Assembly (NCBI RefSeq): GCF_900103535.1
Contig: NZ_FNHQ01000011.1
Location: forward strand, 1-64,000
Length of the DNA: 64,000 nt
DNA from: Megasphaera paucivorans
GTDB taxonomy: Bacteria > Bacillota > Negativicutes > Veillonellales > Megasphaeraceae
Direction of reading: 5' to 3'
Shown: positions 1-64,000 of the stretch, in pieces
How the letters are laid out: every line of letters starts with the position of its first letter
Numbering within the stretch: the first letter of the stretch is position 1
The notes under the pieces: model-generated
The model's input: the letters and a program-made list of their open reading frames with translations, nothing else
What the model was told of the DNA's origin: nothing
Database searches by the model: none
Program-made: the position numbers and the translations under genes

Positions 1-603
1 CGGGATATATTCATCTACCGCATCCATCAATTTCAAAATGCTGGCTTCTGCTTCCGGATCTTCTTCCAATGCCTTTAGCGCAGATCCTACGATAATAGGA
101 ATTTCATCGCCTGGAAAATCATAGCTGGAAAGAAGTTCGCGAACTTCCATTTCTACTAATTCAATCAATTCCGGATCATCTACCTGATCGGCTTTGTTCA
201 GATATACTACCATTGCCGGTACTCCTACCTGGCGGGCCAGAAGGATATGTTCACGCGTCTGCGGCATTGGGCCGTCTGCTGCGCTTACTACCAATATTGC
301 TCCATCCATCTGTGCGGCACCGGTGATCATGTTCTTTACATAATCGGCATGCCCCGGGCAGTCTACATGTGCATAATGACGCTTATCTGTTTCGTATTCT
401 ACGTGTGCTGTATTGATCGTAATACCGCGTTCACGTTCTTCTGGTGCTTTATCAATGTCAGCATACGCTTCAAACTTGGCATAGCCCTTTTTCGACAATA
501 CTTTCGTAATAGCTGCTGTCAATGTCGTTTTGCCATGGTCTACGTGTCCGATGGTTCCAATATTGACATGCGGTTTGGTTCTTTCGTATTTTTCTTTAGC
601 CAT
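1..603 (-). CDS. tuf: Elongation factor Tu, N-terminal 201 residues (cut by window edge)
   Basis: EF-Tu is the GTPase that brings aminoacyl-tRNA to the ribosome. Reading the minus strand from the ATG at 601-603 gives [20 protein letters not shown], then the P-loop GHVDHGKTT (residues 19-27), the switch I RGITI, the DCPGHADY motif and the NKAD base-recognition motif. Only the G domain is present; domains 2 and 3 lie beyond position 1. A strong ribosome-binding site (AGGAGG) is at 615-620. The gene follows five tRNA genes on the same strand, the arrangement known from the E. coli tufB operon. No frameshift is visible. Confidence 0.97.
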
Positions 604-729
604 TTTACTGTTCTTCCTCCTTTAGGAAAAAATAATCTACTTCTTATTGTACATTATTTTACAAAATTATTCTACTATTTTTGATGCGGCATCGGCTGCT
701 TATTTAGTTTCATCTGTCCGCATACAGAA

Positions 730-753
730 ATAACCTCGTTAAAACGAGGTTAT
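730..753 (-). terminator. Hairpin between the tRNA cluster and tuf
   Basis: ATAACCTCGTT (730-740) and AACGAGGTTAT (743-753) form an 11-bp perfect inverted repeat just after tRNA-Met, followed on the minus strand by a short T-rich stretch (TTTCTG). It could end or process the tRNA transcript, or only partly stop read-through into tuf. I see no convincing separate -35/-10 pair for tuf between here and its start. Confidence 0.55.
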
Positions 754-761
754 ATGAAGTA

Positions 762-838
762 TGGTGGCGGCTCGGAGATTCGAACTCTGGACACTGCGGG
801 TATGAACCGCATGCTCTAGCCAACTGAGCTAAGCCGCC
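762..838 (-). tRNA. tRNA-Met (elongator, anticodon CAU)
   Basis: A cloverleaf on the minus strand starts GGCGGCT and ends AGCCGCC-A-CCA, with an encoded CCA at 762-764. The anticodon stem-loop GCGG-TTCATAC-CCGC has anticodon CAU. The 1:72 pair is G-C, unlike the initiator tRNA further upstream in the cluster, so I call it elongator Met; a lysidine-modified Ile tRNA is the alternative. It is the last tRNA before tuf. Confidence 0.88.
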
Positions 839-843
839 ATGTG

Positions 844-919
844 TGGAGCTATTGACCGGGATTGAACCGGTGACCTTATCCTTACCAAGGATACGCTCTA
901 CCGACTGAGCTACAACAGC
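844..919 (-). tRNA. tRNA-Thr (anticodon GGU)
   Basis: The minus-strand cloverleaf has acceptor GCTGTTG/CAATAGC, an encoded CCA, and the anticodon arm TATCC-TTGGTAA-GGATA giving anticodon GGU (threonine). It lies four bases before tRNA-Met in the transcript. Confidence 0.92.
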
Positions 920-957
920 TTATACCGTTCAAAGCAGATATAAAGTTGTGAAAAATA

Positions 958-1033
<76 letters not shown>

Positions 1034-1041
1034 ACAAAAAA

Positions 1042-1127
1042 TGGTGGTGGGGGAAGGATTCGAACCTTCGAAGGCGAACGCCGGCAGATTTACAGTCTGC
1101 TCCCTTTAGCCACTCGGGAACCCCACC
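1042..1127 (-). tRNA. tRNA-Tyr (anticodon GUA)
   Basis: This 86-nt class II tRNA has the long variable arm expected of Tyr, acceptor GGTGGGG/CCCCACC, an encoded CCA, and anticodon arm GCAGA-CTGTAAA-TCTGC with anticodon GUA. Confidence 0.94.
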
Positions 1128-1132
1128 AATTT

Positions 1133-1208
<76 letters not shown>

Positions 1209-1244
1209 AATTATTCCGTTGCATTGTTCAACAGAACATAAATA

Positions 1245-1273
1245 ATTATACTTTCCAGATTCGTTTCTGTCAA
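1245..1273 (-). promoter_or_regulatory. Consensus sigma-70/A promoter of the tRNA-tuf operon
   Basis: On the minus strand TTGACA (1268-1273), a 17-base spacer and TATAAT (1245-1250) match both hexamers perfectly. The start of transcription would be near 1238, about 30 bases before tRNA-Thr(UGU). A perfect promoter fits a high-output stable-RNA operon. Confidence 0.9.
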
Positions 1274-1401
1274 TAGTATTTCTATATTTTTCTTCGTTTT
1301 TTATTATTTTTCTATTCTTATATCATTATATTTTTTTGTATGGCTGCATATCTTAGTATATTACGCATTTTACTATTTATTTGTATTGCCAAGAATTCTC
1401 T

Positions 1402-1429
1402 TTGCAAGCCTCTCCGAATGTAGTAAAAT
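1402..1429 (+). promoter_or_regulatory. Probable promoter of dapL-ychF
   Basis: TTGCAA (1402-1407), a 16-base spacer and TAAAAT (1424-1429) precede dapL by about 50 bases. It is the best match in the gap between the divergent tRNA promoter and dapL. Confidence 0.5.
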
Positions 1430-1480
1430 GAATTGTACGCCATTATATCAATACTATTGTATATAAGGAGGGGCTATATT

Positions 1481-2785
1481 ATGGCACATATTAATGAAAA
1501 TTACTTAAAACTCCCCGGTAATTATTTATTTGCAACAATTGCAAAAAAAGTAGCCGATTTTTCACAAAAAAATCCTAATGCCAATATTATTCGTCTAGGT
1601 ATCGGCGATGTGACTCGACCCTTAGCGCCGGCAGTTATTGAAGCTATGCATAAAGCTGTCGATGAAATGGGTAAAGCGGAAACATTTCGCGGCTATGGTC
1701 CGGAACAAGGTTATGAATTTCTTATCAACAAAATTATCGAATGGGATTATGAAACACGCGGTATCCATCTCGATACAGATGAAGTATTTATTGGTGATGG
1801 AGCCAAGACAGATGTCGCATGTATTCAGGAAATATTTGATAAAAATATGACATTTGCTGTTGCCGATCCCGTATATCCGGTATATCTCGACTCTAATGTC
1901 ATGGCTGGCCACACAGGTGAATTCATTGATTTAAAGGGAGTTTATAAAGATGTTGTTTATCTTCCCTGCACAGAGGAAAATGGGTTTAAGGCAGAACCTC
2001 CAAAAGATAGAATTGAATCAATGGAATTAAAAAACTGCTGTTTCCCAGTACCTGCAAATAAGAAAAAAGAACATGTTGACCTCGTTTACCTTTGCAATCC
2101 AAGTAATCCTACAGGCACCGCAATGAGCAAAGAAGAACTTGCGGCGTGGATATCCTATGCAAAAGAAACCAACGCTATCTTGTTATATGATTCGGCCTAT
2201 GAATCTTACATTACGGAACCGAATATACCGCATAGTATTTATGAAGTAGAAGGGGCTAAAGATGTCGCTATCGAATTCCGTTCTTACTCCAAATCAGCAG
2301 GATTCACCGGAACTCGCTGCTCTTATGTTGTTGTCCCAAAAACGGTTTTAGCATATACTGCAAAAAATAATGCCATTTCCTTAAATCAATTTTGGAACCG
2401 ACGTCAATGTACCTGCTTCAATGGAACTCCTTATATTATTCAGCGCGCTGCCGAGGCAGTTTACTCAGAAAAAGGTCGAAACCAGTGCAAGGCTGATGTT
2501 GATTATTATATGGAAAACGCCCATATTATACGCGATGGTTTACAGGCTGCCGGCTATACAGTATACGGTGCCACTAATTCTCCTTATGCTTGGGTCAAGA
2601 CTCCTGCGAACATGAAAAGCTGGGATTTTTTTGATCTTCTCTTAGAAAAAGCACACGTTGTCACCACTCCAGGGTCCGGATTTGGTCCTCATGGCGAAGG
2701 GTTCCTGCGTCTTACCGCTTTTGGCACAAGAGAAAATACTATTGAAGCAGTCCATCGTATTGCTGATTTAAAATTGATTAAATAA
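1481..2785 (+). CDS. dapL: LL-diaminopimelate aminotransferase
   Basis: DapL is a PLP enzyme that converts tetrahydrodipicolinate directly to LL-diaminopimelate, a short cut in lysine and peptidoglycan synthesis. The 434-residue product starts [17 protein letters not shown] and carries the family features: [12 protein letters not shown] near residue 40, the NPSNPTGT substrate/PLP segment, and the PLP lysine in [12 protein letters not shown] (Lys271). The ATG at 1481 has AAGGAGG just upstream; an upstream in-frame ATG at 1433 lacks such a site. It is about 20 residues longer than usual DapL (about 410), with the extra sequence around residues 170-195. It precedes ychF by 14 bases. Confidence 0.93.
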
Positions 2786-2799
2786 AAGGTGGAATATCA

Positions 2800-3906
2800 T
2801 TGAGTACCAATCTGGAAGTCGGCATCGTCGGTCTGCCGAATGTAGGAAAAAGCACATTATTCAACGCAATTACCAAAGCCGGTGCAGAAGCTGCAAATTA
2901 CCCCTTCTGCACAATAGAACCTAATGTTGGTGTTGTAGAAGTTCCTGATCATCGTATCCAAGTACTTACGGACATGTATAAGCCCAAAAAGACAATTCCT
3001 GCAGTTATGCGGTTCGTTGATATCGCCGGTCTTGTTGCCGGTGCTTCAAAAGGAGAAGGCTTGGGAAATAAATTTTTAAGTCACATTCGCGAAACAGATG
3101 CTATTGCTGAAGTTGTCCGTTGTTTCGAAGATTCTAATATAACTCATGTCTCAGGTTCTATTGATCCCTTGCGGGATATTGATATCATTAATACAGAGTT
3201 ATGTTTAGCCGATATAGAAACTGTCCAAAAACGGGATGATCGTATCAAAAAAATTGCACAATGCGGTGATAAGGAAGCTAAAACAGAAGACGCTATCTTA
3301 ATGAAGGTCTTATCGTGTTTAGAAATTGGCAACCCTGCACGCAAAGCAAGCCTTACCAAAGACGAGCTGGATATCATAAAAGATTTGAATCTCCTAACAC
3401 TGAAACCCATTATATACATTGCAAATGTTGCTGAAGACGAAGCTGGCCATCCCAATGATAATCCATATGTCAAAAAGCTCGAAACATTTGCCACCGAAGA
3501 AGGGGCTAAAGTGGTTGCCGTATCAGCGAAGATTGAAGCAGAAATTGCGGAACTGCCAGAAGATGAAGCTGCCATGTTTTTAGAAGAATTAAACCTTCCC
3601 GAAGCCGGTCTTGACAAACTGATTAAAGCCAGTTATTCATTATTAGGTCTCATTAACTTTTTTACAGCCGGTGCCGATGAAGTCCGTGCTTGGACTATTG
3701 TCAATGGCACTAAAGCGCAAAAAGCTGCGGGCAAAATCCATTCCGATATTGAACGAGGTTTTATCCGTGCCGAAATCGTTTCATATAATGATCTCATTGC
3801 CTGCGGCAGTGAAACAACCGCTAAGGAAAAAGGACTTGTAAGACTGGAAGGGAAAGAATATATTATGCGTGACGGCGATGTTACGTACTTCCGTTTCAAT
3901 GTATAA
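2800..3906 (+). CDS. ychF: Redox/ribosome-associated ATPase YchF (Obg family)
   Basis: YchF (OLA1 family) is a universally conserved P-loop NTPase that binds ribosomes and prefers ATP; its exact cellular role is unsettled. The 368-residue protein has the P-loop GLPNVGKST near residue 11, the DIAGLVAGASKGEGLGN switch region, a central coiled-coil insertion and a C-terminal TGS domain ending in the typical DGDVTYFRFNV. The start is TTG at 2800, preceded by AAAGGTGG. Length and motifs are normal for the family. It is co-directional with dapL and followed by a terminator. Confidence 0.95.
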   Translation: MSTNLEVGIVGLPNVGKSTLFNAITKAGAEAANYPFCTIEPNVGVVEVPDHRIQVLTDMYKPKKTIPAVMRFVDIAGLVAGASKGEGLGNKFLSHIRETDAIAEVVRCFEDSNITHVSGSIDPLRDIDIINTELCLADIETVQKRDDRIKKIAQCGDKEAKTEDAILMKVLSCLEIGNPARKASLTKDELDIIKDLNLLTLKPIIYIANVAEDEAGHPNDNPYVKKLETFATEEGAKVVAVSAKIEAEIAELPEDEAAMFLEELNLPEAGLDKLIKASYSLLGLINFFTAGADEVRAWTIVNGTKAQKAAGKIHSDIERGFIRAEIVSYNDLIACGSETTAKEKGLVRLEGKEYIMRDGDVTYFRFNV

Positions 3907-4325
3907 CTTTATCCCCATGAGAACAACGTCATATCCGTTAATTTTCCTTTTTGTATTTATTCTACACACGTAGTACCTTCATGTGTTCGTTGTAATTTAC
4001 ATTATTTGAACAACTATATTTTTATACATACATATTGTATTTGAAAAACTTGTTATGTTGCTATATAGTAAAAAGCGCTCACCTTTGATTCATATGGGGT
4101 GAGCGTTTCTTGCTATATAGCTTTTTATTTTAAAAATATAATCTTATTTCTAATATTATACATAAACTGCTTGATATCGTATATTATAGGGTACATTTTT
4201 CACGCAGTCCAGTCTCCCATAACAAGAGTAGAAAAGTTGTAATATACAGAGTGTTACACAACCGTCATATCAACACACTACTATTTTCATCATCAGGAAG
4301 CCTTAAAACAAACAGACTAATATAA
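3907..4325. other. Intergenic region between convergent ychF and tag
   Basis: This 419-base AT-rich gap holds the ychF terminator (4061-4131) and most of the left arm of the tag terminator (4311-4325). I see no ORF with a ribosome-binding site and no RNA gene. A TTGAAA-17-TATAGT match (4041-4069) overlaps the terminator stem and may be chance. Confidence 0.6.
4061..4131 (+). terminator. Terminator of dapL-ychF
   Basis: CTATATAG (4061-4068) can pair with CTATATAG (4113-4120), and inside it CGCTCACC (4076-4083) pairs with GGTGAGCG (4098-4105). The long imperfect stem is followed by CTTTTTATTTT on the plus strand. Confidence 0.75.
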
Positions 4326-4340
4326 TTATATTAGTCTGTT
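4311..4340 (-). terminator. Terminator overlapping the end of tag
   Basis: AACAGACTAATATAA (4311-4325) is the exact reverse complement of the next 15 bases (4326-4340). On the minus strand the stem is followed by TTTGTTTT. The stem includes the tag stop codon, so the last codons of the gene double as terminator. Confidence 0.8.
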
Positions 4341-4916
4341 AAAGCAGCAATCGATGACATGATCATTTATTATCCCTATCGCCTGTAAAAAAGAATATAT
4401 AATAACCGGCCCAACAAAAACAAATCCTCTTTTTTTTAAATCCCTGCTGATTTTTTCCGAAATGTCATTTTTATCAGGTATGCTTGATTCCTTTTCCCAA
4501 TCTCCCTTAATTATATGATTATCTGTATAGTCCCATAAATACGAAGAAAAACTTCCATATTCTTTCTGTATTTGAATAACCGCCAATGCATTCTGTCGGA
4601 CAGAATAGACTTTTTTTCTATTTTTTACTATACCATAATCAGTAATAATCCGTTCTAACTCATCATTATTCATTTCAGCACATCGCTGAATATCAAAATC
4701 ATGAAAAGCTGCACGATAAGCATCTCGTTTGCTCAAAATAGTAATCCAAGAAAGCCCCGCTTGTGCCCCTTCCAAAGAGAGCATTTCGAATATATAGCGC
4801 TCATCATAGTTGGGAACACCCCATTCTTCATCATGGTATTGCCGCAACAAAAGATTCTTTTCAGCCCAAGGACAGCGTTGTACATGACTCGAAGTCACTA
4901 CCTGTTGTTTTCTCAT
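4326..4916 (-). CDS. tag: DNA-3-methyladenine glycosylase I
   Basis: Tag removes 3-methyladenine from alkylated DNA and starts base-excision repair in the cytoplasm. The 196-residue protein has the family N-terminus QRCPWA...YHDEEWGVP (zinc-binding Cys and His), the LEGAQAGLSWITILSKR core and the C-terminal RGFVFVGPVIIYSFLQAIG followed by NDHVIDC with the other zinc ligands. Length is normal. It lies downstream of the ABC-F gene on the same strand with a 45-base gap and ends in a terminator. Confidence 0.95.
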   Translation of the reverse strand: MRKQQVVTSSHVQRCPWAEKNLLLRQYHDEEWGVPNYDERYIFEMLSLEGAQAGLSWITILSKRDAYRAAFHDFDIQRCAEMNNDELERIITDYGIVKNRKKVYSVRQNALAVIQIQKEYGSFSSYLWDYTDNHIIKGDWEKESSIPDKNDISEKISRDLKKRGFVFVGPVIIYSFLQAIGIINDHVIDCCFNRLI

Positions 4917-4961
4917 ATACTGCTCACTTTCTTAAAATACAAAAAAATTTCATTTTCCATC

Positions 4962-6893
4962 TTACTCACTCAGAGTTTCCCATTTTTCATAAGCTTCATC
5001 AAGTTTTTTTTGTGTGTCTTCATACTGTTCCGTCAATGTTATCATTTTTTCAGCGTTAGTTTGATTTTCAGACAAATTCATTTGAAAATCATACATTTTT
5101 AAAGTTGCTTCCAATTCAGCAATTTTCATTTCTATATTTTCTATTTTTTTAGCTGCGCCATACAAAGGTGTTTTACGAATAGTTGCTTCCGTATTGTTTT
5201 TTTTAGGCGTTTTTTCTTTATCTTTTGCAGCAGACAAAATAGCATCTTCTTTTTTGTGTGTTGTATCTGTCTTCCCCAGTAATTCTTGAACGGCTAATTC
5301 TTCTTTTTCCCGCTCTTTTTCTCGATAATATGTATAATTCCCCAAATATTCCTTAAGTTTTTTATTTTCCAATACTAACATTCGTCCCGCAATTTTATCA
5401 AGAAAATACCTGTCATGAGACACAACAAGATAGGTACCACCAAAATCAATAAGTGCCTGTTCAAGAATTTCCCGAGTAGGTATATCAAGATGATTCGTTG
5501 GTTCATCGAGAATCAAAAAGTTCGGTCCGTGCAAAAATAATTTGAGCAAAGCCAGCCGTGCTTGCTCTCCCCCACTCAACGTGTCAATATGCTTATACAC
5601 ATCATCGCCGCGAAAAAGAAAACCACCCAAAACAGAGCGGGCATCTTCTTCACTATAACTAAATTCGTTCATAATTTCTTCCATGACTGACCATGTACCA
5701 TGAAGTTCTGTATGTTCTTGAGCAAAATAACCAACATGCACACGGCTTCCCAATGTAATATGACCACTGTCAAATTCTTTTTCTCCCATAATCATCTGAA
5801 AAAGTGTTGTTTTTCCTGCCCCATTAGGCCCAATAAGTGCAGCTGACTCCCCTCGGCGCAGTAATAAAGATAAATGGTTAAAAAGTTGTTTATCTCCATA
5901 GCCACCGCAAATATCATCAAGAACAAGTACCTTTTGCCCGCACTCTTCTACTGGTTTAAATGCAAAGTGGAGAGAAGTACCTTCTGAAATTAATTCAATT
6001 CGTTCCACACGATCTAGTTGAGATTGACGTCCTCGAGCCTGTTTGGATTTAATACCGGCTTTATATTTACGAATATACTCTTCTGTTGCCTTGATCTGCT
6101 CCTGCTGTTTTTCATAAGCGCTTTCCATCGCTTTACGGCGCTGATTCCGCTGTTGAACATAGTGAGAGTAATTACCTTTATACTTTGTTATGCTCCCATT
6201 TTCCATCTCTAAAATTCCCGTTGTCACTTTATCAAGAAAATAGCGATCATGAGATACGATAAGTATGCCGCCACCATAAGACAATAAATAACTTTCCAAC
6301 CATTCAAGCATTTCCATATCAAGGTGATTCGTCGGTTCATCGAGAAATAAATAATCAGGGCGGCATACCAGAGCTTTTGCCAAATTAATTCGTGTCTTCT
6401 GTCCTCCTGAAAAGCTCTGCACGGGACGATCCATATCTGCTTCCGCAAAACCTAATCCATGAATAATTTTTCGTGACATTGCTTCGTATTCATACCCACC
6501 AAGCCATTCAAACCGTTCTTGTAAACGGGAATATCGATTCATAAGTTCCTGAGAATCCGGATGATGCTGCATAGCTTGTTCCGTTTCTTTTAACTGTATT
6601 TCACAGCGAAGTACATCCTGCCATGCGTCGCTAATGGTTTGACGCAGTGTAACTGCAGCATCAAATGTTATATTTTGCTGCAGATAGCCGATCGTTTCTC
6701 CTTCAGAAATGACAAATGCTCCCGCATCATATTCTTCTTCTCCCATAAGACATTTCAAAAGAGTTGATTTTCCCACACCGTTAGCTCCGATAAGTCCTAT
6801 TCGTTCACCACGATGTAGTTCAAAAGAAACATTTTGAAATACTGTATGTATACCAAATGACTTTGTTAATTTTTGTACCCTAATACTTCCCAC
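4962..6893 (-). CDS. ABC-F family ribosome-associated ATPase (YdiF/Uup type)
   Basis: ABC-F proteins have two fused ATPase domains, no membrane part, and act on the ribosome in translation or antibiotic protection. The 643-residue product shows Walker A GANGVGKS, signature SFSGGQKTR and LDEPTNHLDM in domain 1; the basic linker around residues 240-300; then GPNGAGKT, LSGGEQARLA and LDEPTNHLDI in domain 2; and a charged C-terminal coiled coil (about 550-643). Start is GTG with GAGGG upstream. The C-terminal arm resembles B. subtilis YdiF. Housekeeping and resistance members cannot be told apart by eye. Confidence 0.9.
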   Translation of the reverse strand: MGSIRVQKLTKSFGIHTVFQNVSFELHRGERIGLIGANGVGKSTLLKCLMGEEEYDAGAFVISEGETIGYLQQNITFDAAVTLRQTISDAWQDVLRCEIQLKETEQAMQHHPDSQELMNRYSRLQERFEWLGGYEYEAMSRKIIHGLGFAEADMDRPVQSFSGGQKTRINLAKALVCRPDYLFLDEPTNHLDMEMLEWLESYLLSYGGGILIVSHDRYFLDKVTTGILEMENGSITKYKGNYSHYVQQRNQRRKAMESAYEKQQEQIKATEEYIRKYKAGIKSKQARGRQSQLDRVERIELISEGTSLHFAFKPVEECGQKVLVLDDICGGYGDKQLFNHLSLLLRRGESAALIGPNGAGKTTLFQMIMGEKEFDSGHITLGSRVHVGYFAQEHTELHGTWSVMEEIMNEFSYSEEDARSVLGGFLFRGDDVYKHIDTLSGGEQARLALLKLFLHGPNFLILDEPTNHLDIPTREILEQALIDFGGTYLVVSHDRYFLDKIAGRMLVLENKKLKEYLGNYTYYREKEREKEELAVQELLGKTDTTHKKEDAILSAAKDKEKTPKKNNTEATIRKTPLYGAAKKIENIEMKIAELEATLKMYDFQMNLSENQTNAEKMITLTEQYEDTQKKLDEAYEKWETLSE

Positions 6894-6929
6894 AATATAG
6901 CCCTCTTATCTTTCCATAATCTATCGATT

Positions 6930-6938
6930 ATTATATCA
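6930..6938 (-). promoter_or_regulatory. Extended -10 promoter for the ABC-F gene
   Basis: TGATATAAT on the minus strand lies 37 bases before the GTG start. No good -35 hexamer accompanies it, as is usual for extended -10 promoters. Confidence 0.5.
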
Positions 6939-7039
6939 TACATTACGTATAGCAGCATTGAAAAATCATAGATAATACCTATACGTATTCGTTATCAAGC
7001 AGTATATCGCAAAGACAACGGATTCTCAAAATTTTACTT

Positions 7040-8149
7040 TTATCCGTCTTTTACAATTTCAGCTTTGACCATAATAACAATTTCAGTTTCTTTGCTGGAC
7101 GTATATTGACTGCGAAACAGCCGACCTATAAACGGCAAACTACTCAAAATAGGAATTTTTCGAAAATTTTCTATATCTTCTTTATCAATAAGTCCTCCAA
7201 TAACAAGCGTTTTTCCTTGTTCAATCCGTACTTGTGTTTCTGCCTGCCGAGTCATGAACCGATATGCCTTAAGTTCTGTTACCAGAACAGGCGTACTTAC
7301 TTCTGCTTGAATGTGCGCGGTAATAGATCCGTCATCGTGAATCCATGGTGTATAAATAAGTTTAATCCCTGCATCGGTATAGTCTGTCGTTGTAGTCATT
7401 TGTCCATTCTGCAAATGTTCCGTAAGAATGGGAATTCGATCGCCAATAAGAATTTTTGCCATTCTGCCATTACTTGCCATCATATGCGGTTTAGCCAAAA
7501 TCTTAGCTTTTCCCTGGGTTTCCAGTGCATGAATCTGTGCGGTATAAGCAAAACTGTTCTCATGTCCCGGACCCCCCTCTGCATTCCGCCAATCCCAGTT
7601 AAGGCCTAACTCTTTAATAGCTTCTTGATTTAAAGCAGCAATCTCTACTTCAACATTAACTTGACGGGGTGGTATATCAATTTTTTTTAATAAATTTTGT
7701 ACAGCTGCAAGCTCTCTGCTATTTCCTCGGATAACCAAAGAATTAGTTTCTTCATAACATCGGATATGAGAATCAGATATAATCGCCTGTGCTGCTTTCC
7801 GTGCTTCCTCCGCTGAAGCATACGCAAGGTCAAAGGTACGCAATTCTTTACCTCCCTCTGTCTTTCGTCCAGCTGTTATCATATAAATATAACCGCTTTT
7901 ATCATAATACAGATTTTGACTGGAAGCGATAGCCGTTAACGCCTCTTCAACCGTCACATCAGAAAGATACATGGTTATATTTCCTTGGACAGTATCATCA
8001 ACAATAAGGTTAAGTCCTCCGCTGCGAGCAAGTCCTTCTACAACAGACCGAACAGGTACATCATGTACATCAATGCAAATTGTCGACGCATGAATCTGCA
8101 TAATACCCGATAAAAAAATCAAATTTGCCCATATAATCTTTTTTAACAT
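7040..8149 (-). CDS. Secretin, PilQ/GspD family (short)
   Basis: Secretins form the outer-membrane gate of type IV pili and type II secretion. The 369-residue protein has a signal peptide (to about residue 21, ...QIHAS), an STN-like N0 domain (DVPVRSVVEGLARSGGLNLI), an N1 domain with SLVIRGNSREL and the C-terminal secretin domain with GKTLVIGGLIDKED and IPILSSLPFIGRLFR. At 369 residues it is about half the length of typical PilQ, lacking extra N-terminal repeats. The gene before it encodes a PilP-like protein; no pilM, pilN or pilO is in the window. A secretin requires an outer membrane, so this supports a diderm host. Confidence 0.85.
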   Translation of the reverse strand: MLKKIIWANLIFLSGIMQIHASTICIDVHDVPVRSVVEGLARSGGLNLIVDDTVQGNITMYLSDVTVEEALTAIASSQNLYYDKSGYIYMITAGRKTEGGKELRTFDLAYASAEEARKAAQAIISDSHIRCYEETNSLVIRGNSRELAAVQNLLKKIDIPPRQVNVEVEIAALNQEAIKELGLNWDWRNAEGGPGHENSFAYTAQIHALETQGKAKILAKPHMMASNGRMAKILIGDRIPILTEHLQNGQMTTTTDYTDAGIKLIYTPWIHDDGSITAHIQAEVSTPVLVTELKAYRFMTRQAETQVRIEQGKTLVIGGLIDKEDIENFRKIPILSSLPFIGRLFRSQYTSSKETEIVIMVKAEIVKDG

Positions 8150-8227
8150 GTTATATATCCTTCTCTGCCGTCACATTTATTCATAGATACATTCATTTTT
8201 ACCGTATTTACTGTTGCAAATCTGATA

Positions 8228-8857
8228 CTATATCTGTATTTCAATTAGTTTCCCCTCTTTTTTTAACCCAATTGCATTCATATGAATATACATTACAACC
8301 CAGTCGGCTATCTGGTCTCCTACAGCACAAGGACGTGTATCTTTTCCTGATTGCAGCAAAACCAAACGTTTCCCCGATGATTCCATAAATCCACAATATC
8401 GAGGAAATCGCTCATGTGATATTTTTTCCTGTAATTCTTCTGCATTTTTTTCTTTTGTTTGACTGCTACCTGTTTTTTCCATATGCTGCATATGTTTTTC
8501 AAACAAATCCGGCATATGTCTATTTCGCCGCACCGCAGATACATCATACACACAAATTGCCGGTTCAACAGATTCTGCCCCTGCTGCTCCTTCATTTTTA
8601 TAATGTTGTTTCGAACTTGGTTGATCTTCTATTGTTTTTTGTTCTTGGGAAACAAAAACAGGGGATGAAACATTCCCTGAATGTTTCACTTCCCCTGTTG
8701 TCTTTCGGATTTGATTTATAGAATTATCATTTTCAAAAAAACATATTCCCGCAAGAAAAATCAAAATAGCTCCGTACGGAAACCACTTTTTATATTGTTT
8801 GGCTATATAATGCTTAACATCAAGCATCACAGCCTGCCGCTTATCTTGAAGTCCCAT
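8228..8857 (-). CDS. PilP/GspC-like inner-membrane protein (tentative)
   Basis: The product has one membrane helix near the N-terminus (YGAILIFLAGICFF), a Gln/Lys/Ser-rich linker of about 100 residues with low-complexity composition, and a C-terminal domain ending GDQIADWVVMYIHMNAIGLKKEGK-type beta strands. The ending resembles PilP and GspC homology regions that link the inner-membrane platform to the secretin. It lies directly before the secretin gene (78-base gap), which supports that role. The start is uncertain: ATG at 8857 overlaps galE by 17 bases, and ATG at 8827 is just after galE; neither has a strong ribosome-binding site. Confidence 0.55.
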   Translation of the reverse strand: MGLQDKRQAVMLDVKHYIAKQYKKWFPYGAILIFLAGICFFENDNSINQIRKTTGEVKHSGNVSSPVFVSQEQKTIEDQPSSKQHYKNEGAAGAESVEPAICVYDVSAVRRNRHMPDLFEKHMQHMEKTGSSQTKEKNAEELQEKISHERFPRYCGFMESSGKRLVLLQSGKDTRPCAVGDQIADWVVMYIHMNAIGLKKEGKLIEIQI

Positions 8858-9836
8858 AACCATGCGGATGACCACTGTGCCACTGCCATGCATCGGCAAT
8901 AATATTTTCCACATCACTATATTGTGGCTGCCAACCGATGACTTTTTTTATTTTCTGAGATTCTGCCACAAGAACCGCCGGATCTCCGGCACGCCGCGGT
9001 GCTTCTTCTACAGTGAAATTCCTGCCCGTTATTTTTTTCGCTGCATCAATAATTTGCCGAACACTAAAACCATGCTGCGAACCTAGATTAAAAGATTGCG
9101 ATATCCCGCCCATAATGAGATAATCCAGTACCCGACAATGCGCATTTGCTAAATCAGTCACATGAATATAATCGCGAATGCAAGTACCATCTTCCGTCGG
9201 ATAATCGGTTCCGAATATTTTAATGCTTGATCTTTGTCCCAACGCCGTCTGCAGAACAAGTGGTATAAGGTGTGTTTCCGGCATATGGTCCTCCCCAATT
9301 GTACCATCATGATCGGCCCCCGCCGCATTAAAATAACGAAGCGCCGCATACCTTAACCCATAGGCACGACTGAATTGGGCCAACATGCGTTCAATCATAA
9401 GCTTGGTCTGCCCATAAACATTAGTAGGTTTATACGGCATATCTTCTGTAATTGGTATTTTTCCCGGTTCTCCATAAACCGCCGCTGTCGAAGAAAATAC
9501 AAAATACTGTACTCCAGCCTGCCGTGCCGCCTCTAAAAGGCAATAAGAGCCAACAATATTATTATCATAATATATGGTTGGATTATCCATTGATTCTCCA
9601 ACTTGACTGTGTGCAGCAAAATGAACAACAGCTTCTATTTTATTCAGTTCCATTATATCCCGAACCGTATCTATATGATGAATATCTTCCGTAATCAAGG
9701 TTACCTCTGCCGGCACAGCTTGACGATGTCCACGAGACAAATTATCCAATACGAGAACTCTATGCCCTTGTGCCAACAATGCTCTTACAGTATGGCTTCC
9801 AATATACCCAGCCCCACCAGTCACTAATATATGCAT
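8841..9836 (-). CDS. galE: UDP-glucose 4-epimerase
   Basis: GalE interconverts UDP-glucose and UDP-galactose with bound NAD, supplying galactose for surface polysaccharide. The 331-residue protein has the Rossmann motif TGGAGYIGSH at the N-terminus, the catalytic S-(24)-Y-x3-K pattern (FSSTAAVYG and YGQTKLMIE), RYFNAAGAD and RDYIHVTDLA, all typical of GalE. Length is normal. It begins five bases after the pgi stop, so the two are co-transcribed. Confidence 0.95.
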   Translation of the reverse strand: MHILVTGGAGYIGSHTVRALLAQGHRVLVLDNLSRGHRQAVPAEVTLITEDIHHIDTVRDIMELNKIEAVVHFAAHSQVGESMDNPTIYYDNNIVGSYCLLEAARQAGVQYFVFSSTAAVYGEPGKIPITEDMPYKPTNVYGQTKLMIERMLAQFSRAYGLRYAALRYFNAAGADHDGTIGEDHMPETHLIPLVLQTALGQRSSIKIFGTDYPTEDGTCIRDYIHVTDLANAHCRVLDYLIMGGISQSFNLGSQHGFSVRQIIDAAKKITGRNFTVEEAPRRAGDPAVLVAESQKIKKVIGWQPQYSDVENIIADAWQWHSGHPHGYGTSR

Positions 9837-9841
9837 CTATA

Positions 9842-11281
9842 TCATTCCTCCTGCAATTCTTTTAATTTTTGCTTCAAGAAAGATTTATAAACCTCCACCC
9901 CTGGTTGATCAAAGGCATCCACATTGGCAAACTCTCCTTCATAAGCAATAGATATACAAAGCATAAACATAAGCTCACCCAAGTGGAACGGGGTCAATTC
10001 TGGAATAATAAATGCTGCATTATATCGATTTTCTTTTGCCAACGCATACGCATTTGATTTTTGTGCGGCCTCCAATATACTGCTTAGCGGCAATCCGCTA
10101 AAAGAAGACAAGGCTCCATATTCATCATAAATATGTGGAACCACGATATCTTGCTGCCACTTTTTCACCACCACAAACTGCACGACCTTATTTAAAGGAC
10201 CTTCTTGATGTTCTTGTGTTTGAGCATGCATATCAGTTGTCCCGACAGCTACTACAGGAGTACGTCCGTAATGAATAATTTTACCATTTTTATCTACACG
10301 TTTTCCCAGTGATTCAGCGAGAAGTTGAACATACCATTCCGATAAAGATCTCAGGCAATCTCCATAGGGCATAAAAACTTCAATAGTACGTCCGTGATTA
10401 ACTCCCGCCAAATATTTCAAAACACTATTAAGAAGTGCCGGGTTTTTCCAAATATCTGCAGACTGGCAAAGCAAATCCATCGCTCTTGCTCCGGAAAGAA
10501 AAGATTGAAAATCAAACCCAATCAACGCTCCTACAATAAGTCCTACCTCTGAAAATACGCTAAACCGTCCGCCCACTCCGTCAGGCACACAAAAAACAGG
10601 CCATCCTGATTTGCGGGCAACTTCATGAAGAAGTGTTTCCCGACTCCCCGTATGAGGATCGGTAACAGCTATCACCGCTAGTTCAATACCACTATCTTCC
10701 AGTTCTTTTTTACAAATCATAAAATTTGACATCGGCTCAATAGTAGAACCCGACTTAGATATAACAACTGCCATAACCTTATATCCGATTTTACAGCGGC
10801 TGTCCGATTTAAGATATCGGATCAATTCATTAAGCCTATGGGAATCTACATTATTGCCGGCAAAAAAAACTTTAGGCCATCCGTTCCGTTCTACATCACT
10901 TTTCAAATTCCAAAATTCACCGCACTGCACATCGAACAAAACCTTTCCCCCTAGATATGAACCACCTATACCAAAGAAGATTACCGCATCAATTTGTCCT
11001 TTAACAGAACGTCCCAATTCCTCTAATGCCATCATCCGTTCCGGACTATTTATATTTCCCTCCGCTATATAAGGAAGCTGTGTGTACAAAACACGTTCCG
11101 GTTCTCCGTCTTTAGATACGTGTCCTGATACTATACCGGTTTTACGCATGTTCATTACTGTATGATGAGCTTTAGTATACACCGGGGAAAATTTTCCCAG
11201 TTCTTCTTCCGTAATTTTTCCCGGTCCATATAAATTTTCCGTGTCAAAAACAAACCCTGTTTCTAGTGTAATCCCCGACAT
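9842..11281 (-). CDS. pgi: Glucose-6-phosphate isomerase
   Basis: Pgi interconverts glucose-6-phosphate and fructose-6-phosphate. The 479-residue product contains the sugar-phosphate segment VISKSGSTIEPMSNF, the FFGIGGSYLGGKVLF motif, GGRFSVFSEVGL, and the catalytic His segment HAQTQEHQEGPLNK. I chose the ATG at 11281 (MSGITLETG) because AAGGGTAGTG stands before it; an in-frame start 30 bases upstream adds ten residues. It is the first gene of a pgi-galE-PilP-like-secretin run. Confidence 0.94.
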   Translation of the reverse strand: MSGITLETGFVFDTENLYGPGKITEEELGKFSPVYTKAHHTVMNMRKTGIVSGHVSKDGEPERVLYTQLPYIAEGNINSPERMMALEELGRSVKGQIDAVIFFGIGGSYLGGKVLFDVQCGEFWNLKSDVERNGWPKVFFAGNNVDSHRLNELIRYLKSDSRCKIGYKVMAVVISKSGSTIEPMSNFMICKKELEDSGIELAVIAVTDPHTGSRETLLHEVARKSGWPVFCVPDGVGGRFSVFSEVGLIVGALIGFDFQSFLSGARAMDLLCQSADIWKNPALLNSVLKYLAGVNHGRTIEVFMPYGDCLRSLSEWYVQLLAESLGKRVDKNGKIIHYGRTPVVAVGTTDMHAQTQEHQEGPLNKVVQFVVVKKWQQDIVVPHIYDEYGALSSFSGLPLSSILEAAQKSNAYALAKENRYNAAFIIPELTPFHLGELMFMLCISIAYEGEFANVDAFDQPGVEVYKSFLKQKLKELQEE

Positions 11282-11320
11282 TATAATCACTACCCTTCGC
11301 ATTCGATACATTCTGTTTTC

Positions 11321-11329
11321 ATTATACCA
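11321..11329 (-). promoter_or_regulatory. Extended -10 promoter for pgi
   Basis: TGGTATAAT on the minus strand, about 40 bases before the chosen pgi start. The -35 region is poor. Confidence 0.5.
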
Positions 11330-11525
11330 TAGCCAAAAGGAACATGCAGAAAAACCATTGTATCTGTTATTATTTTATTTTTAACTTTTAAGTCAATATA
11401 TCATGTATATTAATTTTATTCAATCCATTTCCTATTTTTTTAATTATTAAATGAAAATTTTAAGTTAGTTCCAATTAAATATTAATCTGTTTTTAACGCG
11501 GTCAACAAAAACAAGGTGTGCATAT

Positions 11526-11566
11526 AAAAAAAGCGATTCTGCCAACTTGGCGAATCACTTTTTTTA
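11526..11566 (-). terminator. Terminator of the amino-acid ABC operon
   Basis: On the minus strand AAAAAAAGTGATTCGCC...GGC-A-GAATCGCTTTTTTTAT forms a stem with a T tail, right after the ATPase stop codon. The A-rich left flank could also allow it to work in the plus direction. Confidence 0.75.
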
Positions 11567-12334
11567 TCAGAAGCGCAGCATAGATTTTAGAAAATTTTTA
11601 GTCCGTGCTGATTTAGGATGTTCAAAAATTTGTTCCGGCGTTCCTTCTTCTTCAATAATCCCTTCTGCCATAAATAAAATACGCTTAGAAACTTCTTTGG
11701 CAAAAGCCATTTCATGTGTAACAATAATCATCGTCATATTGTCATCAGCTAATTGCTTGATCGTCCGCAATACTTCCCCCGTTAATTCCGGATCCAATGC
11801 AGATGTCGGTTCATCAAAAAGCATAATGTCCGGATTCATTGCTAAAGCCCTGGCAATCGCTACTCGTTGTTTTTGTCCGCCAGACAGTCGAGAAGGATAA
11901 ACATTGCACTTATCCCATAAGCCCACTTTTTTAAGCAGTGCTTCTGCTATTGGCATTATTTCTTCTGTTTTCTTGCCTTGTACAACACGCGGAGCTTCCA
12001 GAATATTGTCGAGCACCGTCATATGTGGAAACAAATTAAAATGCTGAAAGCACATTCCCATACGAAGGCATATTTTATGCACTTGTGAAGAAGGTGCATA
12101 AATAGACCTGTTCACGCCCTGCGGCTGCCGTGTCATAACATCTCCGCCGACTATAATAGTACCTCCGTCAATAATTTCCAAATTGCATAAACAACGCAAA
12201 AATGTACTTTTCCCGCTTCCAGAAGGCCCTATAATGGAAACCACTTCCCCTTCTTCCACATGCATGGTACAATCTTTTAATACTTCTAAACTGCCAAATC
12301 TTTTATGTATGTGATCCATTTCAATTAAGCTCAT
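11567..12334 (-). CDS. Polar amino-acid ABC transporter ATPase (GlnQ/HisP family)
   Basis: This is the ATPase of a PAAT-family importer. The 255-residue protein has Walker [11 protein letters not shown]-loop, signature [15 protein letters not shown], Walker [15 protein letters not shown] and the switch His in IVTHEM. It contains a roughly ten-residue insertion ([16 protein letters not shown]) before the Q-loop that is common in some GlnQ relatives. It is the last gene of a four-gene operon: SBP, SBP, permease, ATPase. Substrate cannot be read from this subunit. Confidence 0.92.
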
Positions 12335-12349
12335 AATTACATTCCTCTC

Positions 12350-13000
12350 TTATTCATCGTATACGGCATAGCGTGCTTCCAAATAGCTAAATATTTTTGT
12401 CAGGATGAATGTAAAAAACAGATAAAATAGGGCGGCGACAATAAATGCCGTTGTATCGAAATCTCGTTGTACAATAGAGCGTGTAATGCGCAAAATATCA
12501 TTCATTGCTAAAATATATACCAGAGAGGTATCTTTCAAAAGATTAATCGTTTCATTTGCTATCGGCGGCAAAACTCGTTTAACAACCTGCGGCAAAATAA
12601 TACGGCGCATAGTTTGTACATATGTCAGTCCTAACACCTTAGCGCCTTCATACTGTCCCCGTTCGATAGACTGAATACCGCCTCTAAAAATTTCCGCAAA
12701 ATACGCCGCATAATTAAATACAAACGCGATAATAGCGGCCGGAAAATCAGGAAGTCTTAATCCTTCAATAATAAACGGCAATCCATAATAAATAAACAAA
12801 ATCTGCAACATAAGCGGAGTACCGCGCATAACATAAATATAAGCACCCATAAACTTGCGTAAGGGAGTCAGTTCAGAAATACGAGCCAATGCCATGAATA
12901 TTCCCAAAGGCAGGCTTAACACAATTGTTATTACAAATATTTTCAAAGTAATTTGCAAACCTACAGCAACAGCAGGTACAATATTTAATAAATAATCCAT
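12350..13000 (-). CDS. Polar amino-acid ABC transporter permease
   Basis: The 216-residue membrane protein starts MDYLLNIVPAVAVGLQITLK and has about five helices and the EAA loop EGAKVLGLTYVQTMRRIILPQ that contacts the ATPase. It has the HisM/GlnP family signature (MRGTPLMLQILFIYYGLP). One permease gene is present, so the channel is probably a homodimer. It is separated from the binding-protein genes by a strong hairpin. Confidence 0.92.
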   Translation of the reverse strand: MDYLLNIVPAVAVGLQITLKIFVITIVLSLPLGIFMALARISELTPLRKFMGAYIYVMRGTPLMLQILFIYYGLPFIIEGLRLPDFPAAIIAFVFNYAAYFAEIFRGGIQSIERGQYEGAKVLGLTYVQTMRRIILPQVVKRVLPPIANETINLLKDTSLVYILAMNDILRITRSIVQRDFDTTAFIVAALFYLFFTFILTKIFSYLEARYAVYDE

Positions 13001-13056
13001 GTAAACACTCCTTACATAATACTATCCCGGTAAAAAAACAAAGCTTATAAATGCTT

Positions 13057-13084
13057 AAATGAGGGGCCATCTGGTCCCTCATTT
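13057..13084 (-). terminator. Intercistronic hairpin between SBP and permease genes
   Basis: AAATGAGGGGCC (13057-13068) and GGTCCCTCATTT (13073-13084) pair over 12 positions (one G-U) around a 4-base loop. On the minus strand only TTT AAGC follows. Position suggests partial termination or mRNA 3'-end protection that gives more binding protein than permease; this is inferred. Confidence 0.6.
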
Positions 13085-13112
13085 ATCAGCATTCAAAACC
13101 TATACTTTTAAT

Positions 13113-13919
13113 TTACTGCACAGGAATTGTAATATCTGTTTTAAACCATTTTTCCGATAACTTCTTCATTGTACCATCTGCACTCATTTCCTTCAATACA
13201 GAATTTAGTTTATTCACCAACACTGTATCATCCTGCCTCATTCCGACTCCAAACTCTTCATCCCCCATACTGCCTGCAAGTACTCGGAATTTTCCTTCTT
13301 TTTTGGTCATATAGTACCGGCCAACGACGCTATCGACTAAGACGCCATCCGTACGTCCTACTTCCAAATCCATCAAAGCTGCCACAAAATCACCGTACAA
13401 TTTCACATCTTGTAAGGAATTTTTAAAACCTTGGTCTTTATCCAACGCATCTACAGAACTGCTTCCTTCCTGCGTACCAATAACTTTCCCTTTCAAATCA
13501 TCCTTGGTCTGAATTGATGAATCTGCCCGAACAATAAGGATCTGCGCATTCTTCATATACGGTTTAGAAAAAGCAATTTGTTTTTTACGGCTATCTGTAA
13601 TAGTAAGACCATTCCACAGCATATCTACTTTTTTACTCTTTAAAGCAGCTTCCTTACTATCCCAATCAATCGGTTTAAATTCAACCTTTACACCCATCCG
13701 CTTTGCCGCTTCATTAGCTAAATCAATATCAAAACCAATAAGCTTGCCGCTTTCATCCCGAAAACCCATCGGCGGAAAATTATCATCAAGACCAATAACA
13801 ATTTTATCGGGCATTTTTTGACTATCTTGTTTCTGCGATTGACTTCCGCATCCAGCAATCAGAATTGCGGCGGTAACTGCAATCATACCTGCTAAAGCCG
13901 TTTTTTTCCAATTCATCAT
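13113..13919 (-). CDS. Amino-acid ABC transporter substrate-binding lipoprotein 1
   Basis: The product is 268 residues with a lipoprotein signal (ILIAGC, Cys near residue 25) and a SBP_bac_3 domain: IVIGLDDNFPPMGFRD, GFDIDLANEAAKRMG, EFKPIDWDSKEAALKSKKVDM, ending EKWF. It would capture a polar amino acid outside the inner membrane. It is a paralogue of the gene immediately upstream, sharing most motifs, and has a strong AGGAGG site five to eight bases before its ATG-ATG start. Confidence 0.93.
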   Translation of the reverse strand: MMNWKKTALAGMIAVTAAILIAGCGSQSQKQDSQKMPDKIVIGLDDNFPPMGFRDESGKLIGFDIDLANEAAKRMGVKVEFKPIDWDSKEAALKSKKVDMLWNGLTITDSRKKQIAFSKPYMKNAQILIVRADSSIQTKDDLKGKVIGTQEGSSSVDALDKDQGFKNSLQDVKLYGDFVAALMDLEVGRTDGVLVDSVVGRYYMTKKEGKFRVLAGSMGDEEFGVGMRQDDTVLVNKLNSVLKEMSADGTMKKLSEKWFKTDITIPVQ

Positions 13920-13933
13920 GATATCCTCCTATA

Positions 13934-14731
13934 TTACATGGACACGTCCATGCCAAACCATTTTTCTGAAATTTTTGTTGATGTACCATCTTTATGCATT
14001 TCTTCTAAAACCTTATCAAGCTTTGCCTTCAATTCTGTATCATCCTTACGCATCCCCACGCCACTTGGAATATCAGGGTATCCTACATCAATAATGCGAA
14101 AATCCGATTTATTCTTTGTCATGAAATACCCTGCTGAGGTCTTAGCAACAACAACGGCATCAATGCGCCCAACTTGAAGATCCATAAAGGAAGTAACATT
14201 ATCAGAATATGTTTTTAATTCTTTAAAAGAATCTCTTAATTCCGGTTCTTGATTAATTGCTTCAAGTCCAGTACTGCCTTGCTGCGTACCAACAATTTTA
14301 CCAGCTAAGTCCGCTTTACCCTTGATAGGCGAATCTGCACGAACCAGCAATATCTGTGGACCATTTTCATAAGGTCGGGAAAACAGAATATTTTTTTCTC
14401 GTTCGGGAGTAATAGATAACCCATTCCAAATCGCATCAATTTTTTTACTTTTTAACTCTGTTTCTTTACTATCCCAATCAATAGGTTTGAATTCAACCTC
14501 AATCCCTAAGCGTTTTGCTGCTTCCTTAGCCATATCAATATCAAAACCGACCAGCTCACCGCTTTCGTTATGAAAGCCAAAGGGAGGGAAATTATCATCA
14601 AGTCCGATAACAATCTTATTTTTCTGTGCCGTTGCTCCAGAATCTGCTTTCTTTTGATCGCCGCAGCCAACAGCAAAAAAAACAACCATACTTGCCGCAA
14701 GCCCGGCAACAGCTAATTTTTTCCAATTCAT
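13934..14731 (-). CDS. Amino-acid ABC transporter substrate-binding lipoprotein 2
   Basis: This 265-residue SBP_bac_3 lipoprotein (lipobox FFAVGC) starts MNWKKLAVAGLAASM, and shares with its downstream paralogue the stretches NKIVIGLDDNFPP, GFDIDMAKEAAKRLG and VEFKPIDWDSKE. I chose the ATG at 14731, which has AAGGAG upstream; a longer in-frame ORF has no such support. Divergence is mainly in the second half, so the two proteins may bind different amino acids and feed one permease. Confidence 0.92.
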   Translation of the reverse strand: MNWKKLAVAGLAASMVVFFAVGCGDQKKADSGATAQKNKIVIGLDDNFPPFGFHNESGELVGFDIDMAKEAAKRLGIEVEFKPIDWDSKETELKSKKIDAIWNGLSITPEREKNILFSRPYENGPQILLVRADSPIKGKADLAGKIVGTQQGSTGLEAINQEPELRDSFKELKTYSDNVTSFMDLQVGRIDAVVVAKTSAGYFMTKNKSDFRIIDVGYPDIPSGVGMRKDDTELKAKLDKVLEEMHKDGTSTKISEKWFGMDVSM

Positions 14732-14770
14732 GAGGACATCGCTCCTTGTATTGTTAGAATCAATATAAAT

Positions 14771-14822
14771 ATTGTACTTTATTTTGGTAAAACAGGAAAG
14801 TATTTTTGTAATCCAAAAATAC
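14771..14822 (-). promoter_or_regulatory. Promoter region with palindromic operator before the SBP-permease-ATPase operon
   Basis: A possible -10 TACAAT is at 14771-14776 (minus strand). Upstream of it, GTATTTTTG (14800-14808) and CAAAAATAC (14814-14822) form a perfect 9-bp inverted repeat with a 5-base spacer, placed where a repressor would cover the -35 region. No T-run-dependent terminator role fits because no gene on this strand ends just upstream; the nearest (14892) ends 70 bases away, so an upstream terminator role cannot be fully excluded. Confidence 0.5.
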
Positions 14823-14891
14823 ATATTTATGACAATTTATCTTGTATTATCTAAACAATTCGACATTTTTCTCAATTTTATAAACTATTTT

Positions 14892-15377
14892 TCATTTTTC
14901 TTGTTCTTTTTTGATTCTTTGAATAACTGCCTGTTTGTTCTTAGAAGATAAAAACTGCAGATGAATAGGCAATACAGCTATACCGCCCTCTTCAGGCGCT
15001 CCCAGTTGAATTTCCCGCCAATCATCTGAAATGCTAAAAATATTTTCATACGGAATAAATACCAGCGACTTCTCTTCGTGGGTTTGTTCATCTATAAATT
15101 CACGAAGAGACATAAATTGCCTCCGTACAATAATTCCTTTCTCTGTCACATAGCATATGATATCGCGTTGCCGATGAATGCGCCATAAACAAAAAACAAG
15201 GACGCCCATATTATCTAATTTTGAAAAAAAAGTTGGTTCCGGCAACATATCCCAGAGAAAATATGCTCCAACAAGGGTAAATATAAGTTGCATAAACATC
15301 GAAAAAATACGGGAATTTTCATATTTTTCTTCTATTTCCCCACAGGAAAATCGTTGCATCAATCCTAATTTATCCAT
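14892..15377 (-). CDS. Membrane protein of unknown function
   Basis: I do not recognise this 161-residue protein. It has two predicted membrane helices (about residues 24-46, FSMFMQLIFTLVGAYFLWDM, and 53-66, MGVLVFCLW) and a soluble C-terminal half with beta-strand character (ICYVTEKGIIVRRQF, LVFIPYENIFSISDDW) that recalls bacterial PH-like domains. The start ATG has AAAGGGAG upstream. It stands alone between the amino-acid importer and a divergent GntR regulator. Confidence 0.75.
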   Translation of the reverse strand: MDKLGLMQRFSCGEIEEKYENSRIFSMFMQLIFTLVGAYFLWDMLPEPTFFSKLDNMGVLVFCLWRIHRQRDIICYVTEKGIIVRRQFMSLREFIDEQTHEEKSLVFIPYENIFSISDDWREIQLGAPEEGGIAVLPIHLQFLSSKNKQAVIQRIKKEQEK

Positions 15378-15471
15378 AAGATCTCCCTTTACCTATAATT
15401 ATGTATTCAAAATATCTCACTTTTATTTTACACTATTTACGAATTGTCTGTCAGTTTTAGTGGTATTTGTG

Positions 15472-15480
15472 TGGTATAAT
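15472..15480 (+). promoter_or_regulatory. Extended -10 promoter for the GntR regulator gene
   Basis: TGGTATAAT ends 41 bases before the ATG at 15522. No consensus -35 at the normal distance. Confidence 0.5.
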
Positions 15481-15521
15481 AATTGCAAACCTATTTAGTA
15501 GTACTATTAAGGGGGATAATC

Positions 15522-16229
15522 ATGACAAACCCAAATCAACGTTCATTAAAAACACAAATTTATCATATTATAAAAAAAAGATTATTAGACCAAATATATC
15601 AAGACGGCCAAATTCTTACAGAAAGAAAACTCTCAGAAGAGCTTAATGTCAGCCGTACTCCCGTTCGGGAAGCTATGCAGCGTTTACAAAAAGAAGGCTG
15701 GGTTCAATATGTCCGCAACAAGGGTATTATTGTAAAAAGCATGGATGCCAGCGATCTTATTCATATTTTTCAAATCCGCACTGCCTTAGAAATTTTAGCA
15801 GTTAAATTGGCTTGCTCGCGTATTAACTCTGACCAGCTTCAATTACTGCGTCTGTCATTAATACAACAAGCAGGAAAAAAAGAAGGGACTATGCCCGATT
15901 ATCAAAAATTTATTCTTTATGATACAGAATTTCATAATATTATTATTGATGCTGCAGGAAACATGATGCTGCGGTCTATTATTGATGAAATTCGCGATAA
16001 GATCAAACGAACCGGCATAAATTCACTATACAGCCGCAAGAGCCGCATTGCTGAAGCTGTTACGGAACACACAGCAATCGTTGATGCATTGGAAATCAAA
16101 GATATAGACAGCGCCTGCCAAGCCATGGAAAAACATTTGGATATTTGTTATACCTCTGCATACGGCTATATTGTCCGGCCTGAAATTCAAAAGCAGCACA
16201 GCGCAGAAAAGGGAGATATTCATGGATAG
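15522..16229 (+). CDS. GntR-family transcriptional regulator, FadR subgroup (FCD domain)
   Basis: The 235-residue protein has an N-terminal winged helix (ILTERKLSEELNVSRTPVREAMQRLQKEGWV, read in parts) and an all-helical FCD ligand domain with D-x3-H and two further His (YDTEFHNIII, EAVTEHTAIV, EKHLDICY) that usually hold a metal and a carboxylate ligand such as lactate, gluconate or fatty acyl-CoA. The ATG at 15522 has GGGGG before it. It overlaps queG by eight bases. Its ligand is unknown; the FCD type makes it a candidate regulator for lut genes elsewhere in the window. Confidence 0.9.
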   Translation: MTNPNQRSLKTQIYHIIKKRLLDQIYQDGQILTERKLSEELNVSRTPVREAMQRLQKEGWVQYVRNKGIIVKSMDASDLIHIFQIRTALEILAVKLACSRINSDQLQLLRLSLIQQAGKKEGTMPDYQKFILYDTEFHNIIIDAAGNMMLRSIIDEIRDKIKRTGINSLYSRKSRIAEAVTEHTAIVDALEIKDIDSACQAMEKHLDICYTSAYGYIVRPEIQKQHSAEKGDIHG

Positions 16230-17094
16230 TAACCGTCTTAAAAAGTATGCCCGCTCTTTAGGGTTGGATTGTCTTGGCATTACTTCTTCCGAATTAATCA
16301 TCCCTGCGGAGGGGAAAAAAATTTGTCCGTTGGCTGCCGGCCAAGGTATAGAGCGGTATACACCGCAAGCTTTATTAAAAAATTGTCGTGCTGTTATCGT
16401 CGTTTTATTTCCTTATTATGTACCTACAGCGGAACCGAGCAATTTGTCTATATACACACAAAGTCTGGATTACCATCTCATTATACAAAACTATTTAAAA
16501 CTTCTCCAACATTTTATGGAACAAGAATATCCGCAAAGCAATCATTACCTTTGTGCAGATACGTCTCCTCTTTGTGACCGATATCTTGCCCATCAAGCTG
16601 GTCTAGGCTTTATTGGTGATAATAATTGTTTTATCCATCCTATCTATGGGTCTTATTGTTTTATTGGCAGTTTATTAACAACAGTCCCCCTAATTCCCGA
16701 TAAGCCGCTTACAAAAGAATGTTTTCACTGCGGTGCCTGCCGTAAAATCTGTCCGGGAAATTGCTTTATTAATTCTGACTATAATTATGAATGCTGCAAA
16801 TCTTATTTAACACAAAAAAAAGGCGACTTAACGCCGCCTGAAATTGCAATTATAAAAAAAACTTCTCTTATTTTCGGTTGTGATGAATGTCAGCGCGTTT
16901 GTCCCCATAATCGATATATTCCAATCACTCCAATCTCGGAATTTCGCAAAGATAGAATTCTGCAGTTACGACGGACGGAACTACTTTCGCTAACAAATAC
17001 TCAATTTCGCAGAACGTATGGAAATCGTGCTTTCGCTTGGCGTGGAAAATCGATATTACTGCGAAATTTAGAGTATATGGATAAAGAGCTCTAA
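16222..17094 (+). CDS. queG: Epoxyqueuosine reductase
   Basis: QueG performs the last step of queuosine synthesis in tRNA (epoxyqueuosine to queuosine) with cobalamin and two 4Fe-4S clusters. The 290-residue product starts MDSNRLKKYARSLGLD, has the CDRYLAHQAGLGFIGDN core, and two cluster motifs CFHCGACRKICP with a nearby Cys, and CDECQRVCPHN. It starts inside the end of the GntR gene (8-base overlap, GGGAG upstream), so the two are translated together. It converges on the Yip1 gene with overlapping stops. Confidence 0.92.
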   Translation: MDSNRLKKYARSLGLDCLGITSSELIIPAEGKKICPLAAGQGIERYTPQALLKNCRAVIVVLFPYYVPTAEPSNLSIYTQSLDYHLIIQNYLKLLQHFMEQEYPQSNHYLCADTSPLCDRYLAHQAGLGFIGDNNCFIHPIYGSYCFIGSLLTTVPLIPDKPLTKECFHCGACRKICPGNCFINSDYNYECCKSYLTQKKGDLTPPEIAIIKKTSLIFGCDECQRVCPHNRYIPITPISEFRKDRILQLRRTELLSLTNTQFRRTYGNRAFAWRGKSILLRNLEYMDKEL

Positions 17095-17657
17095 AAACCC
17101 TTAACTAATGTTAATACGCTAAAAGCAAACCATATAACAAGAATAATAATCACACAAACAACGATAATCATCGGCATGCATACCGCCAGTGTGCTGCGGG
17201 CCGTACTCATACCATAAGCAGATCGAACTGCCAATACAGATAAAACCAGCGTCCACAGCAACGATGCAATTGATATGAAATGAACCAGAATCGATGGTAA
17301 AATAAATAGTAAGCTTTCTGCTAATGTAGCAAAATTAAGAGGTATATTAGAAAATCCCAATCCCGCCGCTAATGCTTTTATAGTACCGCTGCCTCCTAAA
17401 AGGCAGGAAATTCCATGGATGAAAATAATCTGAAGAATAAAACACACACATCCAAAAAGCAAAGCTCCGAATGCCGCTCCTATATGAGCGCCTGACAATT
17501 GGACTATCGCTGACACACAAGGAAGTATTAGTGTAAATATCCAAATTAACACTCCTTCACGAAGCCGCCTTTCCTGCACAATTTTATCCAGTGTGACTTT
17601 GGGCTTTGTAATAAGGTCATACGTATATTCCAGCGTATCTAAAATCAAAGATCTCAT
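17091..17657 (-). CDS. Yip1-domain membrane protein
   Basis: This 188-residue protein has five or six hydrophobic helices and the Yip1 pattern (short soluble N-terminus with KPKVTLDKIV then membrane segments). Bacterial Yip1 proteins have no settled function. The ATG overlaps the sppA stop (ATGA), so the two genes are translationally coupled. Its stop overlaps the queG stop on the other strand. Confidence 0.75.
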   Translation of the reverse strand: MRSLILDTLEYTYDLITKPKVTLDKIVQERRLREGVLIWIFTLILPCVSAIVQLSGAHIGAAFGALLFGCVCFILQIIFIHGISCLLGGSGTIKALAAGLGFSNIPLNFATLAESLLFILPSILVHFISIASLLWTLVLSVLAVRSAYGMSTARSTLAVCMPMIIVVCVIIILVIWFAFSVLTLVKGF

Positions 17658-18604
17658 CGCTGCAGCACTCCTTTCATAAGAAGCAAGGGAAGTGGTACCG
17701 CCGTATCCGTACTAAACTGGGAACGTATAAATTGTGATAAAGAGCTGTTTCCTTCCAGCAATTGCTTCCAGGATACCGAATGATCGTACTCTACCGTAGG
17801 TACATTATCTGGATTTGCACCGATTCGTTTTCCCGCATCAGCCAAAGCATCATAATAATTTCCCATTTTATCTACGAGCCCCAGCTGCTGGGCTTGTGCT
17901 CCCGTAAAAACGCGTCCATCTGCAAGAGTTCTCACTTTTGCTTCATCCATATGACGGCCCTTTGCCACAACAGCTACAAACTGATCATACATATCATTGA
18001 CCATTGTCTGCGTCATCTGCCGTTCTTCCTCGGTCATCGGTCTGAAAGGAGAAAATATATCTTTATGAGCTCCCGACTTAATTTTTTCTTCGGAAACGCC
18101 AAGTTTTTGACTCAGTCCCTGCAAGTCATAATATGACATATACACACCAATACTGCCGGTTATGGTAGATGGATTAGCATAAACTGTATCCCCATAGACA
18201 GAAAGCCAATACGCTCCGGAAGCAGCGGTATCTCCCATGGAAACAATAACCGGTTTTCCGCTTTTTTTAAGTCGTTCCAATTCTGTTGCTGCTTCTTGCG
18301 TTGCTGCCGCACTGCCTCCTGGACTATCAATACGCAGTAAAACGGCCTTTACTTCTTGATCCTTTCGTGCCTTACGGAATTCTCGCATAAGACTTCCCGA
18401 TGTTGTAACGTTAGAGCTGCTAAATCTCATGGGATCATCATCGCCTCCCACAATAGGTCCGTTAACACGGATGACCGCAACTTTTCCTTTCTCTGTCAAT
18501 TGATGCACCGGACCTGCTTTCGTATAAAAACCGGCAACACACACAACTGCCACTATAATGGCTGCCACAGCTGCCGTAATTGTAATCTTCTGTTTTCGTT
18601 CCAT
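17654..18604 (-). CDS. sppA: Signal peptide peptidase SppA, short (36K) type
   Basis: SppA is a membrane-anchored serine protease that degrades cleaved signal peptides. The 316-residue protein has one N-terminal membrane helix (ITITAAVAAIIVAVVCVAGF), RIDSPGGSAAATQEA, the Lys of the Ser-Lys dyad in the following region, and the catalytic serine in MGDTAASGAYWLS, plus TGSIGVY. GGGAGG favours the second ATG (18604) over one six bases upstream. Confidence 0.92.
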   Translation of the reverse strand: MERKQKITITAAVAAIIVAVVCVAGFYTKAGPVHQLTEKGKVAVIRVNGPIVGGDDDPMRFSSSNVTTSGSLMREFRKARKDQEVKAVLLRIDSPGGSAAATQEAATELERLKKSGKPVIVSMGDTAASGAYWLSVYGDTVYANPSTITGSIGVYMSYYDLQGLSQKLGVSEEKIKSGAHKDIFSPFRPMTEEERQMTQTMVNDMYDQFVAVVAKGRHMDEAKVRTLADGRVFTGAQAQQLGLVDKMGNYYDALADAGKRIGANPDNVPTVEYDHSVSWKQLLEGNSSLSQFIRSQFSTDTAVPLPLLLMKGVLQR

Positions 18605-18647
18605 ATGCATTCCTCCCTTGTTACTCCATATAATACCACAAGCAGAA

Positions 18648-18679
18648 GAAAAAAACGATAGTCCTGCTCAAGCAGTATC
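18648..18679 (-). terminator. Terminator of the LysE gene
   Basis: On the minus strand GATA-CTGC-TTGA-GCAG-(GAC)-TATC forms a bulged stem followed by GTTTTTTTCTTC. It lies between the LysE gene and sppA. Confidence 0.6.
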
Positions 18680-18697
18680 ATGAGATCAATTTTTATA

Positions 18698-19309
18698 TCA
18701 AGGCAGAAAGATACAAAATTGAATCAGCAAATTTACTCCGTATCCTATGATAACAATTCCACAAGTTTTATTGATAACATGAAGCACCTGAGGTGTAAAG
18801 CGGCGATTGCATAAAGACACAAAAAAAGTAATCCCCAAAAACCATAATCCCGATGCAGATATCATGCCCATTAGAAAATGAACAATCTCGGTTTCAGGCA
18901 ATGTTGCCTGAAATGCGCCCAACATCATCGTTCCGTCAATAATCGCCTGGGGATTGAACCACGTAACAATACAGGCGGTGAACACCACTTTTATTAAAGA
19001 AATATTTGTATTTTGAGTGTTTTTTAAAAACGTTTCCGTTCTAAAAAGAATAATTCCAATATAAACCACCAGCAGTCCCCCCATTCCCATAATAATCAAA
19101 CGCATCCAAGGATATATTTTCATTAAAGCCCCAACACCAAAAAAACAAAATAAAGCAAGAGTAACATCAAAGAATATAACAATAATCGCTGTCAGTAATG
19201 CCCGTGTCCGTCTTTGAGTAAGAGCAGTATTAATAACGAATAAATTTTGCATTCCGATAGGCGCCAAATAAGCTAATCCCAAAGTTAACCCCTGTAAATA
19301 ATAAAACAT
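18698..19309 (-). CDS. LysE/ArgO-family amino-acid exporter
   Basis: The 203-residue protein starts MFYYLQGLTLGLAYLAPIGMQNLFV, the diagnostic LysE N-terminus, and has six hydrophobic segments with the conserved TWFNPQAIIDGT. Members export lysine or arginine. It is divergent from a MocR-type regulator, a common pairing, and is probably controlled by it. The exported amino acid cannot be read from the sequence. Confidence 0.9.
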   Translation of the reverse strand: MFYYLQGLTLGLAYLAPIGMQNLFVINTALTQRRTRALLTAIIVIFFDVTLALFCFFGVGALMKIYPWMRLIIMGMGGLLVVYIGIILFRTETFLKNTQNTNISLIKVVFTACIVTWFNPQAIIDGTMMLGAFQATLPETEIVHFLMGMISASGLWFLGITFFVSLCNRRFTPQVLHVINKTCGIVIIGYGVNLLIQFCIFLP

Positions 19310-19376
19310 GATTTACACTCTCCCAACCAAAAATATTTATTTTTATTTCTATTTACAAATACTTACATTGATATAT

Positions 19377-19444
19377 ACTTGTAACTGCAAGCGTTTATAA
19401 AGTATAGTATACGTTAATACTTATCACTTGTAACCAACCAACAA
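19377..19444 (+). promoter_or_regulatory. MocR promoter with two direct repeats
   Basis: ACTTGTAAC occurs at 19377-19385 and again at 19436-19444 in the divergent gap. TTGTAA inside the first copy (19379-19384), an 18-base spacer and TATAGT (19403-19408) make a likely promoter for the MocR gene. MocR/PdxR/GabR proteins are known to bind direct repeats, so autoregulation is likely. Confidence 0.5.
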
Positions 19445-19474
19445 GCACTATACATCCCAACCAAAGGAGAGACA

Positions 19475-20956
19475 ATGCGGCAATTAAACCGAATTCCTCA
19501 AAATCGCTGGAAGCCGGATAAAGCATCTTCCATCCCACTTTACACACAAATTATAAGATATATATGCGAGCGCATTACCAGCGGAGATTGGAAAATCGGT
19601 ATGCGATTACCTTCACAGCGACAACTGGCAAAAACCTTTCTGGTAAATCGAAGTACCATCGTAACTGCAATGAATATGTTGATTAGTGACGGTCTTTTAG
19701 ATACCGCGCATGGTGCCGGAACCTACGTTTCCAGTAATCCTTGGTCCCTTCTTATACACCGTTCCGTTAACTGGAGCCATTATGTATCCACCGGAAGTTT
19801 TCGAGAAAACCTTCCTTCTGTTCAAGCTATAAATCGCTATGAAGCCACACCCGGCATACTTCGTCTTGGAACGGGTGAATTAAGTCCCGATTTATTTCCC
19901 CGCAATTATTTTCAAACAGCGATAGAAAAAGTATCTCGTTCTGTATCTTCTTTAGGATACGCAGAACCATTAGGCCTACTATCTCTTCGTAAAACGCTTT
20001 CCTCCTTATTAGCAAAACAAGATATTAGCGCTTCTCCTTCTAATATTCTTGTAACCTCCGGTTCTCTGCAGGCCCTGCAGTTAATTTCTGTTTCCATACT
20101 TCGCGCAGGCGCTACCGTCTTCACCGAATCTCCCTCATATCTAAAATCGTTGCAGCTTTTTCAATCTGCGGGTCTGCACTTGAAAGGAATTCCGCTTGAC
20201 AAAGATGGATTGGAATATTGGCGCATTTCTTCTAGTTTTTTCGATTTTCATCGTCAAACGCTGCTCTACACGATTCCCACAAATCACAATCCTACCGGAA
20301 TCACCATGAGCGAACGACGCCGACATGAATTAATTGAGTTCTGCAACCATCTTCAACTCCCCATCATTGAAGATGACGCCTACGGTTCTTTATATTTTGA
20401 GCCAAATCCGCCCAAACCACTTAAAGCCCTTGATAAAAACGATGCAATTATTTATCTGGGTACCACATCCAAATCACTGGCAGCCGGGCTGCGTGTTGGT
20501 TGGCTCGTCGCTCCTGAAGCAATCGTCCAGCGGCTGGGTGATGTAAAAATGCAAATGGATTATGGAGCAAGTTCGTTATCGCAATTAATTCTAACTGAAA
20601 TTATTGAAAGTGGAAATTATACTACCTATACTAAACAGCTGCAGCAAAAACTGCTGCAGCGTCGAAATATGGCTCTCACCGTGTTAAATGAATATTTTTC
20701 TGATTTAGGTACATGGAATATTCCTAAGGGTGGTTTTTACATTTGGGTTACTTTGCGGAAAAGAATCCCCATGGAAATTCTCTTCTGTAAAGCAATAAAA
20801 AAAGGGATTCTTTTGAATCCCGGTGATATGTACGACTTTAATCCTAATCATTCTCTCCGCATTTCTTATGCCTATTTAAATAAACAAGAGTTTACCAAGG
20901 GAATACAAGAGTTAGCTATATTGATTAGATCCTTATCAAAAAATAGTAGTTCTTAA
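19475..20956 (+). CDS. MocR-family regulator (GntR DNA-binding domain fused to aminotransferase fold)
   Basis: The 493-residue product joins a winged helix (residues about 20-90, MRLPSQRQLAKTFLVNRSTI) to a class I aminotransferase-like domain with the PLP lysine in LGTTSKSLAAGLRVGWLVAP and TIPTNHNPTGITMS. Such proteins use PLP as sensor rather than for catalysis. It has AAAGGAG before the ATG and lies divergent from a LysE exporter, which it may regulate in response to an amino acid or PLP. Confidence 0.92.
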   Translation: MRQLNRIPQNRWKPDKASSIPLYTQIIRYICERITSGDWKIGMRLPSQRQLAKTFLVNRSTIVTAMNMLISDGLLDTAHGAGTYVSSNPWSLLIHRSVNWSHYVSTGSFRENLPSVQAINRYEATPGILRLGTGELSPDLFPRNYFQTAIEKVSRSVSSLGYAEPLGLLSLRKTLSSLLAKQDISASPSNILVTSGSLQALQLISVSILRAGATVFTESPSYLKSLQLFQSAGLHLKGIPLDKDGLEYWRISSSFFDFHRQTLLYTIPTNHNPTGITMSERRRHELIEFCNHLQLPIIEDDAYGSLYFEPNPPKPLKALDKNDAIIYLGTTSKSLAAGLRVGWLVAPEAIVQRLGDVKMQMDYGASSLSQLILTEIIESGNYTTYTKQLQQKLLQRRNMALTVLNEYFSDLGTWNIPKGGFYIWVTLRKRIPMEILFCKAIKKGILLNPGDMYDFNPNHSLRISYAYLNKQEFTKGIQELAILIRSLSKNSSS

Positions 20957-21047
20957 AATTATTTATATTTCGTATACACATCTCTATCTTATTATAGTAT
21001 ACTGTGCTCTATAATAAAAAAATAAATCAACCATATGAAGTAGTTAT

Positions 21048-21086
21048 AAAAAGACTGCCGCCTCAAATTAGGCCGGCAGTCTTTTT
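21048..21086. terminator. Bidirectional terminator between MocR gene and dnaB
   Basis: AAAAAGACTGCCG (21048-21060) and CGGCAGTCTTTTT (21074-21086) are exact reverse complements with a 13-base loop, giving T tails on both strands. It serves both convergent genes. Confidence 0.9.
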
Positions 21087-21090
21087 ATGT

Positions 21091-22437
21091 TCAATTTATT
21101 CCTTCCCCATGATGGGTATCAAGATTCATAAACAACGTACATTCACTCTTAAAGAAAAGTTCTACTGTACCTACTGGTCCATTACGATGTTTCGCTACAA
21201 TAACTTCCGTAATATCTTTACGATCACTTTCAGGATTATAATATCCTTCCCTATAAAGAAAAGATACAATATCCGCATCTTGTTCCAATGCACCTGATTC
21301 GCGAAGATCACTAAGCATAGGTTTCTTTTCTTGACGGCTTTCGACACTGCGGCTAAGCTGTGACAACGCAATAAGCGGAACTTTAAGCTCACGAGCCAAC
21401 GCCTTTAACGAACGGGAAATTTCAGAAATTTCCTGTTGTCTGTTCTCACTGCTACGCCGGGATGACCCCTGCATAAGCTGTAAATAATCGACAATAATAA
21501 GGTCCAGTCCATGTTCTGATTTTAACCGACGTGCTTTAGAGCGCATTTCCGAAACGGTAATTCCCGGTGTATCATCAATATAAATAGGTGATTGATACAA
21601 CTTATCGCAAGCATCAGTAAGTTTACTCCATTCTGCATCACTATTAAGTTGTCCAGTCCGCAATTTTTGTGAATCCAAATGAGATATCTGGCACAAAAGG
21701 CGCTGTACCAGCTGGTCTTTAGACATTTCCAAAGAAAAGAATGCTACTGTTTTTTGTTGACGTACTCCGACATTTTGTGCAATATTAAGTGTAAAAGCGG
21801 TCTTTCCCATAGATGGTCGCGCTGCGACCAAAATCAAGTCCGAAGGCTGTAATCCGGAAGTAAGTTTATCCAAATCGCGAAAACCTGTAGGTAACCCAGT
21901 AAGCCCCGCTTTATTCTCATATAGCTTGGTAATTTTATCAAACGTTTCTTCTACAACTTCACCAACCGAAGAAAAATCTCCCTTATCTTTATTTTCTGAT
22001 AAATGAAGAATTTGACGTTCTGCATTATTCAATAATTCATCTGGCTCTTTTTCGCCATCATAGGCTTCCGTCGTAAGATCCGTACAAGTTGTAATAATAT
22101 TACGGACCAGTGCCTTATCCGCAACTATATTTGCATGATATTCTATATTAGCTGCCGTAGCAACCATATTAGGCAAACTGAGAACATACTCGATGCCGCC
22201 TACATCATCCAATTTCTTCATCCGGCGCAGTTCTTCCGGCAGCGTGATGACATCAATTTCTTTGTTATCATGATGCAGTTGGAGCATCGCCTCAAAAATA
22301 ATACGATGCACATCCCGGTAAAAATCTTCGGGACTAAGTTTCTCCATTGCCACGATAACAGCATTATGATCGATGAGCATCGCTCCCAGAACCGCTTGCT
22401 CCGCTTCTACATTTTGCGGCGGTATGCGTTGTTCCAT
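21091..22437 (-). CDS. dnaB: Replicative DNA helicase DnaB
   Basis: DnaB is the hexameric fork helicase. The 448-residue protein has the N-terminal domain (PPQNVEAEQAVLGAML), Walker A ARPSMGKTAF, the DnaB-specific FFSLEMSKDQLVQRLL, Walker B DLIIVDYLQLM, and RESGALEQDADIV near the C-terminus. No intein is present. It is the last gene of the rnj-yybS-gdpP-rplI-lonC-dnaB run and 11 bases after lonC. Confidence 0.97.
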   Translation of the reverse strand: MEQRIPPQNVEAEQAVLGAMLIDHNAVIVAMEKLSPEDFYRDVHRIIFEAMLQLHHDNKEIDVITLPEELRRMKKLDDVGGIEYVLSLPNMVATAANIEYHANIVADKALVRNIITTCTDLTTEAYDGEKEPDELLNNAERQILHLSENKDKGDFSSVGEVVEETFDKITKLYENKAGLTGLPTGFRDLDKLTSGLQPSDLILVAARPSMGKTAFTLNIAQNVGVRQQKTVAFFSLEMSKDQLVQRLLCQISHLDSQKLRTGQLNSDAEWSKLTDACDKLYQSPIYIDDTPGITVSEMRSKARRLKSEHGLDLIIVDYLQLMQGSSRRSSENRQQEISEISRSLKALARELKVPLIALSQLSRSVESRQEKKPMLSDLRESGALEQDADIVSFLYREGYYNPESDRKDITEVIVAKHRNGPVGTVELFFKSECTLFMNLDTHHGEGIN

Positions 22438-22448
22438 CGTTTATCCTC

Positions 22449-24362
22449 CTACATATCTTTTACAAGCATAATATCCAGTACCTCATGAATAGTTTCTACT
22501 GGATGAACATTCAAATTCAAATGATCTTTTGGAATATCTTGTTCATTTTCCTTCGGTATAATGATTCCAGTCATACCGGCCTGACGTGCCCCATAAGCCT
22601 TTTCAAAAACACCGCCTACCGGTTTGACCATACCTTGAACGGAAATTTCTCCGGTAATAGCTATATCCTGCCTGACCGGCTGCTGCGTTACTGCCGATAC
22701 AAGTGCCGTAGTAATAGCACATCCCGCTGAAGGACCATCAATATTCCCGCCGCCAATAAAATTGACATTTACATCATAATCGGATAGTTCCTGCCCCGTT
22801 ACTTCCCGCACCACGGCAGCTGCATTAAACATCGAATCTTTAGCCATAGAACCCGCAGTATCATTAAATCGGTAATATCCCTTACCTGGATTTTTTGCAG
22901 GAAAAGCTATCGATTCTATTTCTATAGCCGACCCTAGATATCCCGCCACTCCAAGACCAAAAACTTTGCCTATTGCAGGAATAACAGAAGCTTTTTTCGT
23001 TACATATGGGACCAGTCGGCTAATTTGTGCTACACGATGAACATGATCCTTTGTAATTATAATGTCATCTTTGCTGCCTGCCTGATATACAGCAAGTCCA
23101 TATGAATCCGCCAAAATATTAACAGCTTTACGCCCTTCAATGGTAAATTCACTAATGAGTTGAGGAACGTCTTTTTCCAAACATACATCCAGCGTCTCTG
23201 CTGCATTGCAAACAATTTCCTGAATATCTCCCGGCACAAGAGGTTCAAAGAATACTTCCGCACATCGCGACCGGATAGCCGGATTGATTTCTGATGGGTC
23301 TCTGGTTGTCGCTCCGATAAGAATAAAATCCGCCGGTGCTCCTTCCGCAAAAAGTTTACGAATATATGCCGGGACTTGTGAATCAGACTCATCATAATAC
23401 GCTGATTCAAATTTTACCTTTTTATCTTCCAGTACTTTCAATAACTTATTTAGCAGCATAGGATCCATTTCGCCGATTTCATCAATAAATAAAATACCGC
23501 CATGCGCTTCCGTAACAAGTCCAGGCTTGGGTTCAGGTATCCCTGTTTCCGCTAAATCTCGGCGTGCACCTTGATAAATAGGATCATGCACCGACCCGAT
23601 AAGAGGATTTGTCATATCACGAGAATCCCATCGCAAAGTTGTGCCATCCGTTTCTACAAAAGGTGCATTACTGCCGAACGGAGTAAACGGGAGTTTTTTA
23701 GCTTCATCCAAAATAATACGTGCCGCTGTAGTTTTGCCAACACCGGGAGGACCATATAATAAAAGATGCTGTGGGTAAGTAGACGCCAACTTGCTTTGCA
23801 TAGCTTCTACGGCGCGCTCTTGTCCTACAATCGCACTTAATTTCTTAGGCCGCATTCGTTCCATAATAGACTCAGTAAGTTTAATACCATCAAGTTTCTG
23901 CAAATCCTGAAGTTTTTTCTTTGATTGAGGTGTTTCCACTTCATTCATTTCTTCTTTAATGACCTGCATCTTAATTTCCTGTACATATTCCTGCTGCTTT
24001 TCTTCCATCTTTTGAGAAATTTTCTTTTCCAAACGCTCTTCCACCGCTTGGCGGGCCAACATCTCAGCCAAAACCATTTCCAACTCATTCAAGATATCTA
24101 CAACTTGATTATCATCGGGAATAGCCTCATAAGAAGCATCTTCATAGATCAACCGCTGGAGTCCGACTAGACGATGGCGCGGATCTTCGGAATGCACATA
24201 AGACAACGCCGAATACTTACTGGCACGCAATACCATTTTTTCCGGACCGATAAGTCCTGTAAAAGCACCATAAAGAACGTTAACTTGGCGGCGAAGTTCT
24301 TCTTCCGCCGTTGGTTCCAGATATTTATGACGTTGCAGTAATTTATCCAACAATTCTTTCAT
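22449..24362 (-). CDS. Lon-like ATP-dependent protease (LonC/LonB type, no substrate-binding N domain)
   Basis: This 637-residue protein has a charged coiled coil (about residues 95-160), an AAA+ domain with LLYGPPGVGKTTAARI and GGILFIDEIGEMD, and a C-terminal Lon protease domain with the catalytic Ser in GGGNIDGPSAGCAI and the Lys in KPVGGVFEKAYGA. It lacks the long LonA N-domain. Its place between rplI and dnaB is seen in many Firmicutes. Substrates are unknown. Confidence 0.9.
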   Translation of the reverse strand: MKELLDKLLQRHKYLEPTAEEELRRQVNVLYGAFTGLIGPEKMVLRASKYSALSYVHSEDPRHRLVGLQRLIYEDASYEAIPDDNQVVDILNELEMVLAEMLARQAVEERLEKKISQKMEEKQQEYVQEIKMQVIKEEMNEVETPQSKKKLQDLQKLDGIKLTESIMERMRPKKLSAIVGQERAVEAMQSKLASTYPQHLLLYGPPGVGKTTAARIILDEAKKLPFTPFGSNAPFVETDGTTLRWDSRDMTNPLIGSVHDPIYQGARRDLAETGIPEPKPGLVTEAHGGILFIDEIGEMDPMLLNKLLKVLEDKKVKFESAYYDESDSQVPAYIRKLFAEGAPADFILIGATTRDPSEINPAIRSRCAEVFFEPLVPGDIQEIVCNAAETLDVCLEKDVPQLISEFTIEGRKAVNILADSYGLAVYQAGSKDDIIITKDHVHRVAQISRLVPYVTKKASVIPAIGKVFGLGVAGYLGSAIEIESIAFPAKNPGKGYYRFNDTAGSMAKDSMFNAAAVVREVTGQELSDYDVNVNFIGGGNIDGPSAGCAITTALVSAVTQQPVRQDIAITGEISVQGMVKPVGGVFEKAYGARQAGMTGIIIPKENEQDIPKDHLNLNVHPVETIHEVLDIMLVKDM

Positions 24363-24380
24363 ATCGCACCTCAGGGTATA

Positions 24381-24827
24381 TTATCCTTCCACAACATGAA
24401 GCTTTATAATACTTGTAATTTCCGGGTGAACTCGAATAACAATATCATGATCACCCAACGTTTTAATGGGATCTTTGATTTCTACTTTCTTTTTATCCAA
24501 ATCTAAATCATATTGCTTTTTTGCCGCGTCGCTGATAGTCTTTCCTGTAATAGCACCAAAAATTTTTCCTCCCTCGCCTACTTTTACAGGAATGACAAGT
24601 TCAACCTTTTTTAACTGACTTGCCAATATAACCGCTTCCTCTGAAGCTACTTGAGCTTTATGCTTAGCTGAAGCTTGTTTTTGCTTGGCATCATTAATAT
24701 TTTCTGATGTTCCCGGTGCTGCCAGCTTACGGGGTAAAAGAAAATTACGACCATAGCCTTCGGACACTTCGATGATTTCACCCTTTTTCCCTAATTTTTT
24801 GACATCTTGCAGTAATATAACCTTCAT
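24381..24827 (-). CDS. rplI: 50S ribosomal protein L9
   Basis: The 148-residue protein starts MKVILLQDVKKLGKKGEIIE and has the GYGRNFLLPRKLA segment, the long central helix and the C-terminal rRNA-binding domain, all standard for bL9. The start at 24827 is one base beyond the gdpP stop region (its ribosome-binding site is inside gdpP), so translation is coupled. An upstream in-frame start would add 13 residues inside gdpP and is rejected. Confidence 0.97.
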   Translation of the reverse strand: MKVILLQDVKKLGKKGEIIEVSEGYGRNFLLPRKLAAPGTSENINDAKQKQASAKHKAQVASEEAVILASQLKKVELVIPVKVGEGGKIFGAITGKTISDAAKKQYDLDLDKKKVEIKDPIKTLGDHDIVIRVHPEITSIIKLHVVEG

Positions 24828-24828
24828 A

Positions 24829-26835
24829 TTATTCATTCTCCTTATGTATAACTTCATGCAACGCATCGATAACTGCCTTCTGCGCAGCTTCCATCGTTGT
24901 ATTCTTCAATTGAGCACCCGCAACCGTACGATGGCCGCCGCCGCCTAAAGTCTCCATGACCAGCTGCACATTGACATCCCCATCAGAACGGGCACTGATT
25001 CCAATGATATTATCCGGAAGTTCATAAAAACTAAATCCGGTATTGACATCATCAATATTGATCAGCATATCTGCCAACTGAGCTGCTACAATAGGTGCAT
25101 TTTTTACATCTTTAGGACATACAGCGATTGCAACTCCGTCTTCCAATATTTGAGTCTGCGATAAAAGTCGTGATTTCATTTTAATCGTTTCTAAATCTGT
25201 GCAGAACAATTCTCTGACAATCTGCGGATCTGCCCCGCTACGGCGCAGATATGCAGCTGCATCAAAAGTACGCACCCCCGTCTGTACAGCAAAATTTTTC
25301 GTATCCACGACAATACCTGCATACAGTGCCGTTGCCTCAATTTTCTGCAGTTCTACAGTATCACTATAATATTGTAATAATTCAGTAACTAATTCGCTTG
25401 TAGATGAGCTTGACGTTTCCATGTACGTCAAAAGCGGCTGGCGAATAAAATCTGTACTGCGGCGATGATGATCAATAACCACTCTGCGAGTCGTTTTTTC
25501 CAGCAGTTTAGGGGCTACCGTCATGTCAGAACGATGCGTATCAACAATAAACAGCAGCGTCTGATCATTGCACAATATTTCAGCCGTATCTGCTGAAATA
25601 AATAAATCCTGCAACTCCGGAACATCCGCAATTTGTTTTTCTAAGCGCATAACGGCATTGCTTTCCTTACTAATGACAATATGCGCTGATACGCCCGTCA
25701 TTTTCGCCATATGAGCAATACCTACAGCAGCACCGATACTATCATAATCTTCCCGTTCATGCCCCATAACAAGAACTAATGCACTGGAATCAATAAGCTC
25801 ACGCATCGCTTGTGCTACTACACGAGCCCGGACACGAGTATTTTTCTCTACAGATTGCGTCTTTCCTCCATAAAAATGAGCAGACCCATCTTCCTCATAC
25901 ACAACAACTTGATCTCCGCCGCGGCCTAAAGCCAAGTCCAGCCCAGCTCTTGCTTTATCCGCCAATTCATTAAAATTAGACAAACCGTTTTCTACAATTT
26001 CCTTAGGAAACGTAGAAATTCCCATACTAATAGTAACCGGAATACGGTTCACCGTATGAATAGCACGAATTTTTTCCAAAAAAGAAAAGTTGTTATGCTT
26101 TAATACATCCAAAGCCTGCCGACTCAAGCAAGCTACATAGTTTTCATCTCCATAAGATCGGACAAATCCACCTAATTCCGTTAATTCATCCAATAAGCAA
26201 TTATTAACATCCGCCCATAAAGTCGCCCGCTGCATATCAGACATGCCTTTTGCAACTTCCTCCAAATTATCGATTTCAATATCACAAAATACAGGCATGG
26301 CTTCAAGACAAGCAATTTTTTGCTTTTCTGTATCTGTAATATCTTCAAAGTAGAGAATTAAATAATTGCTGTCATTGTCTGAATCGGTCTGCAAATATTT
26401 ATAAACAACACGATAATATCGATCATTAATATGCTCAAAAAAATATCCAAACTTTCCCCAAAACTTATCAATATTAAGATTTTTCATGATTCCCTGAAGC
26501 TTTTGGTTATCTTCAAAATCTCCAATCCAATCGCGGAAAACACTATTAGCCCAGCATAAACTCGACTCCATATCAACAATAGCAATGCCGATAGGTAGAT
26601 TCTGAACAGCATAACTGGAAGCCTGATCGACACTCTGAGAAATAGCATCGAAAAAGCGGCTCATTTCCTGATTATGCTCCATAATGTTTTTACGTGTCAA
26701 AACGTATACTCCACCTATGATAATCAGAGCCAACAAAGCTACAATCCAGTTATACACGGCGATAATAAGAAGTAATATTCCAATAACCAGGATAAACGGC
26801 TGATCATATCGTTTCGCCAACATATTTCTAAACAT
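24829..26835 (-). CDS. gdpP: Cyclic-di-AMP phosphodiesterase GdpP
   Basis: GdpP hydrolyses c-di-AMP, controlling potassium balance and cell-wall stress. The 668-residue protein has two N-terminal membrane helices, a degenerate PAS domain (about 85-150), a degenerate GGDEF domain (to about 300) and a DHH/DHHA1 domain with VMGHEREDYDSIG, FIVDTHRSDM, VVIDHHRRST (about residue 455) and the glycine-rich GGGGHRTVAG. All DHH metal ligands seem present, so it is probably active. It sits upstream of rplI as in Bacillus. Confidence 0.94.
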   Translation of the reverse strand: MFRNMLAKRYDQPFILVIGILLLIIAVYNWIVALLALIIIGGVYVLTRKNIMEHNQEMSRFFDAISQSVDQASSYAVQNLPIGIAIVDMESSLCWANSVFRDWIGDFEDNQKLQGIMKNLNIDKFWGKFGYFFEHINDRYYRVVYKYLQTDSDNDSNYLILYFEDITDTEKQKIACLEAMPVFCDIEIDNLEEVAKGMSDMQRATLWADVNNCLLDELTELGGFVRSYGDENYVACLSRQALDVLKHNNFSFLEKIRAIHTVNRIPVTISMGISTFPKEIVENGLSNFNELADKARAGLDLALGRGGDQVVVYEEDGSAHFYGGKTQSVEKNTRVRARVVAQAMRELIDSSALVLVMGHEREDYDSIGAAVGIAHMAKMTGVSAHIVISKESNAVMRLEKQIADVPELQDLFISADTAEILCNDQTLLFIVDTHRSDMTVAPKLLEKTTRRVVIDHHRRSTDFIRQPLLTYMETSSSSTSELVTELLQYYSDTVELQKIEATALYAGIVVDTKNFAVQTGVRTFDAAAYLRRSGADPQIVRELFCTDLETIKMKSRLLSQTQILEDGVAIAVCPKDVKNAPIVAAQLADMLINIDDVNTGFSFYELPDNIIGISARSDGDVNVQLVMETLGGGGHRTVAGAQLKNTTMEAAQKAVIDALHEVIHKENE

Positions 26836-26854
26836 TTCTTGCCTCCCGTATTTG

Positions 26855-27817
26855 TTATGCGGCGTTATGTTTTTTACGATAATTCATCGCCATATCGACG
26901 ATACCGGCAACAAATACTAAAAATTGGAAAAGCGGAAATACAAACAATAGAATAACAATACATGCTTGACCTGCCGAACCAAGTTTAAAATGACGATCCA
27001 GCAAATATAGAACAAAGGCAATGCCTTGTATGCAAATAAAGAAAACGGAAAGTTGTTCCAGATTCAAACCGATAACGCTTAATCCATCTATTCCTCTGGA
27101 TGTTCCCCAATATTTGACGACTATTGCCAACACATATAAGTATAGCATACTCCTGGAAATTTCCCAATATCGTACCGGTAAAAAAGGACGCACCGCATAT
27201 CCAAGACGAGTTAAAATAATCTGTGCTACTCGTATATTTAAATAAGACAACATCGCCAATCCCAAACAAACCATAAGTGGAATGATTGCCGGCAAAAGAC
27301 GTGCCACTTCCTCCATCTGCTGCCGCCCTTGTGCCAGTTGTACCTCCGACATCCCACTATCCTTATACGATTCAATAACACTATCCATAAGCATTTGGAA
27401 TTGCCCGTTCAGTAACTGCAGCACATCGACATGAAGTACAATATACATGATCCCAACCAATACCACCAGCCCAACACCCAATGCAATTGTTACGCCAAAT
27501 AACATTTTAGCCGGTGGCCAATCACTACGGAATCCCATGCCCAAGGCTACTCCTACACAGCAAAAAGTCACCATCTGCAGCAGCGCCGTAACAGGATCTA
27601 TAAACATCCCCATAAGCGCTCCTACGATAACGCCCATCATAAGCGACCATCGCAGACCAAAGCGCATATGGATAATGGCCATAGGAACCGGTAGAATAAA
27701 ATAGCCTATAATAGAAAAGAAAGGAACATAGTTGCTAAGCAGTGCTAAAATCAACATTACAGCAGCAAAACACCCTGCTGTCGTAACAGCTCTGACATTT
27801 GTATTGCGTGGATCCAC
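26855..27817 (-). CDS. yybS: YybS-family membrane protein (DUF2232)
   Basis: This 320-residue protein has about eight membrane helices and the family N-terminus (AVTTAGCFAAVMLILALLSN). Its function is unknown; the fold recalls energy-coupling S components. I prefer the GTG at 27817, because AAAGGGG (27826-27832) lies eight bases before it, while the longer reading would start inside that very site. It lies 19 bases before gdpP. Confidence 0.82.
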   Translation of the reverse strand: MDPRNTNVRAVTTAGCFAAVMLILALLSNYVPFFSIIGYFILPVPMAIIHMRFGLRWSLMMGVIVGALMGMFIDPVTALLQMVTFCCVGVALGMGFRSDWPPAKMLFGVTIALGVGLVVLVGIMYIVLHVDVLQLLNGQFQMLMDSVIESYKDSGMSEVQLAQGRQQMEEVARLLPAIIPLMVCLGLAMLSYLNIRVAQIILTRLGYAVRPFLPVRYWEISRSMLYLYVLAIVVKYWGTSRGIDGLSVIGLNLEQLSVFFICIQGIAFVLYLLDRHFKLGSAGQACIVILLFVFPLFQFLVFVAGIVDMAMNYRKKHNAA

Positions 27818-27841
27818 AAAATTTTCCCCTTTCACTACGGC

Positions 27842-27876
27842 ACGACAGCGGAGGCATTTACTGCCTCCGCTGTCGT
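27842..27876 (-). other. Strong hairpin between rnj and yybS without T tail
   Basis: ACGACAGCGGAGGCA (27842-27856) and TGCCTCCGCTGTCGT (27862-27876) form a perfect 15-bp GC-rich stem with a 5-base loop. Neither strand has a following T run, so it is not a standard terminator. It may block exonucleases, cap the rnj mRNA 3' end, or be an RNase cleavage target between the two cistrons. Confidence 0.7.
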
Positions 27877-27898
27877 ATACCGAATTGGTTGTTAGCCA

Positions 27899-29557
27899 TT
27901 ACACTTCCATAATAATCGGCAATATCATAGGACGACGACGCGTTTTTTCAAACAAATACCGACTCAATGTATCACGAACTTGAGACTTGATAACCGCCCA
28001 TTCACGGATATTGCCGGCTTCACACCGTTCCAGGACAGCCGCAACTTTATCGTGCGCTTCATTCATAAGTGCCTCGGAATCACGTACATAAACAAAACCA
28101 CGCGAAACAATATCCGGTCCCGCCAAAGGATGGCAAGTTCCCTTAGCCAAGGTCATTACGACAATAACCATTCCTTCCATCGCTAATTGCTGCCGATCCC
28201 GAATAACAATATTACCTACGTCACCAACACCTAATCCATCAACAAATACGCGGCCAGCATTAACATGTCCTGCTTTTTTGCCCGAACGATTAGTAAACTC
28301 AAATACCTGTCCATTATCGCCAATCAGAATATGGTCTTTTTTTACTCCCATCATTTCTGCAATTTCACCATGTTTTTTCAGCATGCGATATTCACCATGA
28401 ACAGGGATAAAAAACTTGGGACGCACTAAATTAAGCATAATTTTCAATTCTTCCTGACTCGCATGTCCCGAAACATGAATTTTCTTTTCTTTACCAGCTA
28501 CTACATTAGCTCCCAATTTCATAAGATTATCAATCGTGCGTCCTACGCTCGTTTCATTTCCAGGAATTGGCGAAGCTGAAATAATAACAGTGTCCCCTAG
28601 TATAATGCTCACGCTGCGGTGATTGTTAGCAGCCATTCGGCTAAGTCCCGCCATGGGTTCGCCTTGACTGCCGGTAGTCAATATAAGAATTTGATCTGCC
28701 GGATAGCGATTCATTTCGTCCGGTTCAATCATAACGCCCTGAGGAACATCCAGATATCCCAGTTCAATCGCAATTTGTACATTATTGACCATGCTGCGTC
28801 CAAATACCGCGACCTTGCGTTTAAACTGAACTGCCGTGTTGATAGCTTGCTGAATACGAGAAATATTTGAAGCGAAAGTGGCTAAAATAATACGTCCTTT
28901 TGCCTCCGTAAAAGCCTTGCGAAAAGCCCCGCCAACAATAGTTTCGGATTCTGTGTATCCTGGCCGTTCTGCATTGGTACTATCCGACATAAGCAATAGT
29001 ACGCCTCTGTGACCTAATTCTGCAAACTTATGGATATCCATAACCAGTCCGTCGACAGGTGTCTGATCAATTTTAAAATCTCCTGTATGAACAACCGTAC
29101 CTACAGGCGTTTTAAAAAATATAGCGCTAGCATCGGGAATTGAGTGATTTGTGTGAATAAAGCCCACTTTAAAAGCTCCAATTTGGAATTCATCGCCATG
29201 ATGAACCTCATTAAGTTCATAGTGGGTAATATGATTTTCCTTAAGTTTACCTTCAATAAGACCGCACACAAGTTTTGTTGCATAAACAGGTACATTGACC
29301 TCATTAAGCAGGTATGCCAGACTCCCAATATGATCTTCATGTCCATGTGTAATTACAACCGCTTTTACTTTATCCTTATTTTCAATAAGATAACTCATGT
29401 CGGGAATAACAAGATCAATCCCGAACATATCATCATCGGGAAAAGACAGTCCTGCATCCAAAACAATAATATCTTCACCGTATTGGAATACTGTCATATT
29501 CTTCCCGATTTCTCCCAGCCCACCGAGGGGAATTACTAATAATTTTTCTTTTGCCAA
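27899..29557 (-). CDS. rnj: Ribonuclease J
   Basis: RNase J is a metallo-beta-lactamase/beta-CASP nuclease with 5'-exo and endo activity in mRNA turnover. The 552-residue protein has PLGGLGEIGKNM at the N-terminus, the metal motif HGHEDH (residues 71-76), DSTNAERPGYTESE, and the beta-CASP motifs including HVSGHASQEELK and PVHGEYRM. The start is TTG with AGGAGG upstream. A long leader precedes it. It probably heads a run reaching dnaB. Confidence 0.95.
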   Translation of the reverse strand: MAKEKLLVIPLGGLGEIGKNMTVFQYGEDIIVLDAGLSFPDDDMFGIDLVIPDMSYLIENKDKVKAVVITHGHEDHIGSLAYLLNEVNVPVYATKLVCGLIEGKLKENHITHYELNEVHHGDEFQIGAFKVGFIHTNHSIPDASAIFFKTPVGTVVHTGDFKIDQTPVDGLVMDIHKFAELGHRGVLLLMSDSTNAERPGYTESETIVGGAFRKAFTEAKGRIILATFASNISRIQQAINTAVQFKRKVAVFGRSMVNNVQIAIELGYLDVPQGVMIEPDEMNRYPADQILILTTGSQGEPMAGLSRMAANNHRSVSIILGDTVIISASPIPGNETSVGRTIDNLMKLGANVVAGKEKKIHVSGHASQEELKIMLNLVRPKFFIPVHGEYRMLKKHGEIAEMMGVKKDHILIGDNGQVFEFTNRSGKKAGHVNAGRVFVDGLGVGDVGNIVIRDRQQLAMEGMVIVVMTLAKGTCHPLAGPDIVSRGFVYVRDSEALMNEAHDKVAAVLERCEAGNIREWAVIKSQVRDTLSRYLFEKTRRRPMILPIIMEV

Positions 29558-29879
29558 AATAGTATACCTCCTATACTGCTATATCCCGTTCCGGCCGCAT
29601 TTTCAGTCAAGTATCCTCTGCACGCTTCATACTCCTGCTGCGACTATATCCTTACCAAATTATAACAGGCCGTTCCATCACACCGCTCGCAACCATCATG
29701 ATGGCTCTGTCGCTCTGTTCTTTTCACGGACGTCAACGAAAAATATTTTAATTGTTCACTTATACCATATTTTACGCTATATGTCAAATATTATCTAGTC
29801 TAATCTTATTTTTTTGCCCGTAAAGCAGCATAGATTTTTCACGAATTCAAGTTTTTTCTCTGTTTCTCGTATGCAATTT
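29558..29879 (-). other. Long untranslated leader of rnj and end of the upstream gene
   Basis: No ORF or RNA gene is evident in these 322 bases. From the promoter at 29759-29787, transcription starts about 195 bases before the rnj TTG codon, an unusually long leader. It includes the self-complementary CCATCATGATGG (29692-29703) and an extended -10 like TGTTATAAT (about 29659-29667), a possible second promoter. I see no known riboswitch pattern. Confidence 0.5.
29759..29787 (-). promoter_or_regulatory. Promoter of rnj
   Basis: TTGACA (29782-29787), 17 bases and TATAAG (29759-29764) on the minus strand; one mismatch from consensus. Confidence 0.8.
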
Positions 29880-30722
29880 CTAATTCCCCGTTGCAGCTGT
29901 CCGCACCATTTTCGGCACCGCTATAGAAATTCCGTCAGGAAGCGGTTTACTATCTATGGTGATTGTCATACTGCTCTGACCAATCAGTTCTCCAACCAAC
30001 GCTTTAGCTTTTTCAGACCCATTAAACCTCGAAGCGACAGCATTGGCTACTGCCTGTACCTGATCAGTCAACAGTCCTTCGACATGAATAATACGTTTTG
30101 TTTTAGGATCAATCGTCACGACAAAAGAAATATCTCCCGCCTTCTGCAAAGCCTGTAATGCTTGCGCCGCTATCTCTGCCTGCTGTGAACTGAGTCCTTC
30201 TTTTTCCCAATTTGCCTTATCTGTATCATTATATATGCGGCGTGCGTCAAAGACAACTTTATACTGATTCAAACCAACGATATCCACTGCTTTTACACCA
30301 GACATAATTGATCGTTCCGTTCCAAACGTATCTGAAAGCGGGGCTTTGTTCTTCAATGGGTGTACCTGTTTGTTCCACAACGTCTTATCTTTTTGATTGC
30401 AGCCAGAATAAACATTCAGATGATCTCCGTCCTGTTCCACATATACAGTTGCAAAATGACTGTTCGTTTTATTGAAAGAAGACATCGTAACTACACTTTT
30501 AACTTTAAACGGTTTTTCCTGCAAATCAATTGTGTCGGATATGGCCATTGATGTTATGGGCATCTTCAAATTAAGCAGTATAACATACTCGCCCTCAGGA
30601 TGAACTGCCATGGTTTGAACTGCTTCTTTATATGCGATATCCGGATTCGCCGCCAAACAGGTACTACTCATAAAGACCGCTGCTGCCGCAGTGCAAACCA
30701 TCTGTTTATATTTTTTTCTCAT
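29880..30722 (-). CDS. Secreted protein of unknown function
   Basis: The 280-residue product has a clear Sec signal peptide (MRKKYKQMVCTAAAAVFMSSTCLA, cleavage after about residue 24) and no membrane helix after it. The mature part alternates beta strands and one helical stretch (SSQQAEIAAQALQALQKAG) followed by FVVTIDPKTKRIIHVEG, a pattern that recalls LolA/LppX-like or DUF6612 lipid-binding proteins, but I cannot confirm a family. It is downstream of thiD on the same strand (39-base gap). Periplasmic location is inferred. Confidence 0.7.
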   Translation of the reverse strand: MRKKYKQMVCTAAAAVFMSSTCLAANPDIAYKEAVQTMAVHPEGEYVILLNLKMPITSMAISDTIDLQEKPFKVKSVVTMSSFNKTNSHFATVYVEQDGDHLNVYSGCNQKDKTLWNKQVHPLKNKAPLSDTFGTERSIMSGVKAVDIVGLNQYKVVFDARRIYNDTDKANWEKEGLSSQQAEIAAQALQALQKAGDISFVVTIDPKTKRIIHVEGLLTDQVQAVANAVASRFNGSEKAKALVGELIGQSSMTITIDSKPLPDGISIAVPKMVRTAATGN

Positions 30723-30761
30723 ATACTATCACCTCCTATACGATTGATATAACATGTAAAA

Positions 30762-31568
30762 TTATAACAACCCAGCTTTTTTATACATTTCATAAAAATG
30801 ATGAATCGGTCCATGTCCTTTGCCAATAGGTTCTGCATGCTTGATACCTTCAAACACAAATGCCTTAGCTTTGCCTACTGCCGTTTCCAGCTCCATTCCA
30901 TTTGCCAAATTAGATGCAATAGCACTGGATAAAGAGCATCCGGTACCATGTGTACTCATGCTTTCAATATGCTGGCCCTTAAAATAATGGAAACCATTCC
31001 CGTCAAAAAGTATATCTGTAGCGTCAGATACACGATGCCCGCCTTTGACCAAAACAGCTTTTGCTCCCATTGCCGCAATTGCGCGGCAAGCCGCTTCCAT
31101 ATCAGAAAAATCATATATTTTCTTTCCTGCTAATACTTCTGCTTCCGGAATATTCGGAGTCAATACATCTGCCAACGGCACTAAAACAGTTTTGAGTACC
31201 TGCTCTGATTCCGGAGCTAACAATCGATGTCCGCTAGTTGCCACCATGACAGGATCAACAACAATAATGGGTGGTTTATATTGTTTTAATTTTTCACCAA
31301 TAACACGAATTGTTTCGGGAACGCTTACCATCCCAATTTTCACAGCATCCACAGCAATATCTTCAAACACCGCTTCCAGCTGTTCCGCAATCAAATCCGG
31401 CGTTATATCCATATAATCTATGACACCTTGTGTATTTTGTGCAACTACTGCCGTAATAACATTCATACCATAACATCCATGGGCACAAAATGTTTTTAAA
31501 TCAGCTTGCGCTCCCGCCCCTCCTGACGGATCAGTTCCCGCTATGGATAAAAGATGTTTCATTACCAT
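30762..31568 (-). CDS. thiD: Hydroxymethylpyrimidine/phosphomethylpyrimidine kinase
   Basis: ThiD phosphorylates HMP and HMP-P in thiamine synthesis and salvage. The 268-residue protein has the ribokinase-fold motifs LSIAGTDPSGGAGAQADLKTF, DPVMVATSGHRLL, LVKGGH and the ATP/anion-hole STHGTGCSLSSAIA. AAGGAGG lies eight bases before the chosen ATG. No other thi gene is in the window, and no TPP riboswitch is visible, so the gene may act in salvage. Confidence 0.94.
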   Translation of the reverse strand: MVMKHLLSIAGTDPSGGAGAQADLKTFCAHGCYGMNVITAVVAQNTQGVIDYMDITPDLIAEQLEAVFEDIAVDAVKIGMVSVPETIRVIGEKLKQYKPPIIVVDPVMVATSGHRLLAPESEQVLKTVLVPLADVLTPNIPEAEVLAGKKIYDFSDMEAACRAIAAMGAKAVLVKGGHRVSDATDILFDGNGFHYFKGQHIESMSTHGTGCSLSSAIASNLANGMELETAVGKAKAFVFEGIKHAEPIGKGHGPIHHFYEMYKKAGLL

Positions 31569-31587
31569 TAGAAAATCCTCCTTGTAT

Positions 31588-32070
31588 CTATAAAATCAAA
31601 GTTGCTGCTTTTGGCTGTACATATAGTAATAAATTTCCATATCCCAGCGATCCTGCTGTCGGATCATATTCAAAGATAGCTATACTGCCGGTTTTAAAGT
31701 CTATGGGTGTTCCCGTTATTTCCTTACTCCAATGACCCAAAAAAGGCTCATGACCCACAACCAAAACAACATCATTTTTCTCTTTAATTAAAACGTCTTG
31801 ATAAAAGCTTCGCAAATCTCCCGCTGCAATAGACGAATGCATGTCCATATAAACAGCTTGGATTGCTCGCCCCATAATTATCGCTGTTTCACGTGCCCGA
31901 ACCAGCGGACTAGACCAGATAATTGTATTTCCTGCAGGCCACCAGCGCTTTGCCAAAGAAGCCATAACCGTTACGCGCTGCCGCCCATTTTCTGTTAAAT
32001 GTCGTTGGCTATCATTACTGCCATGCTTCAATATCTCTGCTTTGCCATGTCGCATTAAACACAAAAACAT
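31588..32070 (-). CDS. SixA-type histidine phosphatase
   Basis: The 160-residue protein begins MFLCLMRHGKAE, with the RHG phosphatase motif at residues 7-9, HLTENGRQRV, the SSPLVRARETA segment and VVGHEPFLG with the second histidine. SixA proteins dephosphorylate phospho-histidine in signalling or PTS proteins. It lies between the SmtB-type gene and thiD, all minus strand with short gaps; no functional link is obvious. Confidence 0.85.
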   Translation of the reverse strand: MFLCLMRHGKAEILKHGSNDSQRHLTENGRQRVTVMASLAKRWWPAGNTIIWSSPLVRARETAIIMGRAIQAVYMDMHSSIAAGDLRSFYQDVLIKEKNDVVLVVGHEPFLGHWSKEITGTPIDFKTGSIAIFEYDPTAGSLGYGNLLLYVQPKAATLIL

Positions 32071-32097
32071 AGTTTATTCCCCATTTTTTTAGTATGA

Positions 32098-32457
32098 CTA
32101 TTCAGCCACATGTTCTAACCCTACCGCCAAAAGAGTAAAGACATGATTATCCGCTAAAGAATACCAAATAACCTTACCATCCCGTCGAAACTGTACTAAC
32201 CGCGCATCCCGCAATATTCGCAGTTGATGAGAAACCGCCGATTGCCCCATCCGAATCTGTTCAGCAATTTCACATACACACATTTCACCCTCCATTAACG
32301 CGTGAAGTATGCGTAATCGTGTCGGATCCCCAAGTACCTTAAATATGGCCGCCAATGGCTGTATATATTCCTTGGGAAGATTCGGCTGCAATATAGTTTT
32401 TTTTTCTAATTCCACAATGCCGCAATATTTTCCGTGTGTATGTTCATGATTCACCAT
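32098..32457 (-). CDS. ArsR/SmtB-family metal-sensing repressor
   Basis: The 119-residue winged-helix protein has a His-rich N-terminus (NHEHTHGKYC), GDPTRLRILHALMEGEMCVCEIAEQI and recognition helix QSAVSHQLRILRDARLV. Asp103, His105, His116 and Glu119 are spaced exactly as the alpha-5 zinc site of SmtB/CzrA (D-x-H...H-x2-E), and the CVC of alpha-3 is also present. So zinc (or cobalt/nickel) sensing is likely. No efflux pump is adjacent, so its targets lie elsewhere or include its own operon. Confidence 0.9.
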   Translation of the reverse strand: MVNHEHTHGKYCGIVELEKKTILQPNLPKEYIQPLAAIFKVLGDPTRLRILHALMEGEMCVCEIAEQIRMGQSAVSHQLRILRDARLVQFRRDGKVIWYSLADNHVFTLLAVGLEHVAE

Positions 32458-32526
32458 TATCGCCTCTATTTATCAAAAAATAATCATAATTCGCTGTTAT
32501 CACGCAATCTCCGTCATTGTTATCTT

Positions 32527-32535
32527 ATTATATCA
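32527..32535 (-). promoter_or_regulatory. Extended -10 promoter for the smtB-like operon
   Basis: TGATATAAT on the minus strand, about 70 bases before the start codon; no clear -35. Confidence 0.45.
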
Positions 32536-32659
32536 TAACTCTTTGCGAATATCCGTACCGCTACGAATTTTTTTATATTTTATCGTTAATTTTTACTGAA
32601 CCTGTCGAATCTGTCGAATCTATAGATATATTTCTTTTATTTTTTTTCACATAAAATAA

Positions 32660-32668
32660 TGCTATACT
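32660..32668 (+). promoter_or_regulatory. Extended -10 promoter for the nitroreductase gene
   Basis: TGCTATACT ends 50 bases before the ATG at 32719. The -35 region is a T run. Confidence 0.45.
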
Positions 32669-32718
32669 AATTATAGTGTATGGTATTATTGATTATTCCT
32701 TGAAAGGGGCTGACTTTT

Positions 32719-33243
32719 ATGAATGAAACGATTCAAACACTACTTACCCGTCGGAGTATCCGCAAGTACAAACCTGAACAGATAAAAGAAGAAGAATTGC
32801 AGAAAATAGTCAAAGCCGGAACCTTTGCCGCCTCTGGCAAAGGACAACAACCCGTTACTATCGTAGTAATTCAAAACCATGACCTAATTGCTAAATTATC
32901 CGCTATGAACGCGGCAATCATGGGTACTAGCAGTGATCCATTTTATGGAGCACCTACTATCTGCCTCGTACTAACAGATACAAAAAAATCCGTCAACGCT
33001 TGGTCTGACGGCTGTCTCGTCATGGGTAACCTCATGAATGCTGCCGCAGCACTCGGCATTGGTTCCTGCTGGGTCAATCGCGCAAAAGAAGAATTTGAAT
33101 CTCCAGAAGGCAAGGCACTGTTAAAAAAATGGGGACTTCCTGAACATCTTACCGGGGTCGGCCATTGCACTCTCGGTTACGCTGACTGCCCGCTTCCCGC
33201 TGCAGCCCCGCGCAAAGCTGATTTTGTAATATATGTAAAATAA
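32719..33243 (+). CDS. Nitroreductase-family FMN oxidoreductase
   Basis: The 174-residue protein has the FMN phosphate motif TRRSIRKYKPEQI at the N-terminus, AGTFAASGKGQQP, and the DGCLVMGNLMNAAAALGIGSCW helix (read in parts) typical of small nitroreductases. They reduce nitro compounds, quinones or flavins with NAD(P)H. GAAAGGGG precedes the ATG. It is monocistronic; the physiological substrate is unknown. Confidence 0.9.
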   Translation: MNETIQTLLTRRSIRKYKPEQIKEEELQKIVKAGTFAASGKGQQPVTIVVIQNHDLIAKLSAMNAAIMGTSSDPFYGAPTICLVLTDTKKSVNAWSDGCLVMGNLMNAAAALGIGSCWVNRAKEEFESPEGKALLKKWGLPEHLTGVGHCTLGYADCPLPAAAPRKADFVIYVK

Positions 33244-33281
33244 AGTTACTATAATCAATAACAAACAGGAATGTACTCAAC

Positions 33282-33332
33282 GGGTCCGTACCCTAGTCTC
33301 TTTTCATAAATGACCGGTTGCGGACCTTTTAT
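33282..33332 (+). terminator. Possible terminator after the nitroreductase gene
   Basis: GGTCCG (33283-33288) can pair with CGGACC (33321-33326), which is followed by TTTTATAAT. The loop is long (32 bases) and may itself fold, so this is weak. Confidence 0.35.
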
Positions 33333-33379
33333 AATATCTAACCAACTCCGCGCCTTGCAATACTTTCTTAATGATTCAT

Positions 33380-35107
33380 TTACGAACGTATACAATTCGT
33401 TAAGTCAAAAAATGTTATTAAATATATATCTCCATTATTACGCATCCCCAAATAATGTGCCTGCGCATGCATCAACATAGAATGTCCATCATAATGGATG
33501 GAGTGATACGTAAATGAAACAGGCCTTTTCTTACATTTAGCCTGTTCCAAAGACTGCTGCACAATAATTTGATCAGCAGGTTGAATCGGATTCCATCCAT
33601 CATTGTTTGTTGATAATGTATGCCGTCCCCAAATTTGTGCATATCCATGATTAGCCCATAGTAAGGTCAATACACTATTTTTAAGTTCATATAAACCCAT
33701 TCCATTGAGTAAATCAAGCAAGGCCATAATTTTTCTGTCGTACGCCATTATTGTTTTGTAACAACTCATATTATAATCTATATTAATAATTTCTTCTGAT
33801 ACAGGCGGCGTATATTCATCCATAAAATGAAAAAAATCTGTTTCCGAAATCGGTTTCGAAAAATAGTACCCCTGCCCTGCATTGCAGCCTATATTCTTCA
33901 AATATTCACTCTGTTCCCTTGTTTCTACCCCTTCCATAACCGTTTCCAGATTTAGCCATTGTGCCATTTGGACAATACTTCCGATAATATCTCCCGCCCG
34001 CTGCGAAATATCCATTTGTCGAATAAACAACATATCAATCTTCAGTGTATCGACGGGAAGATTCATCAGCATATTCAATGATGAATACCCACTGCCAAAA
34101 TCATCCATAAGAATATGAAAGCCCACTTCTTTAAGCTGCGTTAAAATGACACGCATTTGCCGTGGATCATCCATGTAGGCAGATTCGGTCACTTCCAGTT
34201 CCAATACGTGTGGTGGCAAGTCATATTTTCTCAATAGTATAGTAAGCAGCTCGACGATATCCTGATGATAAAAATCTACACGTGACACATTAACAGAAAC
34301 CGGTACGATGGAACGCATAGCATCCAAACACTGCCGTTGATACCGGCAAACAGCTTCCCAAATATATTGGTCAAGAGCAACAATCATTCCATTTCGTTCA
34401 AAAAGCGGAATAAATTCGTTAGGATGTACTGTACCTAATTCATGATGAAACCACCGGATTAAGGCTTCCGCACGAATAATTTGTTTCGTCGAAAAATCAT
34501 ACATAGGTTGATAAAATACTTGGAACTCACCACGATCCAATGAATTTTTCATTGAAGCCGCCAGCATTTGGTCACGCCGCATTTTATCATGCATAATATT
34601 ATCATATACAGCATATGGTTTAATTCCATTCGGAGTAACGGATTGGAGAGCCACGATAGCACAATCCGTCATCTCTTTGACCGTCATATTTTCATCATTT
34701 ACCTTATATATGCCAAAGGTAAAATTAACATTGATATTTAAATCCAGTTTTTCCAATACCGCCTGACAATACTCAATGAAAGACCGTATATGCAGCCGGC
34801 CTAATGGCAAACATCCGACAAAATGATCCGAATGAAGACGCCCAAATATATCTCTGCCATGTGAGTCTCTTTGCCAGCTGCGGACAACCTCCCCCAGTGT
34901 TTTCAATACATAATCGCCGGCAGAGGTTCCAAAAAGCTCATTAACTAATTTAAATTTGACAATATTGCTGCAAACAACGATATATTCTTTCCGCTGATGA
35001 GTCGACAATACCTTTTCTGCTTGTGCAAAAAAATATTGCCGGCTGTAAAGTCCCGTCAGTCCATCGTATTTTGCAAATTCTGTTTGTCCGATAGCATCCG
35101 CCTTCAC
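33380..35107 (-). CDS. GGDEF-EAL protein, likely c-di-GMP phosphodiesterase
   Basis: The 575-residue cytoplasmic protein has an N-terminal GGDEF domain whose signature site reads HSDHF, so cyclase activity is unlikely. The EAL domain (about residues 185-430) keeps the catalytic set: EALIRW, VNVSRVDF, LEVTESAY, LMDDFGSGYSSLN, LKIDMLFIR, EGVETREQ and QGYYFSKP. About 130 C-terminal residues form a PAS-like extension. Start is GTG with GGAGAA upstream. There is no membrane segment. It would lower c-di-GMP, perhaps with the GGDEF part as GTP sensor. Confidence 0.9.
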   Translation of the reverse strand: MKADAIGQTEFAKYDGLTGLYSRQYFFAQAEKVLSTHQRKEYIVVCSNIVKFKLVNELFGTSAGDYVLKTLGEVVRSWQRDSHGRDIFGRLHSDHFVGCLPLGRLHIRSFIEYCQAVLEKLDLNINVNFTFGIYKVNDENMTVKEMTDCAIVALQSVTPNGIKPYAVYDNIMHDKMRRDQMLAASMKNSLDRGEFQVFYQPMYDFSTKQIIRAEALIRWFHHELGTVHPNEFIPLFERNGMIVALDQYIWEAVCRYQRQCLDAMRSIVPVSVNVSRVDFYHQDIVELLTILLRKYDLPPHVLELEVTESAYMDDPRQMRVILTQLKEVGFHILMDDFGSGYSSLNMLMNLPVDTLKIDMLFIRQMDISQRAGDIIGSIVQMAQWLNLETVMEGVETREQSEYLKNIGCNAGQGYYFSKPISETDFFHFMDEYTPPVSEEIINIDYNMSCYKTIMAYDRKIMALLDLLNGMGLYELKNSVLTLLWANHGYAQIWGRHTLSTNNDGWNPIQPADQIIVQQSLEQAKCKKRPVSFTYHSIHYDGHSMLMHAQAHYLGMRNNGDIYLITFFDLTNCIRS

Positions 35108-35273
35108 AACACATTCTCCATAAAAAAAACAAATGAATATATCTGTTCAGTAAAAACAAATATCTTGTTTACTATGTCTATATAACTATAGTTAACATTA
35201 TATATGATGAAAAAACGTTTCGCAATTTGTTTATGTTTATTTATTTATTTTTATTATATTTCGTATGTAATTT

Positions 35274-36007
35274 TCACATATTGCAATATACAGGTTTATA
35301 TCCGCACAAAGCAAATAATGGCAAGGTATCATATTGCATATCTTGTGAACAGTGTACCATGGGACGAATATCAGCACAATAGGAACAATCGACAAAGCCA
35401 ACACGCTGTAAGCACTGTAAATCCCATTGCGGGCGATTTTTCTGACTAATAGAGAGATCTTTTTTTAAGTTCTCACATTCCCACAATATTTTTTTATCTA
35501 GCTTATGATGTACATTTTCTTTTTTTTCGGCTTCAGCTGCAAAATTAACAGATCCGTAATTAGAGTCAAAATTCAGCAAAATGCCCCCTGGTTTAAGAAC
35601 CCGCAGCCACTCCGTATATGCGGCTGTCACATTGGGCAGATTCCACGTTAAATTCCGTGAAACAACTACTTCAAAAGTATTACTGGCAAAATCAAGTTGC
35701 TGCGCATTGCCACATTCAAAATGGATACTCATTTCATTGATCTGCGCCGCTTGTTCTGCCTCCCGCAGCATTTTTTCTGATGAATCAATTCCCGTCACAC
35801 AGTACCCTGATTGTGCCATAAGAATAGCCAAAAAACCTGTTCCCGTTCCTACATCAAGGACACAGATGTCTTTTTTTCCGGTAAATAGGACGTTATAAAA
35901 TTTTTCCAGGCTTGTGCATCAGGTCCTGCCAATTCTACGCGCCGTATATCACCAAACTCTTTACTGCGCACATTCCAATAATTTTGTACTCGCTTATCAA
36001 ATTCCAT
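35274..36007 (-). pseudogene. Class I SAM-dependent methyltransferase split by a -1 shift at A7
   Basis: The first frame begins at ATG 36007 (GGAGG upstream, MEFDKRVQNYWNVRSKEFGD) and stops after 52 codons. The second frame carries motif I VLDVGTGTGFLA, GIDSSEKML, NLPNVTAAYTEWLRVLKPGG and runs to 35274. The two join in phase by a -1 shift exactly at the heptamer A-AAA-AAG (35870-35876), within an A7 run; the joined protein is 244 residues, normal for a UbiE-like methyltransferase. It may be a real frameshift mutation, a sequencing error in the run, or a recoded gene. It is divergent from the nickel/peptide-type importer, so the methylated product could relate to that substrate. Confidence 0.8.
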
Positions 36008-36034
36008 GCTAATCCTCCTTCAACTTTACGTACT

Positions 36035-36062
36035 ATTATACAAGAATTTTTTATTTTAACAA
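36035..36062 (-). promoter_or_regulatory. Promoter of the methyltransferase gene
   Basis: TTGTTA (36057-36062), 16 bases and TATAAT (36035-36040) on the minus strand, just before a good ribosome-binding site. Confidence 0.6.
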
Positions 36063-36081
36063 AATATATTTAAAACTGCCA

Positions 36082-36109
36082 TTGACATGAAGCCCCCTCC
36101 ATGTAATAT
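36082..36109 (+). promoter_or_regulatory. Promoter of the nik-like operon with spacer palindrome
   Basis: TTGACA (36082-36087), a 16-base spacer and TAATAT (36104-36109). ACATG (36085-36089) and CATGT (36100-36104) form an inverted repeat with a 10-base gap across the promoter, a possible repressor site. Confidence 0.6.
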
Positions 36110-36149
36110 GATAAAAGAATATGTTTTACATAAAGGAGTTTTTATAACA

Positions 36150-37088
36150 ATGAAACATTATATACAAACCAGATTGCTCCATCTGATTCCCATACTTATA
36201 GGCATTACCTTTTTATCATTTGCACTTATGCATACAGCCTCAACGGATACAGTCGATTTACTATATGAGCAAAACGGCGGTGCTTCTCCTGCCGCAATCA
36301 CCGCTCATAAAATTGCACTCGGCTTAAATAAAGATTTTCTTGGTCAATACAGTGACTGGATTTGTAATATACTGCAGGGAAACATGGGTACTTCATTTGT
36401 ATCCGGGCAACCCGTATCATCGGTCATTATAGAAAAAATTCCTGCTACGATCGAACTGATGGTTATAGCTGTATTAATCACACTTTTTATATCAATACCG
36501 TTAGGCATGGTAACTGCTGTAAAAAAAGGCAGCTGGATGGATTATATGATTCGTTTTTCAGCTTTTACCGGCAATGCTTTGCCTGATTTCTTCATCGGTT
36601 TGCTGCTCCTTTATTTTTTTGCTGTTAAAATACCTGTTTTTTCTTTTTTGAATACTGACAGCAATACGGCTCCTATACTTCCCGCCCTGACACTGGCAAT
36701 TGCAATGAGTGCTAAATATACGCGGCAAATACGCGGTATTCTGCTGGAGGAACTGCATAAACCGTATATACAGGCAGCTCGCATACGAGGCGTACCTTAT
36801 TTCTATATTCTTACTCATTATGTATTGCGTTCTGTTTTAGCTCCACTGCTGGCACTTCTGGGAGTATCTGTCGGTTCTCTGCTGGGAGGCGCCGCTATCG
36901 TCGAATCTATTTTCCTCTGGGACGGTATCGGAAAACTTGCCGTAGATGCCATCGTTATGCGCGATTATCCTATTATTCAAGCCTATGTGATTTGGATGTC
37001 TCTTATCTACGTCCTTATTAATTTAGCAGTTGATATACTTTGCTGTTTTATTGATCCTCGCATCACGATTCATGAGGAGGGACATTAA
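36150..37088 (+). CDS. ABC importer permease 1 (NikB/DppB family)
   Basis: The 312-residue membrane protein starts MKHYIQTRLLHLIPILIGIT, the typical DppB/NikB first helix, with about six helices and the EAA loop in ARIRGVPYFYILTHYVLRS. AAAGGAG lies just before the ATG at 36150; the longer upstream reading is not supported. It is the first of five genes for a nickel/peptide/opine-type importer. Confidence 0.9.
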   Translation: MKHYIQTRLLHLIPILIGITFLSFALMHTASTDTVDLLYEQNGGASPAAITAHKIALGLNKDFLGQYSDWICNILQGNMGTSFVSGQPVSSVIIEKIPATIELMVIAVLITLFISIPLGMVTAVKKGSWMDYMIRFSAFTGNALPDFFIGLLLLYFFAVKIPVFSFLNTDSNTAPILPALTLAIAMSAKYTRQIRGILLEELHKPYIQAARIRGVPYFYILTHYVLRSVLAPLLALLGVSVGSLLGGAAIVESIFLWDGIGKLAVDAIVMRDYPIIQAYVIWMSLIYVLINLAVDILCCFIDPRITIHEEGH

Positions 37089-37089
37089 G

Positions 37090-37899
37090 ATGATACACAC
37101 TGCTAAAAATTGTCGTTTTTTTACTCTTTTGTTACTGATTACCGCCGGACTTCTTTTTTCATTGGCAGCCGAATATATCCTCCCGTTTGATGCTTATAGT
37201 CAAAATTTATTGCAAGCGTTGCAACCACCAAGCGCGGCTCACCTGCTTGGTACTGATCGTTTCGGCAGAGACATGCTGGCTCGTACAATTGCTGGTGCTA
37301 AAATAACAGTATTCACCGCATTGATTATAACTTTTCTGGCAAGTTCTTTAGGATCTCTCATCGGTCTGTTTTGCGGATATCATCGCAACCGCCTAGTCAC
37401 AATTCTTTTACGTCTTACGGATGTATTTTTAGCTTTTCCGTCCATGGTTTTTGCTATTGCTGCCGCTGGATTACTGGGTGGAGGTACGTTTAATGCAGCT
37501 GCGGCTATTATGCTTGTTTCCTGGCCGAAATACACCCGTCTGGTACGTACGCAAACACTACCTTTACGGCAGACAGAATATATAGAGGCCGCCCGCATGA
37601 GCGGTTCGTCTTCTTGGCAAATTATGTTCTTTCATATTTTACCCGTCATTGTCGGTCCCATTTGTATTACAGCAGCACTCGATATCGGTACCATTATTAC
37701 TGAAATTGCAGGTCTGTCATTTTTAGGATTGGGAACTGCACCTCCAGCCGCAGAATGGGGTTCGATGATGAGCGGAGCTCGTAATTTATTGCAAACAGCA
37801 CCTTGGACTATTTTTGCTCCTGGTATTGCCATATTTATCACAGTTTCTTTATTTCAGTTATTCGCAGATTCTCTGCGTGATTTTTTTGATATCCATTAA
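37090..37899 (+). CDS. ABC importer permease 2 (NikC/DppC family)
   Basis: The 269-residue protein has the DppC hallmark HLLGTDRFGRDMLARTI near residue 55, followed by five helices and the EAA loop IEAARMSGSSSWQIMFFHILP. GAGGAGGG supports the ATG at 37090, one base after the previous stop. It forms a heterodimeric channel with the preceding permease. Confidence 0.9.
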   Translation: MIHTAKNCRFFTLLLLITAGLLFSLAAEYILPFDAYSQNLLQALQPPSAAHLLGTDRFGRDMLARTIAGAKITVFTALIITFLASSLGSLIGLFCGYHRNRLVTILLRLTDVFLAFPSMVFAIAAAGLLGGGTFNAAAAIMLVSWPKYTRLVRTQTLPLRQTEYIEAARMSGSSSWQIMFFHILPVIVGPICITAALDIGTIITEIAGLSFLGLGTAPPAAEWGSMMSGARNLLQTAPWTIFAPGIAIFITVSLFQLFADSLRDFFDIH

Positions 37900-37912
37900 G
37901 CGAGGTATTTAT

Positions 37913-39460
37913 ATGAACAAAAAAACTATTTTTTTTACTGCTGCATTAGGAATTATGTTACTTTTATCTGGTTGCAGCCAAAATAATTCTGCAACAACTT
38001 CCCCCCACAGTGAAAAAATATTTCACTACGGCACTATGGCATATGGAACAGCCATGCAGGATGCCGGAATAAATCCTCATGATACATACTGCGGCTGGAG
38101 TACTGTCCGCTATGGCATTGGTGAAACATTGTTCCGTTTCAACAAAGAAATGAAAATTGAACCATGGCTGGCCGAATCTGCTAACCAACTAGATGATTAT
38201 ACGGTAAAAATTACTCTACGCAATGATATTACGTTTTCTAACGGCAAAAAAGTGACTGGGAATGATGTAAAAACATGTTTGGAAGATTTATTGAAAAAAA
38301 ACGATCGTGCTCCGCATGATTTAAAAATCAAAAACATTATCGCAGACGGACAAACGGTAACCATTCAATCTTCTGAAAAAGTGCCCGCTTTACTTCATTA
38401 TCTAGCTGATCCCTATGCAGCGATCATTGACATGACAGCGGGAGAAAAAGATCGAATTGTCGTGGGTACGGGACCTTATGTCGCAGAAAAAGTAACAGAC
38501 ACCGAAATTGATTTAAAGAAAAACGCTCATTATTGGGGAAAAGTGCAACCAAAATTAGATAAGATTATTGTCCGCAGCATTACAGACGGAGATGCGCTTT
38601 CAATGGCGATGCAAAGTGGGGAACTAGACGCTGCACAAGGTCTTCCTTATGCCAGTTTATCAAATTTTCAAGATACCAATAAATATAAAATCAATTCTGC
38701 CGCGACCTCCCGTGTATATCAAGCACTCATGAATTACAGGACCCCGGTTCTTCAAAATAACAACGTCCGCAAAGCTATTGCTATGGCAATTAATAAAGAC
38801 CAATTTGTATCTGTACTATTAAATGGAAATGGCGTACCCGCCATAGGTGCCTTTCCTGACAATATGCCCTTTGGGCGCGGGCTTAAGGCTGCCCCGTATG
38901 ATCCGGAAGCAGCACGCCGTCTGTTAGCACAAGCCGGTTACACAGAACGTGATGCTGACGGTTATGTATTAAAAAACGGGAAACCACTGACACTGCGCTG
39001 GCTTACCTACACCTCTCGGCAGGAATTGCCTCTTCTTGCGGAATATGCGCAATCAGCCTTAAAAGAAATTGGTATTAAGTTAGAGGTAAATGCTACCGAT
39101 AATTATAAGGACTTTCTAAAACGAAACGAATTTGATATATATGCCAAGGCCATTGTCACTGCTCCCACAGGAGATCCTGAATATTATTTTACCTCTAATG
39201 TCATGTCTGATTCACCTTATAATAACGGAGCATATAATAATCCCGATGTAGACCACCTCTGCGATCAGCTGCGCAATACATTTGACACTAACAAAAGAAA
39301 TGAATTAGCAATCCAGATCCAGCAACATATTCTTGATGATAACGCAATTATTTACACGGCATTTTTAAAAATGTCTTTTGTTATGAAAAAAAATGTAACT
39401 GGATTAGAAGCACATCCCTCAGACTACTATGAAATAACCCCTGAATTAGATATAAACTAA
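37913..39460 (+). CDS. ABC importer substrate-binding lipoprotein (NikA/CntA-like, SBP_bac_5)
   Basis: The 515-residue lipoprotein (lipobox LLLSGC) has the SBP family 5 fold: LAESANQLDDYTVKITLR, VVGTGPYVAEK, VRKAIAMAINKD, YDPEAARRLLAQAGY. The N-terminal NPHDTYCGWSTVRYGIGETLF is the form seen in nickel/metallophore binding relatives such as NikA and CntA rather than in oligopeptide OppA. It starts at 37913 after GAGG. Whether it carries free Ni, a Ni-chelate or a peptide is not decided by sequence. Confidence 0.85.
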   Translation: MNKKTIFFTAALGIMLLLSGCSQNNSATTSPHSEKIFHYGTMAYGTAMQDAGINPHDTYCGWSTVRYGIGETLFRFNKEMKIEPWLAESANQLDDYTVKITLRNDITFSNGKKVTGNDVKTCLEDLLKKNDRAPHDLKIKNIIADGQTVTIQSSEKVPALLHYLADPYAAIIDMTAGEKDRIVVGTGPYVAEKVTDTEIDLKKNAHYWGKVQPKLDKIIVRSITDGDALSMAMQSGELDAAQGLPYASLSNFQDTNKYKINSAATSRVYQALMNYRTPVLQNNNVRKAIAMAINKDQFVSVLLNGNGVPAIGAFPDNMPFGRGLKAAPYDPEAARRLLAQAGYTERDADGYVLKNGKPLTLRWLTYTSRQELPLLAEYAQSALKEIGIKLEVNATDNYKDFLKRNEFDIYAKAIVTAPTGDPEYYFTSNVMSDSPYNNGAYNNPDVDHLCDQLRNTFDTNKRNELAIQIQQHILDDNAIIYTAFLKMSFVMKKNVTGLEAHPSDYYEITPELDIN

Positions 39461-39476
39461 GGAAGTATACCTAACA

Positions 39477-40241
39477 ATGTCTACCATATTATCGTTTCAA
39501 GACGTAACTGTCACCAATGGAAATAGAATCTTATTAGATGCGCTCCGATTTACTGTCTGTAAAGGAGAAATTCTTGTTATTGTCGGTGAATCAGGAAGCG
39601 GCAAAACAACACTGTTAAAAGCTGCCAGCGGTATGATTTCACCTCCACTGCAGCTACTGGGAGAGGTTTGTTACAAGGGACATACATTGCAGTCATCCGA
39701 CTGGCAAAAAATATACGGGTATGAATTGTCGATACTATTTCAAAATGCATTATCTTCTTTTTGTCCTGTACAAACCATCCAAACTCAATTATGGGACGCC
39801 GTACGTCTTACAGGGAAAATGAATCATTCGGAATTTACGGAAATTGTAAAAAAACGTGCCGTAATGCTAGGACTTCCCGAGGAAAGTCTACACAAGTATC
39901 CGATTACGTTTTCCGGTGGCATGATTCAAAGAGCTGAACTTTTATTCCCCCTTATTATGCCTCCTCATCTGCTGCTGGCGGATGAACCAACATCTGCAGT
40001 GGACAGTTTAACACAACAAAAAATTGCGGATGCACTACTGCGTCTGCGCCGTTATCATCAAACGGCGATTATCTTTGTTACACATGATATCCGCTTGGCT
40101 CGTTATATGGCAGACACACTGCTTGTTCTCAAGCAAGGTCATTTGATCGAATACGGCAAAGCCAGCAGTGTGATCGGAAATCCACAACAACCGTATACAA
40201 AAGAGTTGTTGTTCTTGGCCGGAATACGAAAGGACTTCTAA
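39477..40241 (+). CDS. ABC importer ATPase 1 (NikD/DppD family)
   Basis: The 254-residue ATPase has Walker A GESGSGKTT, signature TFSGGMIQRAE, Walker B LLLADEPTSAVDS and THDIRLAR. It is shorter than DppD (about 330) and lacks the C-terminal oligopeptide/dipeptide cluster-binding extension, fitting NikD-type proteins. Confidence 0.9.
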   Translation: MSTILSFQDVTVTNGNRILLDALRFTVCKGEILVIVGESGSGKTTLLKAASGMISPPLQLLGEVCYKGHTLQSSDWQKIYGYELSILFQNALSSFCPVQTIQTQLWDAVRLTGKMNHSEFTEIVKKRAVMLGLPEESLHKYPITFSGGMIQRAELLFPLIMPPHLLLADEPTSAVDSLTQQKIADALLRLRRYHQTAIIFVTHDIRLARYMADTLLVLKQGHLIEYGKASSVIGNPQQPYTKELLFLAGIRKDF

Positions 40242-40242
40242 T

Positions 40243-40983
40243 ATGCTGCTCACTGTTAAAAATTTAACAAAAACGTATTATCAATATAAACCGATACAAG
40301 CGTTAGATCACATTTCTTTCCAGATGGATGCCGGAGAAATAATTGCTGTAATCGGTGAAAGCGGTTCAGGCAAAAGCACGTTAGCACAATGTTTATGTCG
40401 TTTTATAAATAGCGACGAGGGTGAAATTTTTTTTGATGGACAAGATATCACTCATATTTCTGAACAACACTGCAAAAAAATATATAGCCAGATGCAAATG
40501 GTTTTTCAAAATCCCATTGAATCCTTTCATCCACGCAAAACCTTGCGAAAAAGTATCATTGCCGGACCTCAAAATTTTCATATTCATATAAGTCAAGCAG
40601 CATGGCATCAACTTGTCGAAGAAGTACAACTGAATACTTCTTTTTTAGACCGTTATCCCCATCAAATCAGTGGAGGAGAATGCCAACGAGCAGCATTACT
40701 ACGGGCATTATGCATTAATCCAAAGCTTCTTGTTTGTGACGAAGTAACCAGTGCGCTCGATGTAAGCACACAAGGAAAAATTGCAGACCTTATCAAAAGC
40801 ATATGCTGCAGCCATCACATTGCATGTCTTTTCATTACACATGATCTTTGTCTAGCCCGCTGGATCAGCACTAAAACGATGGTACTGCATAATGGCAGGC
40901 TAATTGAAAACGGTCCTACAGAGAAAATTTTTACAAATCCGCAGGAAAACTACACAAAAGAATTATTATCTTCACGTATATAA
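40243..40983 (+). CDS. ABC importer ATPase 2 (NikE/DppF family)
   Basis: The 246-residue ATPase starts one base after the previous stop. It has GESGSGKST, QISGGECQRAALLRAL, LLVCDEVTSALDVS (Val for the usual Pro in DEPT) and THDLCLAR. It completes the two-SBP-free set permease-permease-SBP-ATPase-ATPase. Confidence 0.9.
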   Translation: MLLTVKNLTKTYYQYKPIQALDHISFQMDAGEIIAVIGESGSGKSTLAQCLCRFINSDEGEIFFDGQDITHISEQHCKKIYSQMQMVFQNPIESFHPRKTLRKSIIAGPQNFHIHISQAAWHQLVEEVQLNTSFLDRYPHQISGGECQRAALLRALCINPKLLVCDEVTSALDVSTQGKIADLIKSICCSHHIACLFITHDLCLARWISTKTMVLHNGRLIENGPTEKIFTNPQENYTKELLSSRI

Positions 40984-41057
40984 CATACGATTTTCTTTAA
41001 CTGCCGTACATTATATATATTACAGTAAAAACACGATATAAGTCTCAACATACATAA

Positions 41058-41093
41058 ATCACGCGCAGCGAATATTTCTTCGCTGCGCGTGAT
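41058..41093 (+). other. Strong hairpin after the nik-like operon, no T tail
   Basis: ATCACGCGCAGCGAA (41058-41072) and TTCGCTGCGCGTGAT (41079-41093) form a perfect 15-bp stem with a 6-base loop. Neither side has a T run. It lies 75 bases after the last importer gene and 50 before the end of zur on the other strand, so it may be a 3'-end structure for either transcript. Confidence 0.65.
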
Positions 41094-41142
41094 GTATGAT
41101 AGATACAGAAAAATAAAAACTTACAAAAAATGGCTTATCCCG

Positions 41143-41580
41143 CTATTTCATAATTTTTCTGCATTCCGGACAATACCCATAGATTTCAAGATGATGCCCG
41201 ACAATTTGAAAATCTGTTTTCGCTGCAATCTGCTTTTCCAAATCAGACAAAGGACACGGTGAAATATCAACAGTCTTATGACAGCGCAAGCAAATCAAGT
41301 GGTGTGTATGCCCTACATGGCATACAGAAAAAACATTTTTCTGCGTACCGGGAAAAAAAGATTTTTCCACAAGACCTTTTTCAACAAACAGTTCCAAAAC
41401 GCGATATATCGTAGAAAAATTCACAGTTTCTCCCTGTTGAACGGCAGTTTGATAAATTTCTTCTGCCGACAATATTCCATCATGAGTTAACAGAATTTCC
41501 CATACCAAATTACGGGGCCGCGTACTTTTAATACCATGTTGATGCAAATATTCACGATGATCTTCTAACGAACATGCCAT
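41143..41580 (-). CDS. zur: Fur-family regulator, probably Zur
   Basis: The 145-residue protein has the Fur winged helix (IKSTRPRNLVWEILL, SAEEIYQTA, VNFSTIYRVLELFVEKGLV), the metal-rich HVGHTHHLICLRCHK and the second structural CPEC. Two CxxC motifs hold structural zinc. It is the last gene of znuC-znuB-zur (four bases after znuB), so it is most likely the zinc uptake regulator; a Fur or Mur role is not excluded. Confidence 0.85.
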   Translation of the reverse strand: MACSLEDHREYLHQHGIKSTRPRNLVWEILLTHDGILSAEEIYQTAVQQGETVNFSTIYRVLELFVEKGLVEKSFFPGTQKNVFSVCHVGHTHHLICLRCHKTVDISPCPLSDLEKQIAAKTDFQIVGHHLEIYGYCPECRKIMK

Positions 41581-41584
41581 ACTT

Positions 41585-42406
41585 TCACATCCTTTCTATA
41601 TCAGTATGATGTCCAGCTAACCGGATTTGTTGAAACGCCATAACCATCATCAAAAGAAGAACAGAAGCAATCGCCGTTACCCCGCCAGGCGCCGCATCTA
41701 TCCAATAAGAAACAAAAAGTCCTGCAAGAATATCAATAAAACTAAACAGCACCGATAACTGCAATGTTCTTCGGAAGCCCCGCTGCAACTGCAGTGCTGT
41801 CGCTACGGGTAATGCAATTAATGAACTAATAACTAAAATTCCAACAATTCGAATAGAAACAGAAATTGTTGCCGCTACAAGTACCGCAAATATATAGTTA
41901 ATAATCTGACTTTTTACTCCGGCAATTTTTGCTCCATCTTCATCAAAAGTCAGAAAAACCAATTGAGGATAAAGCCGTAAAATAAGAAAAATGGAAATAA
42001 TGCTGAGAATAAAAACAGACCAGACATCTTCGCGCGAAACAGTAAGTATACTTCCAAACAGAAAAGATTCCACATTTGCATGGACCAAGCCGGAACTAAT
42101 AATTGTAATAGCAATACCCACCGATAAAGACAATACAATTACTAAAATAAGTTCGGCGTAACGACGAAATCGTCGACGCAAAGCTTCTATTACTACGCCA
42201 AAAAAAGACGTAAGGCAAAAAGCGCTAAGAATCGGATTTATATTCAATAATAGTCCCACAGCTACTCCGGCTAAAGAAGCATGTGCCAAGGAATCACCAA
42301 TCATGGAATATCGCCGCAGCACTAAAAACATTCCAATCAAGGGACATACCACAGATATTAATACCGCTACAATAAAAGCATTTTGTATAAACGCATATTC
42401 AAACAT
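41585..42406 (-). CDS. znuB: Zinc (Zn/Mn) ABC transporter permease
   Basis: The 273-residue ABC-3 family permease starts MFEYAFIQNAFIVAVLISVV and has eight or so helices with MFLVLRRYSMIGDSLAHASLAG, the family signature. AGGAAG supports the ATG at 42406, which overlaps the znuC stop by eight bases. The longer upstream reading is a shadow in znuC. Confidence 0.92.
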   Translation of the reverse strand: MFEYAFIQNAFIVAVLISVVCPLIGMFLVLRRYSMIGDSLAHASLAGVAVGLLLNINPILSAFCLTSFFGVVIEALRRRFRRYAELILVIVLSLSVGIAITIISSGLVHANVESFLFGSILTVSREDVWSVFILSIISIFLILRLYPQLVFLTFDEDGAKIAGVKSQIINYIFAVLVAATISVSIRIVGILVISSLIALPVATALQLQRGFRRTLQLSVLFSFIDILAGLFVSYWIDAAPGGVTAIASVLLLMMVMAFQQIRLAGHHTDIERM

Positions 42407-43076
42407 AAGCTTCACTTCCTGTATTTTCGGATACATATTCACGGATGTATTCTTCCGGTGAACAAAGATGACCACTGCCGCCGGCAACATGATACATCTG
42501 CTTGGAATTTCGAATAGCGGCACGCAGATTATGTTCCACTGTAATAATGGTGATACCGTGTTCTTGATTAAGGCTCTTCAAAAATGGATATAACTCGCTT
42601 TGACTTTTTACATCAATCCCGGTCGACGGTTCATCAAGAATAATAAGATCTGGGTGTCCCATGAGCGCTCTTGCAATAAAAACTTTTTGGCATTGTCCGC
42701 CGGAAAGGGTTCCGATAAGAGATTCTTCGTATCCTTTCATTCCCATCAACTCCAAATAATGGTTAATACAATCTTTATCCTTAATATGCAGCACCTTCCG
42801 ATAACAATTCAGGACCTCCCGAACTGTAATAGGAAATTGACTATTCAACGATTCAAAACGCTGTGGCACATAAGCGGTCCGCGTAAAATCGTTACGCAAA
42901 GACCCTTTCACTGGTTTCAAAAGGCCTAGCAGCAATTTAACAAATGTGCTCTTACCACTGCCATTCTCACCGACAATAGAAATATAATCCCCATTTTTTA
43001 TCATAAGATTCAAATCCCGGAGAAGATACGGACTTCCGGTCTCATAGGCATAATATACATGTTCCAGCAAAATCAT
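42399..43076 (-). CDS. znuC: Zinc (Zn/Mn) ABC transporter ATPase
   Basis: The 225-residue ATPase has GENGSGKST, LSGGQCQKVFIARAL, LIILDEPSTGIDV and the switch His in TVEHNL. GGGAGGGAG lies before the ATG at 43076 (MILLEHVYYAYETG). It is the first gene of znuC-znuB-zur and divergent from znuA across a palindromic site. Confidence 0.92.
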   Translation of the reverse strand: MILLEHVYYAYETGSPYLLRDLNLMIKNGDYISIVGENGSGKSTFVKLLLGLLKPVKGSLRNDFTRTAYVPQRFESLNSQFPITVREVLNCYRKVLHIKDKDCINHYLELMGMKGYEESLIGTLSGGQCQKVFIARALMGHPDLIILDEPSTGIDVKSQSELYPFLKSLNQEHGITIITVEHNLRAAIRNSKQMYHVAGGSGHLCSPEEYIREYVSENTGSEAYV

Positions 43077-43114
43077 GGTATGTTCTCCCTCCCAATGCAT
43101 AAATCCTTATTTTC

Positions 43115-43176
43115 TTGACATCTTGCGTAACATATTATATCCTATTTTAAAGCGCAAATGCAAGTTGTTCGCATTT
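43115..43176. promoter_or_regulatory. Divergent znuA / znuCB-zur promoters with Zur-box-like palindrome
   Basis: AAATGC (43156-43161), nine bases and GCATTT (43171-43176) form a 21-bp palindrome. For znuC, TATAAT (43134-43139, minus) with TTGCAT (43158-43163) 18 bases away puts the -35 inside the palindrome. For znuA, TTGACA (43115-43120) with TATCCT (43138-43143) puts the palindrome just after the start point. One bound regulator could silence both sides. Confidence 0.65.
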
Positions 43177-43192
43177 AGAGAGAAGGGATTTC

Positions 43193-44134
43193 TTGAAACG
43201 CATAGTATATGCCTTACTATTTATTTTTTCTCTGTTTCTATTAACTTCCTGTACACTAGAAAAGGCCCCCTTTTCGGAAGCCTCCTCAAATAACCAAAAA
43301 TTGCAAGTTGTCGTTTCGTTTAATGCCATGCGCGAATTAGCAGAAGCTATAGGCGGAAATAAAATAGAAATTAAAACTATCATCCCCGACGGTGTAGAGC
43401 CGCACGATTTTGAGCCTAAAGCATCTGATGTAACAGCACTTTCCACTGCCTCTGTTTTTATTATCAATGGATTTGGTATGGAACAATCATGGGCGGAAAA
43501 AGCAATTAAAACCGCAGGAAACAAAAACTTGCTGTTCGTCATTGCCTCAAATGGAGCCACCCCCATTTATGATACTGCCGCTTCCGCTTTTTGGAATAGC
43601 CAATCTCAGCGTCACGACATAGATCCACATATCTGGCTTAGTCTACAAGGAGCCAAATGGGAAGCCAAGAATATCCATAACGCGTTCATAAAAGCAGACC
43701 CGGCAAATAAAGCGTACTACGATGCGAACTATGATGCGTTTTCCGCCAAGATAGATTATTTGTATACCGACTATAAAACAAAATTCGACCAAAGTCCGTC
43801 CAAGGTATTTGTTACTGGTCACGCTGCGTTTTCTTATATGGCACGTGACTTCGGGCTGCAGCAGAACAGCCTGGAAAATGTTTTTGCCTCTGGTGAACCA
43901 AGTGCCCGCCGCCTAAAAGAACTTGCTGATTTTTGCTTAAATCATCATATCTCAACAATTTTTGTAGAAGATATGGAAAGTCCCAAAATTTCCCAGACAC
44001 TCGCACACGAAGTAGGCGCTAACGTAGAAGGTATTTATACATTAGAAAGTTCCAACGGCAGCAAAACGTATTTACAAACACAAAAGGAAAATTTAGAAAA
44101 AATATATCAAAGCCTATCCACCGGTCATTTATAA
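43193..44134 (+). CDS. znuA: Zinc (Zn/Mn)-binding lipoprotein
   Basis: The 313-residue cluster A-I binding protein has lipobox FLLTSC, then metal ligands in GVEPHDFEP, DIDPHIWLS, FVTGHAAFSYMARDFGL and the acidic ligand segment FVEDMESPKISQ. It lacks the long His-rich loop of ZnuA, but pairing with a zur-like gene favours zinc. The start is TTG with GAAGGGA upstream. Its last ten bases overlap the end of the convergent RND gene. Confidence 0.9.
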   Translation: MKRIVYALLFIFSLFLLTSCTLEKAPFSEASSNNQKLQVVVSFNAMRELAEAIGGNKIEIKTIIPDGVEPHDFEPKASDVTALSTASVFIINGFGMEQSWAEKAIKTAGNKNLLFVIASNGATPIYDTAASAFWNSQSQRHDIDPHIWLSLQGAKWEAKNIHNAFIKADPANKAYYDANYDAFSAKIDYLYTDYKTKFDQSPSKVFVTGHAAFSYMARDFGLQQNSLENVFASGEPSARRLKELADFCLNHHISTIFVEDMESPKISQTLAHEVGANVEGIYTLESSNGSKTYLQTQKENLEKIYQSLSTGHL

Positions 44135-47100
44135 CGTCTTACTACGTTTTCAACAACGACAAATAATATAGGTATAAGGAATATTCCTATGGCAGTTGCC
44201 GCCAACATTCCCCCAACAACAGCCGTTCCCATAGAGGTACGTGCCCCCGCACCTGCCCCAGACGCCAGCATAAGAGGCAGACAACCAATAATAAAAGCGA
44301 GTGAAGTCATAATAATCGGGCGTAACCTCAACTGGGCCGCTTCAATGGCAGCTTGCTCTAATTTCATGCCTTGATCAACTCGTACTTTTGCAAATTCTAC
44401 GATTAAAATAGCATTTTTAGCAGCCAGACCAATCAGCATAATCAACCCAATTTGCATATAAATACTATTTTCCTGTCCCGTGAGATATTGGAACAAAAAC
44501 GCGCCAAAAACTCCTGAGGGAATAGCCAATAACACAGCAAATGGCACACTCCAGCTTTCATATAAAGCTGCCAGACAGAGAAACGCAAACAAAAGCGCCA
44601 TCCCAAACACAATCGGAGTTCGCCCTGCCGATTGCTGTTCTTCCCGGCTTTGACCAGTCCATTCATAGGTATATCCATCCGGCAACGTTTCTTTTGCGAC
44701 TTCGGACAATGCCTCCATAGCTTGTCCTGAACTGTAGCCACCGGCTTGTGTCCCGCTTATTTTAGCTGCTTGTACACCATTAAATCGAGTAATAACAGCC
44801 GGTGCCAGTACTTTTTTCATTGTAACCAGTGTGTTAAGCGGTATCATATCTCCATTACTACTTTTGACAAATAAGTAACGCAGGGCATCGGTATTACTTC
44901 TATACGGACTTTCCGCTTGAACGATAACCTTGTAGTTCCGTCCAAATCTCGTAAAATCATTCACTTCATCAGCACCTAAAAAAACCTGCAAAGTGGAAAA
45001 AATATCATCTACCGATACTCCCAGAATCTCTGCTTTCTGGCGATCTACATCAAATCGATAACTAGGTGTTGATGTACTGAAATTAGAAGATACCGCTCCA
45101 ATTTCCTTACGTTTTTTAGCCTGTTCAACAAATTGCGTCGCTACTTTATCTAAATCAGTCAGTGTTCCTCCATTTCGATCTTCTATCATAAGTGAAAATC
45201 CGCCGACTGAACCCAATCCGGGCAGTGCCGGTGGATTAAATACCGCTACATTTCCTTCCAAGAAAGATGACGCATCGGCTAATGTATCTTGTATCTCCGA
45301 TTTGACTTGTAATGCAGGAGAAGTTCGCTCTGACCAAGGTGTTAATGCTACAAAAAGTTCTCCCGTATTTGTTTTGGAAGATCCTGTCAAAAGATCTGTT
45401 CCCGCCAAGGTCATAACTTGTGTAACTCCCGGCTGTTTTTGAATCATTTCAGAAATATGATCCATTGCATGAATCGTACGGGTCAAACTAGCTCCCTCCG
45501 GCAGCGTAACTCCCACCATATAATATCCTTGATCTTCTTCTGGTACTAAGGAGCTGGGAACAACGCGATATAGTAATCCGGTAACAGCCAAGATACCCAC
45601 TAAAAACAACATACACAGTTTCGCTTTAGGGATTAAATGCTGTATTTCTTTGCCATAGCGAATCGTAGTCATTCTTAAATATTCATTAAAAGATTTAAAA
45701 AATCGCTTCAATATACTCTGCTTCTCTGATTCACGAACCGGTTTCAAGATAAGTGCGCAAAGTGCCGGTGTAAGTGATAATGCTACAAATGCCGATAATC
45801 CCATAGAAATAGCAATAGTCAAAGCAAACTGCTTATACAATACCCCCATAATGCCGCCAAAAAATGCTACGGGTAAAAATACCGAAGCCAAAACAAACGC
45901 GATTGCAATAACCGGTCCGGATACTTCCTTCATGGCTTGTACCGTTGCTTCCCGTGGACTCATGTGATCGTCTTTAATATGTCGTTCAACAGCTTCAATA
46001 ACTACAATTGCATCATCCACCACCAACCCAATCGCCAAGACCATGGCAAATAATGTCAGTGTATTAATTGTAAATCCTAGAAACGTAAAAGCTGTAAATG
46101 TACCAATCAACGATACCGGTACTGCCAAAAGAGGAATAAGCGTAGCTCTCCAGCTTTGTAAAAATAAATATACTACTAAAACAACGAGTGCCAGTGCTTC
46201 TAAAAATGTCCGGCATACTTCGAGAATAGATTCATAAATAAACTTAGTATTATCAATGGTAATGGCATAATCCATATCAGTCGGAAATTTATCCTTGGCA
46301 TTTTTCAATAACTCTTTGATTTTCCCAATTGTATCCAATGAATTAGCATCGCTGTTTAATTTAATAGAAAAGCCAGCACTGGCATGCCCATTTTGTTTAG
46401 AATCATAAATATAATCCCGGCTTCCCATTTCGACCTTGGCAATATCTTTCAACCGTACCGCCGCACCCGTTGGTTTTGCCATAATAATAATATTGCCAAA
46501 CTCTTTTGCATCTATAAGTCTGCCTTGCACACGTACGGTATACTCAAAAGCCTGTTTTGTTTCTGTCGGCATTTTTCCCAAAGAACCTGCAGGGGCTTGG
46601 ACATTTTGACTTTCAATAGCTGAAATAACATCACTCGTCGACACACCCAGTTTCGCCATTTTTTCCGGCTGAAGCCATACCCGCATGCTGTAATCCGCAC
46701 CAAATGCAGACACTTCACCGACACCTTTAATGCGTTTAATGTCATCGAGCAAATAAAGATTTCCGTAATTTTCTAAAAATTTAGCATCATATGTATTATT
46801 TGGAGAATACAAGGTAAACGTCAGTGCGCTATCATCTGACGATTTCGTTGTGGAAATCCCCTGCGTTTGAACCGAATCAGGCAAAGATGCCTTAACCTCC
46901 GATACGCGGTTTTGTGTTTGAACAGAGTCCATATCCGAATTTGTCCCAGTTTCAAATTGCACATTCAGTGTATAAAACCCCGTATCCGTACTCGTAGACG
47001 TCATAGACTCCATACCATCTACCCCATTGACTTGTTCTTCTATTACTTGTGCTACGGTGTCATTAATAACCTCGGCATTAGCACCTTGGTATTTGGTACT

Positions 47101-47235
47101 GACGGAAATCGTAGGTGGGGAAATATTAGGATATTGCGCCACCGACAATCCCACTGCCGATACAATTCCCAAAAGCACGATAATGATAGACACTACAATA
47201 GCAAAAATAGGTCGATTTATAAAAAATTTAGCCAT
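44125..47235 (-). CDS. RND efflux pump inner-membrane subunit 2 (AcrB/HAE1 family)
   Basis: The 1036-residue proton-driven pump starts MAKFFINRPIFAIVVSII. It has the twelve-helix RND plan with proton-relay residues in GLVVDDAIVVIEAVERH (Asp pair of helix 4) and GLAAKNAILIVEFAK (Lys of helix 10), and the AcrB-type periplasmic loops. GAGGAG directly before 47235 sets the start. It is a close paralogue of the upstream pump gene (53-base gap). Confidence 0.93.
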   Translation of the reverse strand: MAKFFINRPIFAIVVSIIIVLLGIVSAVGLSVAQYPNISPPTISVSTKYQGANAEVINDTVAQVIEEQVNGVDGMESMTSTSTDTGFYTLNVQFETGTNSDMDSVQTQNRVSEVKASLPDSVQTQGISTTKSSDDSALTFTLYSPNNTYDAKFLENYGNLYLLDDIKRIKGVGEVSAFGADYSMRVWLQPEKMAKLGVSTSDVISAIESQNVQAPAGSLGKMPTETKQAFEYTVRVQGRLIDAKEFGNIIIMAKPTGAAVRLKDIAKVEMGSRDYIYDSKQNGHASAGFSIKLNSDANSLDTIGKIKELLKNAKDKFPTDMDYAITIDNTKFIYESILEVCRTFLEALALVVLVVYLFLQSWRATLIPLLAVPVSLIGTFTAFTFLGFTINTLTLFAMVLAIGLVVDDAIVVIEAVERHIKDDHMSPREATVQAMKEVSGPVIAIAFVLASVFLPVAFFGGIMGVLYKQFALTIAISMGLSAFVALSLTPALCALILKPVRESEKQSILKRFFKSFNEYLRMTTIRYGKEIQHLIPKAKLCMLFLVGILAVTGLLYRVVPSSLVPEEDQGYYMVGVTLPEGASLTRTIHAMDHISEMIQKQPGVTQVMTLAGTDLLTGSSKTNTGELFVALTPWSERTSPALQVKSEIQDTLADASSFLEGNVAVFNPPALPGLGSVGGFSLMIEDRNGGTLTDLDKVATQFVEQAKKRKEIGAVSSNFSTSTPSYRFDVDRQKAEILGVSVDDIFSTLQVFLGADEVNDFTRFGRNYKVIVQAESPYRSNTDALRYLFVKSSNGDMIPLNTLVTMKKVLAPAVITRFNGVQAAKISGTQAGGYSSGQAMEALSEVAKETLPDGYTYEWTGQSREEQQSAGRTPIVFGMALLFAFLCLAALYESWSVPFAVLLAIPSGVFGAFLFQYLTGQENSIYMQIGLIMLIGLAAKNAILIVEFAKVRVDQGMKLEQAAIEAAQLRLRPIIMTSLAFIIGCLPLMLASGAGAGARTSMGTAVVGGMLAATAIGIFLIPILFVVVENVVRRYK

Positions 47236-47288
47236 GTTTCTCCTCATATTTGCTTCATCACGTTAAATTTGAATTTTTATATATTTTT

Positions 47289-50200
47289 TTATTGTTTATG
47301 CCAAAAGTGGAATTTCCCCGTTTTCTTTTCAATAACTACAAATAAAGTAGGAATGAGAAAAATTCCGATTGTTGTTGCCGCAAACATGCCACCGACGACA
47401 GCAGTTCCCATAGAGGTACGTGCTCCGGCTCCAGCACCACTTGCCAACATCAAAGGCAAGCAGCCAATAATAAATGTCAATGAAGTCATAATAATGGGAC
47501 GCACTCGTAACTGTGCCGCTTCTACCGCAGCCTGGGATGCCTTCATTCCCTGATCCACGCGTATTTTGGCAAATTCCACAATAAGGATTGCATTTTTAGC
47601 CGCTAAGCCGACAAGCATTACCAATCCAATTTGCATGTATATGCTGTCCTCCAGACCACGCAGATATTGAAAGAAAAAAGCTCCAAATATACCCGCCGGT
47701 ATAGCTAATAAAACAGCAAAAGGAACACTCCAACTCTCATATAAAGCAGCTAAGCAAAGAAAAGCAAACAGAAAGGCAAGCCCAAATAAAATAGGAGCTT
47801 TAGATGAAGATTTTTGTTCTTCTCGACTTTGTCCGGACCATTCATACGTATACCCTTGCGGCAGCGTCTGAGCTGCAACTTCTTCTAAGGCTTTCATTGC
47901 CTGCCCGGAACTGTATCCAGGCGCCTGACTTCCATTAATTCGTGCCGCCTTTACGCCGTTGAAGCGGCTGATTACAGAAGGGGCATACACCTTCTTAGGA
48001 GTAATCAACGTATTGAGCGGCACCATATCACCATTTGCATTTTTTACATGCAAATACTGTAAAGCATTCACATCTCCGCGAAACATACCATCTGCTTGAA
48101 CAGCCACTTTATAGTTACGTCCAAACAGGGTAAAATCATTCACTTCATTTCCTCCCAGAAAAACCTGCAATGTAGAGAATATATCACTGATAGATACACC
48201 TAATACTTTGGCCTTATCCCTATCTATGTCATATTCGTATCCCGGTGTGCTGGCTTTAAAGTTAGAAGAAATCCGGCCAATCTCCGGTCGTTTCTGTGCC
48301 GCTGCGATAAACTGCTGCGATACAGCATCTAAATTATTCAATGTTCCACCGGCCCGATCTTCCAGCATGAGCGAAAAACCGCCAACTGCACCCAATCCCG
48401 GCAATGCTGGTGGATTAAGCGCCAATAATGTCCCCTCCTGTAAATGTCTTCCACTCATCATCGTTTTTCCTATCTCAGATTGAACACTTACATCACTGCT
48501 TTTTCGTTCTTCCCATGGCTTGAGCGAGACAAACACCACTCCGGCACTAGATTTATTACCGCCTCCCAACAAATCCATGCCAGTCAGCGCCATAACTTGA
48601 GCGACTCCCGGCTGCTGCTGTATCATTTTTGAAACCTTTTCTACCGCTTCTTTTGTACGTCCTAAGCTGGAAGCTTCTGGTAAATTTATCGCGACAATAT
48701 ACCTGCCCTGATCTTCTTCCGGTATAAAGCTAGTCGGAACTAATTTATATAAAACCCCGCTGAAAATAACTAAAAATATAAGAAAACAGATACTTAACTT
48801 AGTTTTAAGCATAGACTGACGTAGGAATATTCCATATTTTTCTATATACGCTGCAAGCTTACCATTAAATTTTTTAAAAAACCGGCCAAGTACACTTATC
48901 TCAGAAATCGGCTGATATGGTCGAAGAAGTTTTACGCATAAAGCAGGTGTCAAGGATAATGCAACTAATGCGGACAATCCCATAGAAACAACAATAGTCA
49001 AAGCAAACTGACGATATAAAATTCCTGTCATCCCTTGAAAAAACGCAACCGGTAAAAATACGGAAGTCAATACACAGGCAATAGCCACAATAGGACCCGA
49101 TACCTCTTTCATAGCCAAACAAGTGGCATCATGAGGATTTAAATGATCATATCGCATATGATGTTCTACCGCTTCTATGACAACGATAGCATCATCTACT
49201 ACTAACCCAATTGCCAAAACCAGTGCAAACAGTGTCAGCGTATTGATATTAAATCGCAAGATGATAAATGCCGCAAACGTTCCAATAAGGGATACCGGTA
49301 TCGCCAGCAGTGGAATAAGCGTAGCCCGCCAATTTTGTAAAAATAAAAAAACAATCAAAACGACCAGCATCAACGCTTCCACAAAAGTCTTACTCACTTC
49401 CAGCATAGATTCTCGAATAAACTTTGTATTATCAACAGATACAACATAATCCATATCCGGCGGAAAATCTTTTTTTGCATTTTCCAAATACGTTTTTACC
49501 TCATCAATAGACTTCAACGTATTCGCCTTGCTATTTAAAAGAATTGCAAAACCAGCACTTTCATTACCATTTTGTTCGGTAATGTTAGTATAGTTTTCAC
49601 TACCCATTTCAATTTTTGCAATATCTTTCAAATAAACAATGGACCCATCTGATTTTGCCAAAACAATTAATTTACCAAATTGAGCTGCATCAGACAATCG
49701 TCCTTTTATACGCGCTGTAAATTGAAGTGCTTGTTTGTCATCCGCCGGCCGAGCTCCTAAGGCACCTGTCGGTGCCTCTAAATTTTGTTTTTGTATGGCT
49801 GCTACCACATCGCTAGTAGATACTCCTAATTTTGCCATTTTATCCGGTTGGAGCCATACACGCATACTATAATCAGCACCAAAGGCATTGACATCACCAA
49901 CTCCATCAATGCGCTTCAACCCATCAACAAGGTATAAACTGCCATAATTTTTCAAAAATTTTGCATCATAGGTATGATTGGGAGAATATAATTGAAAAAC
50001 AAAAGCCATATCTTCCGATGAATTTCTGCTAGCAATTCCTTTTTGTTGTACCGTTGTTGGCAAAGAAGGCTCTGCTGACGACACTCGATCTTGGACTTGT
50101 ACAGCTGCCACATTGGGATCTTTGCCCGCTTCAAATTGAATCCGCAGTTTATACGACCCATCATCGGCCACAGTTCCCGTCATATTGTCCATTCCGTCAA

Positions 50201-50414
50201 CACCATTTACCTCTTGTTCTATGACCTGTGCCACAGAATCATTGACAACCTCGGCATTGGCACCCTGATAGGAAGTACTGATAGAAACAGTCGGCGGCGT
50301 TATTTTAGGATATTGTGCAATAGACAAATTCAAAATAGATACAATTCCCAAAAGAACAATAATAACGGACAGTACAATAGCAAAAACAGGCCGTTCAATA
50401 AAAAATTTAGCCAT
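47289..50414 (-). CDS. RND efflux pump inner-membrane subunit 1 (AcrB/HAE1 family)
   Basis: The 1041-residue pump starts MAKFFIERPVFAIVLSVIIV and shows the same Asp-Asp and Lys relay motifs (GLVVDDAIVVIEAVEHH, GLAAKNAILIVEFAK). The ends (GAGAGARTSMGTAVVGGM) match subunit 2, showing recent or strongly constrained duplication. It follows the membrane-fusion protein gene by 19 bases. The two pumps could form alternate homotrimers or a mixed trimer as in MdtBC. Confidence 0.93.
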   Translation of the reverse strand: MAKFFIERPVFAIVLSVIIVLLGIVSILNLSIAQYPKITPPTVSISTSYQGANAEVVNDSVAQVIEQEVNGVDGMDNMTGTVADDGSYKLRIQFEAGKDPNVAAVQVQDRVSSAEPSLPTTVQQKGIASRNSSEDMAFVFQLYSPNHTYDAKFLKNYGSLYLVDGLKRIDGVGDVNAFGADYSMRVWLQPDKMAKLGVSTSDVVAAIQKQNLEAPTGALGARPADDKQALQFTARIKGRLSDAAQFGKLIVLAKSDGSIVYLKDIAKIEMGSENYTNITEQNGNESAGFAILLNSKANTLKSIDEVKTYLENAKKDFPPDMDYVVSVDNTKFIRESMLEVSKTFVEALMLVVLIVFLFLQNWRATLIPLLAIPVSLIGTFAAFIILRFNINTLTLFALVLAIGLVVDDAIVVIEAVEHHMRYDHLNPHDATCLAMKEVSGPIVAIACVLTSVFLPVAFFQGMTGILYRQFALTIVVSMGLSALVALSLTPALCVKLLRPYQPISEISVLGRFFKKFNGKLAAYIEKYGIFLRQSMLKTKLSICFLIFLVIFSGVLYKLVPTSFIPEEDQGRYIVAINLPEASSLGRTKEAVEKVSKMIQQQPGVAQVMALTGMDLLGGGNKSSAGVVFVSLKPWEERKSSDVSVQSEIGKTMMSGRHLQEGTLLALNPPALPGLGAVGGFSLMLEDRAGGTLNNLDAVSQQFIAAAQKRPEIGRISSNFKASTPGYEYDIDRDKAKVLGVSISDIFSTLQVFLGGNEVNDFTLFGRNYKVAVQADGMFRGDVNALQYLHVKNANGDMVPLNTLITPKKVYAPSVISRFNGVKAARINGSQAPGYSSGQAMKALEEVAAQTLPQGYTYEWSGQSREEQKSSSKAPILFGLAFLFAFLCLAALYESWSVPFAVLLAIPAGIFGAFFFQYLRGLEDSIYMQIGLVMLVGLAAKNAILIVEFAKIRVDQGMKASQAAVEAAQLRVRPIIMTSLTFIIGCLPLMLASGAGAGARTSMGTAVVGGMFAATTIGIFLIPTLFVVIEKKTGKFHFWHKQ

Positions 50415-50433
50415 GCTTACTCCTCACTTCTGT

Positions 50434-51594
50434 TTATGTATTACTGAATTCATCTGCAGTAACAAATGTAGGTTCTACCATACTGCCATCTTTAATTTTA
50501 TCTACCCCATCGACGACAACAGACTCTCCTGCTTTTACTCCATCATCAATAATAACCATATTCCCGACCTTAGGTCCTAATTTCACTTTTCTTGTTTCAA
50601 TTGTATTATCTGCCTTAATGATATATACAAAAGAACTATCCAATAAATCTTTTACCGATTGCTGCGGCACTAATACAGCATTTTTTCGTATTTCTCCTGT
50701 TGCAATAATTTTAGCAAACATCCCCGGTATCAAAAAGTGCTGTGGATTATCAAATACAGCTTTTATCGTCAATGTACCCGTATCACTGCCAATTCCTTTA
50801 TCAATCGCATCAATTTTCCCCCGCAGCGGATATTCACTGCCGTTACTCAAAATTAACTTTAAATTACTTTTGAAATCTTCCGGCAGAGACGCCTGTCCGT
50901 TTTGTGCCAGAGTAATATATTCATTTTCACTGATGGTATACTGTACCCATATCGGATCCAAAGAAGATACGGTCGCCAAAGTCGATGATCCTGCTGAAAC
51001 GTATTGTCCTACGCTTAAATCATTAACATCAATACGCCCATCTACAGGAGATAAAATCAATGTATCTTGTTCATCTTCCATCGCTTCATTAAGTGCTGCC
51101 TGATCCGAGTCAACCGTAGCCTGATCTTCTTCCGCCTGCGCTTCATAGGAGTCTACCGTTTGCTGTGCTATTCCTTGGACTTGTGCTAACATCTTATATC
51201 GTTCCAGATCTCGCTGTGTACTCCGTAACGCGGCTGTATCTTTTGACAAAGTTCCTTTGACGGCATTAATTTTAGATTGATATTGTTTATCATCAATTTG
51301 AAAAAGAGGCTGTCCTTTATACACCACGTCTCCGCCTTTAACCATCTTGTTTATGATATTTCCCGATATCTTAGACATAATGGAAACTTCATTTTTAGAC
51401 GCTACTTTTCCAACAAATTCATAGGTCACCGGAGTATCCTTCGCTTCTACCTTCATGGCTTTCACTTCTACTGCCTGCGGCCTTTTAGGTATGTGAGAAT
51501 TAAACAGTATCCCCGACTTAGCTATTCCTATGCCGGCTGCCATAATAAATATTATAATTCCAAAACATACTTTTCTGGATGGTTTTTTTAACAT
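50434..51594 (-). CDS. RND efflux membrane-fusion protein (AcrA family)
   Basis: The 386-residue periplasmic adaptor has one N-terminal helix (VCFGIIIFIMAAGIGIA), no lipobox Cys, a lipoyl half-motif on each side of a long coiled-coil hairpin (about residues 95-165), and beta-barrel segments (ILSPVDGRIDVNDLSVGQYV). It heads MFP-RND-RND. No TolC-type outer-membrane gene is in the window, so that part must come from another locus. Confidence 0.92.
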   Translation of the reverse strand: MLKKPSRKVCFGIIIFIMAAGIGIAKSGILFNSHIPKRPQAVEVKAMKVEAKDTPVTYEFVGKVASKNEVSIMSKISGNIINKMVKGGDVVYKGQPLFQIDDKQYQSKINAVKGTLSKDTAALRSTQRDLERYKMLAQVQGIAQQTVDSYEAQAEEDQATVDSDQAALNEAMEDEQDTLILSPVDGRIDVNDLSVGQYVSAGSSTLATVSSLDPIWVQYTISENEYITLAQNGQASLPEDFKSNLKLILSNGSEYPLRGKIDAIDKGIGSDTGTLTIKAVFDNPQHFLIPGMFAKIIATGEIRKNAVLVPQQSVKDLLDSSFVYIIKADNTIETRKVKLGPKVGNMVIIDDGVKAGESVVVDGVDKIKDGSMVEPTFVTADEFSNT

Positions 51595-51670
51595 AATATT
51601 CCCCCTGTATGTGATGTGTTCATCACAGCATTATGTATAAATATATAGCGGTTTGCTTGCATTTACTGTT

Positions 51671-51731
51671 ATTATACGTAGTTAATATATACGTAGTCAA
51701 TATACTGCAATTATGTTACGTTATTGTTACG
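51671..51731 (-). promoter_or_regulatory. RND-operon promoter embedded in tandem repeats
   Basis: A 15-bp unit ATACGTAGTTAATAT (51674-51688) repeats at once as ATACGTAGTCAATAT (51689-51703), 14 of 15 identical. On the minus strand this contains TTGACT (51695-51700), 18 bases and TATAAT (51671-51676). GTTACG repeats at 51715-51720 and 51726-51731 lie upstream of the -35. Repressor and activator sites are plausible; no regulator gene is adjacent. Confidence 0.65.
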
Positions 51732-51761
51732 CTATTATCACATTTTTGTGACAATAACTAT

Positions 51762-51809
51762 AAAAAAAGAAGAACTCGGCAATAAAGTGCCCGAATTCTT
51801 CTTTTTTTA
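51762..51809 (-). terminator. Terminator of fixC-fixX
   Basis: On the minus strand AAAAAAAGAAGAA-T-TCGGGC...GCCGA-G-TTCTTCTTTTTTT forms a stem with one central mismatch and a long T tail, 40 bases after the fixX stop. Confidence 0.8.
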
Positions 51810-51848
51810 TTTCAACACACAGTCCCATCACATCTACTGAAAATTTTC

Positions 51849-52133
51849 TTATCCCTGATGAAATTCTACGCCATATCCAGATTCCGGATATTCCCAGCTT
51901 TTAATAACTTTTCCATGAGACAATACTCGGCAAGTCCCGCATTCCAAGCACCCTTCGTGACTGAAAACAAGCTTCCCATTTTCGTATTTGTATAATTCGG
52001 CAGGACAAGCTTTTACAATACGCATAATTTCTTTTTCATCAGTAAAATCTTCATTAATGATGATATGGGATTTTTCCTCATTTGTGGTAAACTTGAGAGT
52101 CCCCAGCTTATCATCAATGCTCATTTTTGCCAT
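51849..52133 (-). CDS. fixX: FixX-type ferredoxin-like protein
   Basis: This 94-residue partner of FixC carries the short Cys pattern CPAELYKYENGKLVFSHEGC...ECGTC typical of FixX. It passes electrons between FixC and the quinone or other acceptor. The start at 52133 has GGAGGCG inside the fixC end, and overlaps nothing but the last base region of fixC, so translation is coupled. Confidence 0.9.
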   Translation of the reverse strand: MAKMSIDDKLGTLKFTTNEEKSHIIINEDFTDEKEIMRIVKACPAELYKYENGKLVFSHEGCLECGTCRVLSHGKVIKSWEYPESGYGVEFHQG

Positions 52134-52134
52134 A

Positions 52135-53427
52135 TTAGAACGCCTCCAATGCTTTAGAACCAAGATCAACCAAGCCTGCTAACCCGCCATTCTTAGCCAG
52201 AACCATCATAGCAATCATCGGAATCGCCATCGGTGTTCTGCCATCAACAGTAAGCAGTTCAGATGCAAATTCATCTGCCATTTTAGGAATATCATTAAAT
52301 ACCGCATGACATTCAAGCAAACTTGGGAAGTTCTGGTACATCTTTAATTCCTTTAGTACAAAGCTATCTTCAAGCAAGGTTTTGTAACAAGCAAGTCCAC
52401 CGGCAGAAAAATCTTCTTTTGCTTTTGCTTTGATAACCGCTTCAGCCGCCAGCCGGCCGGATTCAATAGCAAAATCCATACCACGTACAGTATACCCAAG
52501 GTTAATAACGAAAGCAGCTGCGTCCCCAACTAAAAGAACGCCGTCTTTAACCAATTCCGGCACCATCTTATAGCCGCCTTCTGTCACCAAATGAGCAGAA
52601 TATTCTTGTAATTTACTACCAGCAATCAACGGTTTAATCACCGGATGATTCTTAACACGTTCTACCATATCTGGCACACTGGTATCCACACGACCAATAT
52701 CACTTATGGTCGTAACGATTCCAAGAGAAATACTGTCTTTATTAGTATATAAGAAGGCCCCTCCCAGGTTGCCGCATGTCGGATCACCCGCCATCATCAT
52801 AGCAGTTCCCTCTCCGTCCGCAACTCCGAATCGTTCATTAATCACCTGTGGATCCAAAGCGATAACTTCCTTAACACCCACCGCTACTTGCGTCGGATCA
52901 AGTTCTTCTTTCATTCCCAATTTCTGAGCCAGCAGAGAGTTAACTCCATCAGCTAAAATAACCACATCACCAAATACTTCTTCACCGCCGCAGGAAATAC
53001 CAATCGCTTTTCCATCTTTCATGATAATATCCTCTACGAGAAGTCCCGTAGCAACCATGGCACCGGCTTCTTCAGCTTTATCGGCCAGCCATTTATCAAA
53101 TTTGGCACGCAGCACGGAGTAAGAGGCACATGGCTGCGCACCTAATTTTCCTGAGCTGTATTCAATCGTCATAGCGGTTTCTTCCGTCATTAGAGCAATG
53201 CGCTCTTTGACAATTTTACGTTCTATAGGCGCTTCTTCTGCAAAATTCGGAATCAGCTTTTCTAAGCTATGACCATAAAGGCGGCCGCCGCTGGAATTCT
53301 TGGCACCGCAAAATTTGCCGCGCTCTACAACCATAACATCCAGACCCGCCTGGGCCATTGCATAGGCCGCAGATAATCCTGCCAAGCCGCCACCTACGAC
53401 AATGGCATCAAACTTTTCTTCACTCAT
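52135..53427 (-). CDS. fixC: FixC-type flavoprotein (ETF:quinone oxidoreductase family)
   Basis: The 430-residue FAD protein has the dinucleotide motif FDAIVVGGGLAGLSAAYAMA, the GR-x2-GHSLEKL segment, and GVLLVGDAAAFVINLGYTVRGMDFA. FixC/ETF-QO proteins pass electrons from ETF to quinone. AAGGAGG sets the ATG at 53427. fixA and fixB, which encode the ETF, are not adjacent. Its neighbours menG-menA-hepT make the quinone it would reduce. Confidence 0.9.
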   Translation of the reverse strand: MSEEKFDAIVVGGGLAGLSAAYAMAQAGLDVMVVERGKFCGAKNSSGGRLYGHSLEKLIPNFAEEAPIERKIVKERIALMTEETAMTIEYSSGKLGAQPCASYSVLRAKFDKWLADKAEEAGAMVATGLLVEDIIMKDGKAIGISCGGEEVFGDVVILADGVNSLLAQKLGMKEELDPTQVAVGVKEVIALDPQVINERFGVADGEGTAMMMAGDPTCGNLGGAFLYTNKDSISLGIVTTISDIGRVDTSVPDMVERVKNHPVIKPLIAGSKLQEYSAHLVTEGGYKMVPELVKDGVLLVGDAAAFVINLGYTVRGMDFAIESGRLAAEAVIKAKAKEDFSAGGLACYKTLLEDSFVLKELKMYQNFPSLLECHAVFNDIPKMADEFASELLTVDGRTPMAIPMIAMMVLAKNGGLAGLVDLGSKALEAF

Positions 53428-53531
53428 AGTCTTATCCTCCTTGATTTTACGATTAATATCAATCAACCGTTGACATTATAAATCCGCAGTATAATCAGGT
53501 TTCTTTTTATCTCTACAGCGTATATACTTTC

Positions 53532-54257
53532 TTACATAGTTACTACATCATTTTTTACAGCATATGGTTTTTGTCCCCAGTGCAATACGCAGGCTCCGAA
53601 CAAACGGCTTTTATAACCTGCTTCCACCAGTCCAACATTACAAAATAATGTTAAAAGCTGATCCCTGCGCAAAAAGTTCCGTGTCGACTGCCACAACCAT
53701 TGATACTCTTTATGATGACCAAACCCACCTCCTAAAACAGGCATGATCATACGAAAATATATATCATAAAAAGGCTGGACCCACGGAGAATCAGGAACAA
53801 AGGAATCTAAACAATATACCCATCCGCCAGGGCAAACAACTCGTCTCATTTCCTGCAGCACCCGTTCATAATCAGACGTATTTCTAAGACCAAAAGAAAT
53901 ACAAGCAGCTGAAAAACTATTATCAGCAAAAGGAAGTTTCATTGCATCCCCCTCCTGCCAGACAAGGTTAGTTAACATCCGGCCCTTTTCCTGTGCTATT
54001 GTCAGCATCGCCGGGGAAAAATCCAGTCCTGTGATTTGCAAATCCGGTCGCCTTGCTGCCAAAGCAATCGCAATATCACCGGTACCGCTGCATACATCCA
54101 GCACCGCTCCTGCTGCACTTTTTAAAACCGCATCAACCAGAAGTTTTTTCCAGCTCTTTTCCAATCCCAGACTAATACGGCGATTTCCGCTGTCATAAGA
54201 ATGAGAAATATGCTGAAACACCTGAAACACCCGATCTCGTTTTGATACCTCAGCCAT
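53532..54257 (-). CDS. menG: Demethylmenaquinone methyltransferase
   Basis: MenG (UbiE family) makes menaquinone from demethylmenaquinone. The 241-residue protein has VFQVFQHISHSYDSGNRRIS at the N-terminus, motif I VLDVCSGTGDIAIALA, and FADNSFSAACISFGLRN, the diagnostic UbiE/MenG motif. Its start overlaps the menA stop by eight bases. Confidence 0.92.
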   Translation of the reverse strand: MAEVSKRDRVFQVFQHISHSYDSGNRRISLGLEKSWKKLLVDAVLKSAAGAVLDVCSGTGDIAIALAARRPDLQITGLDFSPAMLTIAQEKGRMLTNLVWQEGDAMKLPFADNSFSAACISFGLRNTSDYERVLQEMRRVVCPGGWVYCLDSFVPDSPWVQPFYDIYFRMIMPVLGGGFGHHKEYQWLWQSTRNFLRRDQLLTLFCNVGLVEAGYKSRLFGACVLHWGQKPYAVKNDVVTM

Positions 54258-55185
54258 AAATACTCGCTCCCATCAATACGCAAAAGCCCAGCGTAATGAT
54301 ATACGCACCGTTACCGAATACATTGGCTCGAAGAATTCCTTTCATCTGTACGACACGCTGTCCGGGGGGCAAACTTGAAGTAAGTAAAAACCTAAATATC
54401 TTATGCGCCGATACTGCCATCAGCATGGGACAAATAATTCCCCAGAAGCCCACCAACCATACCGGCAGTATACAGAGAAACATTATCCATAGTACCGTCA
54501 CTATATGATACAACCGTACAGCATGTTCATATCCCAAAAGAACAGGCAGTGTTTTTCGTTTAGCTTCACTATCTTTTACAATATCACAAATATTGTTAGT
54601 CATCATAATGAGGCCAATCCCTAGAACAAACGGCAAAGCTGCAAATAATACAATCCAGTGAAAATCCCCTGTAATTGCTGCTAAAATTCCCAAAGGAATC
54701 AATCCGCCCATGACAAGTCCCGATACCAATTCTCCCACCGGCAAATAAGAAAGCGGAAAAGGTCCTCCCGAATAAAAAATGACAGCAGCTCCGCCGGCAA
54801 CACCAACTATAATAGGTGCAATGCCGGCAGTCAGCAGCACTGGCATGACCACCAGCACCGCCACTCCCAAATACATTACTGCCAGCAATAACGCATGTGC
54901 CGGATTTAGATTTTCATACACCAGTACTGCATCGTCAGTTTCTACGTAATCTGCCGCACTATCGGCACCTTTAACATAATCAAAAAAATCATTAAACGTA
55001 TTTACGGAGGACTGCATCAATATACACGCACACAAAAGCAGTATGCCTACTATAATATGCAATTGGTATCCTGCCAGTACACAATACAGTTCTCCAAACA
55101 AAGCCGGACAAATCGAAGCAGGCCAAGTATGAGGCGCTGCCAACCGTAATGCCAGCTTGGGTGTGAGCACATTCCGTTGTTCCAT
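54250..55185 (-). CDS. menA: 1,4-dihydroxy-2-naphthoate polyprenyltransferase
   Basis: The 311-residue UbiA-family membrane enzyme has about eight helices and the first Asp-rich motif in SSVNTFNDFFDYVKGADS and a second in MTNNICDIVKDSEAKRKTLPVLLG. It joins the polyprenyl tail to dihydroxynaphthoate. The neighbours (polyprenyl synthase, menG) fix the menA call over other UbiA members. It starts one base after the hepT stop. Confidence 0.9.
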   Translation of the reverse strand: MEQRNVLTPKLALRLAAPHTWPASICPALFGELYCVLAGYQLHIIVGILLLCACILMQSSVNTFNDFFDYVKGADSAADYVETDDAVLVYENLNPAHALLLAVMYLGVAVLVVMPVLLTAGIAPIIVGVAGGAAVIFYSGGPFPLSYLPVGELVSGLVMGGLIPLGILAAITGDFHWIVLFAALPFVLGIGLIMMTNNICDIVKDSEAKRKTLPVLLGYEHAVRLYHIVTVLWIMFLCILPVWLVGFWGIICPMLMAVSAHKIFRFLLTSSLPPGQRVVQMKGILRANVFGNGAYIITLGFCVLMGASIYG

Positions 55186-55186
55186 A

Positions 55187-56224
55187 TCACACCGTCCCCA
55201 GCTTGCGAACCAATTTTAACAACAACCGAGAATATTCGCATTGCGGAAGTTCATCTGCAATTGCTTCTGCCTGGGATTGAAGCTTTTTTACTTCCTGCCA
55301 GGCTGCTTCGACTCCACCCAATCTAGTTACTGCCGTTTCCATCTGAAACATCTCTTGTAATGTCAATGCACCTTCAGCATTACGCCGCATGAATGGAATC
55401 AGCGTTTCCCGTCCTCCTGGCTGTTTCATGGCACAAAGTATCGGCATTGTATATATGCCTTCCTGGAAGTCCTTATGCGCCGATTTACCGATGGTCAAAA
55501 CATCTGACGTAAAATCCAGCAAGTCATCCCGAATCTGAAACATCAAGCCGAGACACTCACCGAATAACTCCAAATTACGGACCAACCGTTCATCACAGCC
55601 ACTCTCCATAGCTCCTATCCGGCAGCAAGCCATAAATAAAGCAACTGTCTTTCCGTGAATGTTGTTCAAATATTCCTCAACCGTCACGTTTTCCTTATAT
55701 CGGCACATGGCTTGACCTATTTCTCCGGCACACATCGCCTCAATGGTCTTTGATAAAACAATACCTGCACGATTCATAGCTTCCTTCATCATGTAATAAC
55801 TGATTCTTCCCATGAGGAAATCGCCTGCATATACAGCAGCATCTTTCCCGTACTTTTTTTGAATAGAAGGTTTTCCTCTGCGGTAATCTGAATCATCAAC
55901 AATATCATCATGAATCAATGATGCCATGTGTGTCATTTCCACAATAGCAGCCAGTTTACAAAGTCGGTCCTGAGCTGTCTTGCAAGCTGATCCGAACTCA
56001 CCTGCCAGCAATAACAACCTAGGCCGGATCATCTTTCCCCGGGTAGAAACCACATCATCCAATACAGTCCCCACTTCTGATCCGGAAAAAGAATGAACCG
56101 AAAAGAGATCAATATACCCTTCCACTGCTTTCATCCGCTTGTCGTACACATTCCCAATGTGCATCGGCATTACTTTGCTGACTTTGTTGTCAAATAATTC
56201 TTGTTTGGTCATCAATATGCTCAC
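55187..56224 (-). CDS. Polyprenyl diphosphate synthase (heptaprenyl/octaprenyl type)
   Basis: The 345-residue long-chain trans-prenyl synthase has both Asp-rich motifs, LIHDDIVDDSDYRRGKPS and FQIRDDLLDF, and supplies the menaquinone side chain. The start is uncertain: GTG at 56224 has GGAAAGG upstream; ATG at 56212 is the alternative. The chain length cannot be read by eye. Confidence 0.88.
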   Translation of the reverse strand: MSILMTKQELFDNKVSKVMPMHIGNVYDKRMKAVEGYIDLFSVHSFSGSEVGTVLDDVVSTRGKMIRPRLLLLAGEFGSACKTAQDRLCKLAAIVEMTHMASLIHDDIVDDSDYRRGKPSIQKKYGKDAAVYAGDFLMGRISYYMMKEAMNRAGIVLSKTIEAMCAGEIGQAMCRYKENVTVEEYLNNIHGKTVALFMACCRIGAMESGCDERLVRNLELFGECLGLMFQIRDDLLDFTSDVLTIGKSAHKDFQEGIYTMPILCAMKQPGGRETLIPFMRRNAEGALTLQEMFQMETAVTRLGGVEAAWQEVKKLQSQAEAIADELPQCEYSRLLLKLVRKLGTV

Positions 56225-56328
56225 GTACACCTTTCCAGAGAATGTTTTCGTTTTAGTGAAATTCTGCAGTGAATATCACAGATTTTATATCTTTGTTACA
56301 GAAATGATTGAGTCACAGAAACTTGTTT

Positions 56329-58485
56329 TTAAAGACCACGTTTTTCCGTAAGGATCTGTGCCGTATGTTTAACTTTGATATCATCCCTGCCGCGAGCATC
56401 GAGACCGCCCCTGATCTGCAATAAACACCCCGGGCAATCAACAGCAACCGTATCTGCTCCGGTTTCAAGGATATGATTTATTTTTGCTTGCAAAATCGGT
56501 GCTGAAATTTCTGGATATTTGATGGAATATGACCCGGAGAACCCACAGCAGCTGTCACATTCGGTCATTTCAGTAAGTTCCACTCCTTGGGTCTGCGTAA
56601 GCAGTTCACGCTGTTCTTTCCAAACATTCATGGTTCTTCTCATATGACAGGAATCATGATATGTAATCTTCATCGGGACGCCGTCACCATCACCCGGAAT
56701 ACCGCCGAGCATGTAAACAAGTTTGGAGAAATCAAAAGTTTTTTCAGCCAGAATTTTTGCACGTTTAAGCATTTCCGGATCATCCTGGAACATATTTTGA
56801 TAATCAATCAAAGCATGCGTACAAGTTGGGCAGGCAGATACGATATAATCATATTTTTCGGCTTCCATTGCTTCAATATTAATAACAGCAGATTTTTTGG
56901 CATTATCCTCATCACCCATATAAGTCGCCGGAGCTCCGCAGCAAGACTGGCCCTGAGGCATTTCAACCTTATATCCGCATGCATTTAGCCCCTTAACAAC
57001 CGCTTCTGCAATATCTACATAAACAAAGTCTAGCAAACACCCCGTAAAAATACCAATCGTGCCCTTAGGATTTGGTACGTCCTGTTTCATTGTAAGAATA
57101 ACATCACGAAAAGGTACTTTGGCAACCGTCGGCAAGCTTCGTCCCGCTGTAAGACCGGATAAAAACATCGGCATATGGCGAATCATCGGTTCACCTTTGC
57201 TGAGCGCTCCCTGTGCAACAGAAGCAATACGCAGCATGGAGTGGAAAAGATGACGATCACTCACTGTATCAAGAGCAAATTTATGAATCGGATTCAGTCC
57301 ATCACGCTTTGCATATCTCGTACGCAGTTTCAAAATCATGCCCGCAATATCCAGTTTGCCCGCACATACTTCATTACATTTTTTACACTGCAAGCAGAGA
57401 TTCTGAATATTTTCAGCTCGTTCCTGAGAAGTCAGGAATGCTGTCAACAAGGTACCAATTCCACCAGTGTATACCTTACCGCCATACACGTGACCACCTA
57501 CAAGGCGAAAAGCAGAACAAACATTAAGACAGGCTCCGCAGCGGATACAGCAGAAAATATCTTTAAAATCAGGATCTTCCAGAATTTTGCTGCGGCCGTT
57601 ATCCAAAATAACTACATGAAATTCTTTTTGCGCCTTTTCATCCGTTTCTTTATTTACCACAACTTCATTCGATCCAGTATACATGCAAACATAACTGGTA
57701 AGTGTCTGGGCAGTACCATTACGAGGCAGAGCTTTCATAGCATATCTGATATCGCTAAGCTTAGCGACAAATTTTTCAATACCTACAACGTATACGTGGA
57801 TTGGAGGCAATGTAGCAGTCATACGTCCGTTTCCTTCATTTGTAAAAGTGATAACGGTGCCCGTATTAGCTACAGCAATATTAGCTCCGGAAACTCCCAT
57901 ATCTGCATTTAAGAATTTATCTCTCATATATTTTCTCGAAGAACGTACCAATTCCAAAATAACCGGATTATTTTGTTCATGAAGGTATTCCGTGAAATAT
58001 TCTGCTACTTGTTCTTTAGAAAGATGAATTGCCGGCATAACCATATGAACAGGAGTATCTCCGGTAATCGCATTGATAAATTCCCCCAAGTCGGTTTCCT
58101 GCACGTCAATACCATCTTCACGCAGCAACTCGTTCATGTGGATTTCTTCGGTCGTCATGGATTTAGATTTTACAATGGCTTTAACTCCCTTTTCTTTAGC
58201 CAGTTTACGAATATACTCCATCGCAGCTTCGCCATCGGCTGCACGAAACACATGTCCGCCTCTGGCATTGAAATTCTTTTCAAATTCATCTACTAATTCA
58301 TGAATATGTTCAGCCGCATACGATTTACCTTCATGAATTTTTTCACGAATCGCTTCAAAGTCGTACCCTTTATAAACCTTAGCCCTATTGCCCGGATAAG
58401 CACTGGTAAACTTAGTTAGGGCATTTTGCAGGGCATTGTTCTCTATGGCTGACTCGATCTCCTGCTTCAATTCTTCGTTATCCAT
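56329..58485 (-). CDS. ldhH: Lactate dehydrogenase (quinone) large subunit, LutB-LutA fusion (LdhH type)
   Basis: The 718-residue protein joins a LutB part and a LutA part. Residues about 60-290 form the LUD domain (MGVSGANIAVANTGTVITF); then 4Fe-4S motifs CIRCGACLNVC and CLQCKKCNEVC; then two CCG domains (GCLLDFVYVDI...QSCCGAP, and ECDSCCGFSGSYSIKYPE). Fused LutB-LutA of about 717 residues is known from Desulfovibrio (LldH/LdhH), where it acts with LutC-like LdhG. It oxidises L-lactate and would pass electrons to quinone. It is followed by hepT-menA-menG. Confidence 0.92.
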   Translation of the reverse strand: MDNEELKQEIESAIENNALQNALTKFTSAYPGNRAKVYKGYDFEAIREKIHEGKSYAAEHIHELVDEFEKNFNARGGHVFRAADGEAAMEYIRKLAKEKGVKAIVKSKSMTTEEIHMNELLREDGIDVQETDLGEFINAITGDTPVHMVMPAIHLSKEQVAEYFTEYLHEQNNPVILELVRSSRKYMRDKFLNADMGVSGANIAVANTGTVITFTNEGNGRMTATLPPIHVYVVGIEKFVAKLSDIRYAMKALPRNGTAQTLTSYVCMYTGSNEVVVNKETDEKAQKEFHVVILDNGRSKILEDPDFKDIFCCIRCGACLNVCSAFRLVGGHVYGGKVYTGGIGTLLTAFLTSQERAENIQNLCLQCKKCNEVCAGKLDIAGMILKLRTRYAKRDGLNPIHKFALDTVSDRHLFHSMLRIASVAQGALSKGEPMIRHMPMFLSGLTAGRSLPTVAKVPFRDVILTMKQDVPNPKGTIGIFTGCLLDFVYVDIAEAVVKGLNACGYKVEMPQGQSCCGAPATYMGDEDNAKKSAVINIEAMEAEKYDYIVSACPTCTHALIDYQNMFQDDPEMLKRAKILAEKTFDFSKLVYMLGGIPGDGDGVPMKITYHDSCHMRRTMNVWKEQRELLTQTQGVELTEMTECDSCCGFSGSYSIKYPEISAPILQAKINHILETGADTVAVDCPGCLLQIRGGLDARGRDDIKVKHTAQILTEKRGL

Positions 58486-58506
58486 ATCAAGTATCCTCCT
58501 TTATTA

Positions 58507-59055
58507 TTATTGATCATCGACTACGATTACCAGAATTTCCAGCGGACCGTGAACACCAACGGTACCGACACATTCAATATCGGCAGTACGGCTCGGACCG
58601 GTAATAAAACCTACAAAGTTAGGCATTTCAGGCATTGCACTAAGCATATCTATCATTGTATCTAAGTTATCTAAAATAGTAGACCGTTTAATAATGACAA
58701 TAGAAAACGGCGGCATAATAGCAGCAATACGTTCATCCACATTTTGATGCAGCTGAATAACCGATCCCAAATCTGCGAGGCCATACTGTGCATCAATAAT
58801 GCCGACCTGATCTGTTTCGCAATTCAAGCGAATATGATCCGTGTGAACCGTAATGCCGGCAGTCTTCAATCCTTCTGCAATGCCAAGTTCTTTAATATAT
58901 TCTGTTTGAACAACGGCTGCTGTAGTATCTCCTCTATCGGAAAATACCTTTTTCAATGTTGGAAGCAACTCCACCTTGCTGCAATGTGCACATTGTCCGG
59001 TCAAGGCAGTCAATTTTTCCTCAAAGCTTTGATACAATTCATCTGCTTTTTCCAT
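58507..59055 (-). CDS. lutC: Lactate utilisation protein C (LUD domain, LdhG type)
   Basis: The 182-residue protein is the small partner of the fused LutB-LutA. It has the LUD features GLADLGSVIQ and the C-terminal ITGPSRTADIE...GVHGPLEILVIV typical of LutC. I chose the ATG at 59055 after GAGGTG; a GTG six bases upstream is possible. It is the first gene of the block, preceded by a striking inverted pair of GT-N3-AC elements. Confidence 0.92.
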   Translation of the reverse strand: MEKADELYQSFEEKLTALTGQCAHCSKVELLPTLKKVFSDRGDTTAAVVQTEYIKELGIAEGLKTAGITVHTDHIRLNCETDQVGIIDAQYGLADLGSVIQLHQNVDERIAAIMPPFSIVIIKRSTILDNLDTMIDMLSAMPEMPNFVGFITGPSRTADIECVGTVGVHGPLEILVIVVDDQ

Positions 59056-59111
59056 TTTCACACCTCTTTCATAAAAATAGCACTGATAAAACGTAGGTCA
59101 TTCTTCTATCT

Positions 59112-59144
59112 AGGTATGACATAAAATAAAAAGATGTCATACCT
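59112..59144. promoter_or_regulatory. Inverted repeat with two GntR/FadR-like half operators before lutC
   Basis: AGGTATGACAT (59112-59122) is exactly inverted as ATGTCATACCT (59134-59144) with an 11-base A-rich spacer. Each arm holds GT-N3-AC, the core of FadR/LldR-type operators, and the arm centres are 22 bases apart, two helical turns. It lies about 60 bases before the lutC start. Confidence 0.6.
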
Positions 59145-59563
59145 GAAGAAATTTTAAGATAGATTTTCCCATACCACCTCACTAAAGTCCCCACCCCATC
59201 AACAGAGCAGAGAAAGAGTTTCTCCATATAGAATAAAACGTAAGTAATAAAAGGAATTTATTTAAAGCCAACAGAAGCAAGTAGTATAGAACAACTAATA
59301 CTTCCGCCTAAATACCGTTATCATGTAAAACCACAGCTGTCTCTTTACGTATGTGTCCATAAAATAATAAAACCATAATATAAAAAAGCCTATAAGCCTA
59401 TAGCATTATCGGCAGTTCTTAAAAAATAAGGCACAGCCAACATTGTTCAAAATATCTGCTATCCGGAAGGCTCTGGCAATAACGTCTCAGTCTATTGAAA
59501 ACCTTGCAATTTTCCTTACTTAAATTATTCTGTTGAAATAAATTCCGTTGAGATTATGTTTAC

Positions 59564-59592
59564 ATTATACAATTTCATTGTGAATTTTACAA
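59564..59592 (-). promoter_or_regulatory. Distal promoter reading toward lutC
   Basis: TTGTAA (59587-59592), 17 bases and TATAAT (59564-59569) on the minus strand. If used for lutC, the leader would be about 500 bases, or it may drive a small RNA. Confidence 0.55.
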
Positions 59593-59732
59593 TAACGCTA
59601 TGCATTTTATTCATCTATTTCGTTGTTAAATTAACATTATAACTATGTGTTTTGTTTATAAGATAAGCATATCTTATGAAATAATGTCCAATTTTAGTAA
59701 AAACTTATACAAAATATGGTTTTATGGATAAT

Positions 59733-59777
59733 AAAAAAAAGTTTCTTTTTGGTAGATGAAAAAAAAGAAGCTTTTTA
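59733..59777. terminator. Terminator-like hairpin
   Basis: AAGTTTCTTTTT (59740-59751) pairs with AAAAAGAAGCTT (59762-59773, one G-U) with A and T runs on both sides, so it could act in either direction. It insulates the lut upstream region from the next operon. Confidence 0.6.
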
Positions 59778-59883
59778 TGTATTACAATAATGCATCTTAC
59801 AAGCAATAAACTTTGTGATTTTTTTAACATGTTATTCTTTATTTAATCTTAAAATAAATACTCTTTATCAAAATATATTAAAA

Positions 59884-59924
59884 ATCAGCAGAGTATTTTC
59901 TCTAAAGAAATATACTCTGCTGAT
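59884..59924 (-). terminator. Terminator after the small membrane ORF
   Basis: ATCAGCAGAGTAT (59884-59896) and ATACTCTGCTGAT (59912-59924) are exact reverse complements, followed on the minus strand by TTTT. It ends the transcript of the M20 peptidase and the small ORF. Confidence 0.8.
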
Positions 59925-59937
59925 AAAATCATACATA

Positions 59938-60075
59938 CTACCATTTATAAAAAGATGCCACACAGAATCCTAGCATAACAATAAGAATAAGCATATTCAA
60001 TGGTGTAAAACCACTATATAAAAGCCATCCGGCAGCTATAACCGTACACACCGTAAATAAAGCCTTCTTCTTCAT
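59938..60075 (-). CDS. Small membrane protein, 45 residues
   Basis: A short ORF begins MKKKALFTVCTVIAAGWLLY and ends VASFYKW, with two hydrophobic helices (about residues 5-20 and 26-42) and a charged N-terminus (KKK). It starts 18 bases after the M20 peptidase stop, has GGGGCGG upstream, and ends just before a terminator, which supports it as a real gene. No function can be given. Confidence 0.6.
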   Translation of the reverse strand: MKKKALFTVCTVIAAGWLLYSGFTPLNMLILIVMLGFCVASFYKW

Positions 60076-60093
60076 GAGAATACCGCCCCGCTT

Positions 60094-61425
60094 TTAATAT
60101 TCCAGCAAAAATGTCTTGAAAAACTGTTTTGATCCCGGCAATGCATCAGCCGGAATTCTTTCATTGACCTGATGAGCTCCACCCCAGCGATCATCCACCA
60201 AAAATCCATCAAAGCGGAATACGCGCCGGACAACAGGTGCATAATAATGAGTGTCCGTAGCTCCCAACATAAGGAACGGAACAAGAGTAATGTTCTTCCC
60301 ATAAAGTGTATGGAGCACTCTTTCTACCGTTCTATAATCATCACTATCCGGCGTCGAGGTAGGCATAGGATCTTCTCCTGAAACATGGCGCATCCGGACT
60401 CCTTCAGGCAAAAATTGCTGTAAATATTGCATGACCGATTCTATGGTATCTCCCTGCAATATGCGGCAGCTCATTGTCATTCCTACATGGGAAGGAAGGA
60501 CATTCGGCTGATTGCTGGCCTGCGCCATTGTAAATGCAAACGTAGTATGAAGCATAGCATCTAGTTCAGGATTCTGACGTGCCAGCGCACACAACTCCTC
60601 CCAATATTTTTTCGGCTCTTGATAAATTCTTTTTTTATCTCCATCTTCAACTGCTGCGGCAGCTTTAAGCTGTGCCTCTGCCAATGGAATCAATCGATAC
60701 GGATACGGATGTGTTTCAATATCTACAATTGCTTTAGCCACTGCACCCAAGGCGGTTCCCAATCCAGGTTTGCTGGCATGCCCCCCCGCAGAATCTTTAT
60801 AAATTTCAATATTAACACAAGCTTTTTCACCTAACCCAATCCGTGCAACAAGCGTATCATCCTTGCCATGGACAATAGAACCACCTTCGTCAAAGGTACA
60901 GCCAATCGTCACACCTTCCGCCTGCAGATTTTGACATAATAAGCGTGCGCCATCCGGACCATCTGCTCGATAAATCTCTTCCCCAAATCCCAAAGAAATA
61001 TATAAATCATATTGTGGACGCCAACCAGAAGCAAATACATCTTCTACCGCTTCCATCTCTGCGGCAAGCAAATGCTTGCAATCTGTTGTACCACGACCGT
61101 ATACGCAGTCATCCACTAATTCTCCTGAAAAAGGATCATATGTCCACTGCGCTAAATCACCAACCTCAACCACATCTTGATGCGCCATAAGCATAAGCGG
61201 TTCTTTTACCGGATTATCTGCCTTAAAACAAAATTGCAATCCTGCTTCGCCTATTTCCGTCAATCGAAATTCACGATAAATCGTTGGATAAAATTTCTGC
61301 AGCCACTGATGCAGTTTGCCAAATTCCCGCCAATCAACTTTATTGCCATATTCATTGGATATAGTAGCGCATTGAATTATTTTTTGAAAATGCGCTGTCA
61401 TTTTTTTATCTTTCGTAACCTTCAT
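60094..61425 (-). CDS. M20-family metallopeptidase (CPS1/PM20D1-like)
   Basis: The 443-residue protein has the di-zinc M20 set: LMLMAHQDVV, the bridging Asp in YGRGTTDCK, the catalytic Glu pair in SLGFGEE, the Asp in FDEGG, and the last His in GATDTHYYAPVV. The order and spacing resemble carboxypeptidase S / PM20D1 more than DapE or ArgE. It probably cleaves peptides or N-acyl amino acids in the cytoplasm; no signal peptide. GAGGTG favours the ATG at 61425. Confidence 0.87.
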   Translation of the reverse strand: MKVTKDKKMTAHFQKIIQCATISNEYGNKVDWREFGKLHQWLQKFYPTIYREFRLTEIGEAGLQFCFKADNPVKEPLMLMAHQDVVEVGDLAQWTYDPFSGELVDDCVYGRGTTDCKHLLAAEMEAVEDVFASGWRPQYDLYISLGFGEEIYRADGPDGARLLCQNLQAEGVTIGCTFDEGGSIVHGKDDTLVARIGLGEKACVNIEIYKDSAGGHASKPGLGTALGAVAKAIVDIETHPYPYRLIPLAEAQLKAAAAVEDGDKKRIYQEPKKYWEELCALARQNPELDAMLHTTFAFTMAQASNQPNVLPSHVGMTMSCRILQGDTIESVMQYLQQFLPEGVRMRHVSGEDPMPTSTPDSDDYRTVERVLHTLYGKNITLVPFLMLGATDTHYYAPVVRRVFRFDGFLVDDRWGGAHQVNERIPADALPGSKQFFKTFLLEY

Positions 61426-61465
61426 GTCATGCACCTCGAATACTTAGATTGATTTCCTTTTTATT

Positions 61466-62287
61466 CTACCACGCCGGAACAAGAACACCCGCAAATTCCT
61501 TGTCAATATAATCTTTTACTGCCTGTGACTGAAATGCTTTAACAAATTTTTTATAAGCCGGGTTATCTTTATCTGCTTCACGAGCAGCAATAATATTGAC
61601 ATACGGACTCGTATTATCTTCTACGGCAATACCATCTTTTTGGCTGTTAAGACCGGCAGAAATAGCATAGCCTGCATTAATAACAGATGCTGCTGTATCA
61701 TCCAAGGAACGAGGAAGTTGTGCTGCTTCCAATTCAATAATATGAAGATGCTTAGGATTATCCACAATATCTTGAACGGTTACCTTCGTTGGTTCTTTTC
61801 CCTTTGTCAGCGTTATCCATCCTTGTTTCTGAAGCAGCAACAATGCCCGGCCGCCGTTTGATGGATCATTAGGAATAGCAATTGTTGCTCCATCGGGTAT
61901 ATCTCCAACGGTTTTATATTTATGGGAGTATAACCCTAACGGAGCTAAATAGGTTTGTCCTATACTAACTAAATGTGTACCATTTTTTTCATTAAAAGCA
62001 TCTAAAAAAGGTTTATGCTGAAAAGAATTTAAGTCAATATCTCCACTGGCCAATGCCTGATCAGGTGTTACATAATCGGAAAAAGTTTTTACATGCACCG
62101 TCAATCCTTCTTTAGCCGCTTCTTTTGTTACCAAATCCATGATTTGTTCACTGGCACCCGGTGTAACACCAACAGTAATTTCCTTTTTTTCCTGCGAAGC
62201 AGAGTTACTTTGATTTCCACATCCTGCAAACAGGCTTGCCGCAGCAACCAGCGCAAGCGCAACAAGTACAATTTTTTTACATCTCAT
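61466..62287 (-). CDS. metQ: Methionine-binding lipoprotein MetQ (NlpA family)
   Basis: The 273-residue lipoprotein (lipobox SLFAGC) has ITVGVTPGASEQIMD, the family's ligand segments DIDLNSFQHKPFL and AIPNDPSNGGRALLLLQ, and ends AGVLVPAW. It binds methionine for a MetNI importer, whose genes are not adjacent. A SAM-I riboswitch with terminator stands directly upstream, confirming methionine regulation. AAGGAG favours the second ATG (62287). Confidence 0.94.
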   Translation of the reverse strand: MRCKKIVLVALALVAAASLFAGCGNQSNSASQEKKEITVGVTPGASEQIMDLVTKEAAKEGLTVHVKTFSDYVTPDQALASGDIDLNSFQHKPFLDAFNEKNGTHLVSIGQTYLAPLGLYSHKYKTVGDIPDGATIAIPNDPSNGGRALLLLQKQGWITLTKGKEPTKVTVQDIVDNPKHLHIIELEAAQLPRSLDDTAASVINAGYAISAGLNSQKDGIAVEDNTSPYVNIIAAREADKDNPAYKKFVKAFQSQAVKDYIDKEFAGVLVPAW

Positions 62288-62310
62288 TTTCATCTCTCCT
62301 TAATAAAATT

Positions 62311-62346
62311 AACAAAAAAAAATCTTCGTCAAAAAAGACGAAGATT
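62311..62346 (-). terminator. Terminator of the SAM riboswitch
   Basis: AATCTTCGTC (62321-62330) and GACGAAGATT (62337-62346) form a 10-bp stem followed on the minus strand by a T8-9 run. It lies 26 bases before metQ and forms when SAM is bound. Confidence 0.9.
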
Positions 62347-62359
62347 AATAACGTAATCA

Positions 62360-62454
62360 ATCATCTTTCGAAATATTTCGCTGGAATTGGCACCTTTCCT
62401 TTCGGAAGGTTGCCGCAGTGTCATAGGGCCAGTCCCTCAACTGCTCTGGATGAT
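62360..62454 (-). ncRNA. SAM-I (S-box) riboswitch controlling metQ
   Basis: The minus strand shows the S-box core: CAGAGCAGTTGAGGGACTGG, CCCTATGACACTGCGGCAACC, a variable P3 arm, and GGTGCCAATTCCAGC. P1 is ATCATC (62449-62454) with GATGAT (62360-62365). SAM binding would release the terminator and stop metQ expression. Confidence 0.95.
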
Positions 62455-62477
62455 ATCGTTATGAAATTGTTGTTGCT

Positions 62478-62507
62478 ATTCTAACATGCCGCTCCTTGTG
62501 CTGTCAA
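62478..62507 (-). promoter_or_regulatory. Promoter of metQ and its riboswitch
   Basis: TTGACA (62502-62507), 18 bases and TAGAAT (62478-62483) with TG one base before the -10, on the minus strand. The start would lie about 17 bases before the riboswitch P1. Confidence 0.75.
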
Positions 62508-62524
62508 TACAAAGTTATCGTCTC

Positions 62525-63826
62525 TTATTGCACTGCTTTATATACCATGGAAATGATATCGCCATAGCTTACAGTCGCAAAATCATCTGTAACAAAGGTA
62601 TTAAGTTGTCCCGGTACATTCGGTTCGTGAATTCGATTGGTCAAAAGAATAATGCATAAATTATATTTAGGATCAATGACAATATCCGTTCCCGTCCACC
62701 CCGTATGCGCTATAGCCTGAGAACTAGCATAGGAGCCAAACTCCCATTCCTGATTTTGTAAACAATTTACATTCCATCCCAATGCAAATCGGGTATTGCG
62801 AGGACGCACGTATTCATCTATAATGCGGGAACTGCAAAGTGTGTAATTGCCATATCCTCCCTTATTCAATATAAGCTGTGCCAAAACAGCCAAATCTTCA
62901 GCCCGTGAAAACAAACCCGCATGACCAGATACTCCTTTCATGGAGTACCATGCTTTTTCATCCTGTACCTGTCCCTGTAAAGTACCTGTACGTATCCCGG
63001 GAAAAGTTACCATTCCCCAACGCGTATTGCCACAAGGTTCCGTAGCCGCACAATCTTCTGGCTTAAATCCTTTGCACAACGGATTAAACAACGTATGGGT
63101 CAACCCTAATGGCCGGTAAATCACATTCTCCGTATATGTATCCAGCCTTTGCTTTGTAACTTTTTCTATTACCGCACAAAGAATCATATAATCCGTGTCA
63201 CTATACTGTATCTGGGTCCCCGTGGGATAAGAAAGCGGAATAGTATCTAAAAGTTTTAATGTCTTATCTCTATTCAAAGAATAAAAAGCGCCTGCCCGGG
63301 GTTCATAAAAACACATTTCCGGAGAAAAACCAGCCGTATGATCCATAAGATCACAAAGGCGGATTTTCTCACGACCATCACCGGTAAACTCAGGTAAATA
63401 CGTTGATACCAAATCATCAGGGCGGACTTTCCCCTCTCCTGTAAGCCTCATAAAAGCAAAAATCGTAGCATATATTTTCGTATTAGAAGCAATATCAAAC
63501 AAGGTGTTCACCGTCATAGGTTGACGTTTTTTCTTGGGGAGCAGTTGTTTTTGATCATACATTTTTGCCCAGCCATATGCCGTTTCTTTTATAATTTTCC
63601 CATCTTTTGCCACAAGCAGAACGGCTCCGGGAAATCCTCGCTTAACATCGTTTTCTATCACTGAATCAATATCTTGCAACCGCTTCCCCATAACATTAGA
63701 AGAAGGTAGAATTTCTTTGGTTAGAACAGGATAATGTTGTATTTTTTGCGGCGCAATGTCTTTCGCAAATGCAGGCACCGTCAACATCATAATAAAAATG
63801 ATAGCTTGAAATAGTTTGCATCTCAC
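62525..63826 (-). CDS. Beta-lactamase-fold serine hydrolase (PBP4B/YfeW-like)
   Basis: The 433-residue exported protein has a signal peptide (IFIMMLTVPAFA), then the class C fold with the SxxK motif SNTK, the YxN-like YSD, and the KTG-box equivalent HTGWTG. It is closest in look to E. coli PBP4B (YfeW), which cleaves peptidoglycan-like esters or peptides. The start is GTG with AAAGGAGG upstream. It probably acts on the cell wall; it is not a clinical beta-lactamase by context. Confidence 0.88.
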   Translation of the reverse strand: MRCKLFQAIIFIMMLTVPAFAKDIAPQKIQHYPVLTKEILPSSNVMGKRLQDIDSVIENDVKRGFPGAVLLVAKDGKIIKETAYGWAKMYDQKQLLPKKKRQPMTVNTLFDIASNTKIYATIFAFMRLTGEGKVRPDDLVSTYLPEFTGDGREKIRLCDLMDHTAGFSPEMCFYEPRAGAFYSLNRDKTLKLLDTIPLSYPTGTQIQYSDTDYMILCAVIEKVTKQRLDTYTENVIYRPLGLTHTLFNPLCKGFKPEDCAATEPCGNTRWGMVTFPGIRTGTLQGQVQDEKAWYSMKGVSGHAGLFSRAEDLAVLAQLILNKGGYGNYTLCSSRIIDEYVRPRNTRFALGWNVNCLQNQEWEFGSYASSQAIAHTGWTGTDIVIDPKYNLCIILLTNRIHEPNVPGQLNTFVTDDFATVSYGDIISMVYKAVQ

Positions 63827-63910
63827 AGCAATGCCTCCTTTCCTACCATATTATATCATGTTAAGTATATACGCATACTAAAGCTTTTTATTTTCAATAA
63901 AATACAGGTA

Positions 63911-63968
63911 AAAAAGTGAACCCAATAAGGGACCCCTTTTTCGGAGTCCCTTATTGGGTTCACTTTTA
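63911..63968. terminator. Very long bidirectional terminator
   Basis: AAAAGTGAACCCAATAAGGG plus AC (63912-63933) and its exact complement (63946-63967) form a perfect 22-bp stem around a 12-base loop, with T tails on both strands. It precedes the PBP4B-like gene and probably ends a gene reading from outside the window. Confidence 0.85.
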
Positions 63969-64000
63969 TTTTGTGTAGGAAGATGTTGCATGCATAATGA

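Follow-up and report, generated by a model that had tools for sequence, protein, structure and literature searches.

Whether a slippery heptamer lying exactly between two reading frames marks recoding, a reversible switch or simply a lost base is the question raised by a methyltransferase gene of Megasphaera paucivorans. The window analyzed here, the whole stretch of 64,000 nucleotides from the start of contig NZ_FNHQ01000011.1, has a G+C content of 40.1% and belongs to a genome of ~2.91 Mb with 51 tRNA matches. The original prediction suggested that the break could be recoding, transcriptional slippage or phase variation rather than decay, and the gene was compared with its homologues in related genomes.

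The two halves of the gene meet at an in-phase heptamer

The gene runs on the minus strand from 36007 to 35274 and is split by one frame break into 46 + 198 codons, which joined give 244 residues, identical in length to the product of the intact relative (Table 1). The 0-frame ORF starts with ATG at 36007 and encodes a protein of 52 aa, MEFDKRVQNYWNVRSKEFGDIRRVELAGPDAQAWKNFITSYLPEKK-TSVSLM, followed by the stop codon TAG at 35851-35849. At the join, which reads CCG GAA AAA AAG, seven A's (35877-35871) precede the G at 35870, and the frames change at the heptamer A_AAA_AAG (35876-35870), which is in 0-phase. Six sense codons follow AAG before the 0-frame stop. GAC at 35870 is the first of the 198 codons of the -1 frame (DICVLDVGTGTGF...), which reaches its stop at 35276-35274. 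Coordinates and codons bore out the prediction that the two halves of a 244-residue methyltransferase meet at A_AAA_AAG in the -1 phase and that the 0-frame stop comes shortly past the heptamer. An SD-like sequence for the ribosome-binding site described earlier was also present, 6 nt before the ATG. As for the promoter, a -35/-10-like pair was found at 36062-36035, but such matches were no more frequent than in shuffled sequences.

Table 1. Coordinates of the features at and around the frame break
Feature	Coordinates	Strand	Evidence or remark
Class I SAM-dependent methyltransferase gene, interrupted	35274..36007	-	Pfam matches on downstream part; intact 244-aa sister orthologue
0-frame ORF, 52 aa, stops ahead of SAM-binding motif	35849..36007	-	
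A7-G run with in-phase A_AAA_AAG	35870..35877	-	One-base difference from sister here
-1 frame, 198 codons, remainder of methyltransferase	35274..35870	-	dN/dS 0.22 vs sister
Motif I DVGTGTG (SAM-binding loop), downstream of break	35835..35855	-	
Shine-Dalgarno-like AAGGAGG, 6 nt ahead of ATG	36014..36020	-	
Sigma-70-like promoter match TTGTTA-16-TATAAT	36035..36062	-	Consensus match only
Divergent nickel/peptide-type ABC transporter operon: two permeases, substrate-binding protein, two ATPases	36147..40983	+	NCBIfam matches

The part downstream of the break matched Pfam Methyltransf_25 (PF13649) with 83 bits (cut-off 27) and Methyltransf_11 (PF08241) with 82.7 bits (cut-off 21.2). With a profile above its curated cut-off and a glycine-rich motif I, the product is a class I SAM-dependent methyltransferase; among the NCBIfam matches listed for it, none reached an equivalog cut-off. 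No close paralogue that would replace it was found in the same genome at E <= 1e-20.

Related genomes carry the gene in one frame

The sister genome, Megasphaera sp. UW_MP_MEG2_1 (a MAG; JALCNL010000005.1, L003/L023), was the only other genome of the genus in the comparison (two genomes in all), and its contig is collinear with the window over most of 4.9-54.4 kb. Its methyltransferase has the same neighbors, the same length of 244 codons and the same Lys-Lys pair at the join, with 91% DNA identity, but forms one continuous frame. The sister reads TTA CCG AAA AAA AAG GAC ATC at the join, whereas the window reads TTA CCG GAA AAA AAG ACA TC, one base fewer. Since the Lys-Lys codons that form the heptamer are found in the unbroken gene of the sister, they predate the break. 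Relative to this intact orthologue, the one-base length difference at 35871, with truncation before motif I, is a lesion of the kind seen in pseudogenes.

Nineteen homologues from 17 further genomes were also unbroken, with quite different codons at the site, and no shift motif was found at the corresponding position in any of them. Judged from these alignments, the frame transition appears to be confined to the window genome. Programmed recoding, one of the possibilities first proposed, failed this comparison, since the sister gene has these Lys-Lys codons yet is unbroken and the 19 homologues are free of a shift site.

The gene is still constrained and carries one lesion

Compared with the sister, dN/dS was 0.22 downstream of the break and 0.18 upstream. 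The 36 neighboring genes ranged up to 0.20 (median 0.066), so that the methyltransferase stood at the top of the local range. When amino-acid changes were polarised with the relatives, 7 fell on the window branch, 11 on the branch of the intact sister and 10 were ambiguous, an approximate count because alignment row L005 is a different methyltransferase and rows L020/L021 are duplicates. The window branch showed no surplus of such changes (7 vs 11 in the sister). Nor was a second stop or frameshift found in the gene when it was set against the sister, a pattern that does not indicate relaxed selection.

Constraint and the absence of further lesions rule out old decay. The claim that the gene is not decaying stands as to old decay, and so does the claim of a gene body intact downstream of the break, which has no further lesions, is under purifying selection and retains motif I. 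Constraint without excess changes implies that the break has not yet had time to leave a trace, is not real or is somehow tolerated.

To set the break against its background, indels relative to the sister were listed over 113.6 kb of the window and other stretches, and coding breaks were classed by reading the list. By our own judgement, the methyltransferase was the one clear interior coding break in the window genome over this length, and most other indels listed were intergenic or at gene ends. The sister has a break of its own, in a homopolymer of a zinc-ribbon-type gene that is intact in the window genome (L097 near 15467 vs L112 near 4807), the T-run being T6 in the sister and T5 in the window genome.

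No stimulator of recoding was found around the heptamer

An exact dnaX-type heptamer, in phase and joining two well-conserved halves, is what one would expect if programmed -1 ribosomal frameshifting or transcriptional slippage had evolved to control the methyltransferase. The E. coli dnaX site (PMC5009743, PMC3711429) has the same heptamer in the same phase. However, no SD-like stimulator was found in the 40 nt examined upstream of the heptamer (TGCACAAGCCTGGAAAAATTTTATAACGTCCTATTTACCG), as the original prediction had already noted, and the downstream RNA folded no better than shuffles (z of -0.41, -1.02 and -0.11, for pseudoknot-free structures; a misplaced control fold, L025:1-20, was set aside). 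Unlike E. coli dnaX, the window gene has no upstream SD, no downstream hairpin signal and no conservation. In addition, the dnaX shift yields the shorter product, whereas a shift here would yield the full-length one, and the short product would be a fragment lacking the SAM motif.

The host decoding apparatus also differs. The window genome encodes two tRNA-Lys(UUU) and one tRNA-Lys(CUU), while in E. coli AAG is read by tRNA-Lys(UUU) only. Efficient A_AAA_AAG slippage in E. coli has been linked to this sole tRNA-Lys, and a second lysine tRNA is expected to pair tightly with AAG (PMC5009743). In the window genome, tRNA-Lys(CUU) would presumably make slippage of the E. coli kind less efficient at AAG. 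For transcriptional slippage, the bacterial runs cited are 9 bases long (PMC5009743), and the A7 run of the window is shorter than the ~9 A or T of such sites, which speaks against this part of the prediction. Programmed -1 frameshifting was rejected on the absence of conservation, the absence of a stimulator on either side and the tRNA set of the host. With the sister gene fused in one frame and unrelated codons in the other relatives, evolved control by either route is very improbable.

Re-initiation of the downstream part was likewise rejected. No ATG, GTG or TTG lies ahead of motif I in that frame, and its first start-like codon, TTG at 35831, is past motif I.

It is conceivable that a real deletion is rescued incidentally, with the inherited A_AAA_AAG allowing enough unprogrammed -1 slippage for a little full-length enzyme. 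The heptamer is in the right phase, the gene body is still constrained, and there is a precedent in "savior" indels, which are accompanied by weak compensatory frameshifting (PMC5009743). Even in E. coli, however, heptamers without stimulators reach at most ~10x a background of 0.055% (PMC4066793); tRNA-Lys(CUU) is present here, and a very recent break would explain the constraint equally well. We regard such rescue as quite unlikely. It is similarly unlikely that slippage at the Lys-Lys heptamer already in place sustains the function of this methyltransferase, linked to metal uptake, after a recent one-base deletion, be it at low dose or as a switch. If this were true, a recoding site would have been caught at its origin.

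In the window genome, dnaX (G000:C23, L086 around 2360) is a single frame of 656 codons that has two runs, A10 and A8-G, close to its 3' end. Since transcriptional slippage occurs at runs of 9 A's in Thermus dnaX, the gene of the window genome may merit a look.

The break probably reflects a recent deletion or a base-call error at an A-run

In-phase A_AAA_AAG occurred in 6 copies in the 18,742 codons of intact window ORFs, compared with 5.0 +/- 2.2 in synonymous shuffles, and one of the six, located in 61466-62293, has a similar context (GG-A7-GG). Any one-base deletion within an in-frame GAA AAA AAG, or immediately past it, necessarily yields the -1 phase. Heptamer and break do coincide, but this carries no information. 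Runs of at least A7 were common in the 64-kb window (44-45 on the minus and 42 on the plus strand), and the methyltransferase gene itself has four A-runs of at least seven. This case shows why a slippery heptamer found where a frame breaks says little in favor of recoding, AAA-AAG being an ordinary way to encode Lys-Lys and A-runs being prone to indels as well.

The identity of the lost base matters because a switch between A7 and A8 requires the loss of an A. The run differs at both ends, being A8-GG in the sister and G-A7-G in the window, and the outgroups do not align at the codons of the break. Loss of a G plus one substitution makes two events, and loss of an A plus two substitutions makes three. 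Going by the aligned sequences, the lost base would be either G or A, G loss costing one event fewer and A-runs deleting more often than GG.

These observations bear on phase variation, in which the run would flip between A7 (off) and an in-frame length (on) by slipped-strand mispairing, giving a mixed population. The position of the run, within the first fifth of the gene, is one favored by poly(A) tracts (PMC2831843), and the remaining coding sequence is under constraint. Listeria monocytogenes inlA offers a precedent of similar length in its reversible A6/A7 tract; there, A6 gains a base at ~5.5e-7 and A7 loses one at ~3.9e-8 (PMC2831843). Like the window gene, inlA has a short A-run near its 5' end in which one base sets the frame. 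However, within-species polymorphism and reversion were shown in Listeria, whereas the window gene is known from one genome. The run is also short and of a common kind, and its differences from the sister at both ends mean that G loss explains the pair with fewer events. Moreover, phase-variable genes do not usually encode soluble methyltransferases of the small-molecule type. On balance, phase variation is unlikely.

Another parallel is found among the frame breaks of the GeneTack study, whose authors expected homology-validated breaks restricted to a single species to be mostly sequencing errors (PMC3711429). Such singletons are expected to be either sequencing error or recent indel. The window resembles them in that its break is seen in one species and the joined product matches intact homologues, and no difference from them was found.

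The probable explanation, taken as one joint reading, is either that a single base was deleted very recently at the A-run, a mutation hotspot, or that the base calls are in error there. One base would be missing in or next to the A-run encoding the Lys-Lys pair, around codons 45-46, and ordinary translation would halt after 52 residues, ahead of the SAM-binding motif. The loss would have occurred very recently by mutation, in the strain or in its culture, or would be an artifact of base calling or assembly at the run. On this view A_AAA_AAG would not have evolved as a recoding signal; it would represent ordinary Lys codons that form an indel hotspot and, at best, slip weakly. Both the complete or nearly complete loss of function of the allele and the way it originated are inferred. 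Two observations count against a recent deletion or error, namely the dN/dS at the top of the local range and the position of the break exactly at a strong E. coli shift site. As it stands, the break is of small significance. If a second strain shared the break with the gene still constrained, the locus would become a useful natural case of the beginning of a frameshift site.

The methyltransferase is paired with a nickel/peptide-type transporter

The transporter operon divergent from the methyltransferase gave Opp2B, Opp2C, Opp5A_nikA and Cnt/Nik-type ATPases as its best NCBIfam matches, all under the curated cut-offs. The divergent pairing is kept in two relatives (L031 and L033), which suggests that the methyltransferase may act with the transported metal complex or peptide. 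In one relative (G005), the gene after the methyltransferase (L031:7728-8687) encodes a methyltransferase-like protein whose C-terminal region resembles CsoR/RicR-like metal sensors (NF052430, 59 bits, short of the cut-off of 175). An enzyme-sensor fusion of this type would be unusual.

Between 36147 and 43566, where the transporter is followed by Fur-like and zinc-transporter genes, divergence from the sister at synonymous sites was ~0.11-0.23, compared with mostly 0.3-0.5 elsewhere in the contig. This is possibly due to recombination of the metal-uptake block or to slower synonymous change. Farther along the window, two tandem genes of ~1040 codons each (44125-47247 and 47289-50414) are ~68-70% alike at the DNA level, and the duplication is present in the sister as well.
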